Source: an uncultured Alphaproteobacteria bacterium
Lineage (GTDB): Bacteria > Pseudomonadota > Alphaproteobacteria > CAAGCB01 > CAG-977
Assembly (NCBI GenBank): GCA_944390195.1
Contig: CALXOZ010000013.1
Span: 1 to 59,172, forward strand
Direction of reading: 5' to 3'
Length of the DNA stretch: 59,172 nt
Both the position numbers and the translations under genes were made by a program. A model generated the notes under the pieces. It was not told where the DNA came from. It searched no databases and saw only the letters and a program-made list of their open reading frames with translations. Shown here piece by piece: positions 1-59,172 of the stretch. Numbering within the stretch: position 1 is the first letter of the stretch; each line of letters opens with the position of its first letter.

Positions 1-162
1 CCGTATTATGTAGACGAGCAGGGTCAAGCTTACTACGTTGATGAGAACGGCAATTCCTATTATGTCGATGCGGAAGGTAAGCCGTATTATGTAGACGAGC
101 AGGGTCAAGCTTACTACGTTGATGAGAACGGTAATTCCTATTATGTCGATGCGGAAGGTAAG
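1..162 (+). repeat. Tandem 81-bp coding repeats built from 27-bp modules
   Basis: Bases 1-81 and 82-162 are identical except for one silent change (GGC to GGT in a Gly codon). Each 81-bp unit holds three related 27-bp modules encoding YYVDxxGxx. The array probably continues upstream of the window, because copy 1 begins exactly at the edge without a visible boundary. Confidence 0.9.
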
Positions 163-690
163 CCTATTGATGTTAATCAAATAAATGAGGATCAAAAAGA
201 AGATATTGAACTACATGAAGAAGATGCAGATTCTCATACAAGTGAAGAGGGTAAGTTAAATCAAATAGACTCCTCAAATTCTTATGATGGTGAAGAAGTC
301 CGTGATGAGGTGTCGGGTGGAGAACAAAAAGACGCTGTGGCGCCGAAAATTGAACAGTCTGAGTCCTTTAATGAAAAAGGTAATGAAGACTTCAAAGAAG
401 AAAAGATGCAAATTTTTTCTGTCAAAGATGAAGCAGGAGCACAATTTGAACCATCAACGCTTCAGGCGGTTGGAGACGTATCTGAATTTCATTCTTTATT
501 GCGTTTTGACGAAACATTTTATGAACAAGCTGTAAAACCGATTTTGATTTCTCCCCCTTCCGTTGTATTTGAAGGGATGCGCCCATATAATTCTCTCATT
601 CAGGGGAGTGAGAAGCGATTGCACATTCCTTCAGATAATGTTGTTATTTCTGTAACAGAAGAAAATGACGATCCGTATGTTAAAGGATAA
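1..690 (+). CDS. Acidic repeat protein, 5' end outside window (partial)
   Basis: The reading frame is open from the first base and stops at 690, so only the last 229 codons are seen. The first 54 residues are two copies of a 27-residue unit, itself three 9-residue modules of the type YYVDxxGxx (YYVDEQGQA, YYVDENGNS, YYVDAEGKP). A strongly acidic, Glu/Asp/Ser-rich linker of about 80 residues follows, then a less biased C-terminal part (SPPSVVFEGMRPYNSLIQ). I do not recognise a family. It lies 65 bp upstream of an unrecognised helical protein and a secretin-like lipoprotein on the same strand, so a role in the same envelope apparatus is plausible but inferred. No catalytic motif is visible. An internal ATG at 310 exists, but the frame is clearly coding upstream of it. 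Confidence 0.75.
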   Translation, partial: PYYVDEQGQAYYVDENGNSYYVDAEGKPYYVDEQGQAYYVDENGNSYYVDAEGKPIDVNQINEDQKEDIELHEEDADSHTSEEGKLNQIDSSNSYDGEEVRDEVSGGEQKDAVAPKIEQSESFNEKGNEDFKEEKMQIFSVKDEAGAQFEPSTLQAVGDVSEFHSLLRFDETFYEQAVKPILISPPSVVFEGMRPYNSLIQGSEKRLHIPSDNVVISVTEENDDPYVKG

Positions 691-755
691 TGTTGCTTTT
701 TAGTGATAAAACATAATATATATAAAACAGAGGGATTTTAGACGCGGGAAAGGAC

Positions 756-1745
756 ATGGCAGAAAAAGAGATACCAGAAGCTTTATCGTCTTTATTTGAA
801 GCAATTTTAGCGTATCAGGATACGCAAGAAGGGCTGGGGCGTTTACGTTCAATGGCGCAGTCTGTATTTGGACAATCGTGGAGGGAACAAATTTCCAGTA
901 TATTGCCGGATTGTCCGGATAGTATGCAGGCACGAGTCAAAGCCAATATCGATAGAGCGTTGATATATGAAAAGGCCAGCAATGTTTGGGCGGAAGTATC
1001 GCGTATGTTAGACCCGAAACGTCAGCTTAACGTTGCCCAAGTTAAAGCTCAATTGCCGGATATGCAGCGTTGCTTGTCAATATTCGGTAAAGCCGGTCAG
1101 GAACTGATTTCAAAATTGCAGGAAAAATTAGCGCAAACGGAAGCGAATCCTGCGACGGGAGGATCCGTTGTCGCCAGTAATTATGGTTTGACGGTAGAGC
1201 AATTATGGAATTTTGACCATTTTATGCGTTTAAAGACATATTATGATCAAACGATATCAAGAACAAGCGCCCGCTGTGTTCATTTGGGAGGTTTGGAGCT
1301 CAGTCAGTACCCATATTTTGGGTATATTTTGGACTTATTGGACGAAATATTGACTTTTGGAATGGAGATTATTACGCCTCCTTATGCCCAGATTATTAAA
1401 GAACGGTATAAGGGCGGAGAGGCGGCTTTGAAAAAAGTGTTAATGGAGTATAAGACCGAGTTTGAGAACAATGCTCCACCAGAGATGTTGGCGGAAGATG
1501 AATCTCTTGATGAAATCAAGAATCGTTTGGGTGCGTTAGCAGATAGTAATGAAGTTGAAGGCGATATAGGTCCGGCTCCGGACGGTTTTGAATCACCTGA
1601 TAATATGGATATGTCTTTGTTGCAGGTGCAGCCGGTTCAATCTCAAGTTATGAATCAACAAATGACGAAAACGCCGCAGAAGATGCCTGTTAAAACGCCG
1701 GTTCAGGTAAGAATGCCAATGAAACGTCCGAAACCGGCAGGATAA
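756..1745 (+). CDS. Unrecognised helical protein in secretin-like operon
   Basis: A 329-residue protein with no signal peptide and no membrane segment, so probably cytosolic. Residues 1-250 look largely alpha-helical. Residues 265-329 are a low-complexity tail rich in Pro, Met, Gln and Lys, ending in a basic stretch (MPVKTPVQVRMPMKRPKPAG). That tail resembles the Pro/Met-rich N-terminus of the membrane protein encoded at 3012, which may hint at interaction or shared composition. The gene sits 65 bp after the repeat protein and 19 bp before the secretin-like lipoprotein, so co-transcription is likely. I do not recognise the family; it could be a cytosolic component of a pilus or secretion apparatus, but nothing in the sequence proves that. 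The ATG at 756 follows a GGGAAAGGAC stretch that can serve as ribosome binding site. Confidence 0.75.
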   Translation: MAEKEIPEALSSLFEAILAYQDTQEGLGRLRSMAQSVFGQSWREQISSILPDCPDSMQARVKANIDRALIYEKASNVWAEVSRMLDPKRQLNVAQVKAQLPDMQRCLSIFGKAGQELISKLQEKLAQTEANPATGGSVVASNYGLTVEQLWNFDHFMRLKTYYDQTISRTSARCVHLGGLELSQYPYFGYILDLLDEILTFGMEIITPPYAQIIKERYKGGEAALKKVLMEYKTEFENNAPPEMLAEDESLDEIKNRLGALADSNEVEGDIGPAPDGFESPDNMDMSLLQVQPVQSQVMNQQMTKTPQKMPVKTPVQVRMPMKRPKPAG

Positions 1746-1764
1746 AGAAGAGGTCGACAAACTG

Positions 1765-3000
1765 ATGTTTTTTCAACGACTAAAAAGATATTTGTTTATA
1801 AGTGTTTTTTTCACGCTGGTTTCTGTTTTGACCGGTTGTAAAGGAGATGTTCGTGCCGGGCGTCCTCTTATTCAAAATAACCGACCAACGTCATTGCCTA
1901 CAGAACCCAGAACAACCCGCTCTGCAGAAATGGTAAGCTTGGAATCTCCGTTACGTTGCAATATAGAGGAAAACCGGGAAAAAATAATGACGGTAATTCC
2001 TTTTAAACAGGAAGCGTTTAAACTGGAACGTTCGGAAAAAGGCGATGCTCTGCCGCGTTATGAAGTGACAGGCTTTTCTTTTAACGGGCAGACGACCGAA
2101 CATGTTTTTAATAAATTGTTAAGCGAAGCGAAAATAAAGGTAGTTGCTCAGGGCGGTCCGTTTCCCGAATTGGCGGCGGAAGATGTCACAGGAGAACTTT
2201 CCGAAGTAATGGATATGATCGCAGATGCTTCAGATGTTTATTACCTGTATAACGATCAACAAAAGACAGTGATCGTCAGTCGCGAAGTCGGATGGAATTT
2301 ACATGTTCCGGAAAGACATGAAGTCATGATTGCTGTGTTGGATTCCCTTCGCGGAGCGGGGATCCATGATTTGGTTGTGAATTGGGCGGAGAACATTGTT
2401 TCTTTTAAAGGGGACAAGGTTGTTGAAGACAAAGTTCGCAAATTGATTGAATTGTTTGATACGGAACCTCGTTTGATTGTTTTCAATGTTCAAATTTGGC
2501 GTGTGAAGCCTTATAGCCGAACAAAAGAGATCGCGTGGCAGGAACTGGTTGATATCTTTGGGGCGGACAGGATCAAGTTCATGCTTAAAGGTGTTATGGG
2601 GCGTGCCTTGGTAACCGATCATGATATTAATGCCAGAAGTTTGAAAAACTTTTTAAATTCACGCGGGTCGGTTACACAAGTGTCTGAAGGAATGTTTATA
2701 GCGGCAAATAAATGGCGTTCCCGTTTTGACGTGGGACGTTGCGGTTCCATGTCAATGCCCGAAGCCCAATTGTCGATCATGGCGCAAACGGATATGTATG
2801 CTGAACGCCGTATGAAAACAAATATTACCTTGGATACCGACCAAGGGGAAATTACAGCCTTTACAGCACATAGTAAATTGGGGGATAATATAGTTTTAAT
2901 CGGTATTCCCTCATCCTCTTTCAGTGATTCATTAAATGGGTATGAAACAATTGTTATAATGACGCCCAGCATAGTAAGATTGATAAAAGAATTTAACTAA
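1765..3000 (+). CDS. Compact secretin-like outer-membrane lipoprotein
   Basis: A 411-residue protein starting with a lipoprotein signal (hydrophobic stretch then VLTGC, lipidated Cys25). Residues about 75-165 resemble a secretin N0-type domain (fold after the FSFNGQTTEHVFNKLL segment). Residues about 170-240 resemble an N1/KH-like repeat (VVNWAENIVSFKGDKVVEDK). The C-terminal half has features of a shortened secretin domain: an ASRxxxLNSRGSVTQVS-like segment (NARSLKNFLNSRGSVTQVS), a dGxIT strand and a closing YETIVIMTPSIVRLI, which matches the usual LVILITPxIV ending. Full secretins are usually 500 residues or longer, so this is a small variant, possibly of the type IVb pilus PilN kind. It is followed after 11 bp by a bitopic inner-membrane protein. 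The secretin assignment rests on eye-level pattern matching and should be read as probable, not certain. Confidence 0.6.
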   Translation: MFFQRLKRYLFISVFFTLVSVLTGCKGDVRAGRPLIQNNRPTSLPTEPRTTRSAEMVSLESPLRCNIEENREKIMTVIPFKQEAFKLERSEKGDALPRYEVTGFSFNGQTTEHVFNKLLSEAKIKVVAQGGPFPELAAEDVTGELSEVMDMIADASDVYYLYNDQQKTVIVSREVGWNLHVPERHEVMIAVLDSLRGAGIHDLVVNWAENIVSFKGDKVVEDKVRKLIELFDTEPRLIVFNVQIWRVKPYSRTKEIAWQELVDIFGADRIKFMLKGVMGRALVTDHDINARSLKNFLNSRGSVTQVSEGMFIAANKWRSRFDVGRCGSMSMPEAQLSIMAQTDMYAERRMKTNITLDTDQGEITAFTAHSKLGDNIVLIGIPSSSFSDSLNGYETIVIMTPSIVRLIKEFN

Positions 3001-3011
3001 AGGAGGAACAG

Positions 3012-3884
3012 ATGTCATCAGAACAGCAACATCCGCCTTATCCGCCGGCATCCCAAGGTGTGAAAACCGTACGTCCTGCAGGCGTCGCGGTTAAAGGAAT
3101 GCCTCCTCATACACCAGTGGTAAAGATGCCGGGAATGAAAGTGCCTCGTCCGATGGGGATGCCCCATCAAACGGGGGGGATAAGAGGGGGATCCTATCCT
3201 GTTTCAACACCTGCCTCGTCTGTTCCTGTTCCTCCTGCCAGTGAATTCGTTATTCCTCCCAGTATTCCGGAATCGAAAGAAACAGATTTTTTTCCTCCTG
3301 TTCCTTCTGTTAATACAGCGGAAATCAATGTGGATGATGTATGGGGCGGGGAAAAAAATATTTTTACAGACGATTTGGCATCGGCATCTTTTGGAAAAGA
3401 AAAAAGAAGAACAGATGCGGATGAAGATACAGATTCTGAATATTCTTCGGATTTAATGGATGATCTGTATTATGAACAGAATCCTTACGAAAAAAATATG
3501 GCTTCCGACTTGGGGTTGCCGCCGGCGTTTATCAAAACGAAGGTTCTTGTTCCATTGTTTGTGTTTTTTTTGTTTTGCGGTGGACTTTTTGGGTATTTTA
3601 CTGCTGCTTTGAATAATAATTCGTCCTCCGAATTACCAGGTGTGGTTTATAATGCAGAGATTCCGAAAGGACGACCTCGTTGCGGTATAGCTCAAAAAGG
3701 TCAAGGATGTGTGTTATATTTAATGAATGCTCAACGTCGCGAAATAGAGGCAAAAGAATTTTTCAATATGGCGTCAGATATGTTGAACATTCCAAAATTT
3801 CAAATAGAAACATCAAATATACGATATGCGACGATGCGGATTCCTCCGGGGTATATAGCATTGATCAATGTGCCGCCCTTATAA
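3012..3884 (+). CDS. Proline-rich bitopic membrane protein
   Basis: A 290-residue protein with a long cytoplasmic N-terminus: residues 1-105 are rich in Pro, Met, Val and Gly, and residues 105-165 are acidic. One transmembrane helix lies at about 178-200 (VPLFVFFLFCGGLFGYF). The last 90 residues should be periplasmic and contain two cysteines (RCGIAQKGQGC) that could form a disulfide. A strong Shine-Dalgarno sequence (AAAGGAGGAACAG) precedes the ATG. As the last gene of the operon with the secretin-like lipoprotein, it could link a cytosolic motor or scaffold to the outer-membrane part, as PilP/TcpP-type proteins do. I do not recognise the family by sequence, so that role is inference. Confidence 0.75.
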   Translation: MSSEQQHPPYPPASQGVKTVRPAGVAVKGMPPHTPVVKMPGMKVPRPMGMPHQTGGIRGGSYPVSTPASSVPVPPASEFVIPPSIPESKETDFFPPVPSVNTAEINVDDVWGGEKNIFTDDLASASFGKEKRRTDADEDTDSEYSSDLMDDLYYEQNPYEKNMASDLGLPPAFIKTKVLVPLFVFFLFCGGLFGYFTAALNNNSSSELPGVVYNAEIPKGRPRCGIAQKGQGCVLYLMNAQRREIEAKEFFNMASDMLNIPKFQIETSNIRYATMRIPPGYIALINVPPL

Positions 3885-3929
3885 AGATTTTTCAAAGTTT
3901 ATAAAAATATTTTCGAAAAAAGACGGGAA

Positions 3930-3967
3930 AAGGAGTTGCCGGTTTTGAGGTCAACTCCTTAACTTTA
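3930..3967 (+). terminator. Hairpin closing the secretin-like operon
   Basis: Nine-base-pair stem AAGGAGTTG / CAACTCCTT with a 13-base loop, 45 bp after the stop of the bitopic protein. The following T-run is weak (CTTTAT), so termination efficiency is uncertain. Confidence 0.55.
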
Positions 3968-4047
3968 TAAGAATAAAGTATTTTTTTATCTGTTTGACTA
4001 AGAGTACATTTTTTGTCAAAAAAATTGAAAAAATGTTGAAAAAATGT

Positions 4048-4077
4048 TTGCAAAAAATAAAAAAATCGGTGTAATAT
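4048..4077 (+). promoter_or_regulatory. Putative sigma-70 promoter for iscX-RNase J
   Basis: TTGCAA at 4048-4053 and TAATAT at 4072-4077, separated by 18 bp, about 50 bp upstream of the iscX start, in a very A-rich stretch. It is the best match between the terminator-like hairpin and iscX. Upstream copies of TTGAAAAAATG are repeats of the same AT-rich motif rather than clear extra promoters. Confidence 0.45.
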
Positions 4078-4125
4078 GAATCTTAATGGACTTCGGGAAG
4101 TCTAACTGGAAAAGGAGAATAGGTT

Positions 4126-4332
4126 ATGGCGTTGAGTTGGAAAGATTATTGTGAAATAGCAGATGCATTAAATGAAGCATATCCCGACAAGGCTTTAACC
4201 GACATGAAAAATGAAGAGTTAATTCAGTTGGTAAAATCTTTAGCGGATTTTGATGATCCGAACGAACCCGATGAAACGGTATTAAGTGCCATTTGGAATC
4301 GTTGGGTTTATGTTGCATATCCCGAAGGTTAA
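4126..4332 (+). CDS. iscX: IscX-like Fe-S assembly protein
   Basis: A 68-residue acidic protein matching the IscX (YfhJ) family across its length: LSWKDYCEIADALNEAYPD at the start, ADFDDPNEPDE in the middle and AIWNRWVYVA at the end, the same order as the LxWxDxxEIAxALxExYPD, DFxDDP and AILxxWxxE segments of the family. IscX is a small adaptor that binds IscS and frataxin-like partners and modulates Fe-S cluster assembly. Here it stands alone, without iscSUA-hscBA-fdx around it, and is followed 27 bp later by an RNase J-like gene. A GGAAAAGGAGAATAGG Shine-Dalgarno region precedes the ATG. The length is normal for the family (about 65 residues). Confidence 0.85.
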   Translation: MALSWKDYCEIADALNEAYPDKALTDMKNEELIQLVKSLADFDDPNEPDETVLSAIWNRWVYVAYPEG

Positions 4333-4359
4333 TAGTTTTTATAGAGGAAAGGTAAAGTT

Positions 4360-6036
4360 ATGACTGAAAAAAGAACCGAGTTCGAATCTCTTGGCGGTAA
4401 TAACTTGGACGGAATCGGCGGCAACGCCAAAAAAATTACATATACAGCAGAAGACGGAACGAAAAGATCAATCCAAATCGATTGCGGTATGAAGTTTTCG
4501 GACAAGGCTGTAACCGGAGTGGATAATTATATCGCTCCTTTAGAATGTGACGATTTATTAATTACTCATGCCCATGCAGATCATATCGCGGGGATAGTTC
4601 ATCATATTCAAATGAATCCGGACAAGCCGTTGAATATTTATGCTGATAAATTCACACATGAATTTATGTTTGCAGAAATGACCAAACAAGGTTTGCCTTT
4701 AGATAAGATGCCCAAATTTCATGATGTGAAAGATGGTGAAAAGTTTTCAGTCAATGGCTTTGAAATTGAACCTGTTCCCGTTACTCACTCCGCTCCTGGG
4801 GCGATCGCGTTTGTTGTTGAGTCTCCGGATGGCACGCGCTTGATGGATTTGGGGGATTTTAAGACGACAAAAGTCGAACTTGGCAAAGGATGGGAAGATG
4901 ACCGTATTGCTCAGGTTTTTGCAAAAGGGATTGATGTTTGTTTTTGTGATTCCACATCAACGACCTCAAAAGAGGTCACTCCGTCCTATGACGCCGTAAC
5001 AAAAGGGTTTAAAAAAATCCTGTATGATAATCCGAATGCCCAGATGATGGTCGGGACGATTGCCCGTTCCGCTCAACAAATGATGGCAGATGTAATTGCC
5101 GTTGCGGAATATGCAAAAGAAACAGGAACAAAGCCTCGTACATTTATTTTAGACGGTGCCTCTTTGATTCAGGTAAATAACTGCTTGAACAAATCCGGTA
5201 TGAATATGAGTCAGGTTTGTTATGAACGCACAGGGGTTAGAGTAAACATTGTTGATGCAAAATCTCCCGAAGCAAAAGCGATTCCTCCTCAAGAACGCAT
5301 TTATATGGTTACTGGGACGCAGGGCGAACAAATGGCTTCGATGGCGCGCGTCGCTCGTGGAGAAAACAGAAATATTCATCCGTCTTCTACTTGTCCGAAT
5401 TTGTGTGTCAACCAGCAGGCTGTCATCCCGTCAGGCAACAATCAGGTCATTGTTGATGAAATGATGGAAATGTTGCGTGCTCAAGGCTGGAAAACCATGA
5501 TCCCTGAAAGAGGCGCTCCGTTCGTTGATGGAGAAACATATTATGTTTCTGGGCACGGACGTGCTGGGGATATGGAAAAGGTTGCAGATTTGGCGGCTGC
5601 CAATCAACCTGCGGGTCGGCCTTGTACGTTTATCGGTATTCACGGGGACGAAGCTCAAACCAAAGCAACCGAAGAAATATTTAAAAATAAAGGGCAGAAA
5701 GTCGAACATATTACAAATGCTCAAAAAGTCGTTGTTTCCAAAGGTCAAGTACAGGTTTCTTCTACGATTGGAAAAGCAAGCCGTATAGCTGTCATTGATG
5801 ATAACGATAACTTTATGGATCCAGATTTCCGTTATATCAAACAGGCATTTAATCCTGTTTCTAAGAAATGGGAAGATGTTAAGCAGATTGATTACGAGAA
5901 AATTTTGGTTTCCAAAAATGATCGTAAGCACTCTAAAGGTGGTAAGGGCGGTAGAGGTGGCAAAGGCGGTAAAAAAGGTCATCGCCGTGAGATGAGCCCT
6001 CAATTAATGCAACAAATGGCTCAGAAATATCGTTAG
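4360..6036 (+). CDS. RNase J-like metallo-beta-lactamase/beta-CASP protein
   Basis: A 558-residue protein with the metallo-beta-lactamase signature HAHADH at residues 70-75, a THSAPGA motif 3 and a LGDFKTT motif 4. Next comes a beta-CASP section with DSTST, TIARSAQQM and SGHGRAGD. This order matches RNase J, which degrades and matures RNA by endo- and 5'-exonuclease activity. The motifs are divergent from classical RNase J (HxHEDH and THSIPDS are usual), so it may be a distinct subfamily. The C-terminus carries a short basic Gly/Lys/Arg tail (GGKGGRGGKGG) before the last 20 residues, a likely RNA-binding extension. It is probably co-transcribed with iscX, 27 bp upstream, and is followed by a strong terminator. 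Nuclease function is inferred from motifs. Confidence 0.8.
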   Translation: MTEKRTEFESLGGNNLDGIGGNAKKITYTAEDGTKRSIQIDCGMKFSDKAVTGVDNYIAPLECDDLLITHAHADHIAGIVHHIQMNPDKPLNIYADKFTHEFMFAEMTKQGLPLDKMPKFHDVKDGEKFSVNGFEIEPVPVTHSAPGAIAFVVESPDGTRLMDLGDFKTTKVELGKGWEDDRIAQVFAKGIDVCFCDSTSTTSKEVTPSYDAVTKGFKKILYDNPNAQMMVGTIARSAQQMMADVIAVAEYAKETGTKPRTFILDGASLIQVNNCLNKSGMNMSQVCYERTGVRVNIVDAKSPEAKAIPPQERIYMVTGTQGEQMASMARVARGENRNIHPSSTCPNLCVNQQAVIPSGNNQVIVDEMMEMLRAQGWKTMIPERGAPFVDGETYYVSGHGRAGDMEKVADLAAANQPAGRPCTFIGIHGDEAQTKATEEIFKNKGQKVEHITNAQKVVVSKGQVQVSSTIGKASRIAVIDDNDNFMDPDFRYIKQAFNPVSKKWEDVKQIDYEKILVSKNDRKHSKGGKGGRGGKGGKKGHRREMSPQLMQQMAQKYR

Positions 6037-6045
6037 AAAATTTAA

Positions 6046-6075
6046 AAAGAGCGCTTTTATAGCGCTCTTTTTTTT
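6046..6075 (+). terminator. Rho-independent terminator after RNase J-like gene
   Basis: Ten-base-pair stem AAAGAGCGCT / AGCGCTCTTT with a five-base loop followed by a run of Ts, starting 9 bp after the stop codon. Confidence 0.9.
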
Positions 6076-7246
6076 GAACGGTGCTAATTAGTTTAAGAGC
6101 TTATGGTAACAGGATAAAATCCTCTTTTATAAGCTTTCTTCTTTCAATAGATCTGTATCTTTGAAATCAAGGGATTATCTACATAACAAAGATATAAAAG
6201 TAAGACAGTCTTATAAAAATTACTGTATATTTTTTTATTAGTATGGAAAACGAAAGTTATTCAATCGGCAAGAAATTGATGAGGCTATAAAACAAGTAAA
6301 GAAAGATGATAAAACTTTACTGGTATGAAGTTAGCGGGCTATGAGGGGGCTTTAAAATGAATGTTAGGCGGTGTTCTGCTATAATGTTTAAAGTCTATAC
6401 GGTATTGTATTAGGCGCAAAAGAAAATGAGTTCCTTTTGAAATCTTGTTTGAAAAGATTGTGCCATTGTTAATAAAGTAAACGTAAAATTTATATGCGTA
6501 ATTTGATTGAGCTGAATTGTTACAGGTTAAGTTTCATAAATTTTAAGATATAAAAATAATATCACTTATTGTTTATTCGTGTTTATTTCCTAAAAAAGTC
6601 ATTGTACTGGTTAAGTTGTTCAGAAAAACTGACAGCCATACAAAAAATCATTTGATACAGCTATTATTGTCTCAACCAAAGAATTTCGGACTAAAACTAA
6701 CTTCTTTGATACAATGAAAATTGATCTTTATGGTGGATAGCTATTGAAGCCTAAGGGTAAGTATAAGAATGGTTTGAATGAGCTGTTTTAATGATGTAAC
6801 ACAGCTGATATCAGCTTGTTTTTATGCTACTGTAACAGCAAAAAGTATTTTATGGTATCTAGAAAATCATGCTGAACTGTTCAATCGAAAGAAGCTGAAT
6901 ATCACAGAAATAGAAATTTGCTTAGGATTATGTTTGTATACCGCAGGAAATTCCCTAAAAGATAAGAGTATTTCGTTTCACATTTTTTTGGTAAAGAAGC
7001 CTGATGATTGATGGATGCCGGCACAATATAAAATTCAAGAACCGAGATAAAGAGTTTCTGTGTAAAGAAAAAATACGCGAATGATTACCATTCGTATTAA
7101 AAACTATTTGGAAGAGGGGAGCTTTTAATCAAAAGAGATTGGACTTATCCGTTATATTTGCACCTATGGATAATGGCTAGAGTTAGAAGCGCGACTATAT
7201 ATAGAACTTGTCGTGTTTAAGCAGGAAAGCTTTGGAAAAATGATAA
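6076..7246. other. Gene desert with probable decayed sequence
   Basis: About 1.17 kb with no convincing coding frame. The longest stretch (6778-7011, plus strand, 77 codons) has no recognisable family, no ribosome binding site and Cys-rich, low-plausibility composition. Short stretches between stops in one plus-strand frame (for example around 6660-6790, KPKGKYKNGLNELF) read like protein remnants. That suggests a decayed gene, but I cannot name it. No repeats, tRNA or clear IS ends were seen. Confidence 0.5.
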
Positions 7247-7247
7247 A

Positions 7248-7285
7248 TAAAAACACCATTCAAGTAAGAAAAAACTTGAATGGTG
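7248..7285 (-). terminator. Terminator for the accD/CoA-transferase operon
   Basis: A perfect 12-bp inverted repeat, CACCATTCAAGT (7254-7265) and ACTTGAATGGTG (7274-7285). Read on the minus strand it is followed by TTTTTATTT. It lies 24 bp beyond the stop of the CoA-transferase gene. Confidence 0.9.
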
Positions 7286-7309
7286 AAGAATTTTATTAAA
7301 ACAATATAA

Positions 7310-8509
7310 TCAGATGACTCCTTCTTTTTTCAGGAGTTCGATTTGATCGGGATCAATTCCCAGATTTATCAAAATTTCATTGGTATTTTGCCCTAATGCG
7401 GGAGCCCCGACACGATAAGTGTTATCTTGAGGTAAAGAAGACATTTTAATTGGGCAGGCGGGAATTTTAATGTCTTCAAGCCCTTTGGTTGTTGTATTCA
7501 GAAGCATATTTCTTTCCAATACTTGCGGGTCGTGACAAATATCTTCAAGATTTTGAATGGGTGAAACAGGAATTGAATTTTTATCCAGCAACTCAATCCA
7601 TTCATTGGCTGTTTTTGTTTGGAAAACGTTTTGCAATGCGGCGCCAAGTTCTTCGACATGTTCATGTCGAGCATTAATAGTATTGAATCTGGAGTCTTGA
7701 GCAATTTCAGGGTGTCCTATGGCATTGCAAAGCCTTTGGAACATGGCTTCACCGGCTATGGCGGCGAGGACGAAGTGTTTATCGGAAGCTTTAAATGACT
7801 GGAACGGGGTTTCAGTTGCATGACGGCATCCGACAGCTTTGGGAGGAACTTTTGTTGCTTGGTAACGCATCATAGCACTTTCCAGTAAAGCGACTTGACA
7901 ATCAAGCATGGATATGTCGATTTGTTGACCGGTTTGAGTTTTTTCGCGCTGATAGAGGGCTGTTGTAATGGCGGTAACAGCGAATACGCCTGCGATCATA
8001 TCGCTGAAGGACACTCCAATCATCATGGGATCGCCGTCTGGATATCCAGTCAGACTCATGATACCGCCGCGAGCCTGTGCCAAGATGTCATAGGAAGGTT
8101 TTAACCTGTCAGGACCTGTTTGACCGTATCCGGAGATGGAGGCATAGATGAGTTTTGGGTTTAATAGTTTTACATTTTCGTAATCCAGACCGAACTTTGC
8201 CATGATCCCCGGTCTGAAGTTTTCAACGAGCACATCGGCTTTTTGGATTAATGTTTTTAAGATAGCAACCGCCTTAGGGTTTTTAAGGTTGAGAGTTAGA
8301 CTTTTTTTCCCGCCATTGACAGATTCGAAATAAAGACTTTTATCATCTTTGAAAGGAGCGAACAATCTGGAGTCGTCTCCATGTGCGGGATTTTCGATTT
8401 TAATAACCTCCGCTCCCAGATCGAAAAGCATTTGAGTTGCGAAGGGACCTGCAAGGACACGGGTCAAGTCTAGAATACGTATGCCGTTGAGCGGTTTTTG
8501 TTGTGCCAT
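7310..8509 (-). CDS. Class III (CaiB/BaiF) CoA-transferase
   Basis: A 399-residue protein with the family N-terminus LxGIRILDLTRVLAGPFATQ, the VENFRPGIMAKFGLDY segment, and ISGYGQTGP. The catalytic Asp is at about residue 170 (GVSFSDMIAGV). The family moves CoA between carboxylic acids through an aspartyl-CoA thioester intermediate; the substrate (formyl, oxalyl, succinyl, carnitine and so on) cannot be read from sequence. The length is normal. The start is supported by an AGGAG about 9 bp upstream. It is the last gene of the ihfB-lapA-accD run, only 23 bp after accD. That places it beside malonyl-CoA synthesis, though a shared pathway is inference. Confidence 0.9.
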   Translation of the reverse strand: MAQQKPLNGIRILDLTRVLAGPFATQMLFDLGAEVIKIENPAHGDDSRLFAPFKDDKSLYFESVNGGKKSLTLNLKNPKAVAILKTLIQKADVLVENFRPGIMAKFGLDYENVKLLNPKLIYASISGYGQTGPDRLKPSYDILAQARGGIMSLTGYPDGDPMMIGVSFSDMIAGVFAVTAITTALYQREKTQTGQQIDISMLDCQVALLESAMMRYQATKVPPKAVGCRHATETPFQSFKASDKHFVLAAIAGEAMFQRLCNAIGHPEIAQDSRFNTINARHEHVEELGAALQNVFQTKTANEWIELLDKNSIPVSPIQNLEDICHDPQVLERNMLLNTTTKGLEDIKIPACPIKMSSLPQDNTYRVGAPALGQNTNEILINLGIDPDQIELLKKEGVI

Positions 8510-8532
8510 CTACTGAATTCTCCTGAGGTGGT

Positions 8533-9432
8533 CTAGATGTTTTCGTCTTTTTTCTGAACAAAGGGGATTGGAGCAATAGCGGGAAGCGGATTGCGTAACA
8601 AGTTAATAAGCTGGATGACGGTTTGACGAATTTTACGACGATCGACGACCATGTCGACCATTCCGTGTTCCATCAGGTATTCAGCTTTTTGGAAACCTTC
8701 CGGCAGACTGGCGCGTATCGTTTGTTCAATGACGCGGGCTCCGGCGAAACCGATTAGGGCATCCGGTTCGGCTATGGCGATATCTCCCAGCATTGCGAAT
8801 GAAGCGGAAACACCTCCCATTGTAGGATCTGTGAAGATAACGATATAAGGTAGCCCTTTTTCTTTTAATTTTCGAACGGCCATTGTTGTTCTGGCCATTT
8901 GCATTAAGGACAATATGCCTTCTTGCATTCGTGCGCCTCCGGAAGCGGGAATAAGGATCAAAGATGCGTCTTGCAGGATGGCCAAATCGACAGCGGCGAC
9001 AATGCTTTCACCGACAGCCGTTCCCATTGATCCTCCCATGAAGGCGAAATTAAAGATACCGATGACAACATTCATTCCATCCATCAAACCAGAAGCGACA
9101 AGAATGGCGTCATTTTTTTTTGTTTTTTTTCTGGCGTCTTTCAACCGGTCGGAATAATTTTTCAAATCCGAAAAATTCAAAGGATCTTCTTTAACGGCGG
9201 GCAGTTCGATAAGGGAATATTTTCCGTCGTCAAACATCATTTCCAATCTTTTTTCAGGATCCAGACGCATATGATGATTACATTGAGGACAGATTTTAAA
9301 ATTCTGTTCTAATTCGCGGTGATAAATCATTGCGCCGCAAGAAGGACATTTTTCCCATAAATTATCAGGAATTTCTTTTGCGCCGACCAAGCTTTGCAAT
9401 TTCGGGCGCACATAATTTGTCAACCAATTCAT
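8533..9432 (-). CDS. accD: Acetyl-CoA carboxylase carboxyltransferase subunit beta
   Basis: A 299-residue protein with the N-terminal zinc ribbon of AccD (C29-P-S-C32 ... C48-P-Q-C51) and the crotonase-like carboxyltransferase core (GGSMGTAVGESIVAA, PASGGARMQEG, FTDPTMGGVSASFAMLGD). With AccA it transfers the carboxyl group from biotin to acetyl-CoA, making malonyl-CoA for fatty acid synthesis in the cytosol. It follows lapA and precedes a CoA-transferase on the same strand. In many alphaproteobacteria accD sits behind trpFBA and before folC; here neither trp genes nor folC are present. Length and motifs are normal, so the enzyme is expected to be active. Confidence 0.96.
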   Translation of the reverse strand: MNWLTNYVRPKLQSLVGAKEIPDNLWEKCPSCGAMIYHRELEQNFKICPQCNHHMRLDPEKRLEMMFDDGKYSLIELPAVKEDPLNFSDLKNYSDRLKDARKKTKKNDAILVASGLMDGMNVVIGIFNFAFMGGSMGTAVGESIVAAVDLAILQDASLILIPASGGARMQEGILSLMQMARTTMAVRKLKEKGLPYIVIFTDPTMGGVSASFAMLGDIAIAEPDALIGFAGARVIEQTIRASLPEGFQKAEYLMEHGMVDMVVDRRKIRQTVIQLINLLRNPLPAIAPIPFVQKKDENI

Positions 9433-9525
9433 CGAAACACCTTTTTAAATTGTCACAGCCAAACTTTTAACAGAAACCGGATGAAAAATCGACTGAAAAG
9501 TATCATCAAAGGTTTTTAGGAACGT

Positions 9526-9807
9526 TTATTTACCGGCCTCCAGTTCTGCAATTTTTTTATTCAGCTCTTTTATTTTTTTCGATTGGAGGTACCGTTCATT
9601 TCTGACAGGGATTGTCAATATCCAGCTGTAGATACCACCCAGTATGAAAAACAGCAGGGCAAAGATCAAAACTATGAAGCTGACAGGCAGAACGATTTCG
9701 AAAGGCAACGGCCATAAAGTCAGCGCGAAACTTTGTTTATTTGAAACGGCGAAGGAAACAATAAAAAATAAAATGATGCAATTCAGGATGAAATGGATGA
9801 TTTTCAA
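9526..9807 (-). CDS. LapA-domain (DUF1049) membrane protein
   Basis: A 93-residue protein with two hydrophobic segments (about residues 3-22 and 40-65), the F-x-V-x-N-x-Q region (FAVSNKQSFALTLWPLPFEI) typical of LapA/DUF1049, and a C-terminal coiled-coil (KKIKELNKKIAELEAGK). In gammaproteobacteria LapA works with LapB in lipopolysaccharide quality control. In alphaproteobacteria a homologue sits directly after ihfB, as here, and its job is less clear. It starts 11 bp after ihfB ends. Confidence 0.8.
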   Translation of the reverse strand: MKIIHFILNCIILFFIVSFAVSNKQSFALTLWPLPFEIVLPVSFIVLIFALLFFILGGIYSWILTIPVRNERYLQSKKIKELNKKIAELEAGK

Positions 9808-9818
9808 TAAAGTTGTCC

Positions 9819-10103
9819 TTATTTTTCGGTATTCAATCGATCTTTCAGTTTTTTTCCGGCTTTAAAGAAAGGGACATTTTTAGCTTCAACGTTTACTTTT
9901 TCTCCAGTTCTCGGGTTACGCCCCGCCCGTGCGTTTCTGGCGCGGATGGAAAAGACTCCGAATCCCCTCAATTCGACACGATGCCCTTGCGCTAAAGCCG
10001 CCGCTATTTCGTCAAATACGGTTGTAACGATTTTTTCAGCATCACTTTGATACAGATGAGGATTCAATTCGGCAATCCGTGCGATCAATTCAGATTTTGT
10101 CAT
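9819..10103 (-). CDS. ihfB: Integration host factor subunit beta
   Basis: A 94-residue HU/IHF-family DNA-bending protein: [17 protein letters not shown] at the start, [20 protein letters not shown] in the core with the beta-arm [10 protein letters not shown], and the closing [13 protein letters not shown] start it at MTKSE because a GGGGGAAA Shine-Dalgarno sequence lies just upstream; an in-frame ATG 11 codons earlier lacks one and adds a non-family sequence. IhfB pairs with IhfA to bend DNA at promoters and replication or recombination sites. The ihfB-lapA order is the usual alphaproteobacterial one. Confidence 0.93.
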
Positions 10104-10267
10104 ATTTCCCCCGTTGTTACAGAATAACATCTTCATGATGCCAAAGCTAAATCAAGCCGTCAATGCAAATTAAAAAAAAATTCAATAATCCGTTTCTAGT
10201 TATTGAACTTTTTAAGTTTTTATTCAAAAATGAAACAGAATGATTGATTTTATAGGGAAAAAGAAAA

Positions 10268-11992
10268 ATGAGTGGGGAACAGGTTTGGGAGTTGTTAGCA
10301 TTTTTGGCCGCTGTTGTTATTTTCATCCCTATTTTTTACAGGTTGAAGGTCAACCCGTTATTGGCGTTTATTGTCGCCGGCGTGATTTTAGGTCCCCATA
10401 TGTTGGGTTTGATTAATGATACCCATGTAACGGAAAATATCGGTGAGCTTGGTTTGTTGTTTTTGATGTTCACCATAGGGTTGGATTTGTCTTTTCACCG
10501 TTTTAAAGCAATGCGGCGTTACATTTTCGGTTTCGGGCTCATACAACTTCTTTTGACAGCGGTTGTTTTGGGTGTTGCCGCCTTTTTCATGCATAAGACG
10601 TTGAACGAAGCCATTATCATCGGGTTGGGATTGGCGATGTCTTCTACGGCGATCGCTTTGCGTTTGATGCAGGAACGCGGTGAAATGCACACGGGCGCCG
10701 GTCGTGCGACAGTAGGTATCTTGTTGATGCAGGATTTGGCGGTCATTCCGATTATGGTTTTATTGTCCCGTATGGCAAAAGCGGACACGACAGCCATTGG
10801 CAACTTGGGGCAGGCTTTTACTCAAGCTATCGGTGCCGTAACTTTGATCATGGTGATCGGTCGCATGGTTGTAAAGCCGTTGTTTCGAATCATTGTGTCC
10901 ACGAAAAATCCGGAAGCTTTTACAGCTGTTACCTTCTTTACATTTTTGGCGACCGCTTGGGCGGCGAATGTAGCGGGACTGTCAATTTCTTTGGGAGCCT
11001 TTCTGGCGGGAATGTTGATTGCGGAAACGGATTTCTGTCATGAAGTCGAAGCCGAAATCGCTTCGTTCAGCGGAATGTTGTTGGGAATATTCTTCTTGTC
11101 TGTCGGCATGATGATAGATGTTCATTACGCATGGACGCATTTAATACAGATTCTGTTGCTGACCTGCGGCGTGATGTCGGTAAAATTTATTTTGGTGTAT
11201 ATCATTGAACGCCAGATGAAAGTTGATCATAACGGATCCGTTATGTCTTCCGTTTTTTTATGTCAATCGGGGGAATTCGGTTTTGTGGTTTTCAATCTTG
11301 CCGCTCAGAATTTTAAATTAATGAGTGTTCAAACTTCGTCCATGTTGCAAGTCGTTATTGCTTTATCAATGTCTCTGACACCGTTTGTGAGCTCTTTTGT
11401 TTTAAAGATATTGGATAAAAAGCAAGCGGCGGAAGACGCGGCGAAAAATGCCTTTGTTCCTGAAGACATTGATGAAAATGAAAAAGAACTGGAAAATCAT
11501 GTTTTGTTGATCGGTTACGGGCGTGTCGGGCAGGCGGCGGCTCGTATGCTGGACAGGAATGAGGTTCCTTTTTTGGTAATGGATACGGATGTACCTCATA
11601 TCGAACGGGCAAAGAAAAATAATCGGGAATATTTGTTCGGAAACGCGGCAAATATCAGGATACTGGAAGCGGCGAACATTTCAAAGGCAAAAGCTGTCAT
11701 GATTTGTATCAGTGGTGTACAATCCGCTATGCACGTTTTGCAGGCTGTGCGGGAAATATCTTCAAATATTCCCGTTTTCATCCGTTGCAACGATGATACA
11801 CGGTGGAGCGAGTTGGTTCGTTTGGGCGCAACAGGGGTTATTTCGGAAACGCAGGAATGCGGCATTCGTTTGGCTTATGCGACGATACTGTGTTTGGACG
11901 GAGACGAAGACCGTTTGCGTGAAACAGCGGCTGTGTTACGTCAGGAAAACACAATCAACGCTTCTTTGCCCACAGCATCCGGACTGAATTAA
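10268..11992 (+). CDS. KefB/KefC-type monovalent cation:proton antiporter (CPA2)
   Basis: A 574-residue inner-membrane protein. Residues 1-375 hold about 12 hydrophobic helices with the CPA2 hallmarks RLKVNPLLAFIVAGVILGP, GLLFLMFTIGLDLS and SLGAFLAGMLIAETDF. Residues from about 410 form a cytosolic TrkA-N/Rossmann domain (HVLLIGYGRVGQAAA, an NAD-binding glycine motif), ending with NASLPTASGLN. The family expels K+ or Na+ in exchange for protons and is often gated by nucleotide or glutathione adducts. It lacks an obvious C-terminal TrkA-C extension. It is monocistronic, divergent from ihfB and convergent with ccmI, overlapping its 3' end by 4 bp. Confidence 0.9.
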   Translation: MSGEQVWELLAFLAAVVIFIPIFYRLKVNPLLAFIVAGVILGPHMLGLINDTHVTENIGELGLLFLMFTIGLDLSFHRFKAMRRYIFGFGLIQLLLTAVVLGVAAFFMHKTLNEAIIIGLGLAMSSTAIALRLMQERGEMHTGAGRATVGILLMQDLAVIPIMVLLSRMAKADTTAIGNLGQAFTQAIGAVTLIMVIGRMVVKPLFRIIVSTKNPEAFTAVTFFTFLATAWAANVAGLSISLGAFLAGMLIAETDFCHEVEAEIASFSGMLLGIFFLSVGMMIDVHYAWTHLIQILLLTCGVMSVKFILVYIIERQMKVDHNGSVMSSVFLCQSGEFGFVVFNLAAQNFKLMSVQTSSMLQVVIALSMSLTPFVSSFVLKILDKKQAAEDAAKNAFVPEDIDENEKELENHVLLIGYGRVGQAAARMLDRNEVPFLVMDTDVPHIERAKKNNREYLFGNAANIRILEAANISKAKAVMICISGVQSAMHVLQAVREISSNIPVFIRCNDDTRWSELVRLGATGVISETQECGIRLAYATILCLDGDEDRLRETAAVLRQENTINASLPTASGLN

Positions 11993-12705
11993 AGGACGGG
12001 CGCTTGCGGCGGAATTGTGTCCGGATCAATCAACAGTATTTTTTGCAATGTTTTGATACGTTCTTGAATGACAATTTGCCACGGGTCTTCGGATGAAAGG
12101 CTTTGTTGCAGATAGCGCCATAAAGCGAAGGCTTTGCGCGGTTCTTTATTTTGCAGCCGAGCCAATCCTAAAAAATAAAGGGCTTTGGGATCGTCCGGTC
12201 TATAACGGAGGACATTTTCAAAGGCTTTTTGGGCTTCACCCGTAATGCGTCCGTTGTTTTCCTGTATGATCGTTTCAGCCAAAGCGTGCCACTTTGAAAT
12301 GTCTTCGGGGATCCCCCATTCAATAGCGTTGCGATAAGCCGTGGCGGCTTTGTCATAATATCCTGCGTTGCGATAATTCCGAGCCAGTTGTTCCCAAACA
12401 TTGCCGTCATCCGGATTTGAATTCAGATAGCGTTCCAGACGTCTGACGCGCGCCATTGTGCGTGTGTCATTTTCTGCATCCAATATGTCTCTTTGATCCA
12501 ACGGATAGTCGGGCAATAACATTTTTTCATTTTTACCGTATAAAACGGGCACCAAAACGGCAAACAGAAAAAAAACGAATCCGATATAAATCAATTTTGA
12601 AATGAAAAAATAGCGATGCCCCCGTTTTAAAGGGAGAATCGGGAAAATGAACAGCATTAACGCGCCGATGGTCAATAACAATAAAGTTATTAGAAATAAG
12701 ATCAT
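11989..12705 (-). CDS. ccmI: Cytochrome c biogenesis TPR protein CcmI/CycH-like
   Basis: A 238-residue protein with two N-terminal membrane helices (about 3-25 and 37-58). A TPR region follows (WEQLARNYRNAGYYDKAATAYRNAI, then YRPDDPKALYFLGLARLQNKEPRKAFALWR). This is the layout of CcmI/CycH, which chaperones apocytochrome c for heme attachment in the periplasm. It is shorter than many CcmI proteins and lacks a long C-terminal domain. Its place right after ccmH (10 bp gap) in a ccmF-G-H-I run supports the call. The 3' end overlaps the convergent antiporter gene by 4 bp. Confidence 0.85.
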   Translation of the reverse strand: MILFLITLLLLTIGALMLFIFPILPLKRGHRYFFISKLIYIGFVFFLFAVLVPVLYGKNEKMLLPDYPLDQRDILDAENDTRTMARVRRLERYLNSNPDDGNVWEQLARNYRNAGYYDKAATAYRNAIEWGIPEDISKWHALAETIIQENNGRITGEAQKAFENVLRYRPDDPKALYFLGLARLQNKEPRKAFALWRYLQQSLSSEDPWQIVIQERIKTLQKILLIDPDTIPPQAPVL

Positions 12706-12715
12706 TCCGACCCCT

Positions 12716-13114
12716 TTAAAGCTTGAAATTTTTGGAACGTTTATAAATGTAAAAAATCATTGACGAAAAAAAGAACACACAAGACAGGACGCAGAAAATT
12801 TTTTCGTTTTTTGCCGTAGGGGATAAAGCGTCTTGTAAAGTGATCATGTCTCCGTACTGAGCCAGCAATAAATTGACGACGATATCTTGAGTTTTTCCAT
12901 CGCCGAGATGCTTTCGTATGAAGAAACGAATGTCTTTAGCTGTTTCGTCGTGTGCGTTTTCAATATTTTCATCCGTGCAAACCAGACAACGGAGTCTGTC
13001 CGCAATTTCCAAAGCTTCTGTTTCCACCGAAGCGGTATCATCCGCCGATGACAGACCTGTCAGGCTGAAACTTAATAAGAATGCGGTTAAAAAGCATTTA
13101 AAGAGGCTTTTCAT
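12716..13114 (-). CDS. ccmH: Cytochrome c maturation protein CcmH
   Basis: A 132-residue protein with a signal peptide (FLLSFSLTGLSSADD), the redox motif LRCLVCTDENI (usually LRCxxCQNxSI), the AKDIRFFIRKHLGDGKT region, and one C-terminal membrane helix (about 104-124). CcmH reduces apocytochrome c thiols before heme ligation. The Gln usually following CxxC is Thr here. It overlaps the end of ccmG by 17 bp and precedes ccmI, so the genes are probably translationally coupled. Confidence 0.92.
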   Translation of the reverse strand: MKSLFKCFLTAFLLSFSLTGLSSADDTASVETEALEIADRLRCLVCTDENIENAHDETAKDIRFFIRKHLGDGKTQDIVVNLLLAQYGDMITLQDALSPTAKNEKIFCVLSCVFFFSSMIFYIYKRSKNFKL

Positions 13115-13646
13115 TTTTCAACTCCGAAAGGAAGGGCAGAATTGTATTAAAATAGAATTCTTCCGTCATCAATCCTTTGATTTTAGCGACGACTTCCCTG
13201 TCAGAATTGAGAATGTAAGCGACGGGTAACTTATCGGCATTCATCTGTTTCGACCATTCCATATCAGGATCGAGTCCGACCATTTGGAACGGATCGCCGG
13301 CTTTTTTTAATAAAGTCCTCAAGTCATCAATTTTATCACGAACCGCGATACCGATAAAAGGGACGTCGTTTCTTTTAGACAGTTTCGCGATAGTTGGGAT
13401 TTCCATCAGGCAAGGACGGCACCAAGACGCGAAAAAGAACAGGATGAGGGGTTGTTGTGGCATTGTTTTTGCGGATAGAAAAGTTCCTTCAGGACGGTCG
13501 AGCAACTGCAAACGTACCGTGTCGGGCAAAGGGAATTTTTGTTGTACCAACGCGTTTTGACTTGTGAAATCCAAACGGACAGTGTACATGAAGTTGCAAA
13601 AAACAAACGATGCCAGAAAAATTAATAAAAAGCCGTACCATTTCAT
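13098..13646 (-). CDS. ccmG: Thiol:disulfide interchange protein CcmG/DsbE
   Basis: A membrane-anchored thioredoxin-fold protein of 182 residues: a signal-anchor helix (FLLIFLASFVFCNFMY), the active site ASWCRPCLMEIP, and the family cis-Pro region KLPVAYILNSD. It supplies electrons to CcmH and apocytochrome c. I start it at MKWYGF (13646) because that ATG overlaps the ccmF stop as ATGA, the usual translational coupling; an upstream in-frame ATG would add 28 unlikely residues. It forms a run with ccmF, ccmH and ccmI. Confidence 0.92.
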   Translation of the reverse strand: MKWYGFLLIFLASFVFCNFMYTVRLDFTSQNALVQQKFPLPDTVRLQLLDRPEGTFLSAKTMPQQPLILFFFASWCRPCLMEIPTIAKLSKRNDVPFIGIAVRDKIDDLRTLLKKAGDPFQMVGLDPDMEWSKQMNADKLPVAYILNSDREVVAKIKGLMTEEFYFNTILPFLSELKNEKPL

Positions 13647-15562
13647 GATGTTTTTTCCTTTCCGGCAGATATTATAAAGAATAACAAGCCTGAACAAAAA
13701 AGAAATATTCCCGACCCGATCAAACGCCAAGCTGGATATTCGGCAACGCGAATGTTCAAAGTGTCTTTATGAGCTTGTGTCAAGCGGATTAATCGTGCCG
13801 AAAGACCTTTAAATTGCAAAATTTTGACATCCAAAGGACGGTCTTGCCATTGAAAAACGGTTTTTCCGCTTAAGATCTTTGTTTGTGTGCCGGAAATTGT
13901 TTGATCGGAGCAAACCAGTCTGGACAAAGGCGGGGATTCAATTTTTTTTGATGTTAAATATTCAATCCGGCAAGGGGAATCCGGATTTTCAGAGAAGTCT
14001 TCAATTTTCAAAACGTCATTTGTTTTTTTATAATTTAAGGAGGCATAAGACAAGGATACGGATAAGAAAACGATCCCTAGCATTGTGATGAACAGGGCTG
14101 AATGGAAAAGCGTGAGATTTTTAACGAAGTTTTTTGTTTCGGAAAACGAAGTCGGAATTTTAAAAGAAAATTCTGAAAAGAGCGTGCTTGAGATCAAAAG
14201 GGATGGCAGGGCGAATAAAACAATCAGTCTTCCTTTCGGGATGTCCGGCAGGAACAGACAGATCAGACAAATTGTTGTTCCCCAAAAATAAAGGTCGGCT
14301 TTCCAATCGGTTTTGATCCACCCGTTTGTCAAAGGGTGTTTTTTTAAAGCAATAAAAAAGAAAAGTGTGAAAATAACGCAGGAGATTAATAATATGTTTT
14401 TGAACAGGTTCGGAAGCAATCGTAAAGGCAGATCCGGCATGAACATGAATAATGTGGGCAACAAAGACAATGATCCGATGCAAAAACCGGCACACAGCAA
14501 AGTACAAACGGCGATACCTGTAAAACTTTCTCTGGAAAAGGTGCTGAAGTTGTTTTCAATCAGAGATTTTTTTATGATTGTCCCTCCAAAAAACAGTAAA
14601 AAACAAAGTATGCCTGCAAAAGCGGTTAAAGCTGTTACAGGATTGGGAAAATAAACTTCTTTAACGGATAACGAAAACAATCTATATTCTTGAGCGAAAA
14701 AGAAAGCGCTCAAAAAAGCGAACTCCAATAAGGAAAACAAAACAATCCAGTTTGTAAAAACTTTGGAACGCCAACAAAAGAACAAAAAAATCAAATGTCC
14801 CGCCATTAAAATGAAAACGGACAGTAACAAAGAATTTTCAGGTGTCCATGACCACAGATCGGCGCTTTCACTGACAGTGAAACCGGTCATCAAGTTTATC
14901 CCCAATACGCCGCTGAGGCATAAAAAGGAAAACAGGCACATTCTTAAGACCGGCATAACGAATTCGCGACCTTTGGAATACATACAGATCAACTTGATAA
15001 AGGAAACGCTTAAAGAACTGAAAGCGGCAAAGAAAAGCAAAAAAGACAAAGTCTTATGAGGAGCCCTCCAGTCGACGTTAAATCCCAACCCTTCAAAAGG
15101 GGGATCTTCTATCCTTACAAAGGGGCTTGCGGTCAAGAGCATCAATACCATTAAAAAGAAAACTAAAAAGCCGCAAGCGAACAAGTAACGACCGCGTTCT
15201 TGGTAAGTTAAAAGGTCTTTTTTTGAAAATCCGGCTAAAAGGGAGACGGATAAAAAAATCAGAAAAGTGAAAAAGAAACCTTCTCGGGAGGAGCAAAACG
15301 CTTGGACAGCGTAAAAAAGGCTGCTTTGAGAATCGAAATTTTCAAAAACGACCGCTAAAGAAAAATCATGTACGGCAAAACATTTCAGCAGAATAAGAAA
15401 AGAAAATATTTGTAAAGCTGTTGTAAAACACGCTCCGCGGAATCCCAGTTTGATAGCGATTGCGGATCCTCCCGACCATAACGTCGGTGCCAATAATAAC
15501 GTTTGCAACCCCACTGCGGTAACGGCAAAGATGATGGTGTAATGAGCCAGTTCGATTAACAT
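13643..15562 (-). CDS. ccmF: Divergent heme lyase subunit CcmF
   Basis: A 639-residue multi-pass inner-membrane protein with some 14-15 hydrophobic segments, starting MLIELAHYTIIFAVTAVGLQ as CcmF proteins do. CcmF transfers heme from CcmE to apocytochrome c with CcmH/CcmI. The normally very conserved periplasmic WGGxWxWDPVENASxxPW motif is reduced to ADLWSWTPENSLLL, so only W-x-W-x-P-E-N is kept. The usual NPLLQDPGLAIHPPxLY stretch is also replaced (PPFEGLGFNVDWRAPHKTLSFL). Call and symbol rest on length, topology and gene order (ccmG overlaps by ATGA, then ccmH and ccmI). It may act on an unusual cytochrome or have relaxed constraint. Confidence 0.85.
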   Translation of the reverse strand: MLIELAHYTIIFAVTAVGLQTLLLAPTLWSGGSAIAIKLGFRGACFTTALQIFSFLILLKCFAVHDFSLAVVFENFDSQSSLFYAVQAFCSSREGFFFTFLIFLSVSLLAGFSKKDLLTYQERGRYLFACGFLVFFLMVLMLLTASPFVRIEDPPFEGLGFNVDWRAPHKTLSFLLFFAAFSSLSVSFIKLICMYSKGREFVMPVLRMCLFSFLCLSGVLGINLMTGFTVSESADLWSWTPENSLLLSVFILMAGHLIFLFFCWRSKVFTNWIVLFSLLEFAFLSAFFFAQEYRLFSLSVKEVYFPNPVTALTAFAGILCFLLFFGGTIIKKSLIENNFSTFSRESFTGIAVCTLLCAGFCIGSLSLLPTLFMFMPDLPLRLLPNLFKNILLISCVIFTLFFFIALKKHPLTNGWIKTDWKADLYFWGTTICLICLFLPDIPKGRLIVLFALPSLLISSTLFSEFSFKIPTSFSETKNFVKNLTLFHSALFITMLGIVFLSVSLSYASLNYKKTNDVLKIEDFSENPDSPCRIEYLTSKKIESPPLSRLVCSDQTISGTQTKILSGKTVFQWQDRPLDVKILQFKGLSARLIRLTQAHKDTLNIRVAEYPAWRLIGSGIFLFCSGLLFFIISAGKEKTS

Positions 15563-15700
15563 GTTTTGCCTTTATCTAAAAAATGCTTTGGTCAGGTTAG
15601 AAAACTCTTGCCTTTTTTGCAAGAATCAAAAGACATCTTTTCTTTTTTTTTAGTCTGTGATACCATACAACCGATAAAAAAGTTTGATAAGGAAAACTTT

Positions 15701-15946
15701 ATGCGCGAACCAAAAGCAGATCAACGTAGTTTTATGGAATTGAAAGCCGGAGATAAAGCGGTTGTTGCCGGTTTTTTTAAAGGAAATCCGGCTTATCGTA
15801 AAAAATTGTTAGTGATGGGGTTGACGCCGGGAACGCCATTTGAAATCGTGCGCATTGCCCCGATGGGGGATCCTGTTGAAATTATGGTGCGTGGTTATCT
15901 AGTGTCTTTGCGCAGGCAGGAAGCTTCTTTGATTTTTATTAATTAA
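15701..15946 (+). CDS. feoA: Ferrous iron transport protein FeoA
   Basis: An 81-residue SH3-like protein with the FeoA pattern: LKAGDKAVVAGF, KLLVMGLTPGTPFEIVRIAPMGDPVEI and GYLVSLRRQEASLI. FeoA binds the cytosolic side of FeoB and is needed for Fe(II) uptake. I start it at MREPKA, preceded by AAGGAAAAC; the in-frame extension further upstream overlaps the ccmF promoter region and does not fit the family. It is followed 12 bp later by feoB. Confidence 0.93.
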   Translation: MREPKADQRSFMELKAGDKAVVAGFFKGNPAYRKKLLVMGLTPGTPFEIVRIAPMGDPVEIMVRGYLVSLRRQEASLIFIN

Positions 15947-15958
15947 CGGAATAATTTG

Positions 15959-18094
15959 ATGTCATTTTATAAAACGGCGGCATTGATCGGCAATCCGAAT
16001 TGCGGCAAGACGACTATATTCAACGCGTTAACAGGTTCTCATCAATATGTCGGGAACTGGCCGGGAGTTACGGTTGAAAAAAAATCAGGTTTTTTTGAAA
16101 AAGATGGCAAAACGGTGGAGATTGTTGATTTGCCGGGGGTTTATTCTCTCAGCGTCATATCCAGCGCTTCGGAAGATGAAAAAATAACGCGCGATTATCT
16201 GCTGTTTAACAAACCCGATTGTGTGATCAACATTTTGGATGCGTCTAATTTGGAACGCAACCTTTACATGACGGTTCAACTGTTTGAAATGCATCTGCCG
16301 GTCATATTGGTTTTAAATATGATGGATACGGCTGCTGCGTCGAAAATCAAGATAGATGTGTTGGCGTTGGCGCATGTTTTCAATGTTCCGGTCATTCCTA
16401 TGGTGGCGTCGAAAACAAAAGGGATTGAAGAACTGAAAAAACAAATACTGCAGGCGGATTTGCATATTAATGATCATTTTGTCGTGCCTTATTCTTCTCA
16501 CATTGAATCAGCCGTCAGTGAAGTTTTGCCGTTGATTGATCCGGTCGCCCGATCACACGGGTGGTCGACCCGTTGGTTGGCGGTTCATTTGTTGGACGGG
16601 GATACGGATCTTCGTTTGTTCGGTTCTGCGGACAATAAAGATAGGATAGAGAAAATCAAAAATGATTTTTCACAAAAATATGACGAAGACACCGATACGA
16701 TGGTGGCGGACGGTCGTTACGGCTATATCACCCGTATCAGCCGGAATTTGATTATGCGTTGCGATCGTTTGTCCAAAAATATAACGGAAAGCATAGATCG
16801 TATTGCGTTGGGGCGTTATACGGGGCTGCCGTTATTTTTCTTTGTCATGTATTTGATGTTTTTATGGACGATTACACTAGGGGATTTGTTAATAGACCCG
16901 ATTTCGCAATTCGGAGATAAATATTTAGTGAGCGGATTTTCAAGTTTAATGTCTTATCTTGGAATGCCGCAATGGTTGAACGTTTTGTTATCCGAAGGGG
17001 TGGGACGCGGAGTGAGTACGGTTGCAACATTCATTCCCCCGATTGCTTTTTTATTTTTATTCCTGTCTGTGCTCGAAGATTCCGGATATATGGCGCGCGG
17101 AGCTTTTGTCATGGACAAGCTGATGCGTAATTTCAACTTGCCCGGAACGGCTTTCGTCCCGATGATTGTCGCTTTCGGCTGTACTGTGCCGGCGGTTATG
17201 GGAACGAGGATATTGTCTTCTTATCGAGACCGGTTGATTACTTTGATGATGACTCCGTTTATGTCTTGCGGGGCAAGATTGCCGGTTTATGCTTTGTTTG
17301 CTTCTGCTTTTTTCGGGCGGCAAGGAGCAAACATTGTTTTTTTGTTGTATTTGACAGGCATTTTCATCGCCGTGGTGACAGGGATTTTATTTAAAAAGAC
17401 TCTGTTTAAAGGGGCTCCTGTTCCTTTGATTCTTGAAATGCCGCCGTATCATCTGCCGATTATAAAGAATATTGCTGTCAGGACATGGGATCGGTTGCAC
17501 GGTTTCATTGTTCGCGCCGGTGCCTTGATCGTTCCGTTGGTTGTTGTGTTGAACTTGTTGAATTCGTTTGACATTAAAGGGAATTTCATTCCTCAGACGC
17601 CGGAACGTTCGATTTTGTCCGATATCGGGCGATCGATAACACCGATTTTTAAACCGATGGGGATAACGGAACAAAACTGGCCGGCGACAGTCGGGTTGTT
17701 TACGGGGGTGATGGCGAAAGAAGCTATTATCGGTACATTGGACGCCTTATATGCCGGTTTGGCTGAAGGAGCGACGTCGACACAACGTTTGGTCGCTCTT
17801 TTTGACGGGAAAACAGGCGCTTTTTCTTATTTGTTGTTTGTATTGTTGTATATGCCGTGTTTGTCGGCGTTGGGGGCCATAGCAAAAGAGTTCAGTCTGA
17901 AATGGATGGGATTTGTTATCATTTGGACAACGGGACAAGCTTATTTGCTTTCGACATTGTTTTATCAAAGTGCTACAATAAGCAGGAATTTTTCATCTTC
18001 ATTTTATTGGATTTCCGGAATTATTGTAACAGAGCTGTTGATTTTTACCGCTTTGTTTTTAGCAGGGAAAGGAAAAAAGGATGATTCTTTCTGA
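15959..18094 (+). CDS. feoB: Ferrous iron transporter FeoB
   Basis: A 711-residue protein with a cytosolic G domain: G1 GNPNCGKTT at residues 11-19, G2 region NWPGVTVEK, G3 DLPGVYSL, G4 NMMD. A helical GDI segment and a membrane domain of about 10 helices with two Gate motifs (FGCTVPAVMGTR and SCGARLPVYALF) follow. It imports Fe(II) across the inner membrane, the main route in anaerobic or low-oxygen habitats. I use the second of two adjacent ATGs (MSFYKT). The 3' end overlaps feoC by 14 bp. Length and motifs are normal. Confidence 0.96.
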   Translation: MSFYKTAALIGNPNCGKTTIFNALTGSHQYVGNWPGVTVEKKSGFFEKDGKTVEIVDLPGVYSLSVISSASEDEKITRDYLLFNKPDCVINILDASNLERNLYMTVQLFEMHLPVILVLNMMDTAAASKIKIDVLALAHVFNVPVIPMVASKTKGIEELKKQILQADLHINDHFVVPYSSHIESAVSEVLPLIDPVARSHGWSTRWLAVHLLDGDTDLRLFGSADNKDRIEKIKNDFSQKYDEDTDTMVADGRYGYITRISRNLIMRCDRLSKNITESIDRIALGRYTGLPLFFFVMYLMFLWTITLGDLLIDPISQFGDKYLVSGFSSLMSYLGMPQWLNVLLSEGVGRGVSTVATFIPPIAFLFLFLSVLEDSGYMARGAFVMDKLMRNFNLPGTAFVPMIVAFGCTVPAVMGTRILSSYRDRLITLMMTPFMSCGARLPVYALFASAFFGRQGANIVFLLYLTGIFIAVVTGILFKKTLFKGAPVPLILEMPPYHLPIIKNIAVRTWDRLHGFIVRAGALIVPLVVVLNLLNSFDIKGNFIPQTPERSILSDIGRSITPIFKPMGITEQNWPATVGLFTGVMAKEAIIGTLDALYAGLAEGATSTQRLVALFDGKTGAFSYLLFVLLYMPCLSALGAIAKEFSLKWMGFVIIWTTGQAYLLSTLFYQSATISRNFSSSFYWISGIIVTELLIFTALFLAGKGKKDDSF

Positions 18095-18320
18095 AATTAA
18101 GGAGTACTTGCAATCTCAGAAACAGGCGTCGTTAAAAGATATGGCGACGAAGTTTGATGTATCCGAATCCGCTTTGCAAGAGATGTTAGCTCATTGGGAA
18201 CGGAAGGGGAGGATTTTCCGTTTGGAAAACGCCCATTGTTCAAATCCGTGTAATCAAGGCTGTTCTTCTTGTCCGTTGCAATGTTTAATGATTTATCAAT
18301 GGAAAGAAACCGGCAAGTGA
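18081..18320 (+). CDS. feoC: FeoC-like winged-helix iron-sulfur regulator
   Basis: A 79-residue protein with an N-terminal winged-helix (LSEIKEYLQSQKQASLKDMATKFDVSESALQEMLAHWERKGRI). A C-terminal cysteine cluster of five Cys (HCSNPCNQGCSSCPLQC) follows, as in FeoC proteins that bind a [4Fe-4S] cluster and control FeoB stability. It starts inside the end of feoB, in another frame, so it is translated from the same mRNA. Its stop codon lies within the loop of the downstream terminator hairpin. Confidence 0.88.
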   Translation: MILSEIKEYLQSQKQASLKDMATKFDVSESALQEMLAHWERKGRIFRLENAHCSNPCNQGCSSCPLQCLMIYQWKETGK

Positions 18321-18340
18321 TTCCCGTGCCGGAGTTTTTT
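18310..18340 (+). terminator. Terminator of feoABC
   Basis: Six-base-pair stem CCGGCA / TGCCGG followed by AGTTTTTT. It overlaps the last three codons of feoC. Confidence 0.8.
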
Positions 18341-18539
18341 GTTTTCTTTTCCAATGTCGCTGTCAACTAGCTTGTAAAATTGTTTGCTTCCGGTCTTCTT
18401 GAGTACGGGTGTTCTGGGCGTAAAAACGCATTTTTTGATTTTTGAAGACTTTTAAAAAACCAATGGCGTGGAGCGTTTTTTCATTTTACGGATTTCTTTT
18501 AAGATTTTATGTCGGGAATCTGTTAAAAGTATTGAAAAA

Positions 18540-18589
18540 GCGCCTTTTCCTTTAAATTCGGAAGGAAAAAAGGCGCCTTATTTTTTTTG
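18540..18589. terminator. Bidirectional-looking terminator between feo and phosphorylase genes
   Basis: Long inverted repeat GCGCCTTTTCCTT (18540-18552) / AAGGAAAAAAGGCGC (18562-18576) with one bulge. It is flanked by a T-run on the plus side and by AAAAA on the other side, so it can stop the minus-strand phosphorylase transcript and leftover plus-strand transcription. The 220 bp before it hold no gene. Confidence 0.85.
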
Positions 18590-18618
18590 TTCAAATCAAA
18601 GAAAGGAAAAGACAAAAT

Positions 18619-20121
18619 TCAGTAAACACGGGATGTCATGATTTTGTAACCGCAATCGCCTTCTGCCAGACCGTTCGCAAAAGCGAATGGGGTCGGTTTG
18701 CAAGCGTATATTCTGTACAAGATTTCTCCTTGTTCAACTGAATCACCGACTTTTTTAAACAGGTCGATACCGGCACCCTTATCTGCGGGAGCTCCTGCCG
18801 TCAATGCGATACGGTTAAGCTGTTGTCCGTCGATTTCGGAAATGATGCCAGAAGAAGAAGCCGTAATGTCGCGTGTCAACTGTCCGACCGCCGGTGGCGT
18901 TTTCTTTCCTTGCATATGGACGATTTGACTCATCACTTCCAAGGCTCGTCCGGAATCCAAGATATCTCTTGCCTTGTAATACCCTTGCCCACCGCGTAAT
19001 TGCGGATCGAATTCCAATATTTTCCCTGCCATGAAGAGGGCTTTTTCTCTGAGATCCTGAGGGGCGTCTTCCCGACAGCGAAGAACTTTCATGACATCTC
19101 TGGCTTCCAGAATGGGGCCGATACCGTTCCCGACAGGTTCCGATCCGTCGGTAACGATAACGTCTATTTTGATCGAGAGCATATCCCCAACGTATTCAAA
19201 GAGTTTCCGTAAGCTCATGGCTTCATTCATACTTCTGACTTTAGCCGTTTTTCCGACGGGAATGTCGATCAATAAATGAGTAATGCCCATGGCAATTTTG
19301 CTTGAAAGGATTGAAGCGACGATTTGTTGCGGGGTACTGATGCCTAAAGCCCGTTCAAGTCCGAGTAAGAGATCTTCAGTTGCCGACATGGCGAGACGTT
19401 GACCGTCCAATACCATACAGCCGCCGATTTGGTTGATCGTCTTTGCCGTTTGATCCTCTGACAATTCGACATCGGCAAGCACTTCCATAGCATCCGCCGC
19501 GCCGGAGCACGAAGTGATTCCGCGTGTCATCGTACTTGGCATACATAATCCATAGGCTATGGCAATCGGAGCCACAATCATTGTCGTTCTGTTTGCGGGT
19601 ATGCCCCCTATGCAATGTTCGTCAACGACAAGATCCAATCCCCAATTAACGGAACGACGGTGTTCGATTAACGCTTCTGTCATGGCCAGCACTTCTTGCG
19701 GAGACATAAAGCCGGCGTTTGAAACCAGAAATGCCGCCAATTCGATAGGCGTATAACGATAAACGGCAAGATCCGAGATGATGCTTTGATATTCTTTCGC
19801 ACTTAAAATACCGCCATTGATCTTGCGTTTGACGGATTCAATGCTTGCAGGAGGAGGAGCCAGAGAAATAGCCACTTCAGATCCTTCTGCCATATTAATA
19901 AGGCGGAATGCCTGATCGGTCAGGGCGATTTCATCCGGTTTCACCAAGGAGATGTCTTTGCAAACATAGACACTGGCGAACAAAGGTTGCAACCCTCCGT
20001 GAATTTCTACACGGTTGGAAACCATATTAATATCATCAATGTGGAATTCCGGACATTGTTGATGGATAAAAACGATATTTTCTTTACCTGTATCAATTGG
20101 AAGATGTTTTAATCGCAGCAT
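18619..20121 (-). CDS. Thymidine/AMP phosphorylase family protein
   Basis: A 500-residue protein of the pyrimidine-nucleoside phosphorylase fold with the extra N-terminal domain seen in archaeal-type AMP phosphorylases. The glycosyl-transferase core has DEHCIGGIPANRTTMIVAPI (DKHSxGGVPGNKT in AMP phosphorylase, DKHSTGGVGDKT in DeoA), MTRGITSCSGAADAMEVL and TDGSEPVGNGIGP. Reaction: phosphorolysis of a nucleoside or nucleotide to base plus (deoxy)ribose 1-phosphate or ribose 1,5-bisphosphate. The GIPANRT signature and the roughly 500-residue size favour the AMP-phosphorylase-like group over DeoA, but the substrate is not proven. I start at MLRLKHLPID (20121), with AAAGGAAA upstream. The gene is alone between the feo cluster and envelope genes. 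Confidence 0.85.
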   Translation of the reverse strand: MLRLKHLPIDTGKENIVFIHQQCPEFHIDDINMVSNRVEIHGGLQPLFASVYVCKDISLVKPDEIALTDQAFRLINMAEGSEVAISLAPPPASIESVKRKINGGILSAKEYQSIISDLAVYRYTPIELAAFLVSNAGFMSPQEVLAMTEALIEHRRSVNWGLDLVVDEHCIGGIPANRTTMIVAPIAIAYGLCMPSTMTRGITSCSGAADAMEVLADVELSEDQTAKTINQIGGCMVLDGQRLAMSATEDLLLGLERALGISTPQQIVASILSSKIAMGITHLLIDIPVGKTAKVRSMNEAMSLRKLFEYVGDMLSIKIDVIVTDGSEPVGNGIGPILEARDVMKVLRCREDAPQDLREKALFMAGKILEFDPQLRGGQGYYKARDILDSGRALEVMSQIVHMQGKKTPPAVGQLTRDITASSSGIISEIDGQQLNRIALTAGAPADKGAGIDLFKKVGDSVEQGEILYRIYACKPTPFAFANGLAEGDCGYKIMTSRVY

Positions 20122-20285
20122 AAATATAAAATTTCCTTTATAAATTTCTTTATAATTTAACAGGAGGCAAGATTGATTTCTACTTAAATTTTTGCCAAAA
20201 TATGACAAAATGATGTTTGTTCTTACTACAAATCAGGTTTTTGTTTTGTTTTCAATGAAATTGAAAGATTTTTAGGATAGGAAAA

Positions 20286-20891
20286 ATGAAAAAGGTTTCT
20301 CGAATTGTATATCGTTTAATATGTGTGTGCTGTTTCCCTTTAGCTTTGATTTCGTGCGCTTCGGGCATGAATGATACGATTCTTGCACGGTCTGACGATC
20401 TGGATAAACGTCCGGAATGGGTGAGTGAAGATCAAGTTTTTAAGATCGAAGATGGTATGGTTTATATGTTGGGAACGCATGAAATGCCGGTTGCCGGGAA
20501 ACGGATATCAACGGGATACAGAATTGCCGAAAATAATGCGAAAGCCGGATTGTCTTCAGCGATTGAACAGCGTTTGAATTTTATTTTCCAAAATGCGGAA
20601 GAAGGCGATACAATGGGAACGGATCAAGCCCGTTTTATCGGCGGAGAAACCAGCAAGCTTGTCGCTTCTTCGATTCGTCCGGCAAACCGTTATTGGGAAA
20701 AGGTCGTAACGGTTGTCGATGCTGAAGGGACGCAAGATCTGATTTACCGTATTTTCGTGCGTGTTTCCATGCCGGAAGCCGATTTCAAAAAAGCAATCCA
20801 AGAAGCGATTAAACGTAATTCCGGCAAGCAAGGGATTTCAGAAGATTTTGCAAAAAAAGTAGATGCCCATTGGGAGCAGATGAGCGAGTAA
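20286..20891 (+). CDS. Putative lipoprotein, LPP20-like
   Basis: A 201-residue protein with a lipoprotein signal (CFPLALISC, lipidated Cys24). The mature part has the pattern of LPP20-type envelope proteins: RPEWVSED near the start, a MVYMLGTHEMPVAG strand, an AENNAKAGLSSAIEQRL helix and a closing YRIFVRVSM strand. No enzyme motif is visible. A RBS (AGGATAGGAAAA) precedes the ATG. It ends 4 bp before the PEGA protein, so the two are translationally linked and probably act together at the envelope. Function unknown; the LPP20 resemblance is pattern-level. Confidence 0.7.
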   Translation: MKKVSRIVYRLICVCCFPLALISCASGMNDTILARSDDLDKRPEWVSEDQVFKIEDGMVYMLGTHEMPVAGKRISTGYRIAENNAKAGLSSAIEQRLNFIFQNAEEGDTMGTDQARFIGGETSKLVASSIRPANRYWEKVVTVVDAEGTQDLIYRIFVRVSMPEADFKKAIQEAIKRNSGKQGISEDFAKKVDAHWEQMSE

Positions 20892-20895
20892 GCTA

Positions 20896-22821
20896 ATGCT
20901 GTTTTTGAACAGACTTTTTTTTATTTTTCTGGCGGTCGTTTTTTTTTCAGGAAACTTTGCATACAGTGCACAGTCTTGGGTGGAGTCAACGCCGAAGGCC
21001 AACGCAAATTATAAATATTATGTTGGGCGGGGCGAGGCTGATTCGGAAAAGGCGGCTTTCGATCAAGCGGTCAAAGACGCTTACGATCAAGCCGCCAGAG
21101 AAAATTTCCCCGCCGAATATTCGTATCAAGCCGATATTTATCAGACGGAAACTTCTTCATACTTAACGGAAAGAACTGTTTTTTCTGGGATCTCCGTGCG
21201 TTTTGACGGCTTTGAAAAAGAAGATGAATATATTCAAAAAACGGATGAAGGGTATAATGTAAAACTATTGTATCGCTTTTCCAAAAAGGCTATTGCCAAA
21301 GAAAAAGAACGCCTGAAAAATGCGATGGATACTTCTAAAAAAAGATCCATGTCTGTTCTTGGGAATAAAGCAGATGCGCAAAAAGGGATATTGGTTGTGG
21401 AAACGGATCCGGTTGACGGAGCCGCCGTTTACATTGACGGAGAACGTTACGGGCAAACGCCGATGACGCTGTACGGAGCGCTTTCGACCGGCAGACATAC
21501 GTTACGCATAGATCATCCGCAATATCAAACGGTAACGGAAAAAATAATTACCGTCCCCGGTAAAAAAGTCGCTGTAAAAAAAACATTGATCCCTGCTTTT
21601 GCAACAATATCCGTAACAACGGAACCGGTTGATGCCGATGTCTATTTGGATGGTCGTCCGGTTGGTACGGCTCCTTTGACATATGCGAGAATCCCTGTTG
21701 GAAGTGAAGTTACAGTGAGTTTTCGTCATCCGGAAACGGAACGGATGTCTATTCCGTTGACTTTGAAAAAAAACGAAAAGCGCCCCATGAATATTGTTCT
21801 GCCTGAAAAATCGGCAAAGGTGTCTTTCTTTTCTTTTCCCAAAGCGGCGGAAATCTATATTGATAAAAGGTTGGTCGGTTCTACTCCTTTGAAAGATTAT
21901 CCGCTTGCCAGAGGATCCCATAACTATACTTTGGAAAAAGAAGGGTATGAATCTGTATCAGGCTCTTTTTCCGTAAAAGGCGGGGAAAGTTTGAATCAAA
22001 CGGTTGAATTGAAAGCTTTAAGCAAAATCCAAACCGTGGGATCGAAAGAACAAAAAAATACGGTGCCGGGAAACATTGACAAATATCACCGTTATGAAGA
22101 AATTCCGCCTCCTAAAAAACATCTTGCCCTTACTCCTTCTTCGAATCCTGAAGATGTCTTGTTGTCGGCTATGAATTGGTCTTATCCGTCCAATTTTATC
22201 CGTGCGCGTGTCTCTTATAAAAAACGTGATCAAGGTGGGACGACTTTTTTTATTTTTCTAAGCTTTGATATGGATGATTATCAAAAATTATTCGTTCAAC
22301 CATTGAAGCGCGCTTTAAAAAATGTTGCAGACGGTTCCGGACGTGAAACGGAAAAGCTTGAATGTTTTTATGATGAAGAAAAAGAAGGACAAGTCAAATG
22401 TGCTATTCGTCCTTTAAAAAATGTTTCGGATAAAATTCTGATTAAATCGTCTTCCATAACTCACGGCTTTTTTTCGGATAAGGCCGACTTTGATTCTTTC
22501 ACATTAATGACCCCTTATGACGGGCGCCGCGAAAAAGTTAAACCTTATGAAAAAAGAAGTCTGATTTTATCAATTTATGACCGTTCGGGTAAAAAACATA
22601 CTATTAGCAACGGCGATCTGTATATTGAAAAATTTACAACGGATAAAAATAGAAACGTTATCTTTATGCCCTCGTTTAAAGACGGATATGAAAACTTGGT
22701 ATTAGCGGCGCAAGCCACTGATTTCGAACCGTCCGACATCAGTCGTGTCATCATCCGGTTGACAGAAGGGAAACCGGCGGATAATCCATATCCGCCATAC
22801 CGAAAAAGAAAAGAGAGATAA
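20896..22821 (+). CDS. Exported protein with three PEGA repeats
   Basis: A 641-residue protein with a signal peptide (FIFLAVVFFSGNFAYSA). Residues about 25-130 form an LPP20-like segment (WVESTPKANANYKYYVGRGEAD). Three PEGA domains follow at about 165-230, 235-300 and 307-372, each with the pattern VxTDPxxAxVYxDGxxxGxTPL followed by LxxGxHxLxxxxxGY. The last 250 residues are unrecognised and end in a basic tail (PPYRKRKER). PEGA domains are small beta folds of surface proteins, often binding partners in the envelope. The gene lies 4 bp after the lipoprotein gene and 15 bp before another PEGA-like lipoprotein gene. The role is unknown; assembly or scaffolding at the envelope is inferred. Confidence 0.8.
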   Translation: MLFLNRLFFIFLAVVFFSGNFAYSAQSWVESTPKANANYKYYVGRGEADSEKAAFDQAVKDAYDQAARENFPAEYSYQADIYQTETSSYLTERTVFSGISVRFDGFEKEDEYIQKTDEGYNVKLLYRFSKKAIAKEKERLKNAMDTSKKRSMSVLGNKADAQKGILVVETDPVDGAAVYIDGERYGQTPMTLYGALSTGRHTLRIDHPQYQTVTEKIITVPGKKVAVKKTLIPAFATISVTTEPVDADVYLDGRPVGTAPLTYARIPVGSEVTVSFRHPETERMSIPLTLKKNEKRPMNIVLPEKSAKVSFFSFPKAAEIYIDKRLVGSTPLKDYPLARGSHNYTLEKEGYESVSGSFSVKGGESLNQTVELKALSKIQTVGSKEQKNTVPGNIDKYHRYEEIPPPKKHLALTPSSNPEDVLLSAMNWSYPSNFIRARVSYKKRDQGGTTFFIFLSFDMDDYQKLFVQPLKRALKNVADGSGRETEKLECFYDEEKEGQVKCAIRPLKNVSDKILIKSSSITHGFFSDKADFDSFTLMTPYDGRREKVKPYEKRSLILSIYDRSGKKHTISNGDLYIEKFTTDKNRNVIFMPSFKDGYENLVLAAQATDFEPSDISRVIIRLTEGKPADNPYPPYRKRKER

Positions 22822-22836
22822 AAAGGAAAAGAGATA

Positions 22837-23472
22837 ATGAAATTGAAAAATCTTTTTTTTATTTTTTTGCTTTCAGGTATATCGGCTTGCCATTATCAAG
22901 AACCGCAAATGATTATTATTGATTCCAATGTTTCGGCTTTTGTCTATCAAGGGGAAAAAAGAATCGGAGAAACGCCTTTTGCTGCAAAAGTGAAGCGTTC
23001 GGAAATAAACAATCTTTATTTAAAGCGACAGGGGTATGAAACGGTTAAGCTACCCGTCAAAAAAGTGTATAGCCGGACGGTTCCTTCCATTGCAAATGCG
23101 TATATGGACATTCTTTCAAGCAAGGAAGATAAAGATGAGGTCTTGGCGGCTATGACGTTGTTACCATCGTTGCCGTTGTTAATCGGTATAGATGTTACGA
23201 CCTTCTTGGAAGGCAGATGGATCGAGTATATACCAAATTCATTTTATGTTGAAATGGTGCCGTCAGATCTGAAAACGGTGTCTGCAGATTTTTTGCATAA
23301 ACTGCAAATTAAAAATTTTGCGTTGAAACTATACCCGCGTATGGTTTCGGGAGATCGTGAAATGTTGTCCGCTTTTTCAGAATTGTCTTCTTTTTCGTTG
23401 GATAGATTGCAAAATTTATTGAAAGAAAATAAAGATCCGGTTTCTTTTGCTCAAGCTGTAACAGAGTTTTAG
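22837..23472 (+). CDS. PEGA-like lipoprotein
   Basis: A 211-residue protein with a short lipoprotein signal (FLLSGISAC, lipidated Cys18). Residues about 22-75 carry one PEGA-type unit (SNVSAFVYQGEKRIGETPF then LYLKRQGYETVKLPV). A hydrophobic stretch at about 104-125 (LAAMTLLPSLPLLIGIDVTTFL) is followed by YIPNSFYVEMVPSD, similar in shape to small lipoproteins that carry an inner glycine-poor hairpin. The rest is unrecognised. Same strand and 15 bp behind the triple-PEGA protein, so probably one operon with 20286 and 20896. Confidence 0.75.
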   Translation: MKLKNLFFIFLLSGISACHYQEPQMIIIDSNVSAFVYQGEKRIGETPFAAKVKRSEINNLYLKRQGYETVKLPVKKVYSRTVPSIANAYMDILSSKEDKDEVLAAMTLLPSLPLLIGIDVTTFLEGRWIEYIPNSFYVEMVPSDLKTVSADFLHKLQIKNFALKLYPRMVSGDREMLSAFSELSSFSLDRLQNLLKENKDPVSFAQAVTEF

Positions 23473-23551
23473 GCAATATGGGATTTTAATTTAAAAATTT
23501 GTTGACGGAAAAATACTATTTTTTATTTTCATAATGAAGTAATGATCCAAG

Positions 23552-24883
23552 ATGACAAGTATATTGGATAAAAAAATAACCCTTTCTTTCTTATTGAAGT
23601 TTTCTGCCCCGACAATATTATCGACGCTTTTAATGGAAGTATATGCCATGGTTGACGGTGTTTTTGTCGTCCATTTGGTCGGGACAGAAGCTTTATCTTC
23701 CATCAACATCACGTTCCCGTTAATTTTGGTCATGGTGGCTGTCGGAATGATGTTCGGTACCGGTGGCAGCGCTTTGGTCGCCAGACAGTTGGGACAAAAA
23801 AAACAAGAGGTCGCCCGACAAAATTTTTCTCTGACCGTTTTATCGGCTTTTGTGTGCGGAATATTGTTATCAGGATTGGGATTGTTGTTTTTAAAAGAGC
23901 TCTTGATATTATTGGGAGCAAACGAACAATTGTTTGATTATTGTTATCAATATGCCAAACTTTGCCTGTATTTTATGCCGCTGGCATTGTTTACGGGAAC
24001 GTTTTCAATGTTTTATATTACACGCGGTAAAGCAATTCTGGGATTGATCTTTTCGTCAATAGGAGGAATGACAAATATAATTTTGGATTATATTTTTATT
24101 GCCGTTTGCGATATGGGATTGCAAGGAGCCGCATTGGCAACCGGTATAGGATATTCTTTGACGGCATTAATCGGGTTTACTTATTTTTCAATGAATCGAA
24201 GGGGGAGTCTGTATTTTGTTAAACCCAAGTTGAAATTTTATGTCATTTCCAAAATCTGCATTAACGGATCTTCTGAAATGGTTACAAACCTGTCGGTTTG
24301 TTTTGTAACGGTTTTATTAAATAATATTGTAATCCGCTTGTCCGGATCGGATGGTGTTGCGGCAATTACGGTTGTCTTGTATATACAAACGCTTTTAATG
24401 TCTCTTTGTTTCGGGTATTCAATGGGGATAGCACCGTTGACCAGTTATAATTACGGTAAGCGGGAAACTCAGCATTTGCAAAAGATATATTCTCTTAGTA
24501 CAAAAATGATTACAGCAATTTCTGTTTTTGTTTTTATCTTTTGCTTAACGCAATCCGGCATGTTAATCGGTTTATTTGTTGAAGAAGGCAGTCTTGTTTA
24601 CGATATGGCATTAAACGGTTTCAGATTGTTTTCTTTCGGTTTTTTATTTATGGGAATGAATATATATACATCGGCTTTATTTACGGCATTGTCAGACGGA
24701 CGTGTATCCGCTTTGTTATCATTCTGCCGTACATTTGTTTTTATTGTAGGTTTTCTTATTTTATTACCTTTGTGGTTGCAGATGACAGGAGTCTGGTTGT
24801 CAATCCCGCTGGCGGAAACAGTGTCATTTTGCATGACGTTATATTATCTTGGAAAGTATAAAAATATTTACCGTTTTGCATGA
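23552..24883 (+). CDS. MATE-family efflux transporter
   Basis: A 443-residue inner-membrane protein with 12 predicted helices in two homologous halves. The first half has LLMEVYAMVDGVFVVHLVG and MMFGTGGSALVARQLG, typical of MATE/DinF-type Na+ or H+ driven multidrug exporters. Substrate is unknown. The start at 23552 lacks a strong Shine-Dalgarno sequence. The 79 bp gap after the PEGA-like gene leaves open whether it belongs to the same transcript. Confidence 0.88.
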   Translation: MTSILDKKITLSFLLKFSAPTILSTLLMEVYAMVDGVFVVHLVGTEALSSINITFPLILVMVAVGMMFGTGGSALVARQLGQKKQEVARQNFSLTVLSAFVCGILLSGLGLLFLKELLILLGANEQLFDYCYQYAKLCLYFMPLALFTGTFSMFYITRGKAILGLIFSSIGGMTNIILDYIFIAVCDMGLQGAALATGIGYSLTALIGFTYFSMNRRGSLYFVKPKLKFYVISKICINGSSEMVTNLSVCFVTVLLNNIVIRLSGSDGVAAITVVLYIQTLLMSLCFGYSMGIAPLTSYNYGKRETQHLQKIYSLSTKMITAISVFVFIFCLTQSGMLIGLFVEEGSLVYDMALNGFRLFSFGFLFMGMNIYTSALFTALSDGRVSALLSFCRTFVFIVGFLILLPLWLQMTGVWLSIPLAETVSFCMTLYYLGKYKNIYRFA

Positions 24884-25525
24884 TATTAAAAAAATAACGT
24901 TTTTATTGAGTGATTTTGTAAATATCATTTGGGAAAAGAAAGCCCCGCTTAAACACGAGGGGTTATAATAAGGAAAATCTGTGTGTGGTACTTGCAAGAT
25001 TCCGGTAAACTTATAGTTATGCGTAACAACTCTTTTAATAGTAGGAAAGACGATTTGGAAAAACGTTAAGCCTTGAAGTTAAAGAAAGGTTGTCATATCT
25101 AGCATGGAAGGGGGAGTATCAGATTTTTGTACCGAAAGTGATGCCTATGGTGAAAAACGGTATGAAACAGGTGAAAAGCCGATAGAAACATTAAATAGTG
25201 AGAAGGGAATATTCTGGTAAGCAGTCGAGTTCTGCTGAAGAAGAGTGCGGCTGTCGGGGGAGGCGCCGTTTAATTTATGTCCAGAGGAAGAATATTAAAT
25301 ATGAATACCGCAACGGAACGTTATGCTAAAAAGGGTATTATGCAGATACAGCTGAAAGAATACAAAGAAGATAAGCGGATATGCCTGCATTAACTGGAAA
25401 AGGAAGCGCTGTCAGATCATTTAATGTTGGGATTTTCGTAGTTATGAATTGGATGTAATGTAAGATACGGGGCAGAGCGTTTTGACATCGTTTTAGGTGT
25501 TATTGGGTAGTATAAAAAAGCGAGC
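24884..25525. other. Gene-poor region, possible decayed gene
   Basis: About 640 bp without a credible reading frame. Short stretches between stops read as ESDAYGEKRYETGEKPIET (near 25134-25193) and then a KYEYRNGTL-like stretch (near 25300), suggestive of remnants of a repeat-containing gene, but no family can be named. A hairpin resembling the aspS terminator lies at 24943-24962. Confidence 0.45.
24943..24967. terminator. Hairpin after MATE gene, resembling the aspS terminator loop
   Basis: CCCCGCTTAAACACGAGGGG, an imperfect stem of four to five pairs followed by TTATAAT. The CCCCGCTTAAA half is shared with the hairpins of the 147-bp repeats, about 600-900 bp away. Confidence 0.4.
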
Positions 25526-25951
25526 GCATATGAAAATCCCCGCTTAAATGCGAGGATCTCTTTATTTATTATTTTTTTTAACGGTTTTGGGCACGTCGAT
25601 TTTTATATGAAGCTCTTTTAATTGTTTTTGAAAGACCTCACAAGGTGCCTGCATCCTTGTAAAAGAGAGAGAGCATATGAAAATCCCCGCTTAAATGCGA
25701 GGATCTCTTTATTTATTATTTTTTTTAACGGTTTTGGGCACGTCGATTTTTATATGAAGCTCTTTTAATTGTTTTTGAGAGACCTCACAAGGTGCCTGCA
25801 TCCTTGTAAAAGAGAGAGAGCATATGAAAATCCCCGCTTAAATGCGGGGATCTCTTTTTTTTATTATTTTTTTTCAACGGTTTTGGGCACGTCGATTTTT
25901 ATATGAAGTTCTTTTAATTGTTTTTGAGAGACCTCACAAGGTGCCTGCATC
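25526..25951. repeat. 147-bp tandem repeat derived from the 3' end of aspS
   Basis: Two complete 147-bp units, 25526-25672 and 25673-25819, differ by a single base (AAAGACC versus GAGAGACC context). They are followed by a third, partial copy from 25820 to 25951, whose right part is the genuine end of aspS. Each unit contains the last about 88 bp of aspS plus its terminator hairpin. The two extra copies carry a changed stop region that would encode ...KTVKKNNK rather than ...KTVEKK. The exact period (starts 25526, 25673, 25820) marks a recent tandem duplication. Confidence 0.93.
25830..25858. terminator. aspS terminator hairpin
   Basis: Eight-base-pair stem ATCCCCGC / GCGGGGAT with loop TTAAAT, just beyond the aspS stop. 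A T-run is present on the plus-strand side and a shorter one on the minus side. The same hairpin, with one mismatch (GAGGAT), recurs in both upstream 147-bp repeat units. Confidence 0.65.
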
Positions 25952-27651
25952 ATTAAATCCTGAGCCATACCGTTCATTGGGAAAAGAATGACTTCGCGAA
26001 TATTTGGTTCGTCTGCTAACAACATTACCATGCGATCAATTCCCGGAGCGGATCCACCATGAGGAGGAGCGCCATATTTGAATGCGTTTAACATGCCTCC
26101 GAATTTTTGTTCTACAACTTCCGGACCGTAACCGGCAATTTCGAACGCCTTGTACATGATATCCGGTCTATGGTTTCTGATGGCACCTGAAGACAATTCG
26201 ATACCGTTGCAAACAATATCATATTGATAAGCGTTGATTTCCAAAGGATCTTTGTTCATCAAGGCTTCCATTCCGCCTTGAGGCATGGAGAACGGATTAT
26301 GAGAGAACGTGATTTGGTTTGTTTCTTCATCCAATTCGAACATGGGGAAGTCTGTAATCCAACAGAATTTGAAAGCGTTTTTCTCTAGCAGATCCAGTTG
26401 TTCACATATTTTTGAACGGACTTGTCCTGCGAATTTTTCGACTTTTCCCTTCTTTTCACAAACAAAGAAGATGACATCTCCGTCTTTTACTCCGACGGCG
26501 GTTTTTAAAGCGTTTATTCTGTCTTCATCCAAGTTTTTGGCAATAGCGCCTTTTGCCCCTTCTGGGGTATAAGTGATAAAGCCGATGCCCGGTAAGCCGA
26601 TTTCCTTTGCCCATCCGTTCATTTTATCGAACCAACTGCGCGGTTTGGTCGCCGCACCGAAAGCGGGAATAGCGCGAACGACGGCTCCGCGTTCAATCGC
26701 ATTGGCGAAAATGCCGAATCCGGATCCCGTAAAGATCTCTGTGACATCTGTAATAATCAAAGGATTGCGCAGATCCGGTTTATCAGAACCGTATTTTAAC
26801 ATGGATTCAGCATAAGGAATACGCGGGAAGGGGGCTTTGGTAACAGTTTTTCCATTGGAAAACTCTTCAAATACGCCTTGTAAAACAGGTTCGATTGCCG
26901 CGAAAACATCTTCTTGGGTAACAAAAGCCATTTCAAAGTCTAATTGATAGAATTCACCGGGGGAACGGTCTGCACGGCTGTCTTCATCGCGGAAGCAGGG
27001 GGCAATTTGGAAGTAACGGTCAAAACCGGAAACCATCAAAAGCTGTTTAAATTGTTGAGGCGCTTGAGGCAAGGCATAAAATTTTCCGGGGTGTAAACGG
27101 GACGGGACGAGGAAATCGCGTGCCCCTTCCGGACTGGAAGCTGTCAAAATCGGTGTTTGATATTCAACGAAACCTTGTTCAATCATGCGTTTGCGGCAAG
27201 AAGCAATGATTTTTGAACGCAACAACATGTTTTTGTGTAATTTTTCGCGACGTAAATCCAAAAAACGGTAACGTAAGCGGGTTTCTTCCGGCTGATCAAA
27301 ATCGGCTGCGACTTGCAACGGGAGTGTATCGGCTTCGGACAAGACTTCCGCTTGTTTCACGAACAGTTCGATTTCGCCTGTCGGCAGGTTTGGATTGGCA
27401 TTATCCTCTTTACGGACGACAACGTCTCCTGTTACACAAATAACGCTTTCCGGACGGCATTTTTCCAGTATTTTAAAAACGGGACTGGAAATATCGACAA
27501 CACATTGAGTGATGCCGTAATGATCGCGTAAATCAATGAATACAATATTGCCGTGATCTCTCTTACGTTGGATCCATCCGGACAGACGCGCTTGTATTCC
27601 TGCATCGCAAGCACGCAATTGACCGCAATTATGCGAACGATATATATGCAT
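25864..27651 (-). CDS. aspS: Aspartyl-tRNA synthetase
   Basis: A 595-residue class II synthetase with an N-terminal OB-fold anticodon domain ([22 protein letters not shown]), motif 2 ([22 protein letters not shown]), the bacterial GAD insertion (about 290-420) and motif 3 ([14 protein letters not shown]). It charges tRNA-Asp, possibly also tRNA-Asn since no discriminating feature is read here. The length is normal for bacterial AspRS. The start follows AAAGGG. Downstream of its stop lie two extra tandem copies of its own 3' end (147-bp repeats). Confidence 0.97.
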
Positions 27652-27735
27652 GAAAAAAACCCTTTTAAAAATAAAAAAGCAACTAACAGCATATTGATTT
27701 TAGGTACATTTTTTGTCAACAGAAAATCTGCTGTT

Positions 27736-27768
27736 ACAGAGAATAAAAAATGTGTTTTTATTCTGTTT
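27736..27768 (-). terminator. Hairpin overlapping the end of the phoB-like gene
   Basis: Inverted repeat ACAGAGAATAAAAAA (27736-27750) / TTTTTATTCTGT (27755-27766) with a small bulge. It overlaps the last codons of the response-regulator gene on the minus strand; a second small inverted repeat (AACAG...CTGTT) lies next to it. Confidence 0.5.
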
Positions 27769-28483
27769 CATTACCATTTTCTTCCGGATCGCCGGGTTGT
27801 TTTGAATCTATAGAGTATCCTGCGGCACGCACAGTGCGAATCAAATCGGTTTCGCCGCCTTCATTCATAGCTTTGCGCAAACGCCTGATATGTACATCAA
27901 CCGTTCTTAATTCGACATGAATATCTGCTCCCCACACTTCCTTTAAAAGCTGTTCGCGGGGAAAAACATGTCGCGGCTGTTCCATCAAAAACTGTAACAA
28001 CCGGAATTCGGTCGGACCTAAATGGACGGAACGGTTCCCTCTGAAGACCCGACAGGTCGCCAAGTCCATTCTGATATCTTCAAAAACCAATTCCCCTTTT
28101 GTTTTCATCGGTTGGATGCGGCGCAACAACGCGCGTATGCGGGCAATCAGTTCGGGAACGGAAAAAGGCTTGGTCATATAATCGTCGGCTCCGATTGTCA
28201 GCCCTTTGATTTTATCGGCTTCCTCCCCTCTGGCAGTCAACATGATGACGGGAATATTGCGCAAATCATTGTCATAGCGGATTTGTTTACAAATATCGAT
28301 CCCGTTCATATTAGGCAACATCCAGTCCAACAGGATTAAAGTGGGTTGATTGATTTTGATGGCGTTAAAAGCTTTGCTTCCGTCTGAAACACAGGAAACT
28401 TCAAAACCTTCTTTTTCAAGATTATAGCGTAAAAGAGTAATGATATCTTCTTCATCTTCGATAATCATAATCTTGTCAGTCAT
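27758..28483 (-). CDS. phoB: PhoB-family response regulator
   Basis: A 241-residue OmpR/PhoB-type regulator: receiver domain with acidic pocket IIEDEED, phosphoacceptor region LILLDWMLPNMNGIDIC, the conserved Thr in VIMLTARG and Lys in MTKPFS. A winged-helix effector domain (GPTEFRLLQFLMEQPRHVFPREQLL and VRTVDVHIRRLRKAM) follows. It closely resembles PhoB, which controls phosphate starvation genes. I start at MTDKIM because of AAAGGATTGCCC upstream; the TTG two codons earlier is less likely. No sensor kinase such as PhoR, or pst/phoU genes, lie nearby, so the specific role is inferred from family resemblance. Confidence 0.88.
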   Translation of the reverse strand: MTDKIMIIEDEEDIITLLRYNLEKEGFEVSCVSDGSKAFNAIKINQPTLILLDWMLPNMNGIDICKQIRYDNDLRNIPVIMLTARGEEADKIKGLTIGADDYMTKPFSVPELIARIRALLRRIQPMKTKGELVFEDIRMDLATCRVFRGNRSVHLGPTEFRLLQFLMEQPRHVFPREQLLKEVWGADIHVELRTVDVHIRRLRKAMNEGGETDLIRTVRAAGYSIDSKQPGDPEENGNETE

Positions 28484-28549
28484 GGGCAATCCTTTTTTTA
28501 GAATGGAATATGTGGTTTTTTATAATTTGTTTTTTGCGCAAATAAAAAA

Positions 28550-29191
28550 TCATTGTTTCAAATAAGAGATGTTTTCAGCGTATTTTTTATTATTGAAAAC
28601 AGCGCTTCCGGCGACTAAAACATCAGCTCCTGCATTACGGCACAATCGGGCTGTTTGCGGATTTATCCCCCCGTCGACTTCCAATTCGACAGACCGTCCG
28701 GCAATCATTGTTTTTATCCGTTCTATTTTTTTTATTTGTGAATCGATGAAGCTTTGTCCTCCGAAACCGGGGTTGACAGTCATCACCAGTGCCAAGTCGA
28801 TTTTATCCAAAACATATTCGAGTACGTTTTCTGATGTGGCGGGGTTTAAAGAAACACCGGCTTTAATACCGAAAGATTTTATGTATTGCAACAGTCTGTC
28901 TAAATGTTTGTCAGCTTCTGCGTGAACGGTAATAATATCTGCTCCTGCGTCTACAAATGCTTTGATATAAGGGGTAACCGGTTCTATCATTAAATGGACA
29001 TCGAAAATTTTCCGGGTGTAAGGGCGAATAGCTTTTACGATAGCAGGACCGAAAGTAATATTCGGAACAAAATGACCGTCCATGACATCAATATGAATAT
29101 AATCGGCGCCGGCTTGGTCGATAGCTTTCACTTCTTCTCCAAGTCGGGCAAAGTCTGCTGAAAGAATACTAGGGGCAATTTTTACGCTCAT
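28550..29191 (-). CDS. rpe: Ribulose-phosphate 3-epimerase
   Basis: A 213-residue TIM-barrel protein with the Rpe signatures: [17 protein letters not shown] at the start, [17 protein letters not shown] (metal and catalytic Asp), [23 protein letters not shown] and [10 protein letters not shown]. It interconverts ribulose 5-phosphate and xylulose 5-phosphate in the non-oxidative pentose-phosphate pathway. It lies on the same strand as tkt and fba, though separated from fba by about 480 bp of non-coding sequence and a terminator, so it has its own promoter. Confidence 0.96.
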
Positions 29192-29669
29192 AAGAAACTC
29201 CGTTTTTCATATATTTTAGTTTACTGTTCTACGAATACAAGCGAAAATCATAAGAAAAACAATTATTCCATATATTTTAAGATCGGGTTTGCTTTTTTGT
29301 ATTTTTTATTAAAGCAACGCTTCTCAATGCCGGATCAAAACTTTTTATCGAAAAAACGCTCATTGTTTCATGCTGTTAAATATTTTTTATATAATGAAGA
29401 GACCGCTAATAAAGCTTGAAGAAATTGATTTTAGAGGAATTTATTTTGACAAAAAAGGGGCAAGACAAGAGAAAGGTGCTGTCGGTATACGTTTTTTACA
29501 TACGATGAAATATCGAATAGGTGGAATACAAAAAGTATGCTTAGAAATGAGTTATCATTAAATGTGCAAAAAACAAGAACAATCATATCGTTTTTAGGAA
29601 AAGGAGTATTCAGTTTTTTTGATTTTATTGCTTTGACAGGGGGTGAAAACCAGATTCCGGATAATAGAA
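29192..29669. other. Intergenic region rpe-fba, nothing firm
   Basis: About 480 bp. One plus-strand frame of 63 codons (29370-29561) begins near a possible second ATG at 29394 and encodes a basic peptide (MKRPLIKLEEIDFRGIYFDKKG...). It has no ribosome binding site that stands out and no recognisable family, so I do not call it a gene. The promoter of rpe should lie in the left part, on the minus strand. Confidence 0.4.
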
Positions 29670-29700
29670 ATCCCCCTGAACCGGAGAGGAACAGGGGGAT
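29670..29700 (-). terminator. Terminator of the tkt-fba operon
   Basis: Nine-base-pair perfect stem ATCCCCCTG / CAGGGGGAT with a 13-base loop. On the minus strand it is followed by TTCTATTAT, 19 bp past the fba stop. Confidence 0.85.
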
Positions 29701-29718
29701 GGATTTAACGAGATGAGA

Positions 29719-30774
29719 TTACAGCATATGATTCAATTCGCCGGACTTATAGCGTTTAGCCATATCGGACAAAGAGATTGCTTTGATTTTCGATCCCATT
29801 CCAGCAGCTCCGAATTGTTCATATCGGGTTTCGCAGACTTTTTGCATTTCTTCCAAAGCCGGTCCCATGTATTTACGAACATCAAATTCGTCCGGCTTTG
29901 TCGCAAAGATTTTACGGATGGCACCGGTCATTGCCATACGACAATCCGTATCGACATTGACTTTACGCACGCCGTATTTGATGCCTTCTTGAATTTCTTC
30001 GACGGGGACGCCATACGTTTGCGGTATTTTTCCGCCAAATTCGTTAATCATATCCTGCAGTTCCTGAGGAACAGAAGACGAACCGTGCATGACCAGATGA
30101 ACCGTCGGAATCTTCGCATGAATTTTTTTAATGGTGTCGATGGATAAAATGGCACCGTCCGGTTTGCGGGTGAATTTATAAGCGCCGTGAGATGTTCCGA
30201 TAGCAACCGCCAAAGCGTCGATATTTGTTGCTTTAACGAATTCGTAAGCTTCATCCGGATCGGTCAACAATTGTTTTTTATCCAAAGCGCCGTCAAAGCC
30301 ATGTCCGTCTTCTTTTTCCCCTTTTCCGGTTTCCAGAGAACCGATACAACCTAATTCAGCTTCGACTGAAGCGCCGATCATATGGGCGAGATGGGAAACG
30401 GTGGCGGAAACTTCGGCATTGTATTCATGCGAAGCGGGTTTTCCGTCTTTTAAAGATCCGTCCATCATGACGGATGTGTAACTGTTTGCCAAAGCTGTAA
30501 CGCAAGTTTCCACGGAAGAACCATGATCTTGATGTAAACAGATTGGCAGATCCGGATACATTTCGGCAGCGGCCAGAACCATATGACGTATCATCGGGTC
30601 TCCGGCATATCCGCGCGCTCCTTTGGAGGTTTGGACGATGACCGGAGAGTTTGTTTTTTTGGCGGCATTCATGACAGCCAGTATTTGTTCCATATTGTTG
30701 ACGTTGAACGCTGGCATACCATAGCCGTATTCTGCGGCATGATCCAACAGTTGTCGTAAACTGATCATAGGCAT
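29719..30774 (-). CDS. fba: Class II fructose-1,6-bisphosphate aldolase
   Basis: A 351-residue metal-dependent aldolase: MPAFNVNNMEQILAVM near the start, LHQDHGSSVETC (zinc His and catalytic Asp), SVMMDGSLKDGK, VEAELGCIGSLETGK, HLVMHGSSSVPQEL and VNVDTDCRMA. It cleaves or makes fructose 1,6-bisphosphate. The sequence resembles the Calvin-cycle-type subgroup common in alphaproteobacteria. It follows tkt by 20 bp with AAGGAG in between, so tkt-fba form an operon. The gap and pgk genes that often sit between tkt and fba are missing. Confidence 0.95.
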   Translation of the reverse strand: MPMISLRQLLDHAAEYGYGMPAFNVNNMEQILAVMNAAKKTNSPVIVQTSKGARGYAGDPMIRHMVLAAAEMYPDLPICLHQDHGSSVETCVTALANSYTSVMMDGSLKDGKPASHEYNAEVSATVSHLAHMIGASVEAELGCIGSLETGKGEKEDGHGFDGALDKKQLLTDPDEAYEFVKATNIDALAVAIGTSHGAYKFTRKPDGAILSIDTIKKIHAKIPTVHLVMHGSSSVPQELQDMINEFGGKIPQTYGVPVEEIQEGIKYGVRKVNVDTDCRMAMTGAIRKIFATKPDEFDVRKYMGPALEEMQKVCETRYEQFGAAGMGSKIKAISLSDMAKRYKSGELNHML

Positions 30775-30794
30775 TTTTTATTAATCTCCTTATT

Positions 30795-32768
30795 TTATTT
30801 TTTCAAACATTCAATAGCCGCGCTTGCAACAGCATTGGGCGTAATTCCGAAATGTTCATACAGTTGTTCCGCCGGTGCGGAAGCGCCGAAAGAACGCATG
30901 GCAACGACGGCCCCTTGCAATCCGGTGTATTTTTCCCATCCGAAAGCCCCTTGGGATTCGACGGCGACGCGCGGGCAATTTCCGAGCACTTCGTTTTTAT
31001 AAGCGTCGTCTTGTTTATCAAACAGTTCCCAAGACGGCATGGAAACGACAGCAGCCTTAATATTTTTTTCAGCCAACAGTTCTTTTGCTTTAACAGCGAT
31101 TTCGACTTCAGAACCGGTAGCCAATAAAGTTACATCCCGTTTGTCTTTGCAACCGGCAAGGATATAAGCCCCTTTTGCGGACAGGTTTTCTTTAACTTCA
31201 GTGCGCAATGTCGGCAGGTTTTGCCGTGACAAAGCCAGAACGGAAGGCGTATGTTCGGCTTCAATAGCCAATTCCCAGCATTCGGCTGTTTCTACGGCAT
31301 CGCAAGGACGGAACACATTGACATTGGGAATGGCGCGCATTGAGGCAAGATGTTCGATGGGTTGATGCGTCGGTCCGTCTTCTCCGACCCCGATGGAATC
31401 ATGTGTCAAAACATAGATTGTTCTGATTCCCATCAAGGCTGCCAGACGCAAGGAGGGTTTCAGGTAATCCATGAAGACTAGAAAAGCGCCTGAATACGGA
31501 ATGAAACCGCCATGCAAGGCGATACCGTTCATGGCAGCGGCCATGGCATGTTCACGAATACCGTAATGGATATAATTGCCGCTGAAATCGTTAGGGGTTA
31601 CGGATTTTGATTCTTTTGCGTTTGTCAGGTTTGATCCTGTTAGGTCGGCGGACCCGCCCAGCAATTCGGGAATGGCGGGAACAAGTATTTCCAAAGCCAT
31701 TTGAGACGCTTTTCTGGTTGCGACTTTAGGTTTGTCAGCAATCAATTGTTCTTTATAGGCTTGCATTTTTTCTTTCCAGCCGGACGGCAGGATATGATTT
31801 AAGACCGTACGTTCAAATTCGGCTTTTTTAACCGGATCCATGCTATCAAAACGTTTTTGCCAGTTTTTATGCTCTGTTTGTCCTTTTTGCGCGAAGGAAC
31901 GCCACTGATCCAAGATGTCTTGAGGGACTTCAAAGGGGGCGTATTCAAAGCCCAGACGTTTCCTTGCAGCCAACAAGTCTTCGACGCCAAGCGGAGAACC
32001 GTGGACTTTGCTGGTTCCCTCTTTAGCCGACCCGTAACCGATAATCGAATGACAAGCGATTAAGGTGGGTTTGTCCGATTTTTGAGCTCGAGCGATGGCG
32101 GCTTCGATTTCTTCAGGATTGTAAGCATCGCATTGATCCGTATTCCAACCGTTGGCTTCGAAACGTTTGCGCTGGTCGGTGGATGTGGCAACGGATGTGG
32201 AACCGTCTATTGTGATTTTGTTGTCGTCCCAAAGAACGATGATTTTATTTAAGCGCAAATGCCCCGCCAAAGAGATGGCTTCTTCGGAAATGCCTTCCAT
32301 CAAACAACCGTCTCCGCACAGTACATAAGTATAATGGTTTACGATTTCGGATCCGAAACGTTGAGCCAGCAGCTTTTCCGCCAAAGCCATACCGACGGCT
32401 GTGGCAATACCTTGCCCCAGAGGTCCTGTTGTTGTTTCGATCCCTTCCAAATGTCCGTATTCGGGATGTCCCGCGCAACGCGATCCAAGCTGACGGAAAC
32501 TTTTCAGTTGTTCCAAAGTCGCTTGTTCATAGCCGCACAGATACAGCAAACTGTAAAGTAGCATGGAACCGTGTCCTGCGGACAAGACAAAGCGGTCGCG
32601 GTCTGCCCAACGAGGTGCCTTCGGATCGAATTTCAGAAATTTTGAAAACAGGACGGTGGCAACGTCTGCCATGCCCATTGGCATGCCGGGGTGTCCGGAA
32701 TTTGCTTTTTGGACACCTTCTGCAGCCAAAAAACGTAAAGCATTTGCTAAATCTTTATGAGCGACCAT
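30795..32768 (-). CDS. tkt: Transketolase
   Basis: A 657-residue thiamine-diphosphate enzyme: ANSGHPGMPMGMADVA at the N-terminus, the TPP motif GDGCLMEG..., TTGPLGQGIATAVGMA, the pyrimidine domain with IREHAMAAAMNG, GEDGPTHQP and the C-terminal domain. It exchanges two-carbon units between sugar phosphates in the pentose-phosphate (and Calvin) pathways. I start at MVAHKDLANALRF (32768), preceded by the strong ribosome site AAAGGAGGATCT, instead of an ATG 23 codons upstream. It leads an operon with fba. Confidence 0.97.
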   Translation of the reverse strand: MVAHKDLANALRFLAAEGVQKANSGHPGMPMGMADVATVLFSKFLKFDPKAPRWADRDRFVLSAGHGSMLLYSLLYLCGYEQATLEQLKSFRQLGSRCAGHPEYGHLEGIETTTGPLGQGIATAVGMALAEKLLAQRFGSEIVNHYTYVLCGDGCLMEGISEEAISLAGHLRLNKIIVLWDDNKITIDGSTSVATSTDQRKRFEANGWNTDQCDAYNPEEIEAAIARAQKSDKPTLIACHSIIGYGSAKEGTSKVHGSPLGVEDLLAARKRLGFEYAPFEVPQDILDQWRSFAQKGQTEHKNWQKRFDSMDPVKKAEFERTVLNHILPSGWKEKMQAYKEQLIADKPKVATRKASQMALEILVPAIPELLGGSADLTGSNLTNAKESKSVTPNDFSGNYIHYGIREHAMAAAMNGIALHGGFIPYSGAFLVFMDYLKPSLRLAALMGIRTIYVLTHDSIGVGEDGPTHQPIEHLASMRAIPNVNVFRPCDAVETAECWELAIEAEHTPSVLALSRQNLPTLRTEVKENLSAKGAYILAGCKDKRDVTLLATGSEVEIAVKAKELLAEKNIKAAVVSMPSWELFDKQDDAYKNEVLGNCPRVAVESQGAFGWEKYTGLQGAVVAMRSFGASAPAEQLYEHFGITPNAVASAAIECLKK

Positions 32769-32837
32769 AGATCCTCCTTTAATGGATAAATAAAAAAGGT
32801 AAAATTTTATTTTGTATACCATATTTATTGGCGACAC

Positions 32838-33285
32838 AAAACACTTCGTTTAAAAAAAACGAAAAAATAAGCTTTATCTTAAGAGCAAAACAGAACAGTT
32901 CGATTTTTGAAACGTTGAAAAGATGAATATATGGAACGGGCGAAAAGGATCTGTTTATGAGTGCGTGAAATTTTTATCGCATGGAACGGAAAAACTGGGA
33001 ATGACTTTTCCCTCAATGTTGCCGGTGAGATGCGGGGCAAACACCATACAACACCGTCCGCGATTTTGAAAACGGATGGATTTACTTTGAATTGTTTGTA
33101 CGGTTTGATACCCTTTTTCATATGCGGCTTCGTTCTAAAAAAGGAAATTTCGTACTTTCTTTTTTGTGTCCGTGATGTCGTTATTTTTTTATATTTGTGA
33201 AATGTGTGCTTGATAAAAAGTTTTATTCTTTCATCGCCGGCAGGCTCATCGGCCTGTTATGCAAGAGTAAAGAGGCTTTCGAAAT
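32838..33285. other. Intergenic region beside tkt, possible structured RNA
   Basis: About 450 bp. Two opposed frames of about 80 codons overlap here (32879-33121 minus, 32961-33200 plus); neither resembles a family. Local hairpins include GGGAA/TTCCC near 32998-33013, CGGTG/CACCG near 33023-33056 and CCGTCCG/CGGATGG near 33054-33079. A terminator-like AAAAAA...TTTTTT hairpin lies near 33137-33165. In many alphaproteobacteria 6S RNA lies in this neighbourhood of tkt, but I cannot confirm it. Confidence 0.35.
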
Positions 33286-34269
33286 TTACGTCGCCAGTTT
33301 ATTAATTCCCGGATCAAAAGGATCTCCCCAGTTTATTTTCCGGACGCGTTTGTAGAGTTCCTTTTCTTTTTTGGAAACGGTTTTTTGTTCCAATCCTTCG
33401 GGAGTGCATAAAGTAAGGGAGACTCTTCCTTTTTCGATCAAAGGGGAACGTATGACCCGCGCTTTGCAGGAGGGATATCTTTTACGAGTGGCAATCAGAT
33501 AGGTGAATTTTTCATCTTCGAACGGGACATCTGCGTTTTTTAGATGGCGGTGCATTTTCGATCTTGCTATGCGACAGGAAAAATGGCACCAGTCGTTTAA
33601 ACAATCCGAGTTATGCGGACAAGGGGCGGCGATGAAAGCGCCGGCTTTAATCAAAATGTGCCGGATTGTTTTGATTCTTTCAAAATCTTTCGGGGTCGCG
33701 GGGTCGATGAGGATCAAAGCTTCATTCGCGGCGTTCCATAAACTCAGAACGGTGTGTTCCAATCTGTCCGGTTCGACTTCGTTTAAAACATAGGACGCCG
33801 TTACCAGATCGGCTTTTTCTTGAATGTCGGATACCGTTAAATCGAACTCTTTCCAAACGGGAGGATTTTTAAAAACAATATGACTTTCGGACAAAACGGA
33901 TTGTGCAAACAGAGCCATGTTTTTTTCACGTTCCAGACACAAAACGCTTTCAAAATCGAACAATCCGGAACAAGCCCATAAGACGGTTCCCGTTCCGGAT
34001 CCAGCGTCGATTAAAGAAGCGGGGGTGAAACCGTCTAATAAACGGGCTTGGTCTAGAACGGATCTGACAGCGCCAAAGGTCGCAGGCATACGGGTTGCTG
34101 CATAAATGACACAATGTTCCGGATCTTGTAAAAAACGTGTTTTATTCCATTGATGACTTTGATAATGTTGGCTGATTTCGGCGGCGTATTTTTTGGAATT
34201 TTGAATTTTTCTGTCTTGTATTTCTTTTTCAATGATCCGTTTTAAAAAAACGGGCATGTCTGTTGTCAT
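33286..34269 (-). CDS. Rsm22-family SAM-dependent methyltransferase-like protein
   Basis: A 327-residue protein with the Rsm22 layout: YAATRMPATFGAVRSVL ahead of a SAM-binding motif I (LIDAGSGTGTVLWA), the ASYVLNEV segment, and the cysteine-rich CPHNSDCLNDWCHFSCR region followed by RSKMHRHLK and FEDEKFTYL. Rsm22 proteins are tied to the small ribosomal subunit, chiefly in mitochondria and alphaproteobacteria, and the Cys cluster may bind an iron-sulfur centre. The gene overlaps the preceding DD-carboxypeptidase stop by ATGA. Function in bacteria is not settled. Confidence 0.85.
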   Translation of the reverse strand: MTTDMPVFLKRIIEKEIQDRKIQNSKKYAAEISQHYQSHQWNKTRFLQDPEHCVIYAATRMPATFGAVRSVLDQARLLDGFTPASLIDAGSGTGTVLWACSGLFDFESVLCLEREKNMALFAQSVLSESHIVFKNPPVWKEFDLTVSDIQEKADLVTASYVLNEVEPDRLEHTVLSLWNAANEALILIDPATPKDFERIKTIRHILIKAGAFIAAPCPHNSDCLNDWCHFSCRIARSKMHRHLKNADVPFEDEKFTYLIATRKRYPSCKARVIRSPLIEKGRVSLTLCTPEGLEQKTVSKKEKELYKRVRKINWGDPFDPGINKLAT

Positions 34270-35303
34270 CTTTTTTTATTTCCCCAATCAATAATGGCTT
34301 TTTTTATGATGTTTTCCTGATATTCGTTTTTTAAACTTTGTTCTATGGAAACGATTTTATCCAAAGATTCTGAAAGTTTTTTCGCGGCAATTCGTCTTTC
34401 ACGGTATTTTTGTTCTTTAATGTCCGTTTGCTGTTCCGTCGCGGGATCAAACAGGGCGTCTGTATTCAAGGTATTTATGTCTTTCTTGTCGTTTTTCAAA
34501 GCCGCAAATCCGGAATCGAGCAGTTTAAAAATATCGCGATCGCGTTGTCTGACTGAATTGCGTCCCATCACGATGCCGATCAGTCTTTTTCCGTCCCGTT
34601 TAGCCGATCCGACGACATGATATCCCGAAGCGTCGACATATCCTGTTTTCAATCCGTCCCCTCCTTTGTAAAATCTGGCGACAAGGTTATGATTGCCGTA
34701 ATACCGTTTGCCGTATCTGAATCCTTTGATGGAAAACAATTTATAATATTCGGGGAAATGCTGGATCAACGCTCGCGCCAGTATGGTCATATCCTGAGCC
34801 GTTGTAACTTGGTCTTTGTCATGCAAGCCGGAAGCGTTTTTAAAACGGGTGTTTTTCATACCCAGTTCATGAGCGACGCGGGTCATTTTATCAGCAAATT
34901 GTGCTTCGGATCCCGCCAAGGCTTCGGCAATAACGACTGCTGCGTCGTTAGCGGAACGGGAAATCATTGAAAAGATGGCGTTTTCGACAGATATGGTCGA
35001 ATTTGCTTTCAATCCCATTTTTGATCTTGGCATATCTGCCGCTTTTTGAGAAACAGTTAGTAACTGATCCATTTGGATCTCCCCTTTTTCCAAAGCGTCG
35101 AAAACAAGGTAGAGTGTCATCATTTTTGTCAAAGAAGCCGGATAACGTTTTTCCATGGCGTTTTGAGAAAAAAGGACGCGCCCCGTTTCCGCTTCGACAA
35201 GCAAGGAAGCCGTCCGTGTTTGGGCAAACAAAGTCGGAGGTGAAAACACTACAAATAAAAGAATCAATAAAATCCGTTTCACGATCGTCTCGAAAAAATT
35301 CAT
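34266..35303 (-). CDS. D-alanyl-D-alanine carboxypeptidase (PBP5/6 type)
   Basis: A 345-residue serine peptidase S11: signal peptide (ILLILLFVVFSPPTLFAQ), active-site SLTK (Ser57, Lys60), SAN triad at 117-119 (ISRSANDAAVVI), and KTGYV near 220. It trims the terminal D-Ala from peptidoglycan stem peptides in the periplasm. The C-terminal part (after about 270) is a charged helical extension (EQKYRERRIAAKKLSESLDK) rather than the amphipathic membrane anchor of classic PBP5. The gene overlaps the Rsm22 gene by 4 bp, so the pair is probably one transcript. Confidence 0.92.
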   Translation of the reverse strand: MNFFETIVKRILLILLFVVFSPPTLFAQTRTASLLVEAETGRVLFSQNAMEKRYPASLTKMMTLYLVFDALEKGEIQMDQLLTVSQKAADMPRSKMGLKANSTISVENAIFSMISRSANDAAVVIAEALAGSEAQFADKMTRVAHELGMKNTRFKNASGLHDKDQVTTAQDMTILARALIQHFPEYYKLFSIKGFRYGKRYYGNHNLVARFYKGGDGLKTGYVDASGYHVVGSAKRDGKRLIGIVMGRNSVRQRDRDIFKLLDSGFAALKNDKKDINTLNTDALFDPATEQQTDIKEQKYRERRIAAKKLSESLDKIVSIEQSLKNEYQENIIKKAIIDWGNKKR

Positions 35304-35494
35304 ATTTTATAGCAGTGCCGTTAATTGATCTTTAAACTAAAGTTTTTATCTTACTAAACTTAAGGTTATGTTCGATAAAAAGACTAGGTTCGATAAAATA
35401 ACCTCCGATATGGTTTTCATACGAAAGAATATTGAATATCGTAACACTCAATTCCTATGTTGTATTGTAAAAAGAAAGCTTTAAGGAAAAGATA

Positions 35495-35812
35495 ATGCCC
35501 CGAAAAACATCTTTGCAAGAACAGTTTCAAACAGGTGTTGCCACAAAGCCGAAGATAAAAAAGCCGTCTTTGTATAAAGTCATTATGTTGAATGATGATT
35601 TTACGCCTATGGAATTTGTTGTTTCTTTGATCCAAAGCATTTTTGACAAAACACAGCAGGAGGCGACGGAGATCATGTTGCAAATTCACCGTTCGGGGAT
35701 TGGCGTGTGTGGCATATACACGTTTGAAGTGGCGGAGATGAAAGCTTCTCAGGTGGTGGATGCCGCCAGACGCAGTCAACATCCGTTACGTTGTGAAATA
35801 GAAAGGGTTTGA
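35495..35812 (+). CDS. clpS: ATP-dependent Clp protease adaptor ClpS
   Basis: A 105-residue protein with the ClpS core: [52 protein letters not shown]. It binds ClpA and hands over N-degron substrates. An unstructured 27-residue N-terminus precedes it, as usual. It is followed 2 bp later by clpA. The ATG lies after a good AAGGAAAAG ribosome site. Confidence 0.95.
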
Positions 35813-35814
35813 GC

Positions 35815-38067
35815 ATGCTTTCGCCGAATCTTGAAGAAACGCTTCAGCAAGCATTGGTTTTTGCGGCGGAACGCACACACGAATTTGCGACATTGGAACA
35901 TTTATTGTTGGCTATCATGGATGACGCTGATGTCGTTCCTTTGTTTAAAAAGTACTGTCACCGTGCTCAAGAAATGGAAAAGGAGTTGATTAACTTCATT
36001 GATAAGGACTTGAAATATCTTGTTCAAAAATCCTGTGTTCGCGAACCGCGCCCGACGCTGGCGTTTCAACGTGTTGTGCAACGGGCGGCAATTCAAGTGC
36101 AATCCAGCGGTCGGGATGTTGTAACCGCAGTGCATTTGATCGTTGCAATGTTTTCGGAAGAGGAATCTTTTGCCGTTTATCTGCTGGGTAAATACGGTTT
36201 GTCCCGATTGGATGTTGTAACGTTTTTAAGCCGTAGTTTCCCTGTTTCCGGTGTGGAAGAAGAGGTCTGCGACGATGAAGAGGAAATGGAAACGTATTGC
36301 CGGAATTTAAATGAAAAAGCGCGGGCGGGACAGATAGACGCTTTAATCGGCAGGGAAAATGAAGTGCGGCGCATTATTCAGGTGTTATGCCGCAGAACAA
36401 AAAACAATCCTTTGTTAATTGGTGATCCCGGTGTCGGCAAAACGATGCTGGCGGAAGGCTTGGCTTTAAAAATTGTTGAAGGAAAAGTGCCGGATCAGCT
36501 TAAAAAAGCGGTCGTGTATCAATTGGATATGGGGGCTTTGCTTGCCGGAACGCGTTATCGGGGAGATTTTGAAGAGCGTTTGAAAAACGTGTTGAACGTT
36601 TTGGAAAACGATTCGAATGCATTATTGTTTATTGATGAAATCCATACTGTGATCGGAGCGGGGGCGACATCCGGCGGGACAATGGATGCTTCGAATTTGT
36701 TAAAACCGGCATTGGCTTCGGGGACGTTGCGTTGTATCGGAGCGACGACCTACAAAGAATTTCGCAATCACATGGAAAAAGATCGGGCATTTTTACGCCG
36801 CTTTCAAAAGATAGATATAAAAGAACCGAGTGTACAGGAAACTTTGGATATTTTACGCGGTATAAAAAAAGAGTATGAACACCATCATAAAGTGGTTTAT
36901 ACAGCGGAAGCCGTAAAAGCAGCCGTTGACTTGTCCGTTCGTTATTTGCATGATAGAAAGCTTCCGGACAAAGCTATAGATGTGTTGGATGAAGCTGGAG
37001 CCGAAAGAGCTTTGCAAAGCGGGCGTAAAAGAAAGCAAATTACACGTCAGGATATTGAACGGATTATTTCCTCAATGACTCAGATTCCGCCAAAAACGCT
37101 GTCAAACGATGATGCGGCAGCCTTACGTTCTTTGGAACAGACGTTGAAACTTTCTGTTTTCGGACAAAATGCCGCGATAGAAGCTTTATGTTCTTCGATC
37201 AAAATGGCAAGAGCCGGATTAAGAGATGGTGAAAAACCGATCGGGTGTTACTTGTTTTCAGGACCGACAGGTGTCGGTAAAACCGAAGTCGCCCGTCAGC
37301 TGGCAAAATCTTTAGGCGTGGAGTTGTTACGTTTCGATATGTCGGAGTATATGGAAAAGCATTCGGTTTCCCGTTTGATCGGTACGCCTCCGGGCTATGT
37401 CGGCTTTGATCAGGGGGGCTTGTTGACCGATTCCGTCGATCAACACCCGTATGCTGTATTGCTGTTGGATGAAATGGAAAAAGCTCATCCCGATTTGTTT
37501 AATGTCCTTTTACAAGTCATGGATTATGGAAAATTGACGGATTCCAACGGTAAGAAGATAGATTTTTCAAACATAATCCTGATTATGACAACAAACGCGG
37601 GAGCCTCTGATCTATCCAAGCCGGCAATGGGGTTTGTGCGTGAAAGCAGACAAGGGGAGGATAAGGAGGCTATAGAACGTTTATTCACACCGGAATTTAG
37701 GAATCGCTTGGATGCAATCATTCCTTTTTCGCGTTTGGACAGCGAGATCATGAATCGTATAGCCGATAAGTTCTTATTACAGCTTGAAAAGACTTTGTTG
37801 GAAAAGAAAATAACATTGGAAGTCAGCTTTTCTGCAAAAGAATGGTTGATTAAAAAAGGGTTCGATCCGGCTAACGGTGCCCGTCCGTTGGCTCGTGTCA
37901 TTCAAGAGCATGTGAAAAAACCGTTGGCGGACGAAATTCTGTTTGGTCGGTTAACTCAAGGAGGTGTTGCCAAATTGACAACAAAAGGGGAAAAAATGGT
38001 TTTGATTTGCCGACCGCCCGTTCCTTCAAAAGGTAAAAAAGAAGAACAGGAATTGATGTTGTTTTGA
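35815..38067 (+). CDS. clpA: ATP-dependent Clp protease ATP-binding subunit ClpA
   Basis: A 750-residue Hsp100 protein with the N-terminal double Clp-N repeat, a first AAA+ module (GDPGVGKT Walker [25 protein letters not shown]) and a second ([18 protein letters not shown]-like [22 protein letters not shown]). It unfolds substrates for ClpP. I start at MLSPNLEE (35815); an in-frame TTG two codons earlier overlaps the clpS stop and is less likely. The last residues are EEQELMLF. ClpP itself is not in this window. Confidence 0.96.
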
Positions 38068-38242
38068 TTTTGTTGCGAATCGTTAAAAGCGCTTTTTTAA
38101 ATAAAAGACGATAGTAAGTTTTTTTATTTTTATTGGCGCAACGGCGCTGTTTTTTTATTTTCTGCATTTTTAACTGGTCTTTTAAAACGATAGCCGATAT
38201 AAAGAAATTCCGATAACGATTTTAAAGGGAGAAGAGGTCCGT

Positions 38243-39265
38243 ATGACCAGATATGATGTAACCGCTATCGGTGTTGCTTTTGTGGACGTTGTCGCAAATG
38301 TTACAGAAGAATTTTTAAATCAGTATTCATTAATAAAAGGACAGGGCAATGTGTTGCCGATAGCGGTTTTGCGGGATATCCGCAGAGCGTTATCGGATTC
38401 TCGTGTAATTCCCGGCGGTACGGCGGCGAACGCTATGGCGACAGTCGCTTCGTTGGGGGGTGAGGCCGCTTTCATCGGCAAAGCCTGCCAAGACACAATG
38501 GGTGAAAAGTTTAAATCCGCTTTTGATGATTGCGGTGTAAAGTCGTGTGTCCCCTTGGTTGGTTTTGATCGGGAAATCGACAGAGCGACAGCACGGTGTT
38601 TGGTGATGGTAACTCCAGATCACGACCGGACATTCGCCTTTAACATGGGGATCTGCGAAGAACTGGATGAAAGTGATATCGACACACAGACGATATTGGA
38701 TTCCCGTATTTTATTTATCGAAGGTCAAATGCTTGTTTCACGACGCGCCCGTCAAGCCGTTCTTTCCGCTTTGAAAACGGCAAAGGCGGCAGGGATAAAA
38801 ATCGCGTTTAACATGCATGATTTAAACTTTAGAGCCGTCGGAGTTCAAGAAGTCATAGAAACGATTCGGACACAATCGGATATATTAATCGGGAATGAAC
38901 GGGAAATTCGCGGGTGTTTTGAAATCGACCGTAATATCGTTGATGTGGACTCGTTTATGAAAGTGTTAAGCAGTCGCCGTCAGATTTTGGCAATGACGCG
39001 AGGATCGAAGGGGGCTTGTATTTTTTCACATGAGGGCATAGCGACGATAGTTTCGGAAAACCACCGGTCTATTGTTGACAGTACCGGTGCCGGAGATGCT
39101 TTTGCGGGTGGATTTTTATATGGATTGGCTCAGGGATTGAGCTTGCCTGCAGCAGGGAAATTGGCGGCTTTAAGTGCGGCGGAAATTATCCGCATATGGG
39201 GTGGTCGACCTGAGAAATCATTAGCTTTGACTTTAAAGTCGTATTTGGATAGTGTCCGACCGTAG
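38243..39265 (+). CDS. PfkB-family sugar/nucleoside kinase, adenosine-kinase-like
   Basis: A 340-residue kinase: VTAIGVAFVDVVANVTEEF, PGGTAANAMATVASLGGEAAFIGK in the substrate-binding part, and the signature 2 DSTGAGDAFAGGFLYGLA with the catalytic Asp near the end. This subgroup is usually called adenosine kinase in alphaproteobacteria, but ribokinase and related sugar kinases share the pattern. It is 66 bp upstream of a DprE1-like gene on the same strand. An AAGGGAGAAGAGG ribosome site precedes the ATG. Confidence 0.85.
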   Translation: MTRYDVTAIGVAFVDVVANVTEEFLNQYSLIKGQGNVLPIAVLRDIRRALSDSRVIPGGTAANAMATVASLGGEAAFIGKACQDTMGEKFKSAFDDCGVKSCVPLVGFDREIDRATARCLVMVTPDHDRTFAFNMGICEELDESDIDTQTILDSRILFIEGQMLVSRRARQAVLSALKTAKAAGIKIAFNMHDLNFRAVGVQEVIETIRTQSDILIGNEREIRGCFEIDRNIVDVDSFMKVLSSRRQILAMTRGSKGACIFSHEGIATIVSENHRSIVDSTGAGDAFAGGFLYGLAQGLSLPAAGKLAALSAAEIIRIWGGRPEKSLALTLKSYLDSVRP

Positions 39266-39331
39266 CTTTAATTCTTCTCTTCGCTTTTTTTTTCGAGTAC
39301 ACTATGCCTGATTTAATAAGGAGTATGTGTA

Positions 39332-40660
39332 ATGCATTGGTATGAAATGAAACTTTCCGGCAAAGGGCGGACAAGTTCTTCTGTGGGGCGGGTGTGCCGT
39401 CCGGAACGTATAGCCGATGTGCCTAAGTATTTGGAACAGGTCGGCAAGAACGGGATTGTTGTTCGCGGTTCAGCCAGCAGTTACGCTGATCAAACTTTAA
39501 ATACAGACGGTGCCGTAATGATGTCGGGGCGTTTGGACTGTATCCGTTCATTTAATGAAGAAACAGGCGAATTGATTTGTGAACCCGGAGTAACATTGGA
39601 AACAATTACCCGCTTGTATGGGGCGCGGGGATTTATGTTGGCAACGGCGAGCGGATCGGGACAACATACGCTGGGCGGAGCTTTGGGCGCAAATATTGTC
39701 GGACAAAACGGTCATAAGAAGACATCTTTGGCTTGTTCGGTCAACTGGATGGATGTTGTTTTGGCGGATGGTCAGATCGTGCGCGCAAGCCTTGAAGAAA
39801 ATGAAGACCTGTTTCGTTCCGTTATCGGTGGTCAAGGGATGATCGGGATTATTGTTTTGGTGTCGATCAATCTGTTGAAAAAGCCGGCGTTGAATGTTGT
39901 TGTTGAAAAACGCCGGATAACCAATTTAAACGATCTGATTGAATCGCTTCGAACAGTTCGTAAATCGTGTGATTTTTGTTCTGTATGGGTAGATACATCG
40001 GCACGATCGGATGCCATCGGGCGCGGGATTTTAAAAACAGCCTCTTTTACAAGAGATCCGGTTGACGTTTCTTTGTTTTCCGTTCCAAAACGCCGTTTTT
40101 CTTTGCCGCAATTTGTTTTGCACATGGCGTCATGGTCATTTTTTCAAAACCTGCGCTATCATTTTTTTTCGGATACAAAAACAGTTACCAGTTATGAAGA
40201 ATTTTTGTATCCGTCGGATTATGTGCGTGTATTTTCTTCAAAAGGCGTCTATCAACTCCAGATTTCTTTTTCAGAAGCGGAAGGACCTCAAGCGCTTCGC
40301 CGGATTTTAACGGAACTGTCCCAATCCAGAATTACAGCGTGTCGTGCTGTTTTGGTTTTAACAAAAAAAGACCGGTTGTCCTATTTGGGATTCGCTTTGC
40401 ACGGATACACGATCAGCTTGGATTTCATCCGGCGAAAGGGGTTGGAAGACTTTTTAAAACATTTGATCACTATAGCCACGGAACATAACGGACGGGTGTC
40501 TTTGCAGGACGATGCCTTGTTGGAACCCCGTAACTTGATCATGATGTATGATTGTTGGGACAAGTTTGTCAAAGTACGGGAAACCCTTGATCCGCAAAAG
40601 AAATTTGATTCGGATTTTGCGCGCCGTTTATTTGTCAGGGAGAAAAAAAATGAACAATAA
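39332..40660 (+). CDS. FAD-binding DprE1-like oxidase
   Basis: A 442-residue FAD oxidoreductase of the vanillyl-alcohol/DprE1 family: GVxxRGSASSYADQTLN, LICEPGVTLETITRLYG, ATASGSGQHTLGGALGANIVGQNGHKK, and a DprE1-like C-terminus (KFVKVRETLDPQKKFDSDFARR). DprE1 oxidises decaprenylphosphoryl-ribose at C2' in the mycobacterial route to decaprenylphosphoryl-arabinose. Residues at positions matching active-site Lys418 of the mycobacterial enzyme (AKDS) read QDDA, so catalysis may differ. It overlaps the next gene, a DprE2-like SDR, by 11 bp, giving the usual DprE1-DprE2 order. Substrate and product here are not known. Confidence 0.85.
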   Translation: MHWYEMKLSGKGRTSSSVGRVCRPERIADVPKYLEQVGKNGIVVRGSASSYADQTLNTDGAVMMSGRLDCIRSFNEETGELICEPGVTLETITRLYGARGFMLATASGSGQHTLGGALGANIVGQNGHKKTSLACSVNWMDVVLADGQIVRASLEENEDLFRSVIGGQGMIGIIVLVSINLLKKPALNVVVEKRRITNLNDLIESLRTVRKSCDFCSVWVDTSARSDAIGRGILKTASFTRDPVDVSLFSVPKRRFSLPQFVLHMASWSFFQNLRYHFFSDTKTVTSYEEFLYPSDYVRVFSSKGVYQLQISFSEAEGPQALRRILTELSQSRITACRAVLVLTKKDRLSYLGFALHGYTISLDFIRRKGLEDFLKHLITIATEHNGRVSLQDDALLEPRNLIMMYDCWDKFVKVRETLDPQKKFDSDFARRLFVREKKNEQ

Positions 40661-41396
40661 ACGTACATGGCTTGTTTTGGGCGCAAATAATATATTAGCC
40701 CGCGCTTTCGCCCGTCAGGCGGCAAGTGCGGGAAATGACGTTATTTTGCTTGGCAAAGCCGGAGATGATCTGGAATTGTTGGTGAACGACATATGTGCCC
40801 GTTATCCGGATGTTGATGTTTTAAGTGTCGAATTGGATACGTCGAATTTGGATTCTTTTGTAAAAACCGTCGAAGAGTGTGAAGAAAAAGCTAAAAATAT
40901 TATTAGTGTTTTTTCTGCACTGGAAACCGCGTATGCACAAAAAGAATGCGGCAAAGACTTGGGAAAGATAAAAAATATGTTTCAGATTAATTATTTTTCA
41001 CAAGTTTATTTTCTTTCGGCAATAGCGCCAGTATTGCAAAAACAGTTGTGCGGGGAAATCATTGTCTTGGGGTCGACAGCCGGAGAGTACGGAATGCCGG
41101 ATAATTATGCCTTCGGTTCTACAAAAGCGGCATTGCATATTTGGTTGCAAGGTTTTCAAGCGCAAATGGCTCAGTATCATGTCAATGTAACGACTGTTAA
41201 AGCCGATGACTGGGATACGGTGGGGGAAAGAAAATATTCATTTTACCAAAAGCCCTTGGATCCAGAAGCTTGTGCCCGATCATGCCTGCATTATGCTCAA
41301 AAAAAGGTGAAAGTTTGTTATTTCCCATGGTATACGGCACTGACGGTTCCTTTAAGGCGTTATGCTCCATATCTTTACCGGTCATTGAAAAAATAA
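40650..41396 (+). CDS. DprE2-like short-chain dehydrogenase with degraded active site
   Basis: A 248-residue SDR-fold protein related to DprE2 (its segment GSTAGEYGMPDNYAFGSTKAAL aligns with [22 protein letters not shown] of the mycobacterial protein, shown here only in part). Where the catalytic Tyr of YxxxK should be there is Phe (FGSTK). The nucleotide-binding GxxxGxG is altered to GANNILA. So it may not reduce a substrate in the normal way. I start at MNNKRTW, whose ATG lies inside the end of the DprE1-like gene; the coding frame continues upstream but without family match. It is followed 16 bp later by a large fusion protein. Confidence 0.8.
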   Translation: MNNKRTWLVLGANNILARAFARQAASAGNDVILLGKAGDDLELLVNDICARYPDVDVLSVELDTSNLDSFVKTVEECEEKAKNIISVFSALETAYAQKECGKDLGKIKNMFQINYFSQVYFLSAIAPVLQKQLCGEIIVLGSTAGEYGMPDNYAFGSTKAALHIWLQGFQAQMAQYHVNVTTVKADDWDTVGERKYSFYQKPLDPEACARSCLHYAQKKVKVCYFPWYTALTVPLRRYAPYLYRSLKK

Positions 41397-41412
41397 AGAT
41401 GTCGAGGAAATA

Positions 41413-43287
41413 ATGGCACGAAGAAATTCTTTTTTAGACGCTTCTTTATTGCGGATTAATGACGGGACGCCAGTCAAGGTTACTTTTCTGGAAACGTCCG
41501 GAAAAGGTCATTTTATGGGATTTTATACAATCGAAGGCGGATTGTTCAAAGAAATCAGAACATTGTTTCCTGATGTCGGTGTCGGTACGTTAATCCCCAA
41601 TGTCAGTTCCGTTTTTTTAGGAAGCCGTTTGAATGGCAAATTGCCGGTTTTTTTTGTCATTGAAAACGGTTTTGAATTAAATAGAGACGCTTTTTGGTTT
41701 AATGATGCCGTCAACGGCAGAAACGGTTTTTGGAAATTTTTAACCCCACCTGAGGAAGACGGATTGCTTCCCGTATTGGAAGAAGGTGAAATCGTTTGGC
41801 AACGTTTAAACGGGGAAACGGTTTCTTCGGCTCGCGAAGCAAGTCTGCAGACGCATAATCCTGTTTTAGTATGGCAATCTGATGCGGGACAGGTTTTTGT
41901 TGTCAAGGGAAAAATCTTTCACAGTTGCGGTTTTGGCTTATATCCTCAATTAAATCCGGATACAAGGCATCGTTTTTTATTAATGCCACAGGAAGAAACG
42001 AATTCTGTCATATTGAATTTTATCACTGATGATTCTTGGACATCAATCCAGCGCCCTGAAATATCCATCAATCTTCAAATCGGTCAAAGTAATTTTATTT
42101 CTTTAACCAAAAACCGTATTATTGATATTGCGTTGCCTGTTCCAGATGCTTCCGGTTCGATTTTTTCGGCAAGCATTGAAGTTTTTCAAGAACTTGACAG
42201 TGTTGTTGTACTGGATTGTTTTGAAAATCAGCCGAAAGTCTTTATGGCGGGAACGGATTTTTTAATCGAAGTTCCTAAAAAAGGATGTCTGTTCATAACC
42301 GCACAGGCAAGTCCCTCCGCTTATGAAATATTGCTTTCAAACGTAAAAGTCAGAACGAAAACTTCTGTCTTTGCAAAAAGTAAGGTAAGAGTTACCTTTA
42401 AAACCGAAAAAGGCGAGATTTTAAAAACGGGTGAAATCGACATATTTCCTGAAAAAAATCAGATATCTCCGTCTTTCAGCGTTAATTCCATTTTATCTTC
42501 CCCTTCTTGCGGCAAAATGCTTTCAGATATTTTGCCTTCTTTGAATGCCAGTGAAAAACAAGACGATTTCCCTTCGTTTATAAAACAATCCCTGCCATCA
42601 TCTTCGGCTGTGCCGGTTTTAAAAAGTGATTTCGGGAATAAAACGGCATTGATTACTGGCGGAGCCAACAGGTCTGGAAAAGAAATTTCGCATGCCTTAG
42701 CTTCTCGTGGCTATAATGTTATCGTCCATTGTCACGATTCCGTTGCCGAAGCCATGTATCTGGTTGAAGAGCTTCGTCAAACATATCATATAAAAACGGC
42801 TTACTTCAGAGCCGATTTTAATTCATATGAGGAAACCGCCGATTTGTTGGATGCCGTTTCCAGAATATACGGTTCAATTGATTTGCTTGTTTGTTTGGCA
42901 AATACCCGTTCATCAGAAAATAACGCGCAGGGATGGGAGACAAATATGTCTGTAAATTTGCGCGCTCCGTTTGTTTTGGTAAACGCTTTCGCCCGTTGTT
43001 TGCCGAAAGGACGAAGAGGAAATGTCATTTGTGTTTTCAAAGAGGCTCCAGATGAATTTTCCCCTTATGCTTTGAGCTGTTTGGCTGTAAGGGATCTGAC
43101 ATTGTTGGCGGCGCGCCGTTTTAAAGATCAAATGCGGGTGAACGGTTTATCTTTGGCGTATGAAAAGTATAATGAAAATGTAGAACGTCAATTGGTCAAT
43201 ACAGTTTGTCTCTTAGCGCAGACAACTGTTTTTGACGGTCAGATTTTTACTCTTGGTGATTCCATTTCGGAAGAACAAGACGTCTAG
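41413..43287 (+). CDS. Fusion of a DUF4114-like domain and a degraded SDR domain
   Basis: A 624-residue protein. Residues about 20-215 resemble DUF4114: GFYTIEGGLFKEIRTLFPDV, a VSSVFLGS turn, VFFVIENGF, then IFHSCGFGL with LNPDTRHRFLL and a degraded acidic end. DUF4114 normally occurs in secreted calcium-rich adhesins, yet no signal peptide is seen. Residues 215-400 are beta-rich and unrecognised. Residues from about 410 to 624 are an SDR (TALITGGANRSGKEISHALASRGYNV), close to the pteridine-reductase type, in which the Lys of YxxxK is replaced by Cys (YALSC). Spacing after the DprE2-like gene is 16 bp. The function is unknown; I found no precedent for this fusion. Confidence 0.75.
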   Translation: MARRNSFLDASLLRINDGTPVKVTFLETSGKGHFMGFYTIEGGLFKEIRTLFPDVGVGTLIPNVSSVFLGSRLNGKLPVFFVIENGFELNRDAFWFNDAVNGRNGFWKFLTPPEEDGLLPVLEEGEIVWQRLNGETVSSAREASLQTHNPVLVWQSDAGQVFVVKGKIFHSCGFGLYPQLNPDTRHRFLLMPQEETNSVILNFITDDSWTSIQRPEISINLQIGQSNFISLTKNRIIDIALPVPDASGSIFSASIEVFQELDSVVVLDCFENQPKVFMAGTDFLIEVPKKGCLFITAQASPSAYEILLSNVKVRTKTSVFAKSKVRVTFKTEKGEILKTGEIDIFPEKNQISPSFSVNSILSSPSCGKMLSDILPSLNASEKQDDFPSFIKQSLPSSSAVPVLKSDFGNKTALITGGANRSGKEISHALASRGYNVIVHCHDSVAEAMYLVEELRQTYHIKTAYFRADFNSYEETADLLDAVSRIYGSIDLLVCLANTRSSENNAQGWETNMSVNLRAPFVLVNAFARCLPKGRRGNVICVFKEAPDEFSPYALSCLAVRDLTLLAARRFKDQMRVNGLSLAYEKYNENVERQLVNTVCLLAQTTVFDGQIFTLGDSISEEQDV

Positions 43288-43602
43288 AATATAATTTTTT
43301 TATTTTTTTAATGCAAATGAGCAATCATTTGCATTAAATTTTTTTGGAAACGGGAGTCGATTAATGAAAAAAATAAAATCAAGAAAAAGAAATGAAAAAA
43401 AATAAAAATAATACTTGATTATAAAAAATATAGTAAAATCAATAACTTGATATATTTGCCTAAAAAATAGGCAAGTTAAGAAAAAACAAGGCAAACTCTG
43501 ATCCCGCGGCGGTTGAAAATGTTGTTTTCACAGACTTATCCACAAATTTGGGGAAAACTTGCAAAATTTGTGTGAAAACTATTAAAAAGGTTTAAAATCA
43601 AT
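43288..43602. other. AT-rich intergenic region with a terminator and one DnaA box
   Basis: About 315 bp. It holds the terminator described separately, then a long A/T-rich stretch (43340-43490), and a perfect DnaA box TTATCCACA at 43536-43544. One box is not enough to propose an origin. Confidence 0.5.
43309..43347 (+). terminator. Terminator after the DUF4114-SDR gene
   Basis: Stem TAATGCAAATGA / TCATTTGCATTA (12 bp) with loop GCAA, followed by AATTTTTTT. Confidence 0.88.
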
Positions 43603-45474
43603 ATGATAGATAGAAAAATGCTGGATTTTAAAGGTTTGGACAATGGCGAATCTGCACAAAGCTTGAAAGGAGCGCCTTATGTTTCAAATCAGTTACAGTT
43701 TTTTCCTCAACGTCCGGGTGTTTATCGTATGTTGGACGAAAACGGAAAAGTGTTATATGTCGGCAAAGCGAAAAATTTACGCCGCCGTTTGGAAAATTAT
43801 GCTCATCCGGAACGGACGTGTATTCGCATTCAACGTATGATTTCACAAATTCAACGCATAGAGATCATAGAAACAACTACGGAATCAGAAGCTTTTTTAT
43901 TGGAAAACGACCTGATCAAGCGTTTGAAGCCATATTATAACATTCTTTTGAAAGACGATAAGACGTTCCCTCATATTTTGGTAACGACAAAAGATGAATG
44001 GCCTCAGTTGTTAAAACATCGCGGTTCCAGAAAACGGAAAGGTGAATATTTCGGTCCTTTTGCTTCGGCTTCAGCCGTTAATGAAACATTGATGGTTTTG
44101 CAAAAAGCTTTTTTGTTAAGAAGTTGTACGGATAATGTTTTTTATCATCGCACACGCCCTTGTTTAATGCATCAGATTAAACGTTGTAGCGCTCCATGCG
44201 CCGGAATGATCAGTCATGAAGACTATAAAGCCTTGGTTGATGAAGCTTGCGCTTTTATGCACAATAAAAGCACAAAAGTTCAATCGGATCTATCTTTAAA
44301 GATGGAACAAGCCAGTGCGGAAATGCGTTATGAGGAAGCCGCCGTATTGCGTGACAGAATTCGTGCATTGAACAGGATTCAAAGTCAGAGCAGTGATTTG
44401 GACGGTATGGCGGATTGTGATGTCATCGGGATCTATACGGATAAAGAACAAAGTTGTATTCAGGTTTTTTTCTATCGTGGATCACGCAGTTGCGGGAATT
44501 ATGCTTCTTTTCCGACACAGACGGCGGGACGGACGGATGCGGATATTTTAGAAGCTTTTATTGGTCAGTTTTATATGACGCATTCTATTCCAAAAGAGAT
44601 ATTGTTGTCGGTCGAGCTTGCAGAACAGGAGGTTGTGGCGCAGGCTTTGAGCATCAAGGCCGGTGCGACCGTTCGGATATCGGATAAGACGCGGGGAAAC
44701 CGGAAACGTTTGGTCGAGCGTTCCGTTATGAATGCGAAAGAAGCTTTGATGCGAAAACGCATGGAAGGAGCTGCCAGAGCGGAATTGTTGGAACAATTGC
44801 AAGATCTTTTGGGTGTAAATATTCCGATCAGACGGATAGAGACATATGATAACAGTCATATACAAGGAACGAGTGCGGTCGGTGCGATGGTTGTTGCAAC
44901 GCCGGAGGGGTTTGATAAAAAGTCATACAGGAAGTTTAACATTTCTTGGGACACCTTTACACCCGGTGATGATTTCGGGATGATGCGAGAAGTTTTAACA
45001 CGTCGATTTAAAAGAGGTTTATCTGAAAGGAATCTGCCTGATGTTATTTTTATCGACGGCGGCGAGATACAATTGCGTGTTGCTTTGGACGTTTTGCATA
45101 CGTTAAATGTTCCTGATGTCATTGCTATCGGTGTTGCCAAAGGTGTCGATAGAAATGCTGGCAAGGAAACTTTGTATTTTGCCGATCGTGCGCCGTTGAA
45201 TTTGGATTTTGACAATCCGTTGTTGCATTATATCCAGCGTTTGCGTGATGAAGCGCATCGCTTTGCCATTGGAACGCATCGTATCAAGCGTCGTAATGAT
45301 ACATTGGTATCCGCTTTGGATAATATCAAGGGGATCGGGGCAAAACGGAAAAAAGCTTTATTGCAACATTTTGGTTCTGTTCATGCAATCAAAGCGGTCA
45401 GTGTCGAGGAAATAGCCAAGGTTGAAGGGATCAGCCCAGTATTGGCACAACATATTTTTGATGAATTAAAATAA
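43603..45474 (+). CDS. uvrC: Excinuclease ABC subunit C
   Basis: A 623-residue protein with the GIY-YIG N-terminal nuclease (GVYRMLDENGKVLYVGKAKN, residues about 38-57), a UVR motif region (MRYEEAAVLRDRIRALNRIQ), the RNase-H-like C-terminal nuclease (ETYDNSHIQGTSAVGAMVV) and a helix-hairpin-helix tail (IKGIGAKRKKALLQHFGS). UvrC cuts damaged DNA 3' and 5' of the lesion with UvrAB. Length is typical. The gene stands alone, preceded by an AT-rich region and convergent with the hydrogenase-type gene. Confidence 0.97.
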   Translation: MIDRKMLDFKGLDNGESAQSLKGAPYVSNQLQFFPQRPGVYRMLDENGKVLYVGKAKNLRRRLENYAHPERTCIRIQRMISQIQRIEIIETTTESEAFLLENDLIKRLKPYYNILLKDDKTFPHILVTTKDEWPQLLKHRGSRKRKGEYFGPFASASAVNETLMVLQKAFLLRSCTDNVFYHRTRPCLMHQIKRCSAPCAGMISHEDYKALVDEACAFMHNKSTKVQSDLSLKMEQASAEMRYEEAAVLRDRIRALNRIQSQSSDLDGMADCDVIGIYTDKEQSCIQVFFYRGSRSCGNYASFPTQTAGRTDADILEAFIGQFYMTHSIPKEILLSVELAEQEVVAQALSIKAGATVRISDKTRGNRKRLVERSVMNAKEALMRKRMEGAARAELLEQLQDLLGVNIPIRRIETYDNSHIQGTSAVGAMVVATPEGFDKKSYRKFNISWDTFTPGDDFGMMREVLTRRFKRGLSERNLPDVIFIDGGEIQLRVALDVLHTLNVPDVIAIGVAKGVDRNAGKETLYFADRAPLNLDFDNPLLHYIQRLRDEAHRFAIGTHRIKRRNDTLVSALDNIKGIGAKRKKALLQHFGSVHAIKAVSVEEIAKVEGISPVLAQHIFDELK

Positions 45475-45591
45475 GGCTTGTAACCGGAGAAAAAAACGGA
45501 GCCGGAAAAAAGGAGCAGCGTTCGTACAGTCTTTAAACTGGATATTGTTGATTTTTTACCGGAGAAGAGTTCTATATACAGGATAAAAAAG

Positions 45592-45622
45592 ACCGGAGTC
45601 GGAAAAAGGCAATGACTCCGGT
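45592..45622 (-). terminator. Terminator of the ccdA-like/hydrogenase-type operon
   Basis: Stem ACCGGAGTC (45592-45600) / GACTCCGGT (45614-45622) with a 13-base loop. Read on the minus strand it is followed by CTTTTTTAT. Confidence 0.85.
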
Positions 45623-45652
45623 TGATAATTTATGCCGTTTTTAAAGCGAAGC

Positions 45653-47113
45653 TTATTGATCCTGATCGTCTTGCAAGGCAGAAATGGGGTTGGCTTGCCC
45701 TGCGAATTTTTCAACGTCCTTGACTGTTTTTTTCGCGCTGCACACAACACCCGCACCGGCGATACAACCCCCTTCACACGTCATCATTTCAATCAGATTT
45801 CCGGGATTTTTTCCTTTCGGATACATTTTAAACAACCGTAACATAGCCGGTTTTATGCCGTTTATACAGACCGGTTTCACTTCAACGCGATCATTAACAA
45901 CCGCCTTGACTGCTCCTGCGACGCCTCCCGTTACGGCAAAACCGCGTCCTTGAGCGGATGGCAAACGGTCGAATACAGCTGGAGCGCATTCTTGAACCTT
46001 AATGTTCGAAGCTTCAAATAAAGCGTCAAGCTCTTCAAAAGTCATAACGAAGTCGATTAACGGATCATTAATGCCCTCATAACGTTTTGCAACGCACGGT
46101 CCGATAAAGACTGTAACGGCTTCGGGATCTTTTTTGACCAATTCCGCCGTATAGTGCATTGGGGTCGCGGTGTCAGAAACAAAGCGGGTCAGCTCTGGGA
46201 CATGGCGTTTTACGGTTTCGATGTACCCCGGACAACATGATGTTGTCATGAAGGCATCTCCTTTTTCCATACGTTCTATGAATTCTTTGGCTTCGTTGCG
46301 TGTTGTGATGTCCGCACCGACGGCGACCTCGATAACACCGGCAAAGCCAACGGCTTTTAAAGCGGAAACGACCTGTTCAACGGAACCTTGAAATTGCCCT
46401 GCAATAGCAGGGGCGATCATGGCGATCGTTTTTTTCTTTTCGGTCAACATGGTTTTAAGAATGTCAATTATCTGGCTTCGTTCCATGACGGCACCGAACG
46501 GACAGGCGCGCATACACTGTCCGCAAGAAACACATTTATCAAAGTCGATTTCGGCTCGTCCCGCCGAACCGCGGTGAATGGCTCCGACCGGACAAGCGCT
46601 TTCACAAGGGACGACCCTCTTCATGATAGCTTGATACGGGCAAGCTTCTTTGCATTTTCCACAACTTTTGCATTTATCGGGATTAATGCGAGCCGGTCCT
46701 TTTGTAACGTCGATGGCTTCGAACGGGCAAGCCAAAGCGCATGAACGCGCCAGACAACTTTGGCAAAGCTCTGTAACGACATAGCGGGAAGTCACACATT
46801 CATTGCAGGCAATGTCAAGAACCGTCATGACGGGAGCCGTTGGCTTGTTGCGAGCCGGAGCCCGTCTGGCATATTCGGACAAAGGCGTAACTTCGTCATC
46901 TTCTTCGACGCGAAAGCCTAAGGCTGCCAGACAACGCGTTCTTAATATGGCTCGTTCTTTGTAAATGCAACAACGATAAGCCGCTTGACGTGCCGGCAAG
47001 ATGTCAACGGGAATTTTATCGACATCTTGCAACAACGAGTTTTTCAGGAAAGAACGAACCAACCTGATTAAAATTTCTTTGCGGAAATACCTTGCGTTAT
47101 CTCTGATTTCCAT
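45653..47113 (-). CDS. [FeFe]-hydrogenase-type iron-sulfur protein, group B-like
   Basis: A 486-residue protein rich in cysteine. Residues about 100-220 hold ferredoxin-like Cys motifs (CKSCGKCKEACP and CVSCGQCMRACP among others). The catalytic part has the three H-cluster signatures: TTSCCPGYIE, IGPCVAKRYE and MMTCEGGCIAGAG, each with its ligand cysteines. The TSCCP and PCxAK forms match the group B monomeric [FeFe] hydrogenases, which make or consume H2 or act as sensors; activity depends on the HydE/F/G maturases, which are not in this window. I start at MEIRDNARYF, with AGGAG upstream, because the earlier ATG overlaps the stop of the preceding gene. It follows the thioredoxin-CcdA-like gene on the same strand by 17 bp. 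A weaker alternative is an H-cluster-like protein without hydrogenase activity. Confidence 0.85.
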   Translation of the reverse strand: MEIRDNARYFRKEILIRLVRSFLKNSLLQDVDKIPVDILPARQAAYRCCIYKERAILRTRCLAALGFRVEEDDEVTPLSEYARRAPARNKPTAPVMTVLDIACNECVTSRYVVTELCQSCLARSCALACPFEAIDVTKGPARINPDKCKSCGKCKEACPYQAIMKRVVPCESACPVGAIHRGSAGRAEIDFDKCVSCGQCMRACPFGAVMERSQIIDILKTMLTEKKKTIAMIAPAIAGQFQGSVEQVVSALKAVGFAGVIEVAVGADITTRNEAKEFIERMEKGDAFMTTSCCPGYIETVKRHVPELTRFVSDTATPMHYTAELVKKDPEAVTVFIGPCVAKRYEGINDPLIDFVMTFEELDALFEASNIKVQECAPAVFDRLPSAQGRGFAVTGGVAGAVKAVVNDRVEVKPVCINGIKPAMLRLFKMYPKGKNPGNLIEMMTCEGGCIAGAGVVCSAKKTVKDVEKFAGQANPISALQDDQDQ

Positions 47114-47130
47114 AGAAGAAGCTCCTTTTA

Positions 47131-48396
47131 TCAAGCCAGCCAATCAGGATGGAACAGCATCAGGAAACCTAGAATAAACAAAATGACGCCGCCGATCAGT
47201 TTGCACCAAACCATATATTTGTCTCCGGCATATTTGTTGACTGCAAACGCTGCCAAAGAAAACACGATTAAATCGTCAAGCATGAAAAAGAAGACATAAA
47301 CGGTGATATACCAATAGTGCATAAAGACGGACAGATGCGAAAAGGCCAGAACGCTGGTAAAGATTGCGGGCAATGCGGCAGAGCAGACAAATTCAATTCC
47401 GTTGACAACAATAGCCAAGGCAAAAACGCCCAATAACGTTCCCCAGCTAAGCGGTTTTTCTGCCAAGGTTTTGATGCGATTTTTAATTTTATTGCGTCCT
47501 TCCGCCGTTGTTACCTTACAGGTGGGACCTTCGAAGAAAGAGCGTAAGGATTCAAACCCCGTATATAAAGCGATGGCTCCGATACCGACGGTCAGAATGC
47601 GCATATATCCGATCAATTTGAACAGATTGATCCAACCGGCCATTAAAGCGAAATAAAACAAAGCGGATGCTGCGACAAAAGAGCCGACGATAACGAAGGT
47701 TTTACGTTTGTCTTGCAGATCTACGATGACGGAAATCATAAAGACAAGCACCCACATGGCGCAGGGATTAAATCCGTCGACCAATCCCAGAACAACGGCA
47801 AGGAACGGGATGGATTTTTGGAAAACGTCAATTTCTCCGAAATAGGGCAGATCGACGATACGGCTGGGTTTAGGCGGTTCTTTTCCCAAAGCTCGGGCAA
47901 TATCTTCGGCGGAAATTTCTCCGAACTCTTCCGGAGCCTCGCAGTCTCCGCCTTCTCCGTAAGCGCAAGACGCATGGGTTTTATTTTCCGTCAATTCGCC
48001 TTTCATCAAAGAACGGTAGGAATCTGCGTTAAAACCGGTAACGTACATATCTCCGGATCTTAAAACGGGAACGCCTTTGATGTTGTTTTTTTCCGCGAAT
48101 TCCAAAAAGATGTTACGTTGTTCCGCGGAAATTGATGACAATTCCAACTTTTGAATGATTTTTGCCGGAAATTCGGCTTGAAGTTCCGTATCAACGAATT
48201 TAATTGCTTCGGCGCAATGAGGACAACCGTTTGTATGGTACAGTTGAACGCTTCCCGTGCTGTCCGCCGGCATCAAATCATTGCCGGAAGATTTAAAAAA
48301 ACCGACCCATACAAATAAAGCAAGGCAGATAAACAAAGCCGTTGTACGAACTTTATCTTCTTTTAAATCGGCAATAAAGTTTTTAATAAAATTCAT
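47131..48396 (-). CDS. Thioredoxin-like and CcdA/DsbD-like membrane protein
   Basis: A 421-residue inner-membrane protein: one N-terminal helix (about 19-36), then a thioredoxin/glutaredoxin-type domain with CPHC at residues 58-61 (VQLYHTNGCPHCAEA), a soluble linker with two more cysteines (ASCAYGEGGDCEAPEE), and six to seven helices with the DsbD/CcdA-type motifs DGFNPCAMWVLVF and EFVCSAALPAIF. Such proteins pass electrons across the membrane from cytosolic thioredoxin to periplasmic thiols. I start at MNFIKNF, with AAGGAG upstream. The cysteines are all kept. It sits directly upstream of the hydrogenase-type gene, which suggests a shared electron route, though this is inference. Confidence 0.82.
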   Translation of the reverse strand: MNFIKNFIADLKEDKVRTTALFICLALFVWVGFFKSSGNDLMPADSTGSVQLYHTNGCPHCAEAIKFVDTELQAEFPAKIIQKLELSSISAEQRNIFLEFAEKNNIKGVPVLRSGDMYVTGFNADSYRSLMKGELTENKTHASCAYGEGGDCEAPEEFGEISAEDIARALGKEPPKPSRIVDLPYFGEIDVFQKSIPFLAVVLGLVDGFNPCAMWVLVFMISVIVDLQDKRKTFVIVGSFVAASALFYFALMAGWINLFKLIGYMRILTVGIGAIALYTGFESLRSFFEGPTCKVTTAEGRNKIKNRIKTLAEKPLSWGTLLGVFALAIVVNGIEFVCSAALPAIFTSVLAFSHLSVFMHYWYITVYVFFFMLDDLIVFSLAAFAVNKYAGDKYMVWCKLIGGVILFILGFLMLFHPDWLA

Positions 48397-48588
48397 TTGA
48401 GGCTCCTTATATTTCAAGATCAAGCGGAATGTCTGAAAGACTATACCAGCATTCCTTTTTTTTGAATAGATTTTTTCCGGAAGCTTGTTTGTGAAATGAT
48501 TTTTTATGATATGATGTAAACTTGTTATCGTGTTTTAAACCGTGTCTTTTCGGCATAGACTGAAATTAATTTAACGGGAGAATAAATT

Positions 48589-51141
48589 ATGAAAAACAAT
48601 ATATTAGAACTTTATGCCCCCTTGTCGGGAAAAACAATTTCAATAGAAACGATTCCCGATCCTGTTTTTGCTCAAAAGACGATAGGAGACGGTATTTCCA
48701 TAAATCCATCGTCGTATATTTTAAACGCCCCGTGCGCCGGTGAAATCAGTAATATTCATTCTTCCCGTCATGCTTTGACGATACGGACGGAGCAAGGGAT
48801 AGACATTTTAATGCATATCGGTTTGGATACCGTATTATTAAGGGGTGAAGGGTTTGATTTGAAAGTGAAAGTCGGTCAAACGGTGAAGAAGGGTGATCCG
48901 TTAATTGTTTTTGATCCGGCTGTTATTAAAGGACATTCTAAAAGTTTATTAACAGAAATCGTTATCACGAATATGGATATGATCAAAGACATTACCACAT
49001 ATGCGGGAACTCAGGTAACGGTTGGGAAAGACATTGTTTTAAAAATGGAAATAAAAGAAGGAAACGACCGTCGAACTGTCGTTGTTCCGAATTTGCCGTC
49101 AGTTCATGTTCAATCATGGACGATCAAAGTAAAAAATCCGGCGGGATTCCATGCCCGCCCCGTTGCCGTTTTAGTCGCGGCGGCAAAGCAATTTTCTTGT
49201 TCTGTCAATGTTCACAAAGCGCAAAAATCCGCGAATGCCAAAAGCTTGGTGGCAGTGATGGGACTGGATGTTAAATACGGGGATGATATTTATTTAACGG
49301 CTCAAGGAACCGATGCCAAAGAGGCAATGAAAAAATTAATTCCTTTGATTGAAACGGGGCTGGGGGAAGATTTGTCAAAACCTGTCGAACAGGGCATAAA
49401 AGAGGAAGCTGTTGCGCTTAAAGCCGCTGTTAAAGATAAAGACAATCAATTTTTTGGTATAGCGGTTTCTCCGGGTATGGTTGCGGGTGTCGCTGTCCAG
49501 TTGGATGATGTCGCAATAAATGTTGAAAAGTCAGGTTCCACTCCTTCCCAAGAAAAGGCAAAACTTTCAAAAGCATTGGAGGACGCGGGACGACAATTGG
49601 AGGATTTGTACGAAGACATGCGCCAAAAGTCTGATGAAGAACATGCGGCAATATTTGCGGCGCATCGAGAATTGTTGGCGGATCCGGAATTGTTGGAAGA
49701 AACGGGAAAGTCGATTGATCAAGGTAATAGCGCCGCTTATTCATGGCAACAAACCATCAATCATCAGGTTCATGTTTTCGAGGCGATGAAGAACGAGCTT
49801 TTAGCCGGTCGTGCGAACGATTTGCGCGATGTCGGCAAACGTGTCCTTCGTTTGTTGACGGGGGAGGGCGGACAAAAGCCGGATTATCCTGATAACGCGA
49901 TTTTGATTGCCAAAGAGTTGACACCGTCGGACACGGCGTCTTTGGATCCGGAAAAAGTCGTCGGTTTTGCAACAGTTAGCGGAGGGGCTTCTTCCCATGC
50001 GGCGATTTTGGCGCGTTCCCTTTTATTGCCCGCCGTTTCCGGTTTATCTGAAAAAATTTTGGAAATTGCGGACGGCACTCCTGTCTTATTGGACGGTACG
50101 TCGGGGAAATTATGTCTTAATCCTGATGAAAACAGCCGGAAAGAAGCGCAAAAGCAGGCAATGATTGACCATCAAAAACGCGAAGATGTGTTAAAACAAA
50201 AGGACCAGCCGGCAGTAACGACCGACGGGGTTCAAATAGAAGTTGGCGGCAATATCGGCAATGCGAAAGACGCCGGTGACGTTGTTGAGCAAGGTGGGCA
50301 GGGTGTCGGTTTGTTGCGTTCGGAGTTTTTGTTTTTGGGCAGAAAGGAAGCGCCGTCGATTCAGGAACAGACGCAGGTTTATGATACGATAGCGAAGACT
50401 TTGGGAAAAGAGCGGAGTTTGATCGTCCGGACGTTGGATGTCGGTGGGGACAAGCCGTTGCCTTATATGCAAATGCCGAAAGAAGACAATCCTTTTTTAG
50501 GTGTGCGCGGTTTGCGTTTGAGCTTGAGACATCCCGATATTTTCGCCGATCAGATACGTTGTATTTTACAAGCGGCGGAAAAAACGAAAGTACGCATCAT
50601 GTTTCCGATGTTGACGACATTGGATGAATTGTTGCGAGCCAAAGAAATCTTTGCAAAAGAATATGAGCGATTGAATATTAAAGTTCCTGTCGAGCTGGGG
50701 GTGATGATCGAAGTCCCTGCCGCTGCCGTGATGGCGGACATATTGGCGCCTCATGTCGACTTTTTTTCGATCGGTACAAACGACTTGACGCAGTATACAA
50801 TGGCGGCGGACAGAGGAAACGCACAGTTGTCGACTTTATCGAACGGGTTGGATCCGGCTGTTTTACGAATGATCAAATTAACGGTTGACGGGGCGGAAAA
50901 GTCCGGTAAGTGGGTCGGTGTTTGCGGAGGATTGGCTTCTGATGAAAACGCCGTACCCGTATTGATCGGATTGGGTGTCAAAGAGTTAAGTGTCACACCG
51001 GCTTCCATAGCGCTGATTAAAGCGCGGATCAGAACGTTATCGTTCAAACGTTGTCAGAAGTTGGCGCACAAACTGATCAGTCTGCCGACTTTTGCGCAAG
51101 TGCAACAGGAAATAAAAGAATTTCAGGCAAACCGGATATAG
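48589..51141 (+). CDS. Fused PTS protein EIIA(Glc)-HPr-EI
   Basis: An 850-residue multiphosphoryl transfer protein: residues 1-160 EIIA of the Glc/Nag family (phospho-His about 76 in [10 protein letters not shown]), about 172-265 HPr (His188 in [13 protein letters not shown]), and from about 285 enzyme I (His470 in [13 protein letters not shown], and [17 protein letters not shown] at the PEP site). It takes phosphate from PEP through EI, HPr and EIIA to the transporter encoded next. This fusion is known for GlcNAc systems in proteobacteria. The stop is 11 bp before the EIICB gene. Confidence 0.95.
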
Positions 51142-51152
51142 GAGTAAAGAGT

Positions 51153-52928
51153 ATGTGGAAAAAAGCGTTTATGTTTTTACAACAAATTGGGAAATCTCTG
51201 ATGCTACCCGTAGCCGTTTTGCCGGTGGCAGGCTTGTTATTGGGGATCGGATCGGGGTTGTTGAATGCGCAGATCGAATGGATACCGAGCATCATTCCTC
51301 AGGTTATGAGCCAGAGCGGTAATGTCATTTTTGATAATATGCCGTTGATTTTTGCCATAGGGACAACATTGGGGTTGACGGATAACGACGGTGTGGCGGC
51401 ATTGGCGGCTGTTACGGGTTTTTTGGTTTTACAAGCGACAATGGGTGTCATGGCGGATGTATTGTGGTACCATGTTTCACCTGAGCAAGAAACATTAGGG
51501 GTGTTGGCTCAGGCTTTGGATTATGATGTGGACTTCGCCCGTCAGATCGTATCGACGAATGTCGGGATAAAGACAATACAGACCGGAGTATTCGGCGGTT
51601 TGTTCATAGGTGTGGTCGCAGCGTATGTATTCAAACGTTTTTACCGCATACAACTTCCCCCTTATTTGGGATTTTTTGCGGGAAAGCGTTCAGTTCCGAT
51701 TATAACATCATTGGTAGCAATTGTATTAGGAGCCGTTTTAAGCGTTTTCTGGCCGCCGATACAAGAAAAAATCAATCAGTTTTCAATGTGGGCGGCTTAT
51801 AGCGCTCCGACGGTCGCCGGCGCGACTTACGGCTTTGTCGAACGCTTATTGTTGCCTTTCGGTTTGCATCATATATGGAATGTCCCGTTCTTTTTTGAAA
51901 TCGGATCGTATACGGATAAGATGGGACAAGTCGTTAGCGGGGATATTCCGCGCTTTTTTGCCGGAGATCCGACCGCCGGCATATTGGGCGGAGGTTTCTT
52001 GATCAAGATGTTCGGTTTGCCTGCGGCGGCATTAGCCATCTTGCATACGGCAAAGCCGGAAAACAAGCTCAAAGTCAGCGGTATCATGGCTTCGGGAGCG
52101 TTGACGGCTTTTTTGACTGGCATAACGGAACCTTTGGAATTTACATTTTTATTTGTCGCTCCGATGCTTTATTTTGTGCATGCCGTAATGGTTGGTTCCG
52201 CTTTTGCCGTGATTAATTTCTTGGGAGCTCATTTAGGGTACACTTTTTCCCAAGGGGCAATAGACTTTGCGTTATTCTATTCTTTGGATACTAAACCTTG
52301 GATCATCTTTATTTTAGGGCCGATTTATGCTGTTCTGTACTATATAGTTTTTCGTTTTTTCATCACGTTTTTTGATATGAAAACGCCGGGGCGGGAAACG
52401 GACGAAACAACACCTTCAGCCCAAGTTTCCCTGTCAACGGATCAGTCTGAAAAAATGGCGATGGCTTCAAAGTTGGTTGCAGCTTTTGGCGGACGGGAAA
52501 ATATAAAAAATTTAGATGCTTGTATTACGCGTTTACGTCTGATTTTGAACGATCCGTCCAAAGCGGACGACGCGCAATTAAAAGCGTTGGGAGCAACAGG
52601 GGTGATGCGGGTAGGTAATGGTGTTCAAGCCGTATTCGGAACAGCTTCGGAAAACCTGAAAACGGATATGGAGGAATTTTTACGTCATGGCGCAACACAG
52701 GCTCATGGAACCAGTGCGCCGTTGCCGTCGGATCTTTCTGATGCGGTTCAAAAGGCGTTGGGGGGAATGGAAAACATTCAAAGCGCCGAGCGTCAAAAAG
52801 ATGGCGGTTTTCAGGTCAAACTGAAAGATCATGCTCTGATTGACGAACAGAAATTGCGTCAAGCCGGAATACGTCTTATGTTTAAAATCGACAATGAATT
52901 AATTTACCTGTCTCCGTTTATCCCGTAG
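51153..52928 (+). CDS. nagE: PTS EIICB transporter of the NagE type with an extra degenerate EIIB-like domain
   Basis: A 591-residue transporter: EIIC with about ten helices ([20 protein letters not shown] at the start, [25 protein letters not shown]), then EIIB with phospho-Cys457 in [10 protein letters not shown]. After it comes a second EIIB-like segment (about 525-591, [19 protein letters not shown]) with no phosphorylatable Cys at that place. It imports and phosphorylates most likely N-acetylglucosamine, judged by resemblance and the EIIA-HPr-EI partner. I start at MWKKAFMF, since GGAG lies upstream; an in-frame start 34 codons earlier overlaps the previous gene. No nagA/nagB genes are in the window. 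Confidence 0.9.
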
Positions 52929-52953
52929 ATTTATAAAACAGGAGCAAAGTTAC

Positions 52954-53529
52954 ATGAAATCGGTTAAAGGGACGCAAACGGAAAAAAATTTGTTAATGAC
53001 ATTTGCTGGGGAATCTCAGGCGCGTATGCGTTATACATATTGGGGACGCGTTGCGGAAAAAGAGGGGTATCAGCAGATTGCGGCGATTTTTTTAGAAACA
53101 GCGGATCAGGAAAAAGAGCACGCAAAGAGAATGTTCCGTTTTTTGGAAGGCGGAGACGTTGAAATAACCGGCGTGTATCCGGCGGGTCAGATCCGGACGA
53201 CATTGGAAAATTTGCAAGAAGCGGCGAAAGGTGAGGAACACGAATATAAAGAGTTGTATCCTTCTTGTGCGGAAATGGCTGAAAAAGAAGGCTTTCCCGA
53301 AATAGCCCAGATGTACCGTGCTGTCATCGTTGCGGAAATTTTTCATGGTCACCGTTTCAGGGCGTTACAGGAAAATATAGAAAAAAGTCACGTTTTTAAA
53401 CGCGACCTTCCTAAAAAATGGCGTTGTCGCAAATGCGGGTATGTTCATGAAGGTCTTGAAGCCCCTCAAGTCTGTCCGGCGTGCCAACATCCGCAAGCTT
53501 ATTATGAAATAGCTGCTGAAAATTATTAA
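52954..53529 (+). CDS. Rubrerythrin
   Basis: A 191-residue protein with a four-helix ferritin-like diiron domain (LLMTFAGESQARMRYTYW with the first Glu, DQEKEHAKRMFRFLEGG, and AEIFHGHRFRAL with an ExxH pair). A C-terminal rubredoxin domain follows (CRKCGYVHEG ... CPACQHP). It reduces hydrogen peroxide to water in anaerobes and microaerophiles. A GGAGCAAAG ribosome site precedes the start. It lies 25 bp after the NagE-like gene, so read-through transcription is likely, and ends with a strong terminator. Confidence 0.95.
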   Translation: MKSVKGTQTEKNLLMTFAGESQARMRYTYWGRVAEKEGYQQIAAIFLETADQEKEHAKRMFRFLEGGDVEITGVYPAGQIRTTLENLQEAAKGEEHEYKELYPSCAEMAEKEGFPEIAQMYRAVIVAEIFHGHRFRALQENIEKSHVFKRDLPKKWRCRKCGYVHEGLEAPQVCPACQHPQAYYEIAAENY

Positions 53530-53555
53530 TCGTTTTTAACGCAGTTTGTTTTAAC

Positions 53556-53589
53556 AAAAGCAGCGGATAGAAAAATCCGCTGCTTTTTT
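53556..53589 (+). terminator. Terminator of the PTS-rubrerythrin operon
   Basis: Stem AAAGCAGCGGAT (53557-53568) / ATCCGCTGCTTT with a six-base loop and a T-run. Confidence 0.92.
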
Positions 53590-53868
53590 GTGGATAAGAG
53601 GCCGGCTTTAGTAAACGTTTTGGAAAGTCTGTGGTGTTTGATCAAATTTCCTGCAAAATTTTTTTTAAGGGCTTATATCAATTTGTGTAGACTGATATAA
53701 GGGGCGGAAAAATGTTTAAGAAAAGGCAGTTTGATATTTATCTGTTTATACTGTATGTAGAACAAGTATGAAATAGGCGGAACAGCAATTTGTCAAAACA
53801 AAAAACGATGCTCACCGAAAGAGCCTTCCGGATAGATGGTCATTAAGGAAAAAAGATAAAAGATGTCA
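53590..53868. other. Short non-coding region, nothing seen
   Basis: About 280 bp between two terminators with no plausible frame. It contains CTTATCCAC-like sequence in reverse (GTGGATAAG near 53590), a one-mismatch DnaA-box-type match, which is common by chance. Confidence 0.4.
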
Positions 53869-53903
53869 AAAAAAACAGCGGAAGGAAATTCCGCTGTTTT
53901 TTT
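53869..53903. terminator. Bidirectional terminator before rpmB
   Basis: Stem CAGCGGAA (53876-53883) / TTCCGCTG (53889-53896) flanked by A-run on the left and T-run on the right, so it can act for both strands; it ends the rpmB transcript on the minus strand. Confidence 0.88.
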
Positions 53904-53920
53904 ATCTGCTTGAAAGACGA

Positions 53921-54220
53921 TCAAACTTGAGCGGCTTTTTTTTCAGCGGCGCCTTTGATTTGTTTTTTCAAACGTTTAGCTTCGCAGGACAGCTTTCCAT
54001 TCGGTGTGGACAACAGGAAAGAATCCAATCCGCCGTTATGTTCAATTGTCCGCAAACCACGCGATGAAAGGCGTAAAGTGACCGTAGTTCCCAATGTTTC
54101 GCTTAACAAAGAAACGGACTGCAAATTTGGCAGGAACCGTCTGCGTGTTTTATTGTTAGCATGGGAAACATTATTACCTGTTTGAACGCCTTTTCCGGTA
54201 ATGATGCAACGTTTTGCCAT
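53921..54220 (-). CDS. rpmB: Ribosomal protein L28
   Basis: A 99-residue protein with the L28 pattern [33 protein letters not shown] and [23 protein letters not shown]. It is a large-subunit protein. The C-terminus extends into a basic [15 protein letters not shown] tail, usual in alphaproteobacteria. It is monocistronic with its own terminator. Confidence 0.96.
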
Positions 54221-54435
54221 AACATAAATTCCTTTTATACAAAAACAGAGTTTTTCTTTTATCTTTAAAGGCGCGTTTCGTCAAGTTAAATCTATAAGGA
54301 AGCGGAATAAAAGTTTTTTACTTAAAAAAAAGCAAGGTAAGAAATTTCATTCTCTTTTGACAAAACATTCATATTGAGTTTTTTTCATTAAAAAGCTTAA
54401 ATGGAAAAGAATGTAACGACAGAAAAGGAGCAGTA

Positions 54436-59172: not shown

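What the first reader, a model, noticed from the sequence alone, without database searches (positions are those of the whole stretch)
1..3884. Compact secretin-like operon: possible undescribed envelope machine
A lipoprotein with secretin-like N0/N1 and a shortened C-terminal domain (411 residues), a proline-rich bitopic membrane protein, an unrecognised helical protein and a repeat protein lie in one run. The set is smaller than known type II/IV pilus or secretion operons and none of the partners is recognisable. The rest of the cluster probably lies left of the window.
Basis: partly seen in the sequence, partly recalled or inferred. Interest (0 to 1): 0.65.

Follow-up and report, generated by a model that had tools for sequence, protein, structure and literature searches.

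The report
Shortened secretin in T4SS gene cluster
A rumen bacterium carries, as part of a large injecting machine (a type IV secretion system), a lipid-anchored protein that looks like a trimmed-down pore-ring protein from a different family of machines, which bears on how the two kinds of machine are related.

Summary
In detail: window 756-3884 encodes a 329-aa protein, a 411-aa lipoprotein with secretin-like N0 and N1 domains and a shortened C-terminal domain, and a proline-rich bitopic protein; 1-690 is the end of a repeat-bearing scaffold protein. The "compact undescribed machine" reading does not hold. The window starts at a contig end. In relatives with unbroken contigs the set is one end of a chromosomal VirB/VirD4 type IV secretion (T4SS) cluster: VirD4, three VirB6-like proteins, a double-HTH regulator, the scaffold, then the genes of the finding. 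VirB2, B4, B8 x2, B9, a giant B10, B11 and a separate type IVb pilus set with its own full secretin lie elsewhere in the same genome. The lipoproteins form one clade across ten Alphaproteobacteria families; their best sequence relatives are full secretins, four of which directly follow virB9. Against these they lack about 50-70 residues of the secretin domain. Best reading: a secretin-derived, lipid-anchored periplasmic ring added to the T4SS outer-membrane complex, comparable with DotD and Xanthomonas VirB7. Ring formation and lack of a pore are inferred. Linked HNH-like and SUKH-like genes hint at antibacterial toxin delivery.

The parts
1..690 (+). C-terminal 229 aa of a long coiled-coil/repeat scaffold protein (YYVDE.. 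repeats); the N-terminal ~925 aa lie at the end of contig C16 (L004:11475-14249)
   Evidence: whole gene 1510 aa in G003 (L026), 1250 aa in G011 (L037), 1061 aa in G032 (L033)
1..173 (+). 27/81-bp tandem repeat inside the scaffold gene, where the assembly broke (C16 end is 93% identical)
756..1745 (+). 329-aa protein without predicted transmembrane segment, highly conserved core around residues 146-260; family of unknown function
   Evidence: (no Pfam family)
1765..3000 (+). 411-aa secretin-like lipoprotein
1765..1839 (+). signal peptide and lipobox LTGC of the lipoprotein (residues 1-25)
   Evidence: sequence; Cys in the lipobox column in 13 of 15 members by eye
2038..2286 (+). N0 domain (residues 92-174)
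   Evidence: DotD 6x62/3ady Z 9.2-9.4; Xanthomonas citri T4SS core complex chain 6gyb_A Z 6.3
2287..2463 (+). N1/KH-like domain (about residues 175-233)
   Evidence: secondary structure; PilQ/EscC/MxiD ranges
2467..2988 (+). shortened secretin C-domain (about residues 235-408); about 50-70 residues fewer between the DVGR strand and the last strand than in full relatives
3012..3884 (+). 290-aa proline-rich bitopic inner-membrane protein
3546..3608 (+). its single predicted transmembrane segment (about residues 179-199)
   Evidence: hydropathy by eye, and one segment counted in its homologues
3624..3881 (+). its conserved C-terminal domain (residues 205-290), two invariant Cys, beta-alpha-alpha-beta

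Best explanation
The four genes are the outer-envelope/scaffold end of a chromosomal, inherited VirB/VirD4-type IV secretion system of a rumen Alphaproteobacterium and its relatives. The lipoprotein descends from a full secretin of the kind that directly follows virB8-virB9 in related genomes. It keeps the periplasmic N0 and N1 domains and the core of the secretin domain, has a lipid anchor, and has lost about 50-70 residues where full secretins carry gate hairpins and the outer-membrane loop. Most likely it forms a ring under the outer membrane that stacks on or braces VirB9/VirB10 (as DotD and the N0-bearing VirB7 do) and does not form the pore itself. The bitopic protein probably joins the inner membrane and periplasm to that ring; the 329-aa and coiled-coil proteins would be its cytoplasmic scaffold. 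Shown: gene content, linkage, domain fold, shortening, single clade. Inferred: ring, location, partners, lack of pore, direction of change.
For: Linkage: on unbroken contigs of G003, G011 and G032 the operon follows VirB6/TrbL-type genes, the HTH gene and the scaffold gene, with VirD4 on the same contig; in G181 it abuts virB8-B8-B9-B10-B10-B11. T4SS identity by Pfam: TrbL, TrbC/VirB2, CagE_TrbE_VirB, VirB8 x2, CagX, TrbI, T2SSE for VirB11, T4SS-DNA_transf. Fold. Profile match to full secretins: hhalign 95.7% with the PilN set; HMM 74-87 bits to the virB9-linked secretins of G030, G129 and G143, none to the genome's own PilN at E<=10, only E 8.9 with filters off. In G143, G030, G129 and G043 the order is virB8-virB9-secretin. 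Shortening: 63-77 residues from the Cys after the DVGR strand to the last strand in the 25 of 28 proteins measured; five full relatives have 113-129 residues between the matching profile segments. One clade, 100/100. Co-occurrence: VirB9 in 16 of 20 lipoprotein genomes against 47 of 269 others, Fisher p 1.2e-8, not corrected for relatedness.
Against: No oligomer was modelled. VirB9 was not found in 4 of 20 lipoprotein genomes, three of them 78-87% complete and one 98%. In G058 and G080 no T4SS gene other than the operon itself lies beside the lipoprotein in the stretches read; in G080 only a PilR-like gene is near. Two of 15 aligned members lack the lipobox Cys, and the G100 and G296 proteins lack it too. 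The C-domain VIA Z of about 6.6 is middling. The bitopic domain's LysM-like topology had no sequence support. Descent from the virB9-linked secretins is a score comparison; the tree has long branches and does not place the clade firmly.
Confidence: 0.6

Rival explanations
1. The lipoprotein is a second, small secretin of the type IVb pilus that the same genomes carry, and its neighbourhood with T4SS genes is incidental.
For: The genome has a T4bP set (TcpQ, Secretin, PilO, T2SSE, T2SSF). Foldseek's best hit is the T4bP secretin BfpB. In outgroups and on two plasmids the homologous secretin is followed by T2SSE and T2SSF-type genes.
Against: The T4bP locus has its own full secretin next to TcpQ and PilO. 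PilN and the lipoproteins are separate clades, each 100/100. The operon sits with VirB6, or beside virB8-B11, not with pil genes, G080 excepted.
Confidence: 0.15
2. It is a complete minimal secretin that itself spans the outer membrane and forms the T4SS (or pilus) exit pore.
For: The model keeps strands over the whole secretin C-domain range, 231-406.
Against: About 50-70 residues are missing between two conserved strands, where full relatives carry the gate and outer loop (the naming of the loops is from general knowledge); no Pfam Secretin match in any of 15 members.
Confidence: 0.15
3. A free-standing, undescribed compact envelope machine.
For: No Pfam family for the three complete window proteins.
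Against: Unbroken contigs in relatives join the set to VirB6 and VirD4 genes.
Confidence: 0.04
4. Same machine, but its job is conjugation or DNA exchange rather than protein delivery.
For: VirD4 belongs to the DNA-transfer coupling family; the T4bP pairing recalls conjugative plasmids (recalled for R64; a T4bP module lies on plasmids typed as conjugative).
Against: Relaxase PF03432 was not found in 6 of 15 genomes that have the machine (other relaxase families not tested). An HNH-like gene follows VirD4 within 375 nt in 14 of 15 genomes.
Confidence: 0.3

Closest known systems
DotD of the Legionella Dot/Icm T4BSS (PDB 3ady, 6x62; PMC2951367)
   Same: Outer-membrane lipoprotein of a T4SS with a secretin N0 domain; best VIA match of the model, Z 9.4 over residues 92-174. 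Its authors propose DotC/DotD/DotH as a secretin counterpart (passages read).
   Different: DotD ends with its N0 domain; this protein goes on with N1 and a shortened secretin domain, and its T4SS has VirB9/VirB10-type core proteins.
VirB7 of the Xanthomonas citri T4SS with an N0 domain (PDB 6gyb; PMC3093366)
   Same: Lipoprotein of a VirB-type T4SS with an N0 domain (6gyb_A Z 6.3; passages read).
   Different: No N1 or secretin domain; far smaller.
PilN/BfpB type IVb pilus secretins (PDB 9u5s; TIGR02520)
   Same: Lipoprotein, N-domains plus secretin fold; top Foldseek hit; hhalign 95.7% with PilN of the same lineage.
   Different: Full secretin domain; linked to TcpQ/PilO/PilQ/PilR; separate clade.
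virB9-linked full secretins of other Alphaproteobacteria (G030, G129, G143, G043)
   Same: Next to virB8-virB9; nearest in sequence.
   Different: 466-662 aa where complete; secretin domain complete (Pfam Secretin E 6e-17 in G030).
Rickettsiales vir homolog (rvh) T4SS
   Same: Alphaproteobacterial, chromosomal, scattered, several VirB6 and duplicated VirB8 copies (rvh details recalled; PMC2653234 seen only as a listing and start of abstract).
   Different: I recall no secretin-like component in rvh; not tested here.

Membership tests
VirB/VirD4 (type IVA) secretion system | VirB4, VirB6, VirB8, VirB9, VirB10, VirB11 and VirD4 homologues in the genome | tested here: met
   (Pfam); VirB3, VirB5, VirB7 not identified
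VirB/VirD4 (type IVA) secretion system | focal genes physically linked to the T4SS genes | tested here: met
   (G003, G011, G032, G181)
VirB/VirD4 (type IVA) secretion system | transfers a substrate | not testable with these tools
   needs experiment
Secretin family | N0 and N1 periplasmic domains | tested here: met
Secretin family | Pfam Secretin (PF00263) domain at sequence level | tested here: not met
   no PF00263 hit at E<=0.1 in any of 15 members
Secretin family | complete C-domain with gate and outer-membrane loop | tested here: not met
   63-77 residues (25 of 28 measured) where five full relatives have 113-129 between the matching profile segments; which loops are missing is inferred
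Secretin family | ring oligomer, outer-membrane insertion | not testable with these tools
   no multimer tool or experiment
Dot/Icm (type IVB) system | N0-bearing outer-membrane lipoprotein | tested here: met
   lipobox in 13 of 15; location itself not tested
Dot/Icm (type IVB) system | DotC, DotG, DotH, DotL type core proteins | not tested
   core found is VirB9/VirB10 type
LysM domain (bitopic protein) | LysM sequence profile | tested here: not met
   no LysM hit in 16 members; hhalign probability 0.1, not above shuffled controls
LysM domain (bitopic protein) | beta-alpha-alpha-beta fold | tested here: inconclusive
   topology fits; best Z 4.2 (4a1i), several LysM rows, all below Z 5

The most novel reading that the evidence does not exclude
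The lineage has built a hybrid exit: a type IV secretion system whose outer-membrane complex includes a secretin-derived, lipid-anchored ring taken from a pilus-type secretin that once sat behind virB9. This would be a living link between the secretin machines and T4SS outer-membrane complexes, in a machine that delivers HNH-type nuclease toxins to neighbouring bacteria.
Probability: 0.25. Interest if true: 0.8.

Novelty: new variant of a known kind. Interest (0 to 1): 0.52.

Why it matters
N0 domains are shared by secretins, DotD and one VirB7, and the DotD authors proposed that DotC/DotD/DotH are a secretin counterpart (PMC2951367, passages). A lipoprotein that carries N0, N1 and a cut-back secretin domain inside a VirB-type T4SS, with full secretins next to virB9 in relatives, would make that link testable by comparison and by structure. 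It also adds three unnamed protein families and an apparently inherited T4SS to a little-studied rumen lineage.

Tried and rejected
Compact free-standing machine: rejected by synteny on unbroken contigs. Plasmid-borne relatives of the lipoprotein: none in the plasmid collection (tblastn, E limit 0.1). Sequence relatives of known structure: the profiles of the lipoprotein, bitopic and helical families found nothing convincing in PDB sequences. LysM identity of the bitopic domain: suggested by fold, not supported by profile comparison. DotH was not among the 50 entries listed for the lipoprotein model; this does not exclude a relation. A terminator or promoter after the operon: none found in 3700-4500. 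Literature: searches for RF32 with T4SS (0 papers), secretin with VirB9/VirB10/PilN/type IVb pilus (4), rumen with T4SS and ciliate (4), N0/DotD/secretin (27, 12 listed), Rhodospirillales/RF32 (97, 15 listed), VirB9 with SPOR domain (0), Micavibrio/VirB (1,876, 12 listed), hybrid T4bP/T4SS (23, 12 listed) and BfpB/BfpG (2) gave, in the listings seen, no description of such a protein; nor did the passages found in PMC6079354, PMC10847448, PMC11724238 and PMC3189940. The library holds only open-licence papers. 'RF32' as the order is recalled, not shown; named relatives are rumen MAGs called Alphaproteobacteria or Rhodospirillales.
Full report
What is there. The window is a whole contig, C13, of a 2.12-Mb genome in 38 contigs. 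Its first 3884 bases carry four same-strand ORFs: the end of a repeat protein (1-690, open to the left), a 329-aa protein (756-1745), a 411-aa lipoprotein (1765-3000) and a 290-aa proline-rich bitopic protein (3012-3884). No Pfam family (E<=1) was found in the three complete proteins, and the repeat protein has only sub-threshold hits; NCBIfam gave one implausible sub-threshold hit.

Where the rest is. The first 173 bases of the window are a 27/81-bp tandem repeat that matches the end of contig C16 (49078-49250 of 49256) at 93%, so the assembly broke inside the repeat. The end of C16 (L004) holds three polytopic proteins, a double-HTH protein, and the N-terminal 925 aa of the repeat protein. 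Two of the polytopic proteins match TrbL/VirB6, one above and one below Pfam's cut-off; the third is their neighbour, and VirB6-like proteins of G032 match it best. The join does not rest on the repeat alone: G003:C9 is one contig with VirD4, two membrane proteins, three VirB6-like genes, HTH, scaffold (1510 aa), helical, lipoprotein, bitopic and a metallo-beta-lactamase-fold gene; G011:C32 and G032:C14 show the same block from VirB6 to the bitopic gene, with VirD4 on the same contig.

The machine. Contig C16 also holds a VirD4-type coupling protein (Pfam T4SS-DNA_transf E 1e-56). C11 holds two VirB8, a VirB9 with a C-terminal SPOR domain, a 2149-aa VirB10 with 11 beta-flower stretches, and a VirB11; C6 holds VirB4 and VirB2. 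C6 also holds a type IVb pilus set: TcpQ, a full secretin of 527 aa, PilO, a T2SSE ATPase and a T2SSF platform protein. In G032 VirD4, the focal operon, VirB11, VirB9, VirB4 and the T4bP set lie on one 158-kb contig. In G181 the focal operon abuts virB8-B8-B9-B10-B10-B11, convergently. This is a VirB/VirD4 T4SS, in G000 spread over several contigs, with a type IVb pilus set beside it.

The lipoprotein. It is found in 18 of 77 genomes (own and relatives) by single sequence and in 25 of 289 sampled genomes of the class by profile. Of these 25, 20 are the short form (ten families) and five (G030, G129, G143, G110, G043) are longer secretins or, for G043, a fragment cut by a contig end. Of 28 short-form loci examined, the helical gene was found next to it in 25; in the other three (G006, G163, G286) the held DNA ends at or within 123 bases of the lipoprotein gene. 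The bitopic domain was found in 23 of 28, plus G032 in a longer stretch; G196, G080 and G286 seem to lack it, and for G081 only 1.5 kb was held. The hits to the helical gene in G196 and G080 are weak and short. The named relatives in public records are rumen MAGs or unnamed-source MAGs called Alphaproteobacteria or Rhodospirillales (7 loci).

Fold. AlphaFold2 with 15 aligned members gave pLDDT 81.5 and pTM 0.73, with residues 20-57 of low confidence. Foldseek's 27 PDB hits at E<=0.001 are secretins or secretin chains of larger complexes, BfpB first; the low TM-scores show that domains, not the whole arrangement, match. VIA-align puts DotD first for residues 92-174 (Z 9.4, 2.4 A, 81 residues); the X. 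citri T4SS chain 6gyb_A also appears (Z 6.3), but so do other proteins with that fold, such as phage hub proteins. The C-domain rows (9k8v, 5wq8, 7ofh, 5w68 and others) align 101-117 residues of the model's ~175 to target ranges that span about 220-270 residues.

How it is shortened. The lipoprotein profile matches the virB9-linked full secretins from the N-domains to the DVGR strand and again at the last strand. Between these two segments the five full relatives G143, G129, G030, Rhodoferax plasmid and Methylibium plasmid have 117, 118, 129, 116 and 113 residues, for about 58-61 profile positions. In the short form 63-77 residues lie between the Cys after that strand and the last strand, in the 25 of 28 proteins where the pattern could be measured. 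The alignment puts the gaps after the DVGR strand, in the middle, and just before the last strand; that these are the two gate hairpins and the outer-membrane loop is my reading from general knowledge of secretins. Two cysteines (C65, C326) are invariant in 15 of 15 aligned short forms; the long secretins in the alignment lack them.

Origin. A maximum-likelihood tree of 36 proteins makes the short forms one clade and PilN another, each 100/100 (rows G163, G042 and G043 were left out as partial or divergent). It has long branches and does not place the short forms firmly. The profile does not see the genome's own PilN at E<=10 (8.9 with filters off) but sees the virB9-linked secretins at 74-87 bits, and in G143, G030, G129 and G043 the gene order is virB8-virB9-secretin. 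G110 has the T2SSE and T2SSF-type genes but no VirB9 was found beside it or in the genome. Descent from a secretin sitting behind virB9 is therefore likely, not shown.

Co-occurrence. With the five long forms counted among the others, VirB9 (CagX) is in 16 of 20 short-form genomes and 47 of 269 others; PilO is in 10 of 20 and 12 of 269. Relatedness is not corrected for. VirB9 was not found in G081, G100, G163 and G176 (completeness 78, 98, 87 and 80%).

Partners. The bitopic protein's last 86 residues fold confidently (pLDDT 92.4) as beta-alpha-alpha-beta with two invariant cysteines in 16 of 16. Foldseek has no significant hit; VIA lists several LysM domains, best Z 4.2, but a profile comparison with LysM domains of the same genomes gave nothing above shuffled controls. 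A peptidoglycan link, as for TsaP or FimV with pilus secretins (recalled), is therefore only a guess. The 329-aa protein has a highly conserved core (24 invariant columns in 13 proteins) and no known relative.

What it may deliver. In 14 of 15 genomes an HNH-like gene lies within 375 nt of VirD4 (distance between match ends); in G080 it lies elsewhere. Its HNH motif looks degenerate, while several paralogues keep HHK-P--GGG-N (motif read by eye). Pfam HNH and Col-Pyo_DNase are weak hits to the paralogues (best E 0.016 and 0.014). The next gene is SUKH-like in the three loci read (G000, G181, G080), and a further homologue beside an HNH paralogue in G003 hits SMI1_KNR4 at E 5.7e-5, just under the cut-off. 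HNH nuclease plus SUKH immunity is a known toxin-immunity pattern (recalled), so antibacterial delivery is plausible. Relaxase PF03432 was found in 9 of 15 genomes and so is not needed for the machine's conservation. Two ankyrin-repeat genes on C16 would fit a eukaryotic target instead.

Verdict. The sequence observation is right and the separate-machine idea is wrong. The lipoprotein is a new variant of a known kind: a secretin-derived lipoprotein in a VirB-type T4SS cluster.

Noticed in passing
L006:13024-14388 and L006:12579-13013 (contig C16), next to VirD4; L229, L230, L231: A VirD4-linked protein with a degenerate HNH-like domain and a proline/tyrosine-rich N-terminus, followed by a SUKH-like protein; HNH-like paralogues, some in tandem, elsewhere in the genomes (up to 8 matches per genome, some of them split hits of one gene). 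Candidate nuclease toxins and immunity proteins, or an adaptor derived from such a pair.
   Followed up: partly
L113:10080-16529 (contig C11): VirB10 of 2149 aa (2521 in G005, 2831 in G032; split in two genes in G058 and G181) with 11 stretches matching the 5-fold beta-flower family before the TrbI domain.
   Followed up: partly
L113:16505-17977: VirB9 with a C-terminal SPOR (peptidoglycan-binding) domain, Pfam E 5e-6; no paper with both VirB9 and SPOR domain in one search.
   Followed up: no
L004:1357-1986 and 2186-3235: Two paralogous proteins with a shared core, one with a lysine-rich repetitive tail, between VirD4 and the VirB6 genes; no Pfam family.
   Followed up: no
L006:4364-7011: Two ankyrin-repeat genes and a Fic/Doc gene near a serine recombinase on C16, upstream of the VirD4 block.
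   Followed up: no
window 4360-6036: Metallo-beta-lactamase-fold protein (558 aa, by eye of the ribonuclease J type) that follows the operon in G000, G003, G005, G009 and G061 but not in G011, G032 or G058; function link unknown.
   Followed up: no
G000:C14:24434-26521 (L228:8408-10633): A second VirD4-like protein (37% identical) with no T4SS gene recognised beside it in the stretch read; a second copy is present in most relatives searched.
   Followed up: no
L040, L156, L157 (G030, G143, G129): Loci with virB8-virB9-full secretin; in G030 and G129 followed by a T2SSE ATPase and a T2SSF-type protein, as if a pilus set were built into the T4SS operon.
   Followed up: partly

Follow-up and report, generated by a model that had tools for sequence, protein, structure and literature searches.

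The window analysed here, a stretch of 59,172 nucleotides from an uncultured Alphaproteobacteria bacterium, contains a gene in which a module typical of secreted adhesins appears to be joined to a cytosolic enzyme fold, raising the question of whether such a protein is genuine, from what it was assembled, and what it might still do. An earlier note, made from the DNA letters, had proposed a DUF4114-like domain fused to a degraded SDR of the pteridine-reductase type, encoded 16 nt behind DprE1/E2-like genes. The ORF coordinates bear out this position, the single ORF (624 residues, zero internal stops) starting 16 nt 3' of the stop of the DprE2-like gene. The features of the locus are the following:

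41413..43287, + strand: fusion ORF, composed of a DUF4114-derived module, an Ig/cadherin-like domain, a linker and a FolM-type pseudo-SDR; kept in 15 genomes
41413..42087, + strand: residues 1-225, DUF4114-derived, BclA/LecB-like beta-sandwich lacking the Ca2+/sugar motif GGDxDxND (from hhalign, the A2 profile of the N-terminal half, AF2 and VIA)
42109..42435, + strand: residues 233-341, Ig/cadherin-like beta-sandwich whose homologue in the proteins L049 and L053 is the domain that follows DUF4114
42445..42633, + strand: residues 345-407, disordered and fast-evolving linker (pLDDT about 25-45, dN/dS 0.17-0.43)
42634..43260, + strand: residues 408-616, FolM/PRK09134-type SDR with its Rossmann half retained and its catalytic residues lost
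43307..43338, + strand: likely terminator, a 14-pair hairpin followed by a T-run, 20 nt past the fusion stop
40548..41396, + strand: DprE2-like SDR gene, adjoining the fusion only in the window's genus and its sister genus; as listed, this ORF begins inside the DprE1-like gene
39332..40660, + strand: DprE1-like FAD oxidoreductase gene, adjoining the fusion only in the same two genera and lying on another contig in G008
43603..45474, + strand: uvrC, conserved neighbour in fusion genomes and adjoining a stand-alone SDR in many relatives

The fusion is carried as an open, full-length frame by 15 of 15 genome assemblies from two families of gut Alphaproteobacteria, namely all 12 genomes examined of the order and three members of a second family, f22 (G032, G163 and G260). 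Of the matching named records, those whose titles give a source are MAGs of Alphaproteobacteria from gut, rumen and faeces. In what follows, g1 denotes the window's genus, g2 its sister genus, and G008 a member of a further genus in their family. Since the frame is open in all 15 assemblies, the fusion is not a sequencing error, and the possibility that relatives would keep the halves as separate genes divided by a stop, which the earlier note had itself raised, fails.

The origin of the N-terminal half is less evident from routine domain searches. Pfam returned no match of any family in this half of the window protein, which lies below the DUF4114 (PF13448) gathering score of 27 bits, and no DUF4114 match for 11 members of the family even at E<=10. 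Thus, the DUF4114 assignment did not stand at the level of Pfam detection, but it did stand when profiles were compared with one another: hhalign of the fusion N-terminal halves against six secreted-type DUF4114 proteins gave 99.9%, E 1.2e-31 over 300 columns, a span that covers both the DUF4114 module and the following Ig/cadherin-like domain, as in L049 and L053. In the reverse direction, a profile built from DUF4114 proteins alone found the fusion gene as its sole match in the window's genome (E 8e-9). Profile-profile comparison is decisive for the homology of this half to DUF4114. A search of 385 genomes of the class with the A2 profile matched 16 genomes, the best match outside the fusions (E 3.9e-16) being a 750-residue protein of G122 that contains DUF4114 (PF13448, 6e-14) and is located near type I secretion-like ABC transporters; weaker matches were mostly DUF4114 proteins with RTX repeats. 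The two top viral-library matches likewise carry DUF4114 annotation (E 8e-5 and 1e-4). The PDB sequence search gave nothing useful for either the N-half profile or the G122 DUF4114 homologue. In G122, L078 (G122:C230) is a large protein of DUF4114 and cadherin-like make-up that has neither RTX repeats nor an SDR; its gene neighbours encode ABC transporters, a CheB-like protein and a response regulator.

The AlphaFold (AF2) model reaches a pLDDT of 90 for the DUF4114-derived module, and its residues 7-226 resemble the lectins BclA, LecB, RS-IIL and CV-IIL with VIA Z values of 5.7-7.3, which alone are not decisive because a Z under 8 may reflect a common arrangement only. For residues 233-341, beta-sandwich proteins including B4GALNT1 reach equally high VIA Z values. 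These resemblances are in line with the literature, insofar as PMC9109919 connects DUF4114 with Ca2+ binding and with mannose lectins of the BclA/LecB type and names BclA and LecB as DUF4114-bearing lectins, while PMC11934332 gives BclA as a structural match and describes experiments with recombinant protein in favour of mannose binding by the AcMBP domain that contains DUF4114. The window protein thus shares whole-module profile homology, including the Ig/cadherin-like domain, with the DUF4114 of RTX adhesins, PilY1.1 and the Acanthamoeba AcMBP; unlike these, it has fallen below Pfam detection, shows no evident export signal and has a cytosolic enzyme fold attached, and the calcium motif GGDxDxND is absent from it as from all the fusion proteins aligned.

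Regarding location, the N-terminus of the window protein, read by eye, contains no hydrophobic stretch fit for a signal peptide, in agreement with what had been noted before. With one type I ATPase model, no PrtD-type ATPase scored above cut-off in any of the 15 fusion genomes, while such ATPases above cut-off occur in G122. Loss of the calcium motif, together with these two observations, makes a cytosolic protein most likely.

The C-terminal half behaves as the proposed pteridine-reductase-type SDR. Residues 410-580 match adh_short (E 1.1e-20), and the top NCBIfam model is PRK09134 (2.5e-30), at 109 bits and below the cut-off of 281 bits, which is passed by the SDR halves of G008 (294.7 bits) and G032 (286 bits) and approached from below by that of G260 (249 bits). 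The closest PDB sequence to the G008 SDR is Brucella FolM (5tgd, 4e-52), and phmmer of the PDB with the window SDR returned no match at E<=1e-12. The SDR fold is confidently modelled and fits 5tgd with TMt up to 0.78.

The replacement of Lys by Cys in YxxxK was read correctly from the sequence (Y552-ALS-C556, with Y552 retained), and the damage to the active site proved to be wider: the window protein also carries Lys for D543 and Cys for N494 (in NNA(G/S)), and its SDR lacks the substrate loop that would separate beta6 from the final helix. N494 is missing in all seven g1 members and K556 in all eleven members of g1 and g2, with C, N, T or L taking the place of the latter. What is kept in the window SDR is H439, D468 and TGGxxxxG (TGGANRSG), a nucleotide loop of the TGxxxGxG type. 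On the contrary, Asp-Tyr-Lys is retained in G008 and the three f22 genomes, so that four genomes have an intact SDR and eleven a dead one. The g2 proteins go further, their SDR half being much reduced and the glycine motif lost in most members.

Among known systems, FolM/PRK09134 (Brucella 5tgd and 5bt9, protozoan PTR1) provides the best sequence matches and some of the best fold matches, and the fusion gene is placed upstream of uvrC like the FolM-like SDR genes of many relatives; the window protein differs in lacking N494, D543 and K556 and in its N-terminal extension of 400 residues. Catalytically inactive SDRs (pseudoenzymes) exist in general, and the window protein likewise keeps the Rossmann fold without the catalytic Lys, the lectin-type fusion being its distinctive trait. 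Judged by its sequence, the protein is derived from both sources, yet it is neither a canonical DUF4114 member nor a FolM enzyme.

The genomic context indicates where the two sources met. Wherever the gene neighbourhood of the fusion was read, uvrC comes next, and in about 20 unfused genomes (SDR and uvrC match coordinates being compared by eye) an SDR match precedes uvrC, on its strand, by about 0.4-1.8 kb; seven loci read directly agree. The SDR at this place in many unfused relatives is FolM-like and stands alone. This arrangement in relatives shows that the SDR was the resident and that the adhesin-type module joined it there. The gene on the other side varies, being uvrB in f22, a short ORF without assignment in G008, and the DprE1/E2-like pair in g1 and g2 and only in those two genera.

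Taking together the computed domains, the origin at the uvrC locus, the loss of the motif and of catalytic residues, and the retention of both halves in g1, the reading that we hold with about even confidence is that a uvrC-linked FolM-type SDR acquired an N-terminal DUF4114 and Ig/cadherin-like module and became, in g1, a cytosolic pseudo-reductase scaffold. The ancestor would have been a homologue of NADPH-dependent pteridine/dihydrofolate reductases, to whose N-terminus the module of the secreted-adhesin kind was joined, most likely in one event in the ancestor of the two families. From the adhesin module the calcium motif would have vanished along with any evident signal for export, and the catalytic Lys of the SDR would have disappeared on the branch leading to g1 and g2. 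Brucella FolM forms a typical SDR tetramer in crystals (PMC8725004). For the present role we infer, by analogy, that the SDR core may oligomerise as FolM does, displaying the beta-domains for protein contacts, and that the adenosine-phosphate side of NADP(H) may still bind with no reduction of a substrate. The reduction of the SDR and loss of the glycine motif in g2 speak against nucleotide binding as a universal role and fit continuing decay; the retained function could also reside in the N-terminal half alone.

This decay leads to the first rival explanation, an unlikely one, in which the gene is a non-functional remnant near uvrC whose SDR half decays neutrally while the ORF persists by chance or through use of the N-terminal half. 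It would account for the lost active site and the much degraded SDR of g2, and for a reversal in identities: between G008 and f22 the SDR is the better conserved half (41-45% against 24-25% for the N-terminal half), while in cross-genus comparisons involving g2 its identity drops below that of the N-terminal half. The fusion also outpaces UvrC: in g1, NG86 dN/dS (calculable pairs) is 0.11-0.27 in the SDR half, 0.11-0.28 in the N-terminal half and 0.17-0.43 in the linker, against 0.04-0.07 for UvrC. Between G008 and G007, the SDR half gives 0.52. All of these are rough values because dS approaches saturation throughout and is infinite for some pairs. Nonetheless, both halves remain well below 1 within g1, which suggests that purifying selection still acts on them; the frame is open at full length in every one of the 15 genomes; and, in the confidently modelled SDR fold, the nucleotide-binding part (beta1-alphaC) is 65-75% identical across g1, compared with 41-42% for alphaF and the C-terminus.

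A second and rather doubtful alternative follows from the upstream genes: the dead SDR would be a regulatory pseudo-subunit that, in association with the DprE2-like SDR, itself active, recruits the lectin-like module to an enzyme of polyprenyl-phospho-sugars. The hairpin between the fusion and uvrC is a likely terminator, so that in g1 a DprE unit appears to end with the fusion, 16 nt behind the DprE2-like gene, with uvrC probably transcribed separately. Moreover, since G008 branches outside g1 and g2 in the UvrC tree (98/95), the DprE adjacency and the loss of the catalytic Lys fall on the same branch. This is one coincidence and not proof of a link, two events on a single branch being weak evidence. 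The upstream gene is a different one elsewhere, no DprE1 homologue was found in the f22 fusion genomes, that of G008 lies on a separate contig from the fusion, and the DprE1/E2 assignments themselves score below the NCBIfam cut-offs (225 of 500 and 61 of 250 bits). The association with DprE1/E2 is real, yet it is not an ancestral one and is confined to the two genera with a dead SDR. The earlier suggestion that the fusion serves the same sugar-lipid pathway is accordingly weakened, uvrC being the conserved neighbour, although the shared branch keeps the idea alive. Its fuller form, in which a lectin-type module from the secreted world is re-used inside the cell by a pseudo-reductase regulating the DprE1/E2-like polyprenyl-phospho-sugar pathway, perhaps through NADP(H) sensing and pairing with the DprE2-like SDR, appears more doubtful still. 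As a separate observation, the DprE1-like match G010:C37:28007-29317 has one in-frame TAA.

That the protein is an active reductase with an altered mechanism or a new substrate, for which the lysine of YxxxK is dispensable, is highly improbable: Tyr552 and TGGxxxxG are kept in the window protein, but Lys556 and Asn494 are gone throughout g1, and the window protein also lacks Asp543 and the loop preceding the last helix. Moreover, residue 556 is variable, and alphaF and the C-terminus evolve fastest, a pattern to be expected if catalysis had been lost, not altered. Secretion of the fusion, with its DUF4114-derived module acting extracellularly as in adhesins, is hardly credible despite the homology to modules of RTX-type and type I-associated proteins, given the missing hydrophobic N-terminal stretch, RTX repeats and Ca2+ motif, the lack of a PrtD-type ATPase above cut-off in any fusion genome with the one type I model searched, and the C-terminal cytosolic enzyme fold.

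The second Ig/cadherin-like domain, the calcium motif loss and the intact SDRs of sister lineages were absent from the earlier note. The locus also has a wider meaning. Intact and broken versions in sister genera show the passage from enzyme to pseudoenzyme after a domain fusion, and supply a natural series for pseudo-SDR function, intact in G008 and f22, dead in g1 and much reduced in g2; in addition, the calcium motif and, apparently, export are dispensable for the persistence of a DUF4114-type fold. Both folds were already known, and what is likely to be new is their fusion: in agreement with its having been called undescribed, no title or abstract among the 12 open-access papers returned for DUF4114 concerned an SDR fusion, which makes the absence of an earlier report likely, if unproven. 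The literature search also returned no paper naming SDR, uvrC and pgsA together.

Folate genes were considered as well, given the FolM type of the SDR. FolA did not turn up in any of the four genomes that retain an intact SDR, in keeping with a FolM-type role in these. It was not found either in G006, G007, G010 and G011, whose SDRs are dead, so that the coupling between FolA and the SDR is not strict, and replacement by a DHFR was rejected as the cause of SDR loss. ThyX occurs in 12 of the 15 fusion genomes (for example G000:C12:30750-31382) and is thus usual among them; G009 alone has ThyA with an adjoining FolA instead (G009:C6:47047-48397), and neither thymidylate synthase was found in G004 and G010. 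Most g1 genomes contain only a weak DHFR-family match (DHFR_1), exemplified by the divergent protein L115 (G000:C4:96959-97393), which is possibly RibD-C-like rather than a folate reductase.

Further downstream in the window, the translation of 45653-47143 (- strand) displays ferredoxin-type Cys clusters together with TSCCPGY and MTCEGGC, and is likely an [FeFe]-hydrogenase, which fits an anaerobic gut bacterium. It is adjoined by an ORF at 47131-48423 (- strand), in which a thioredoxin/glutaredoxin-like segment is followed by several hydrophobic segments.
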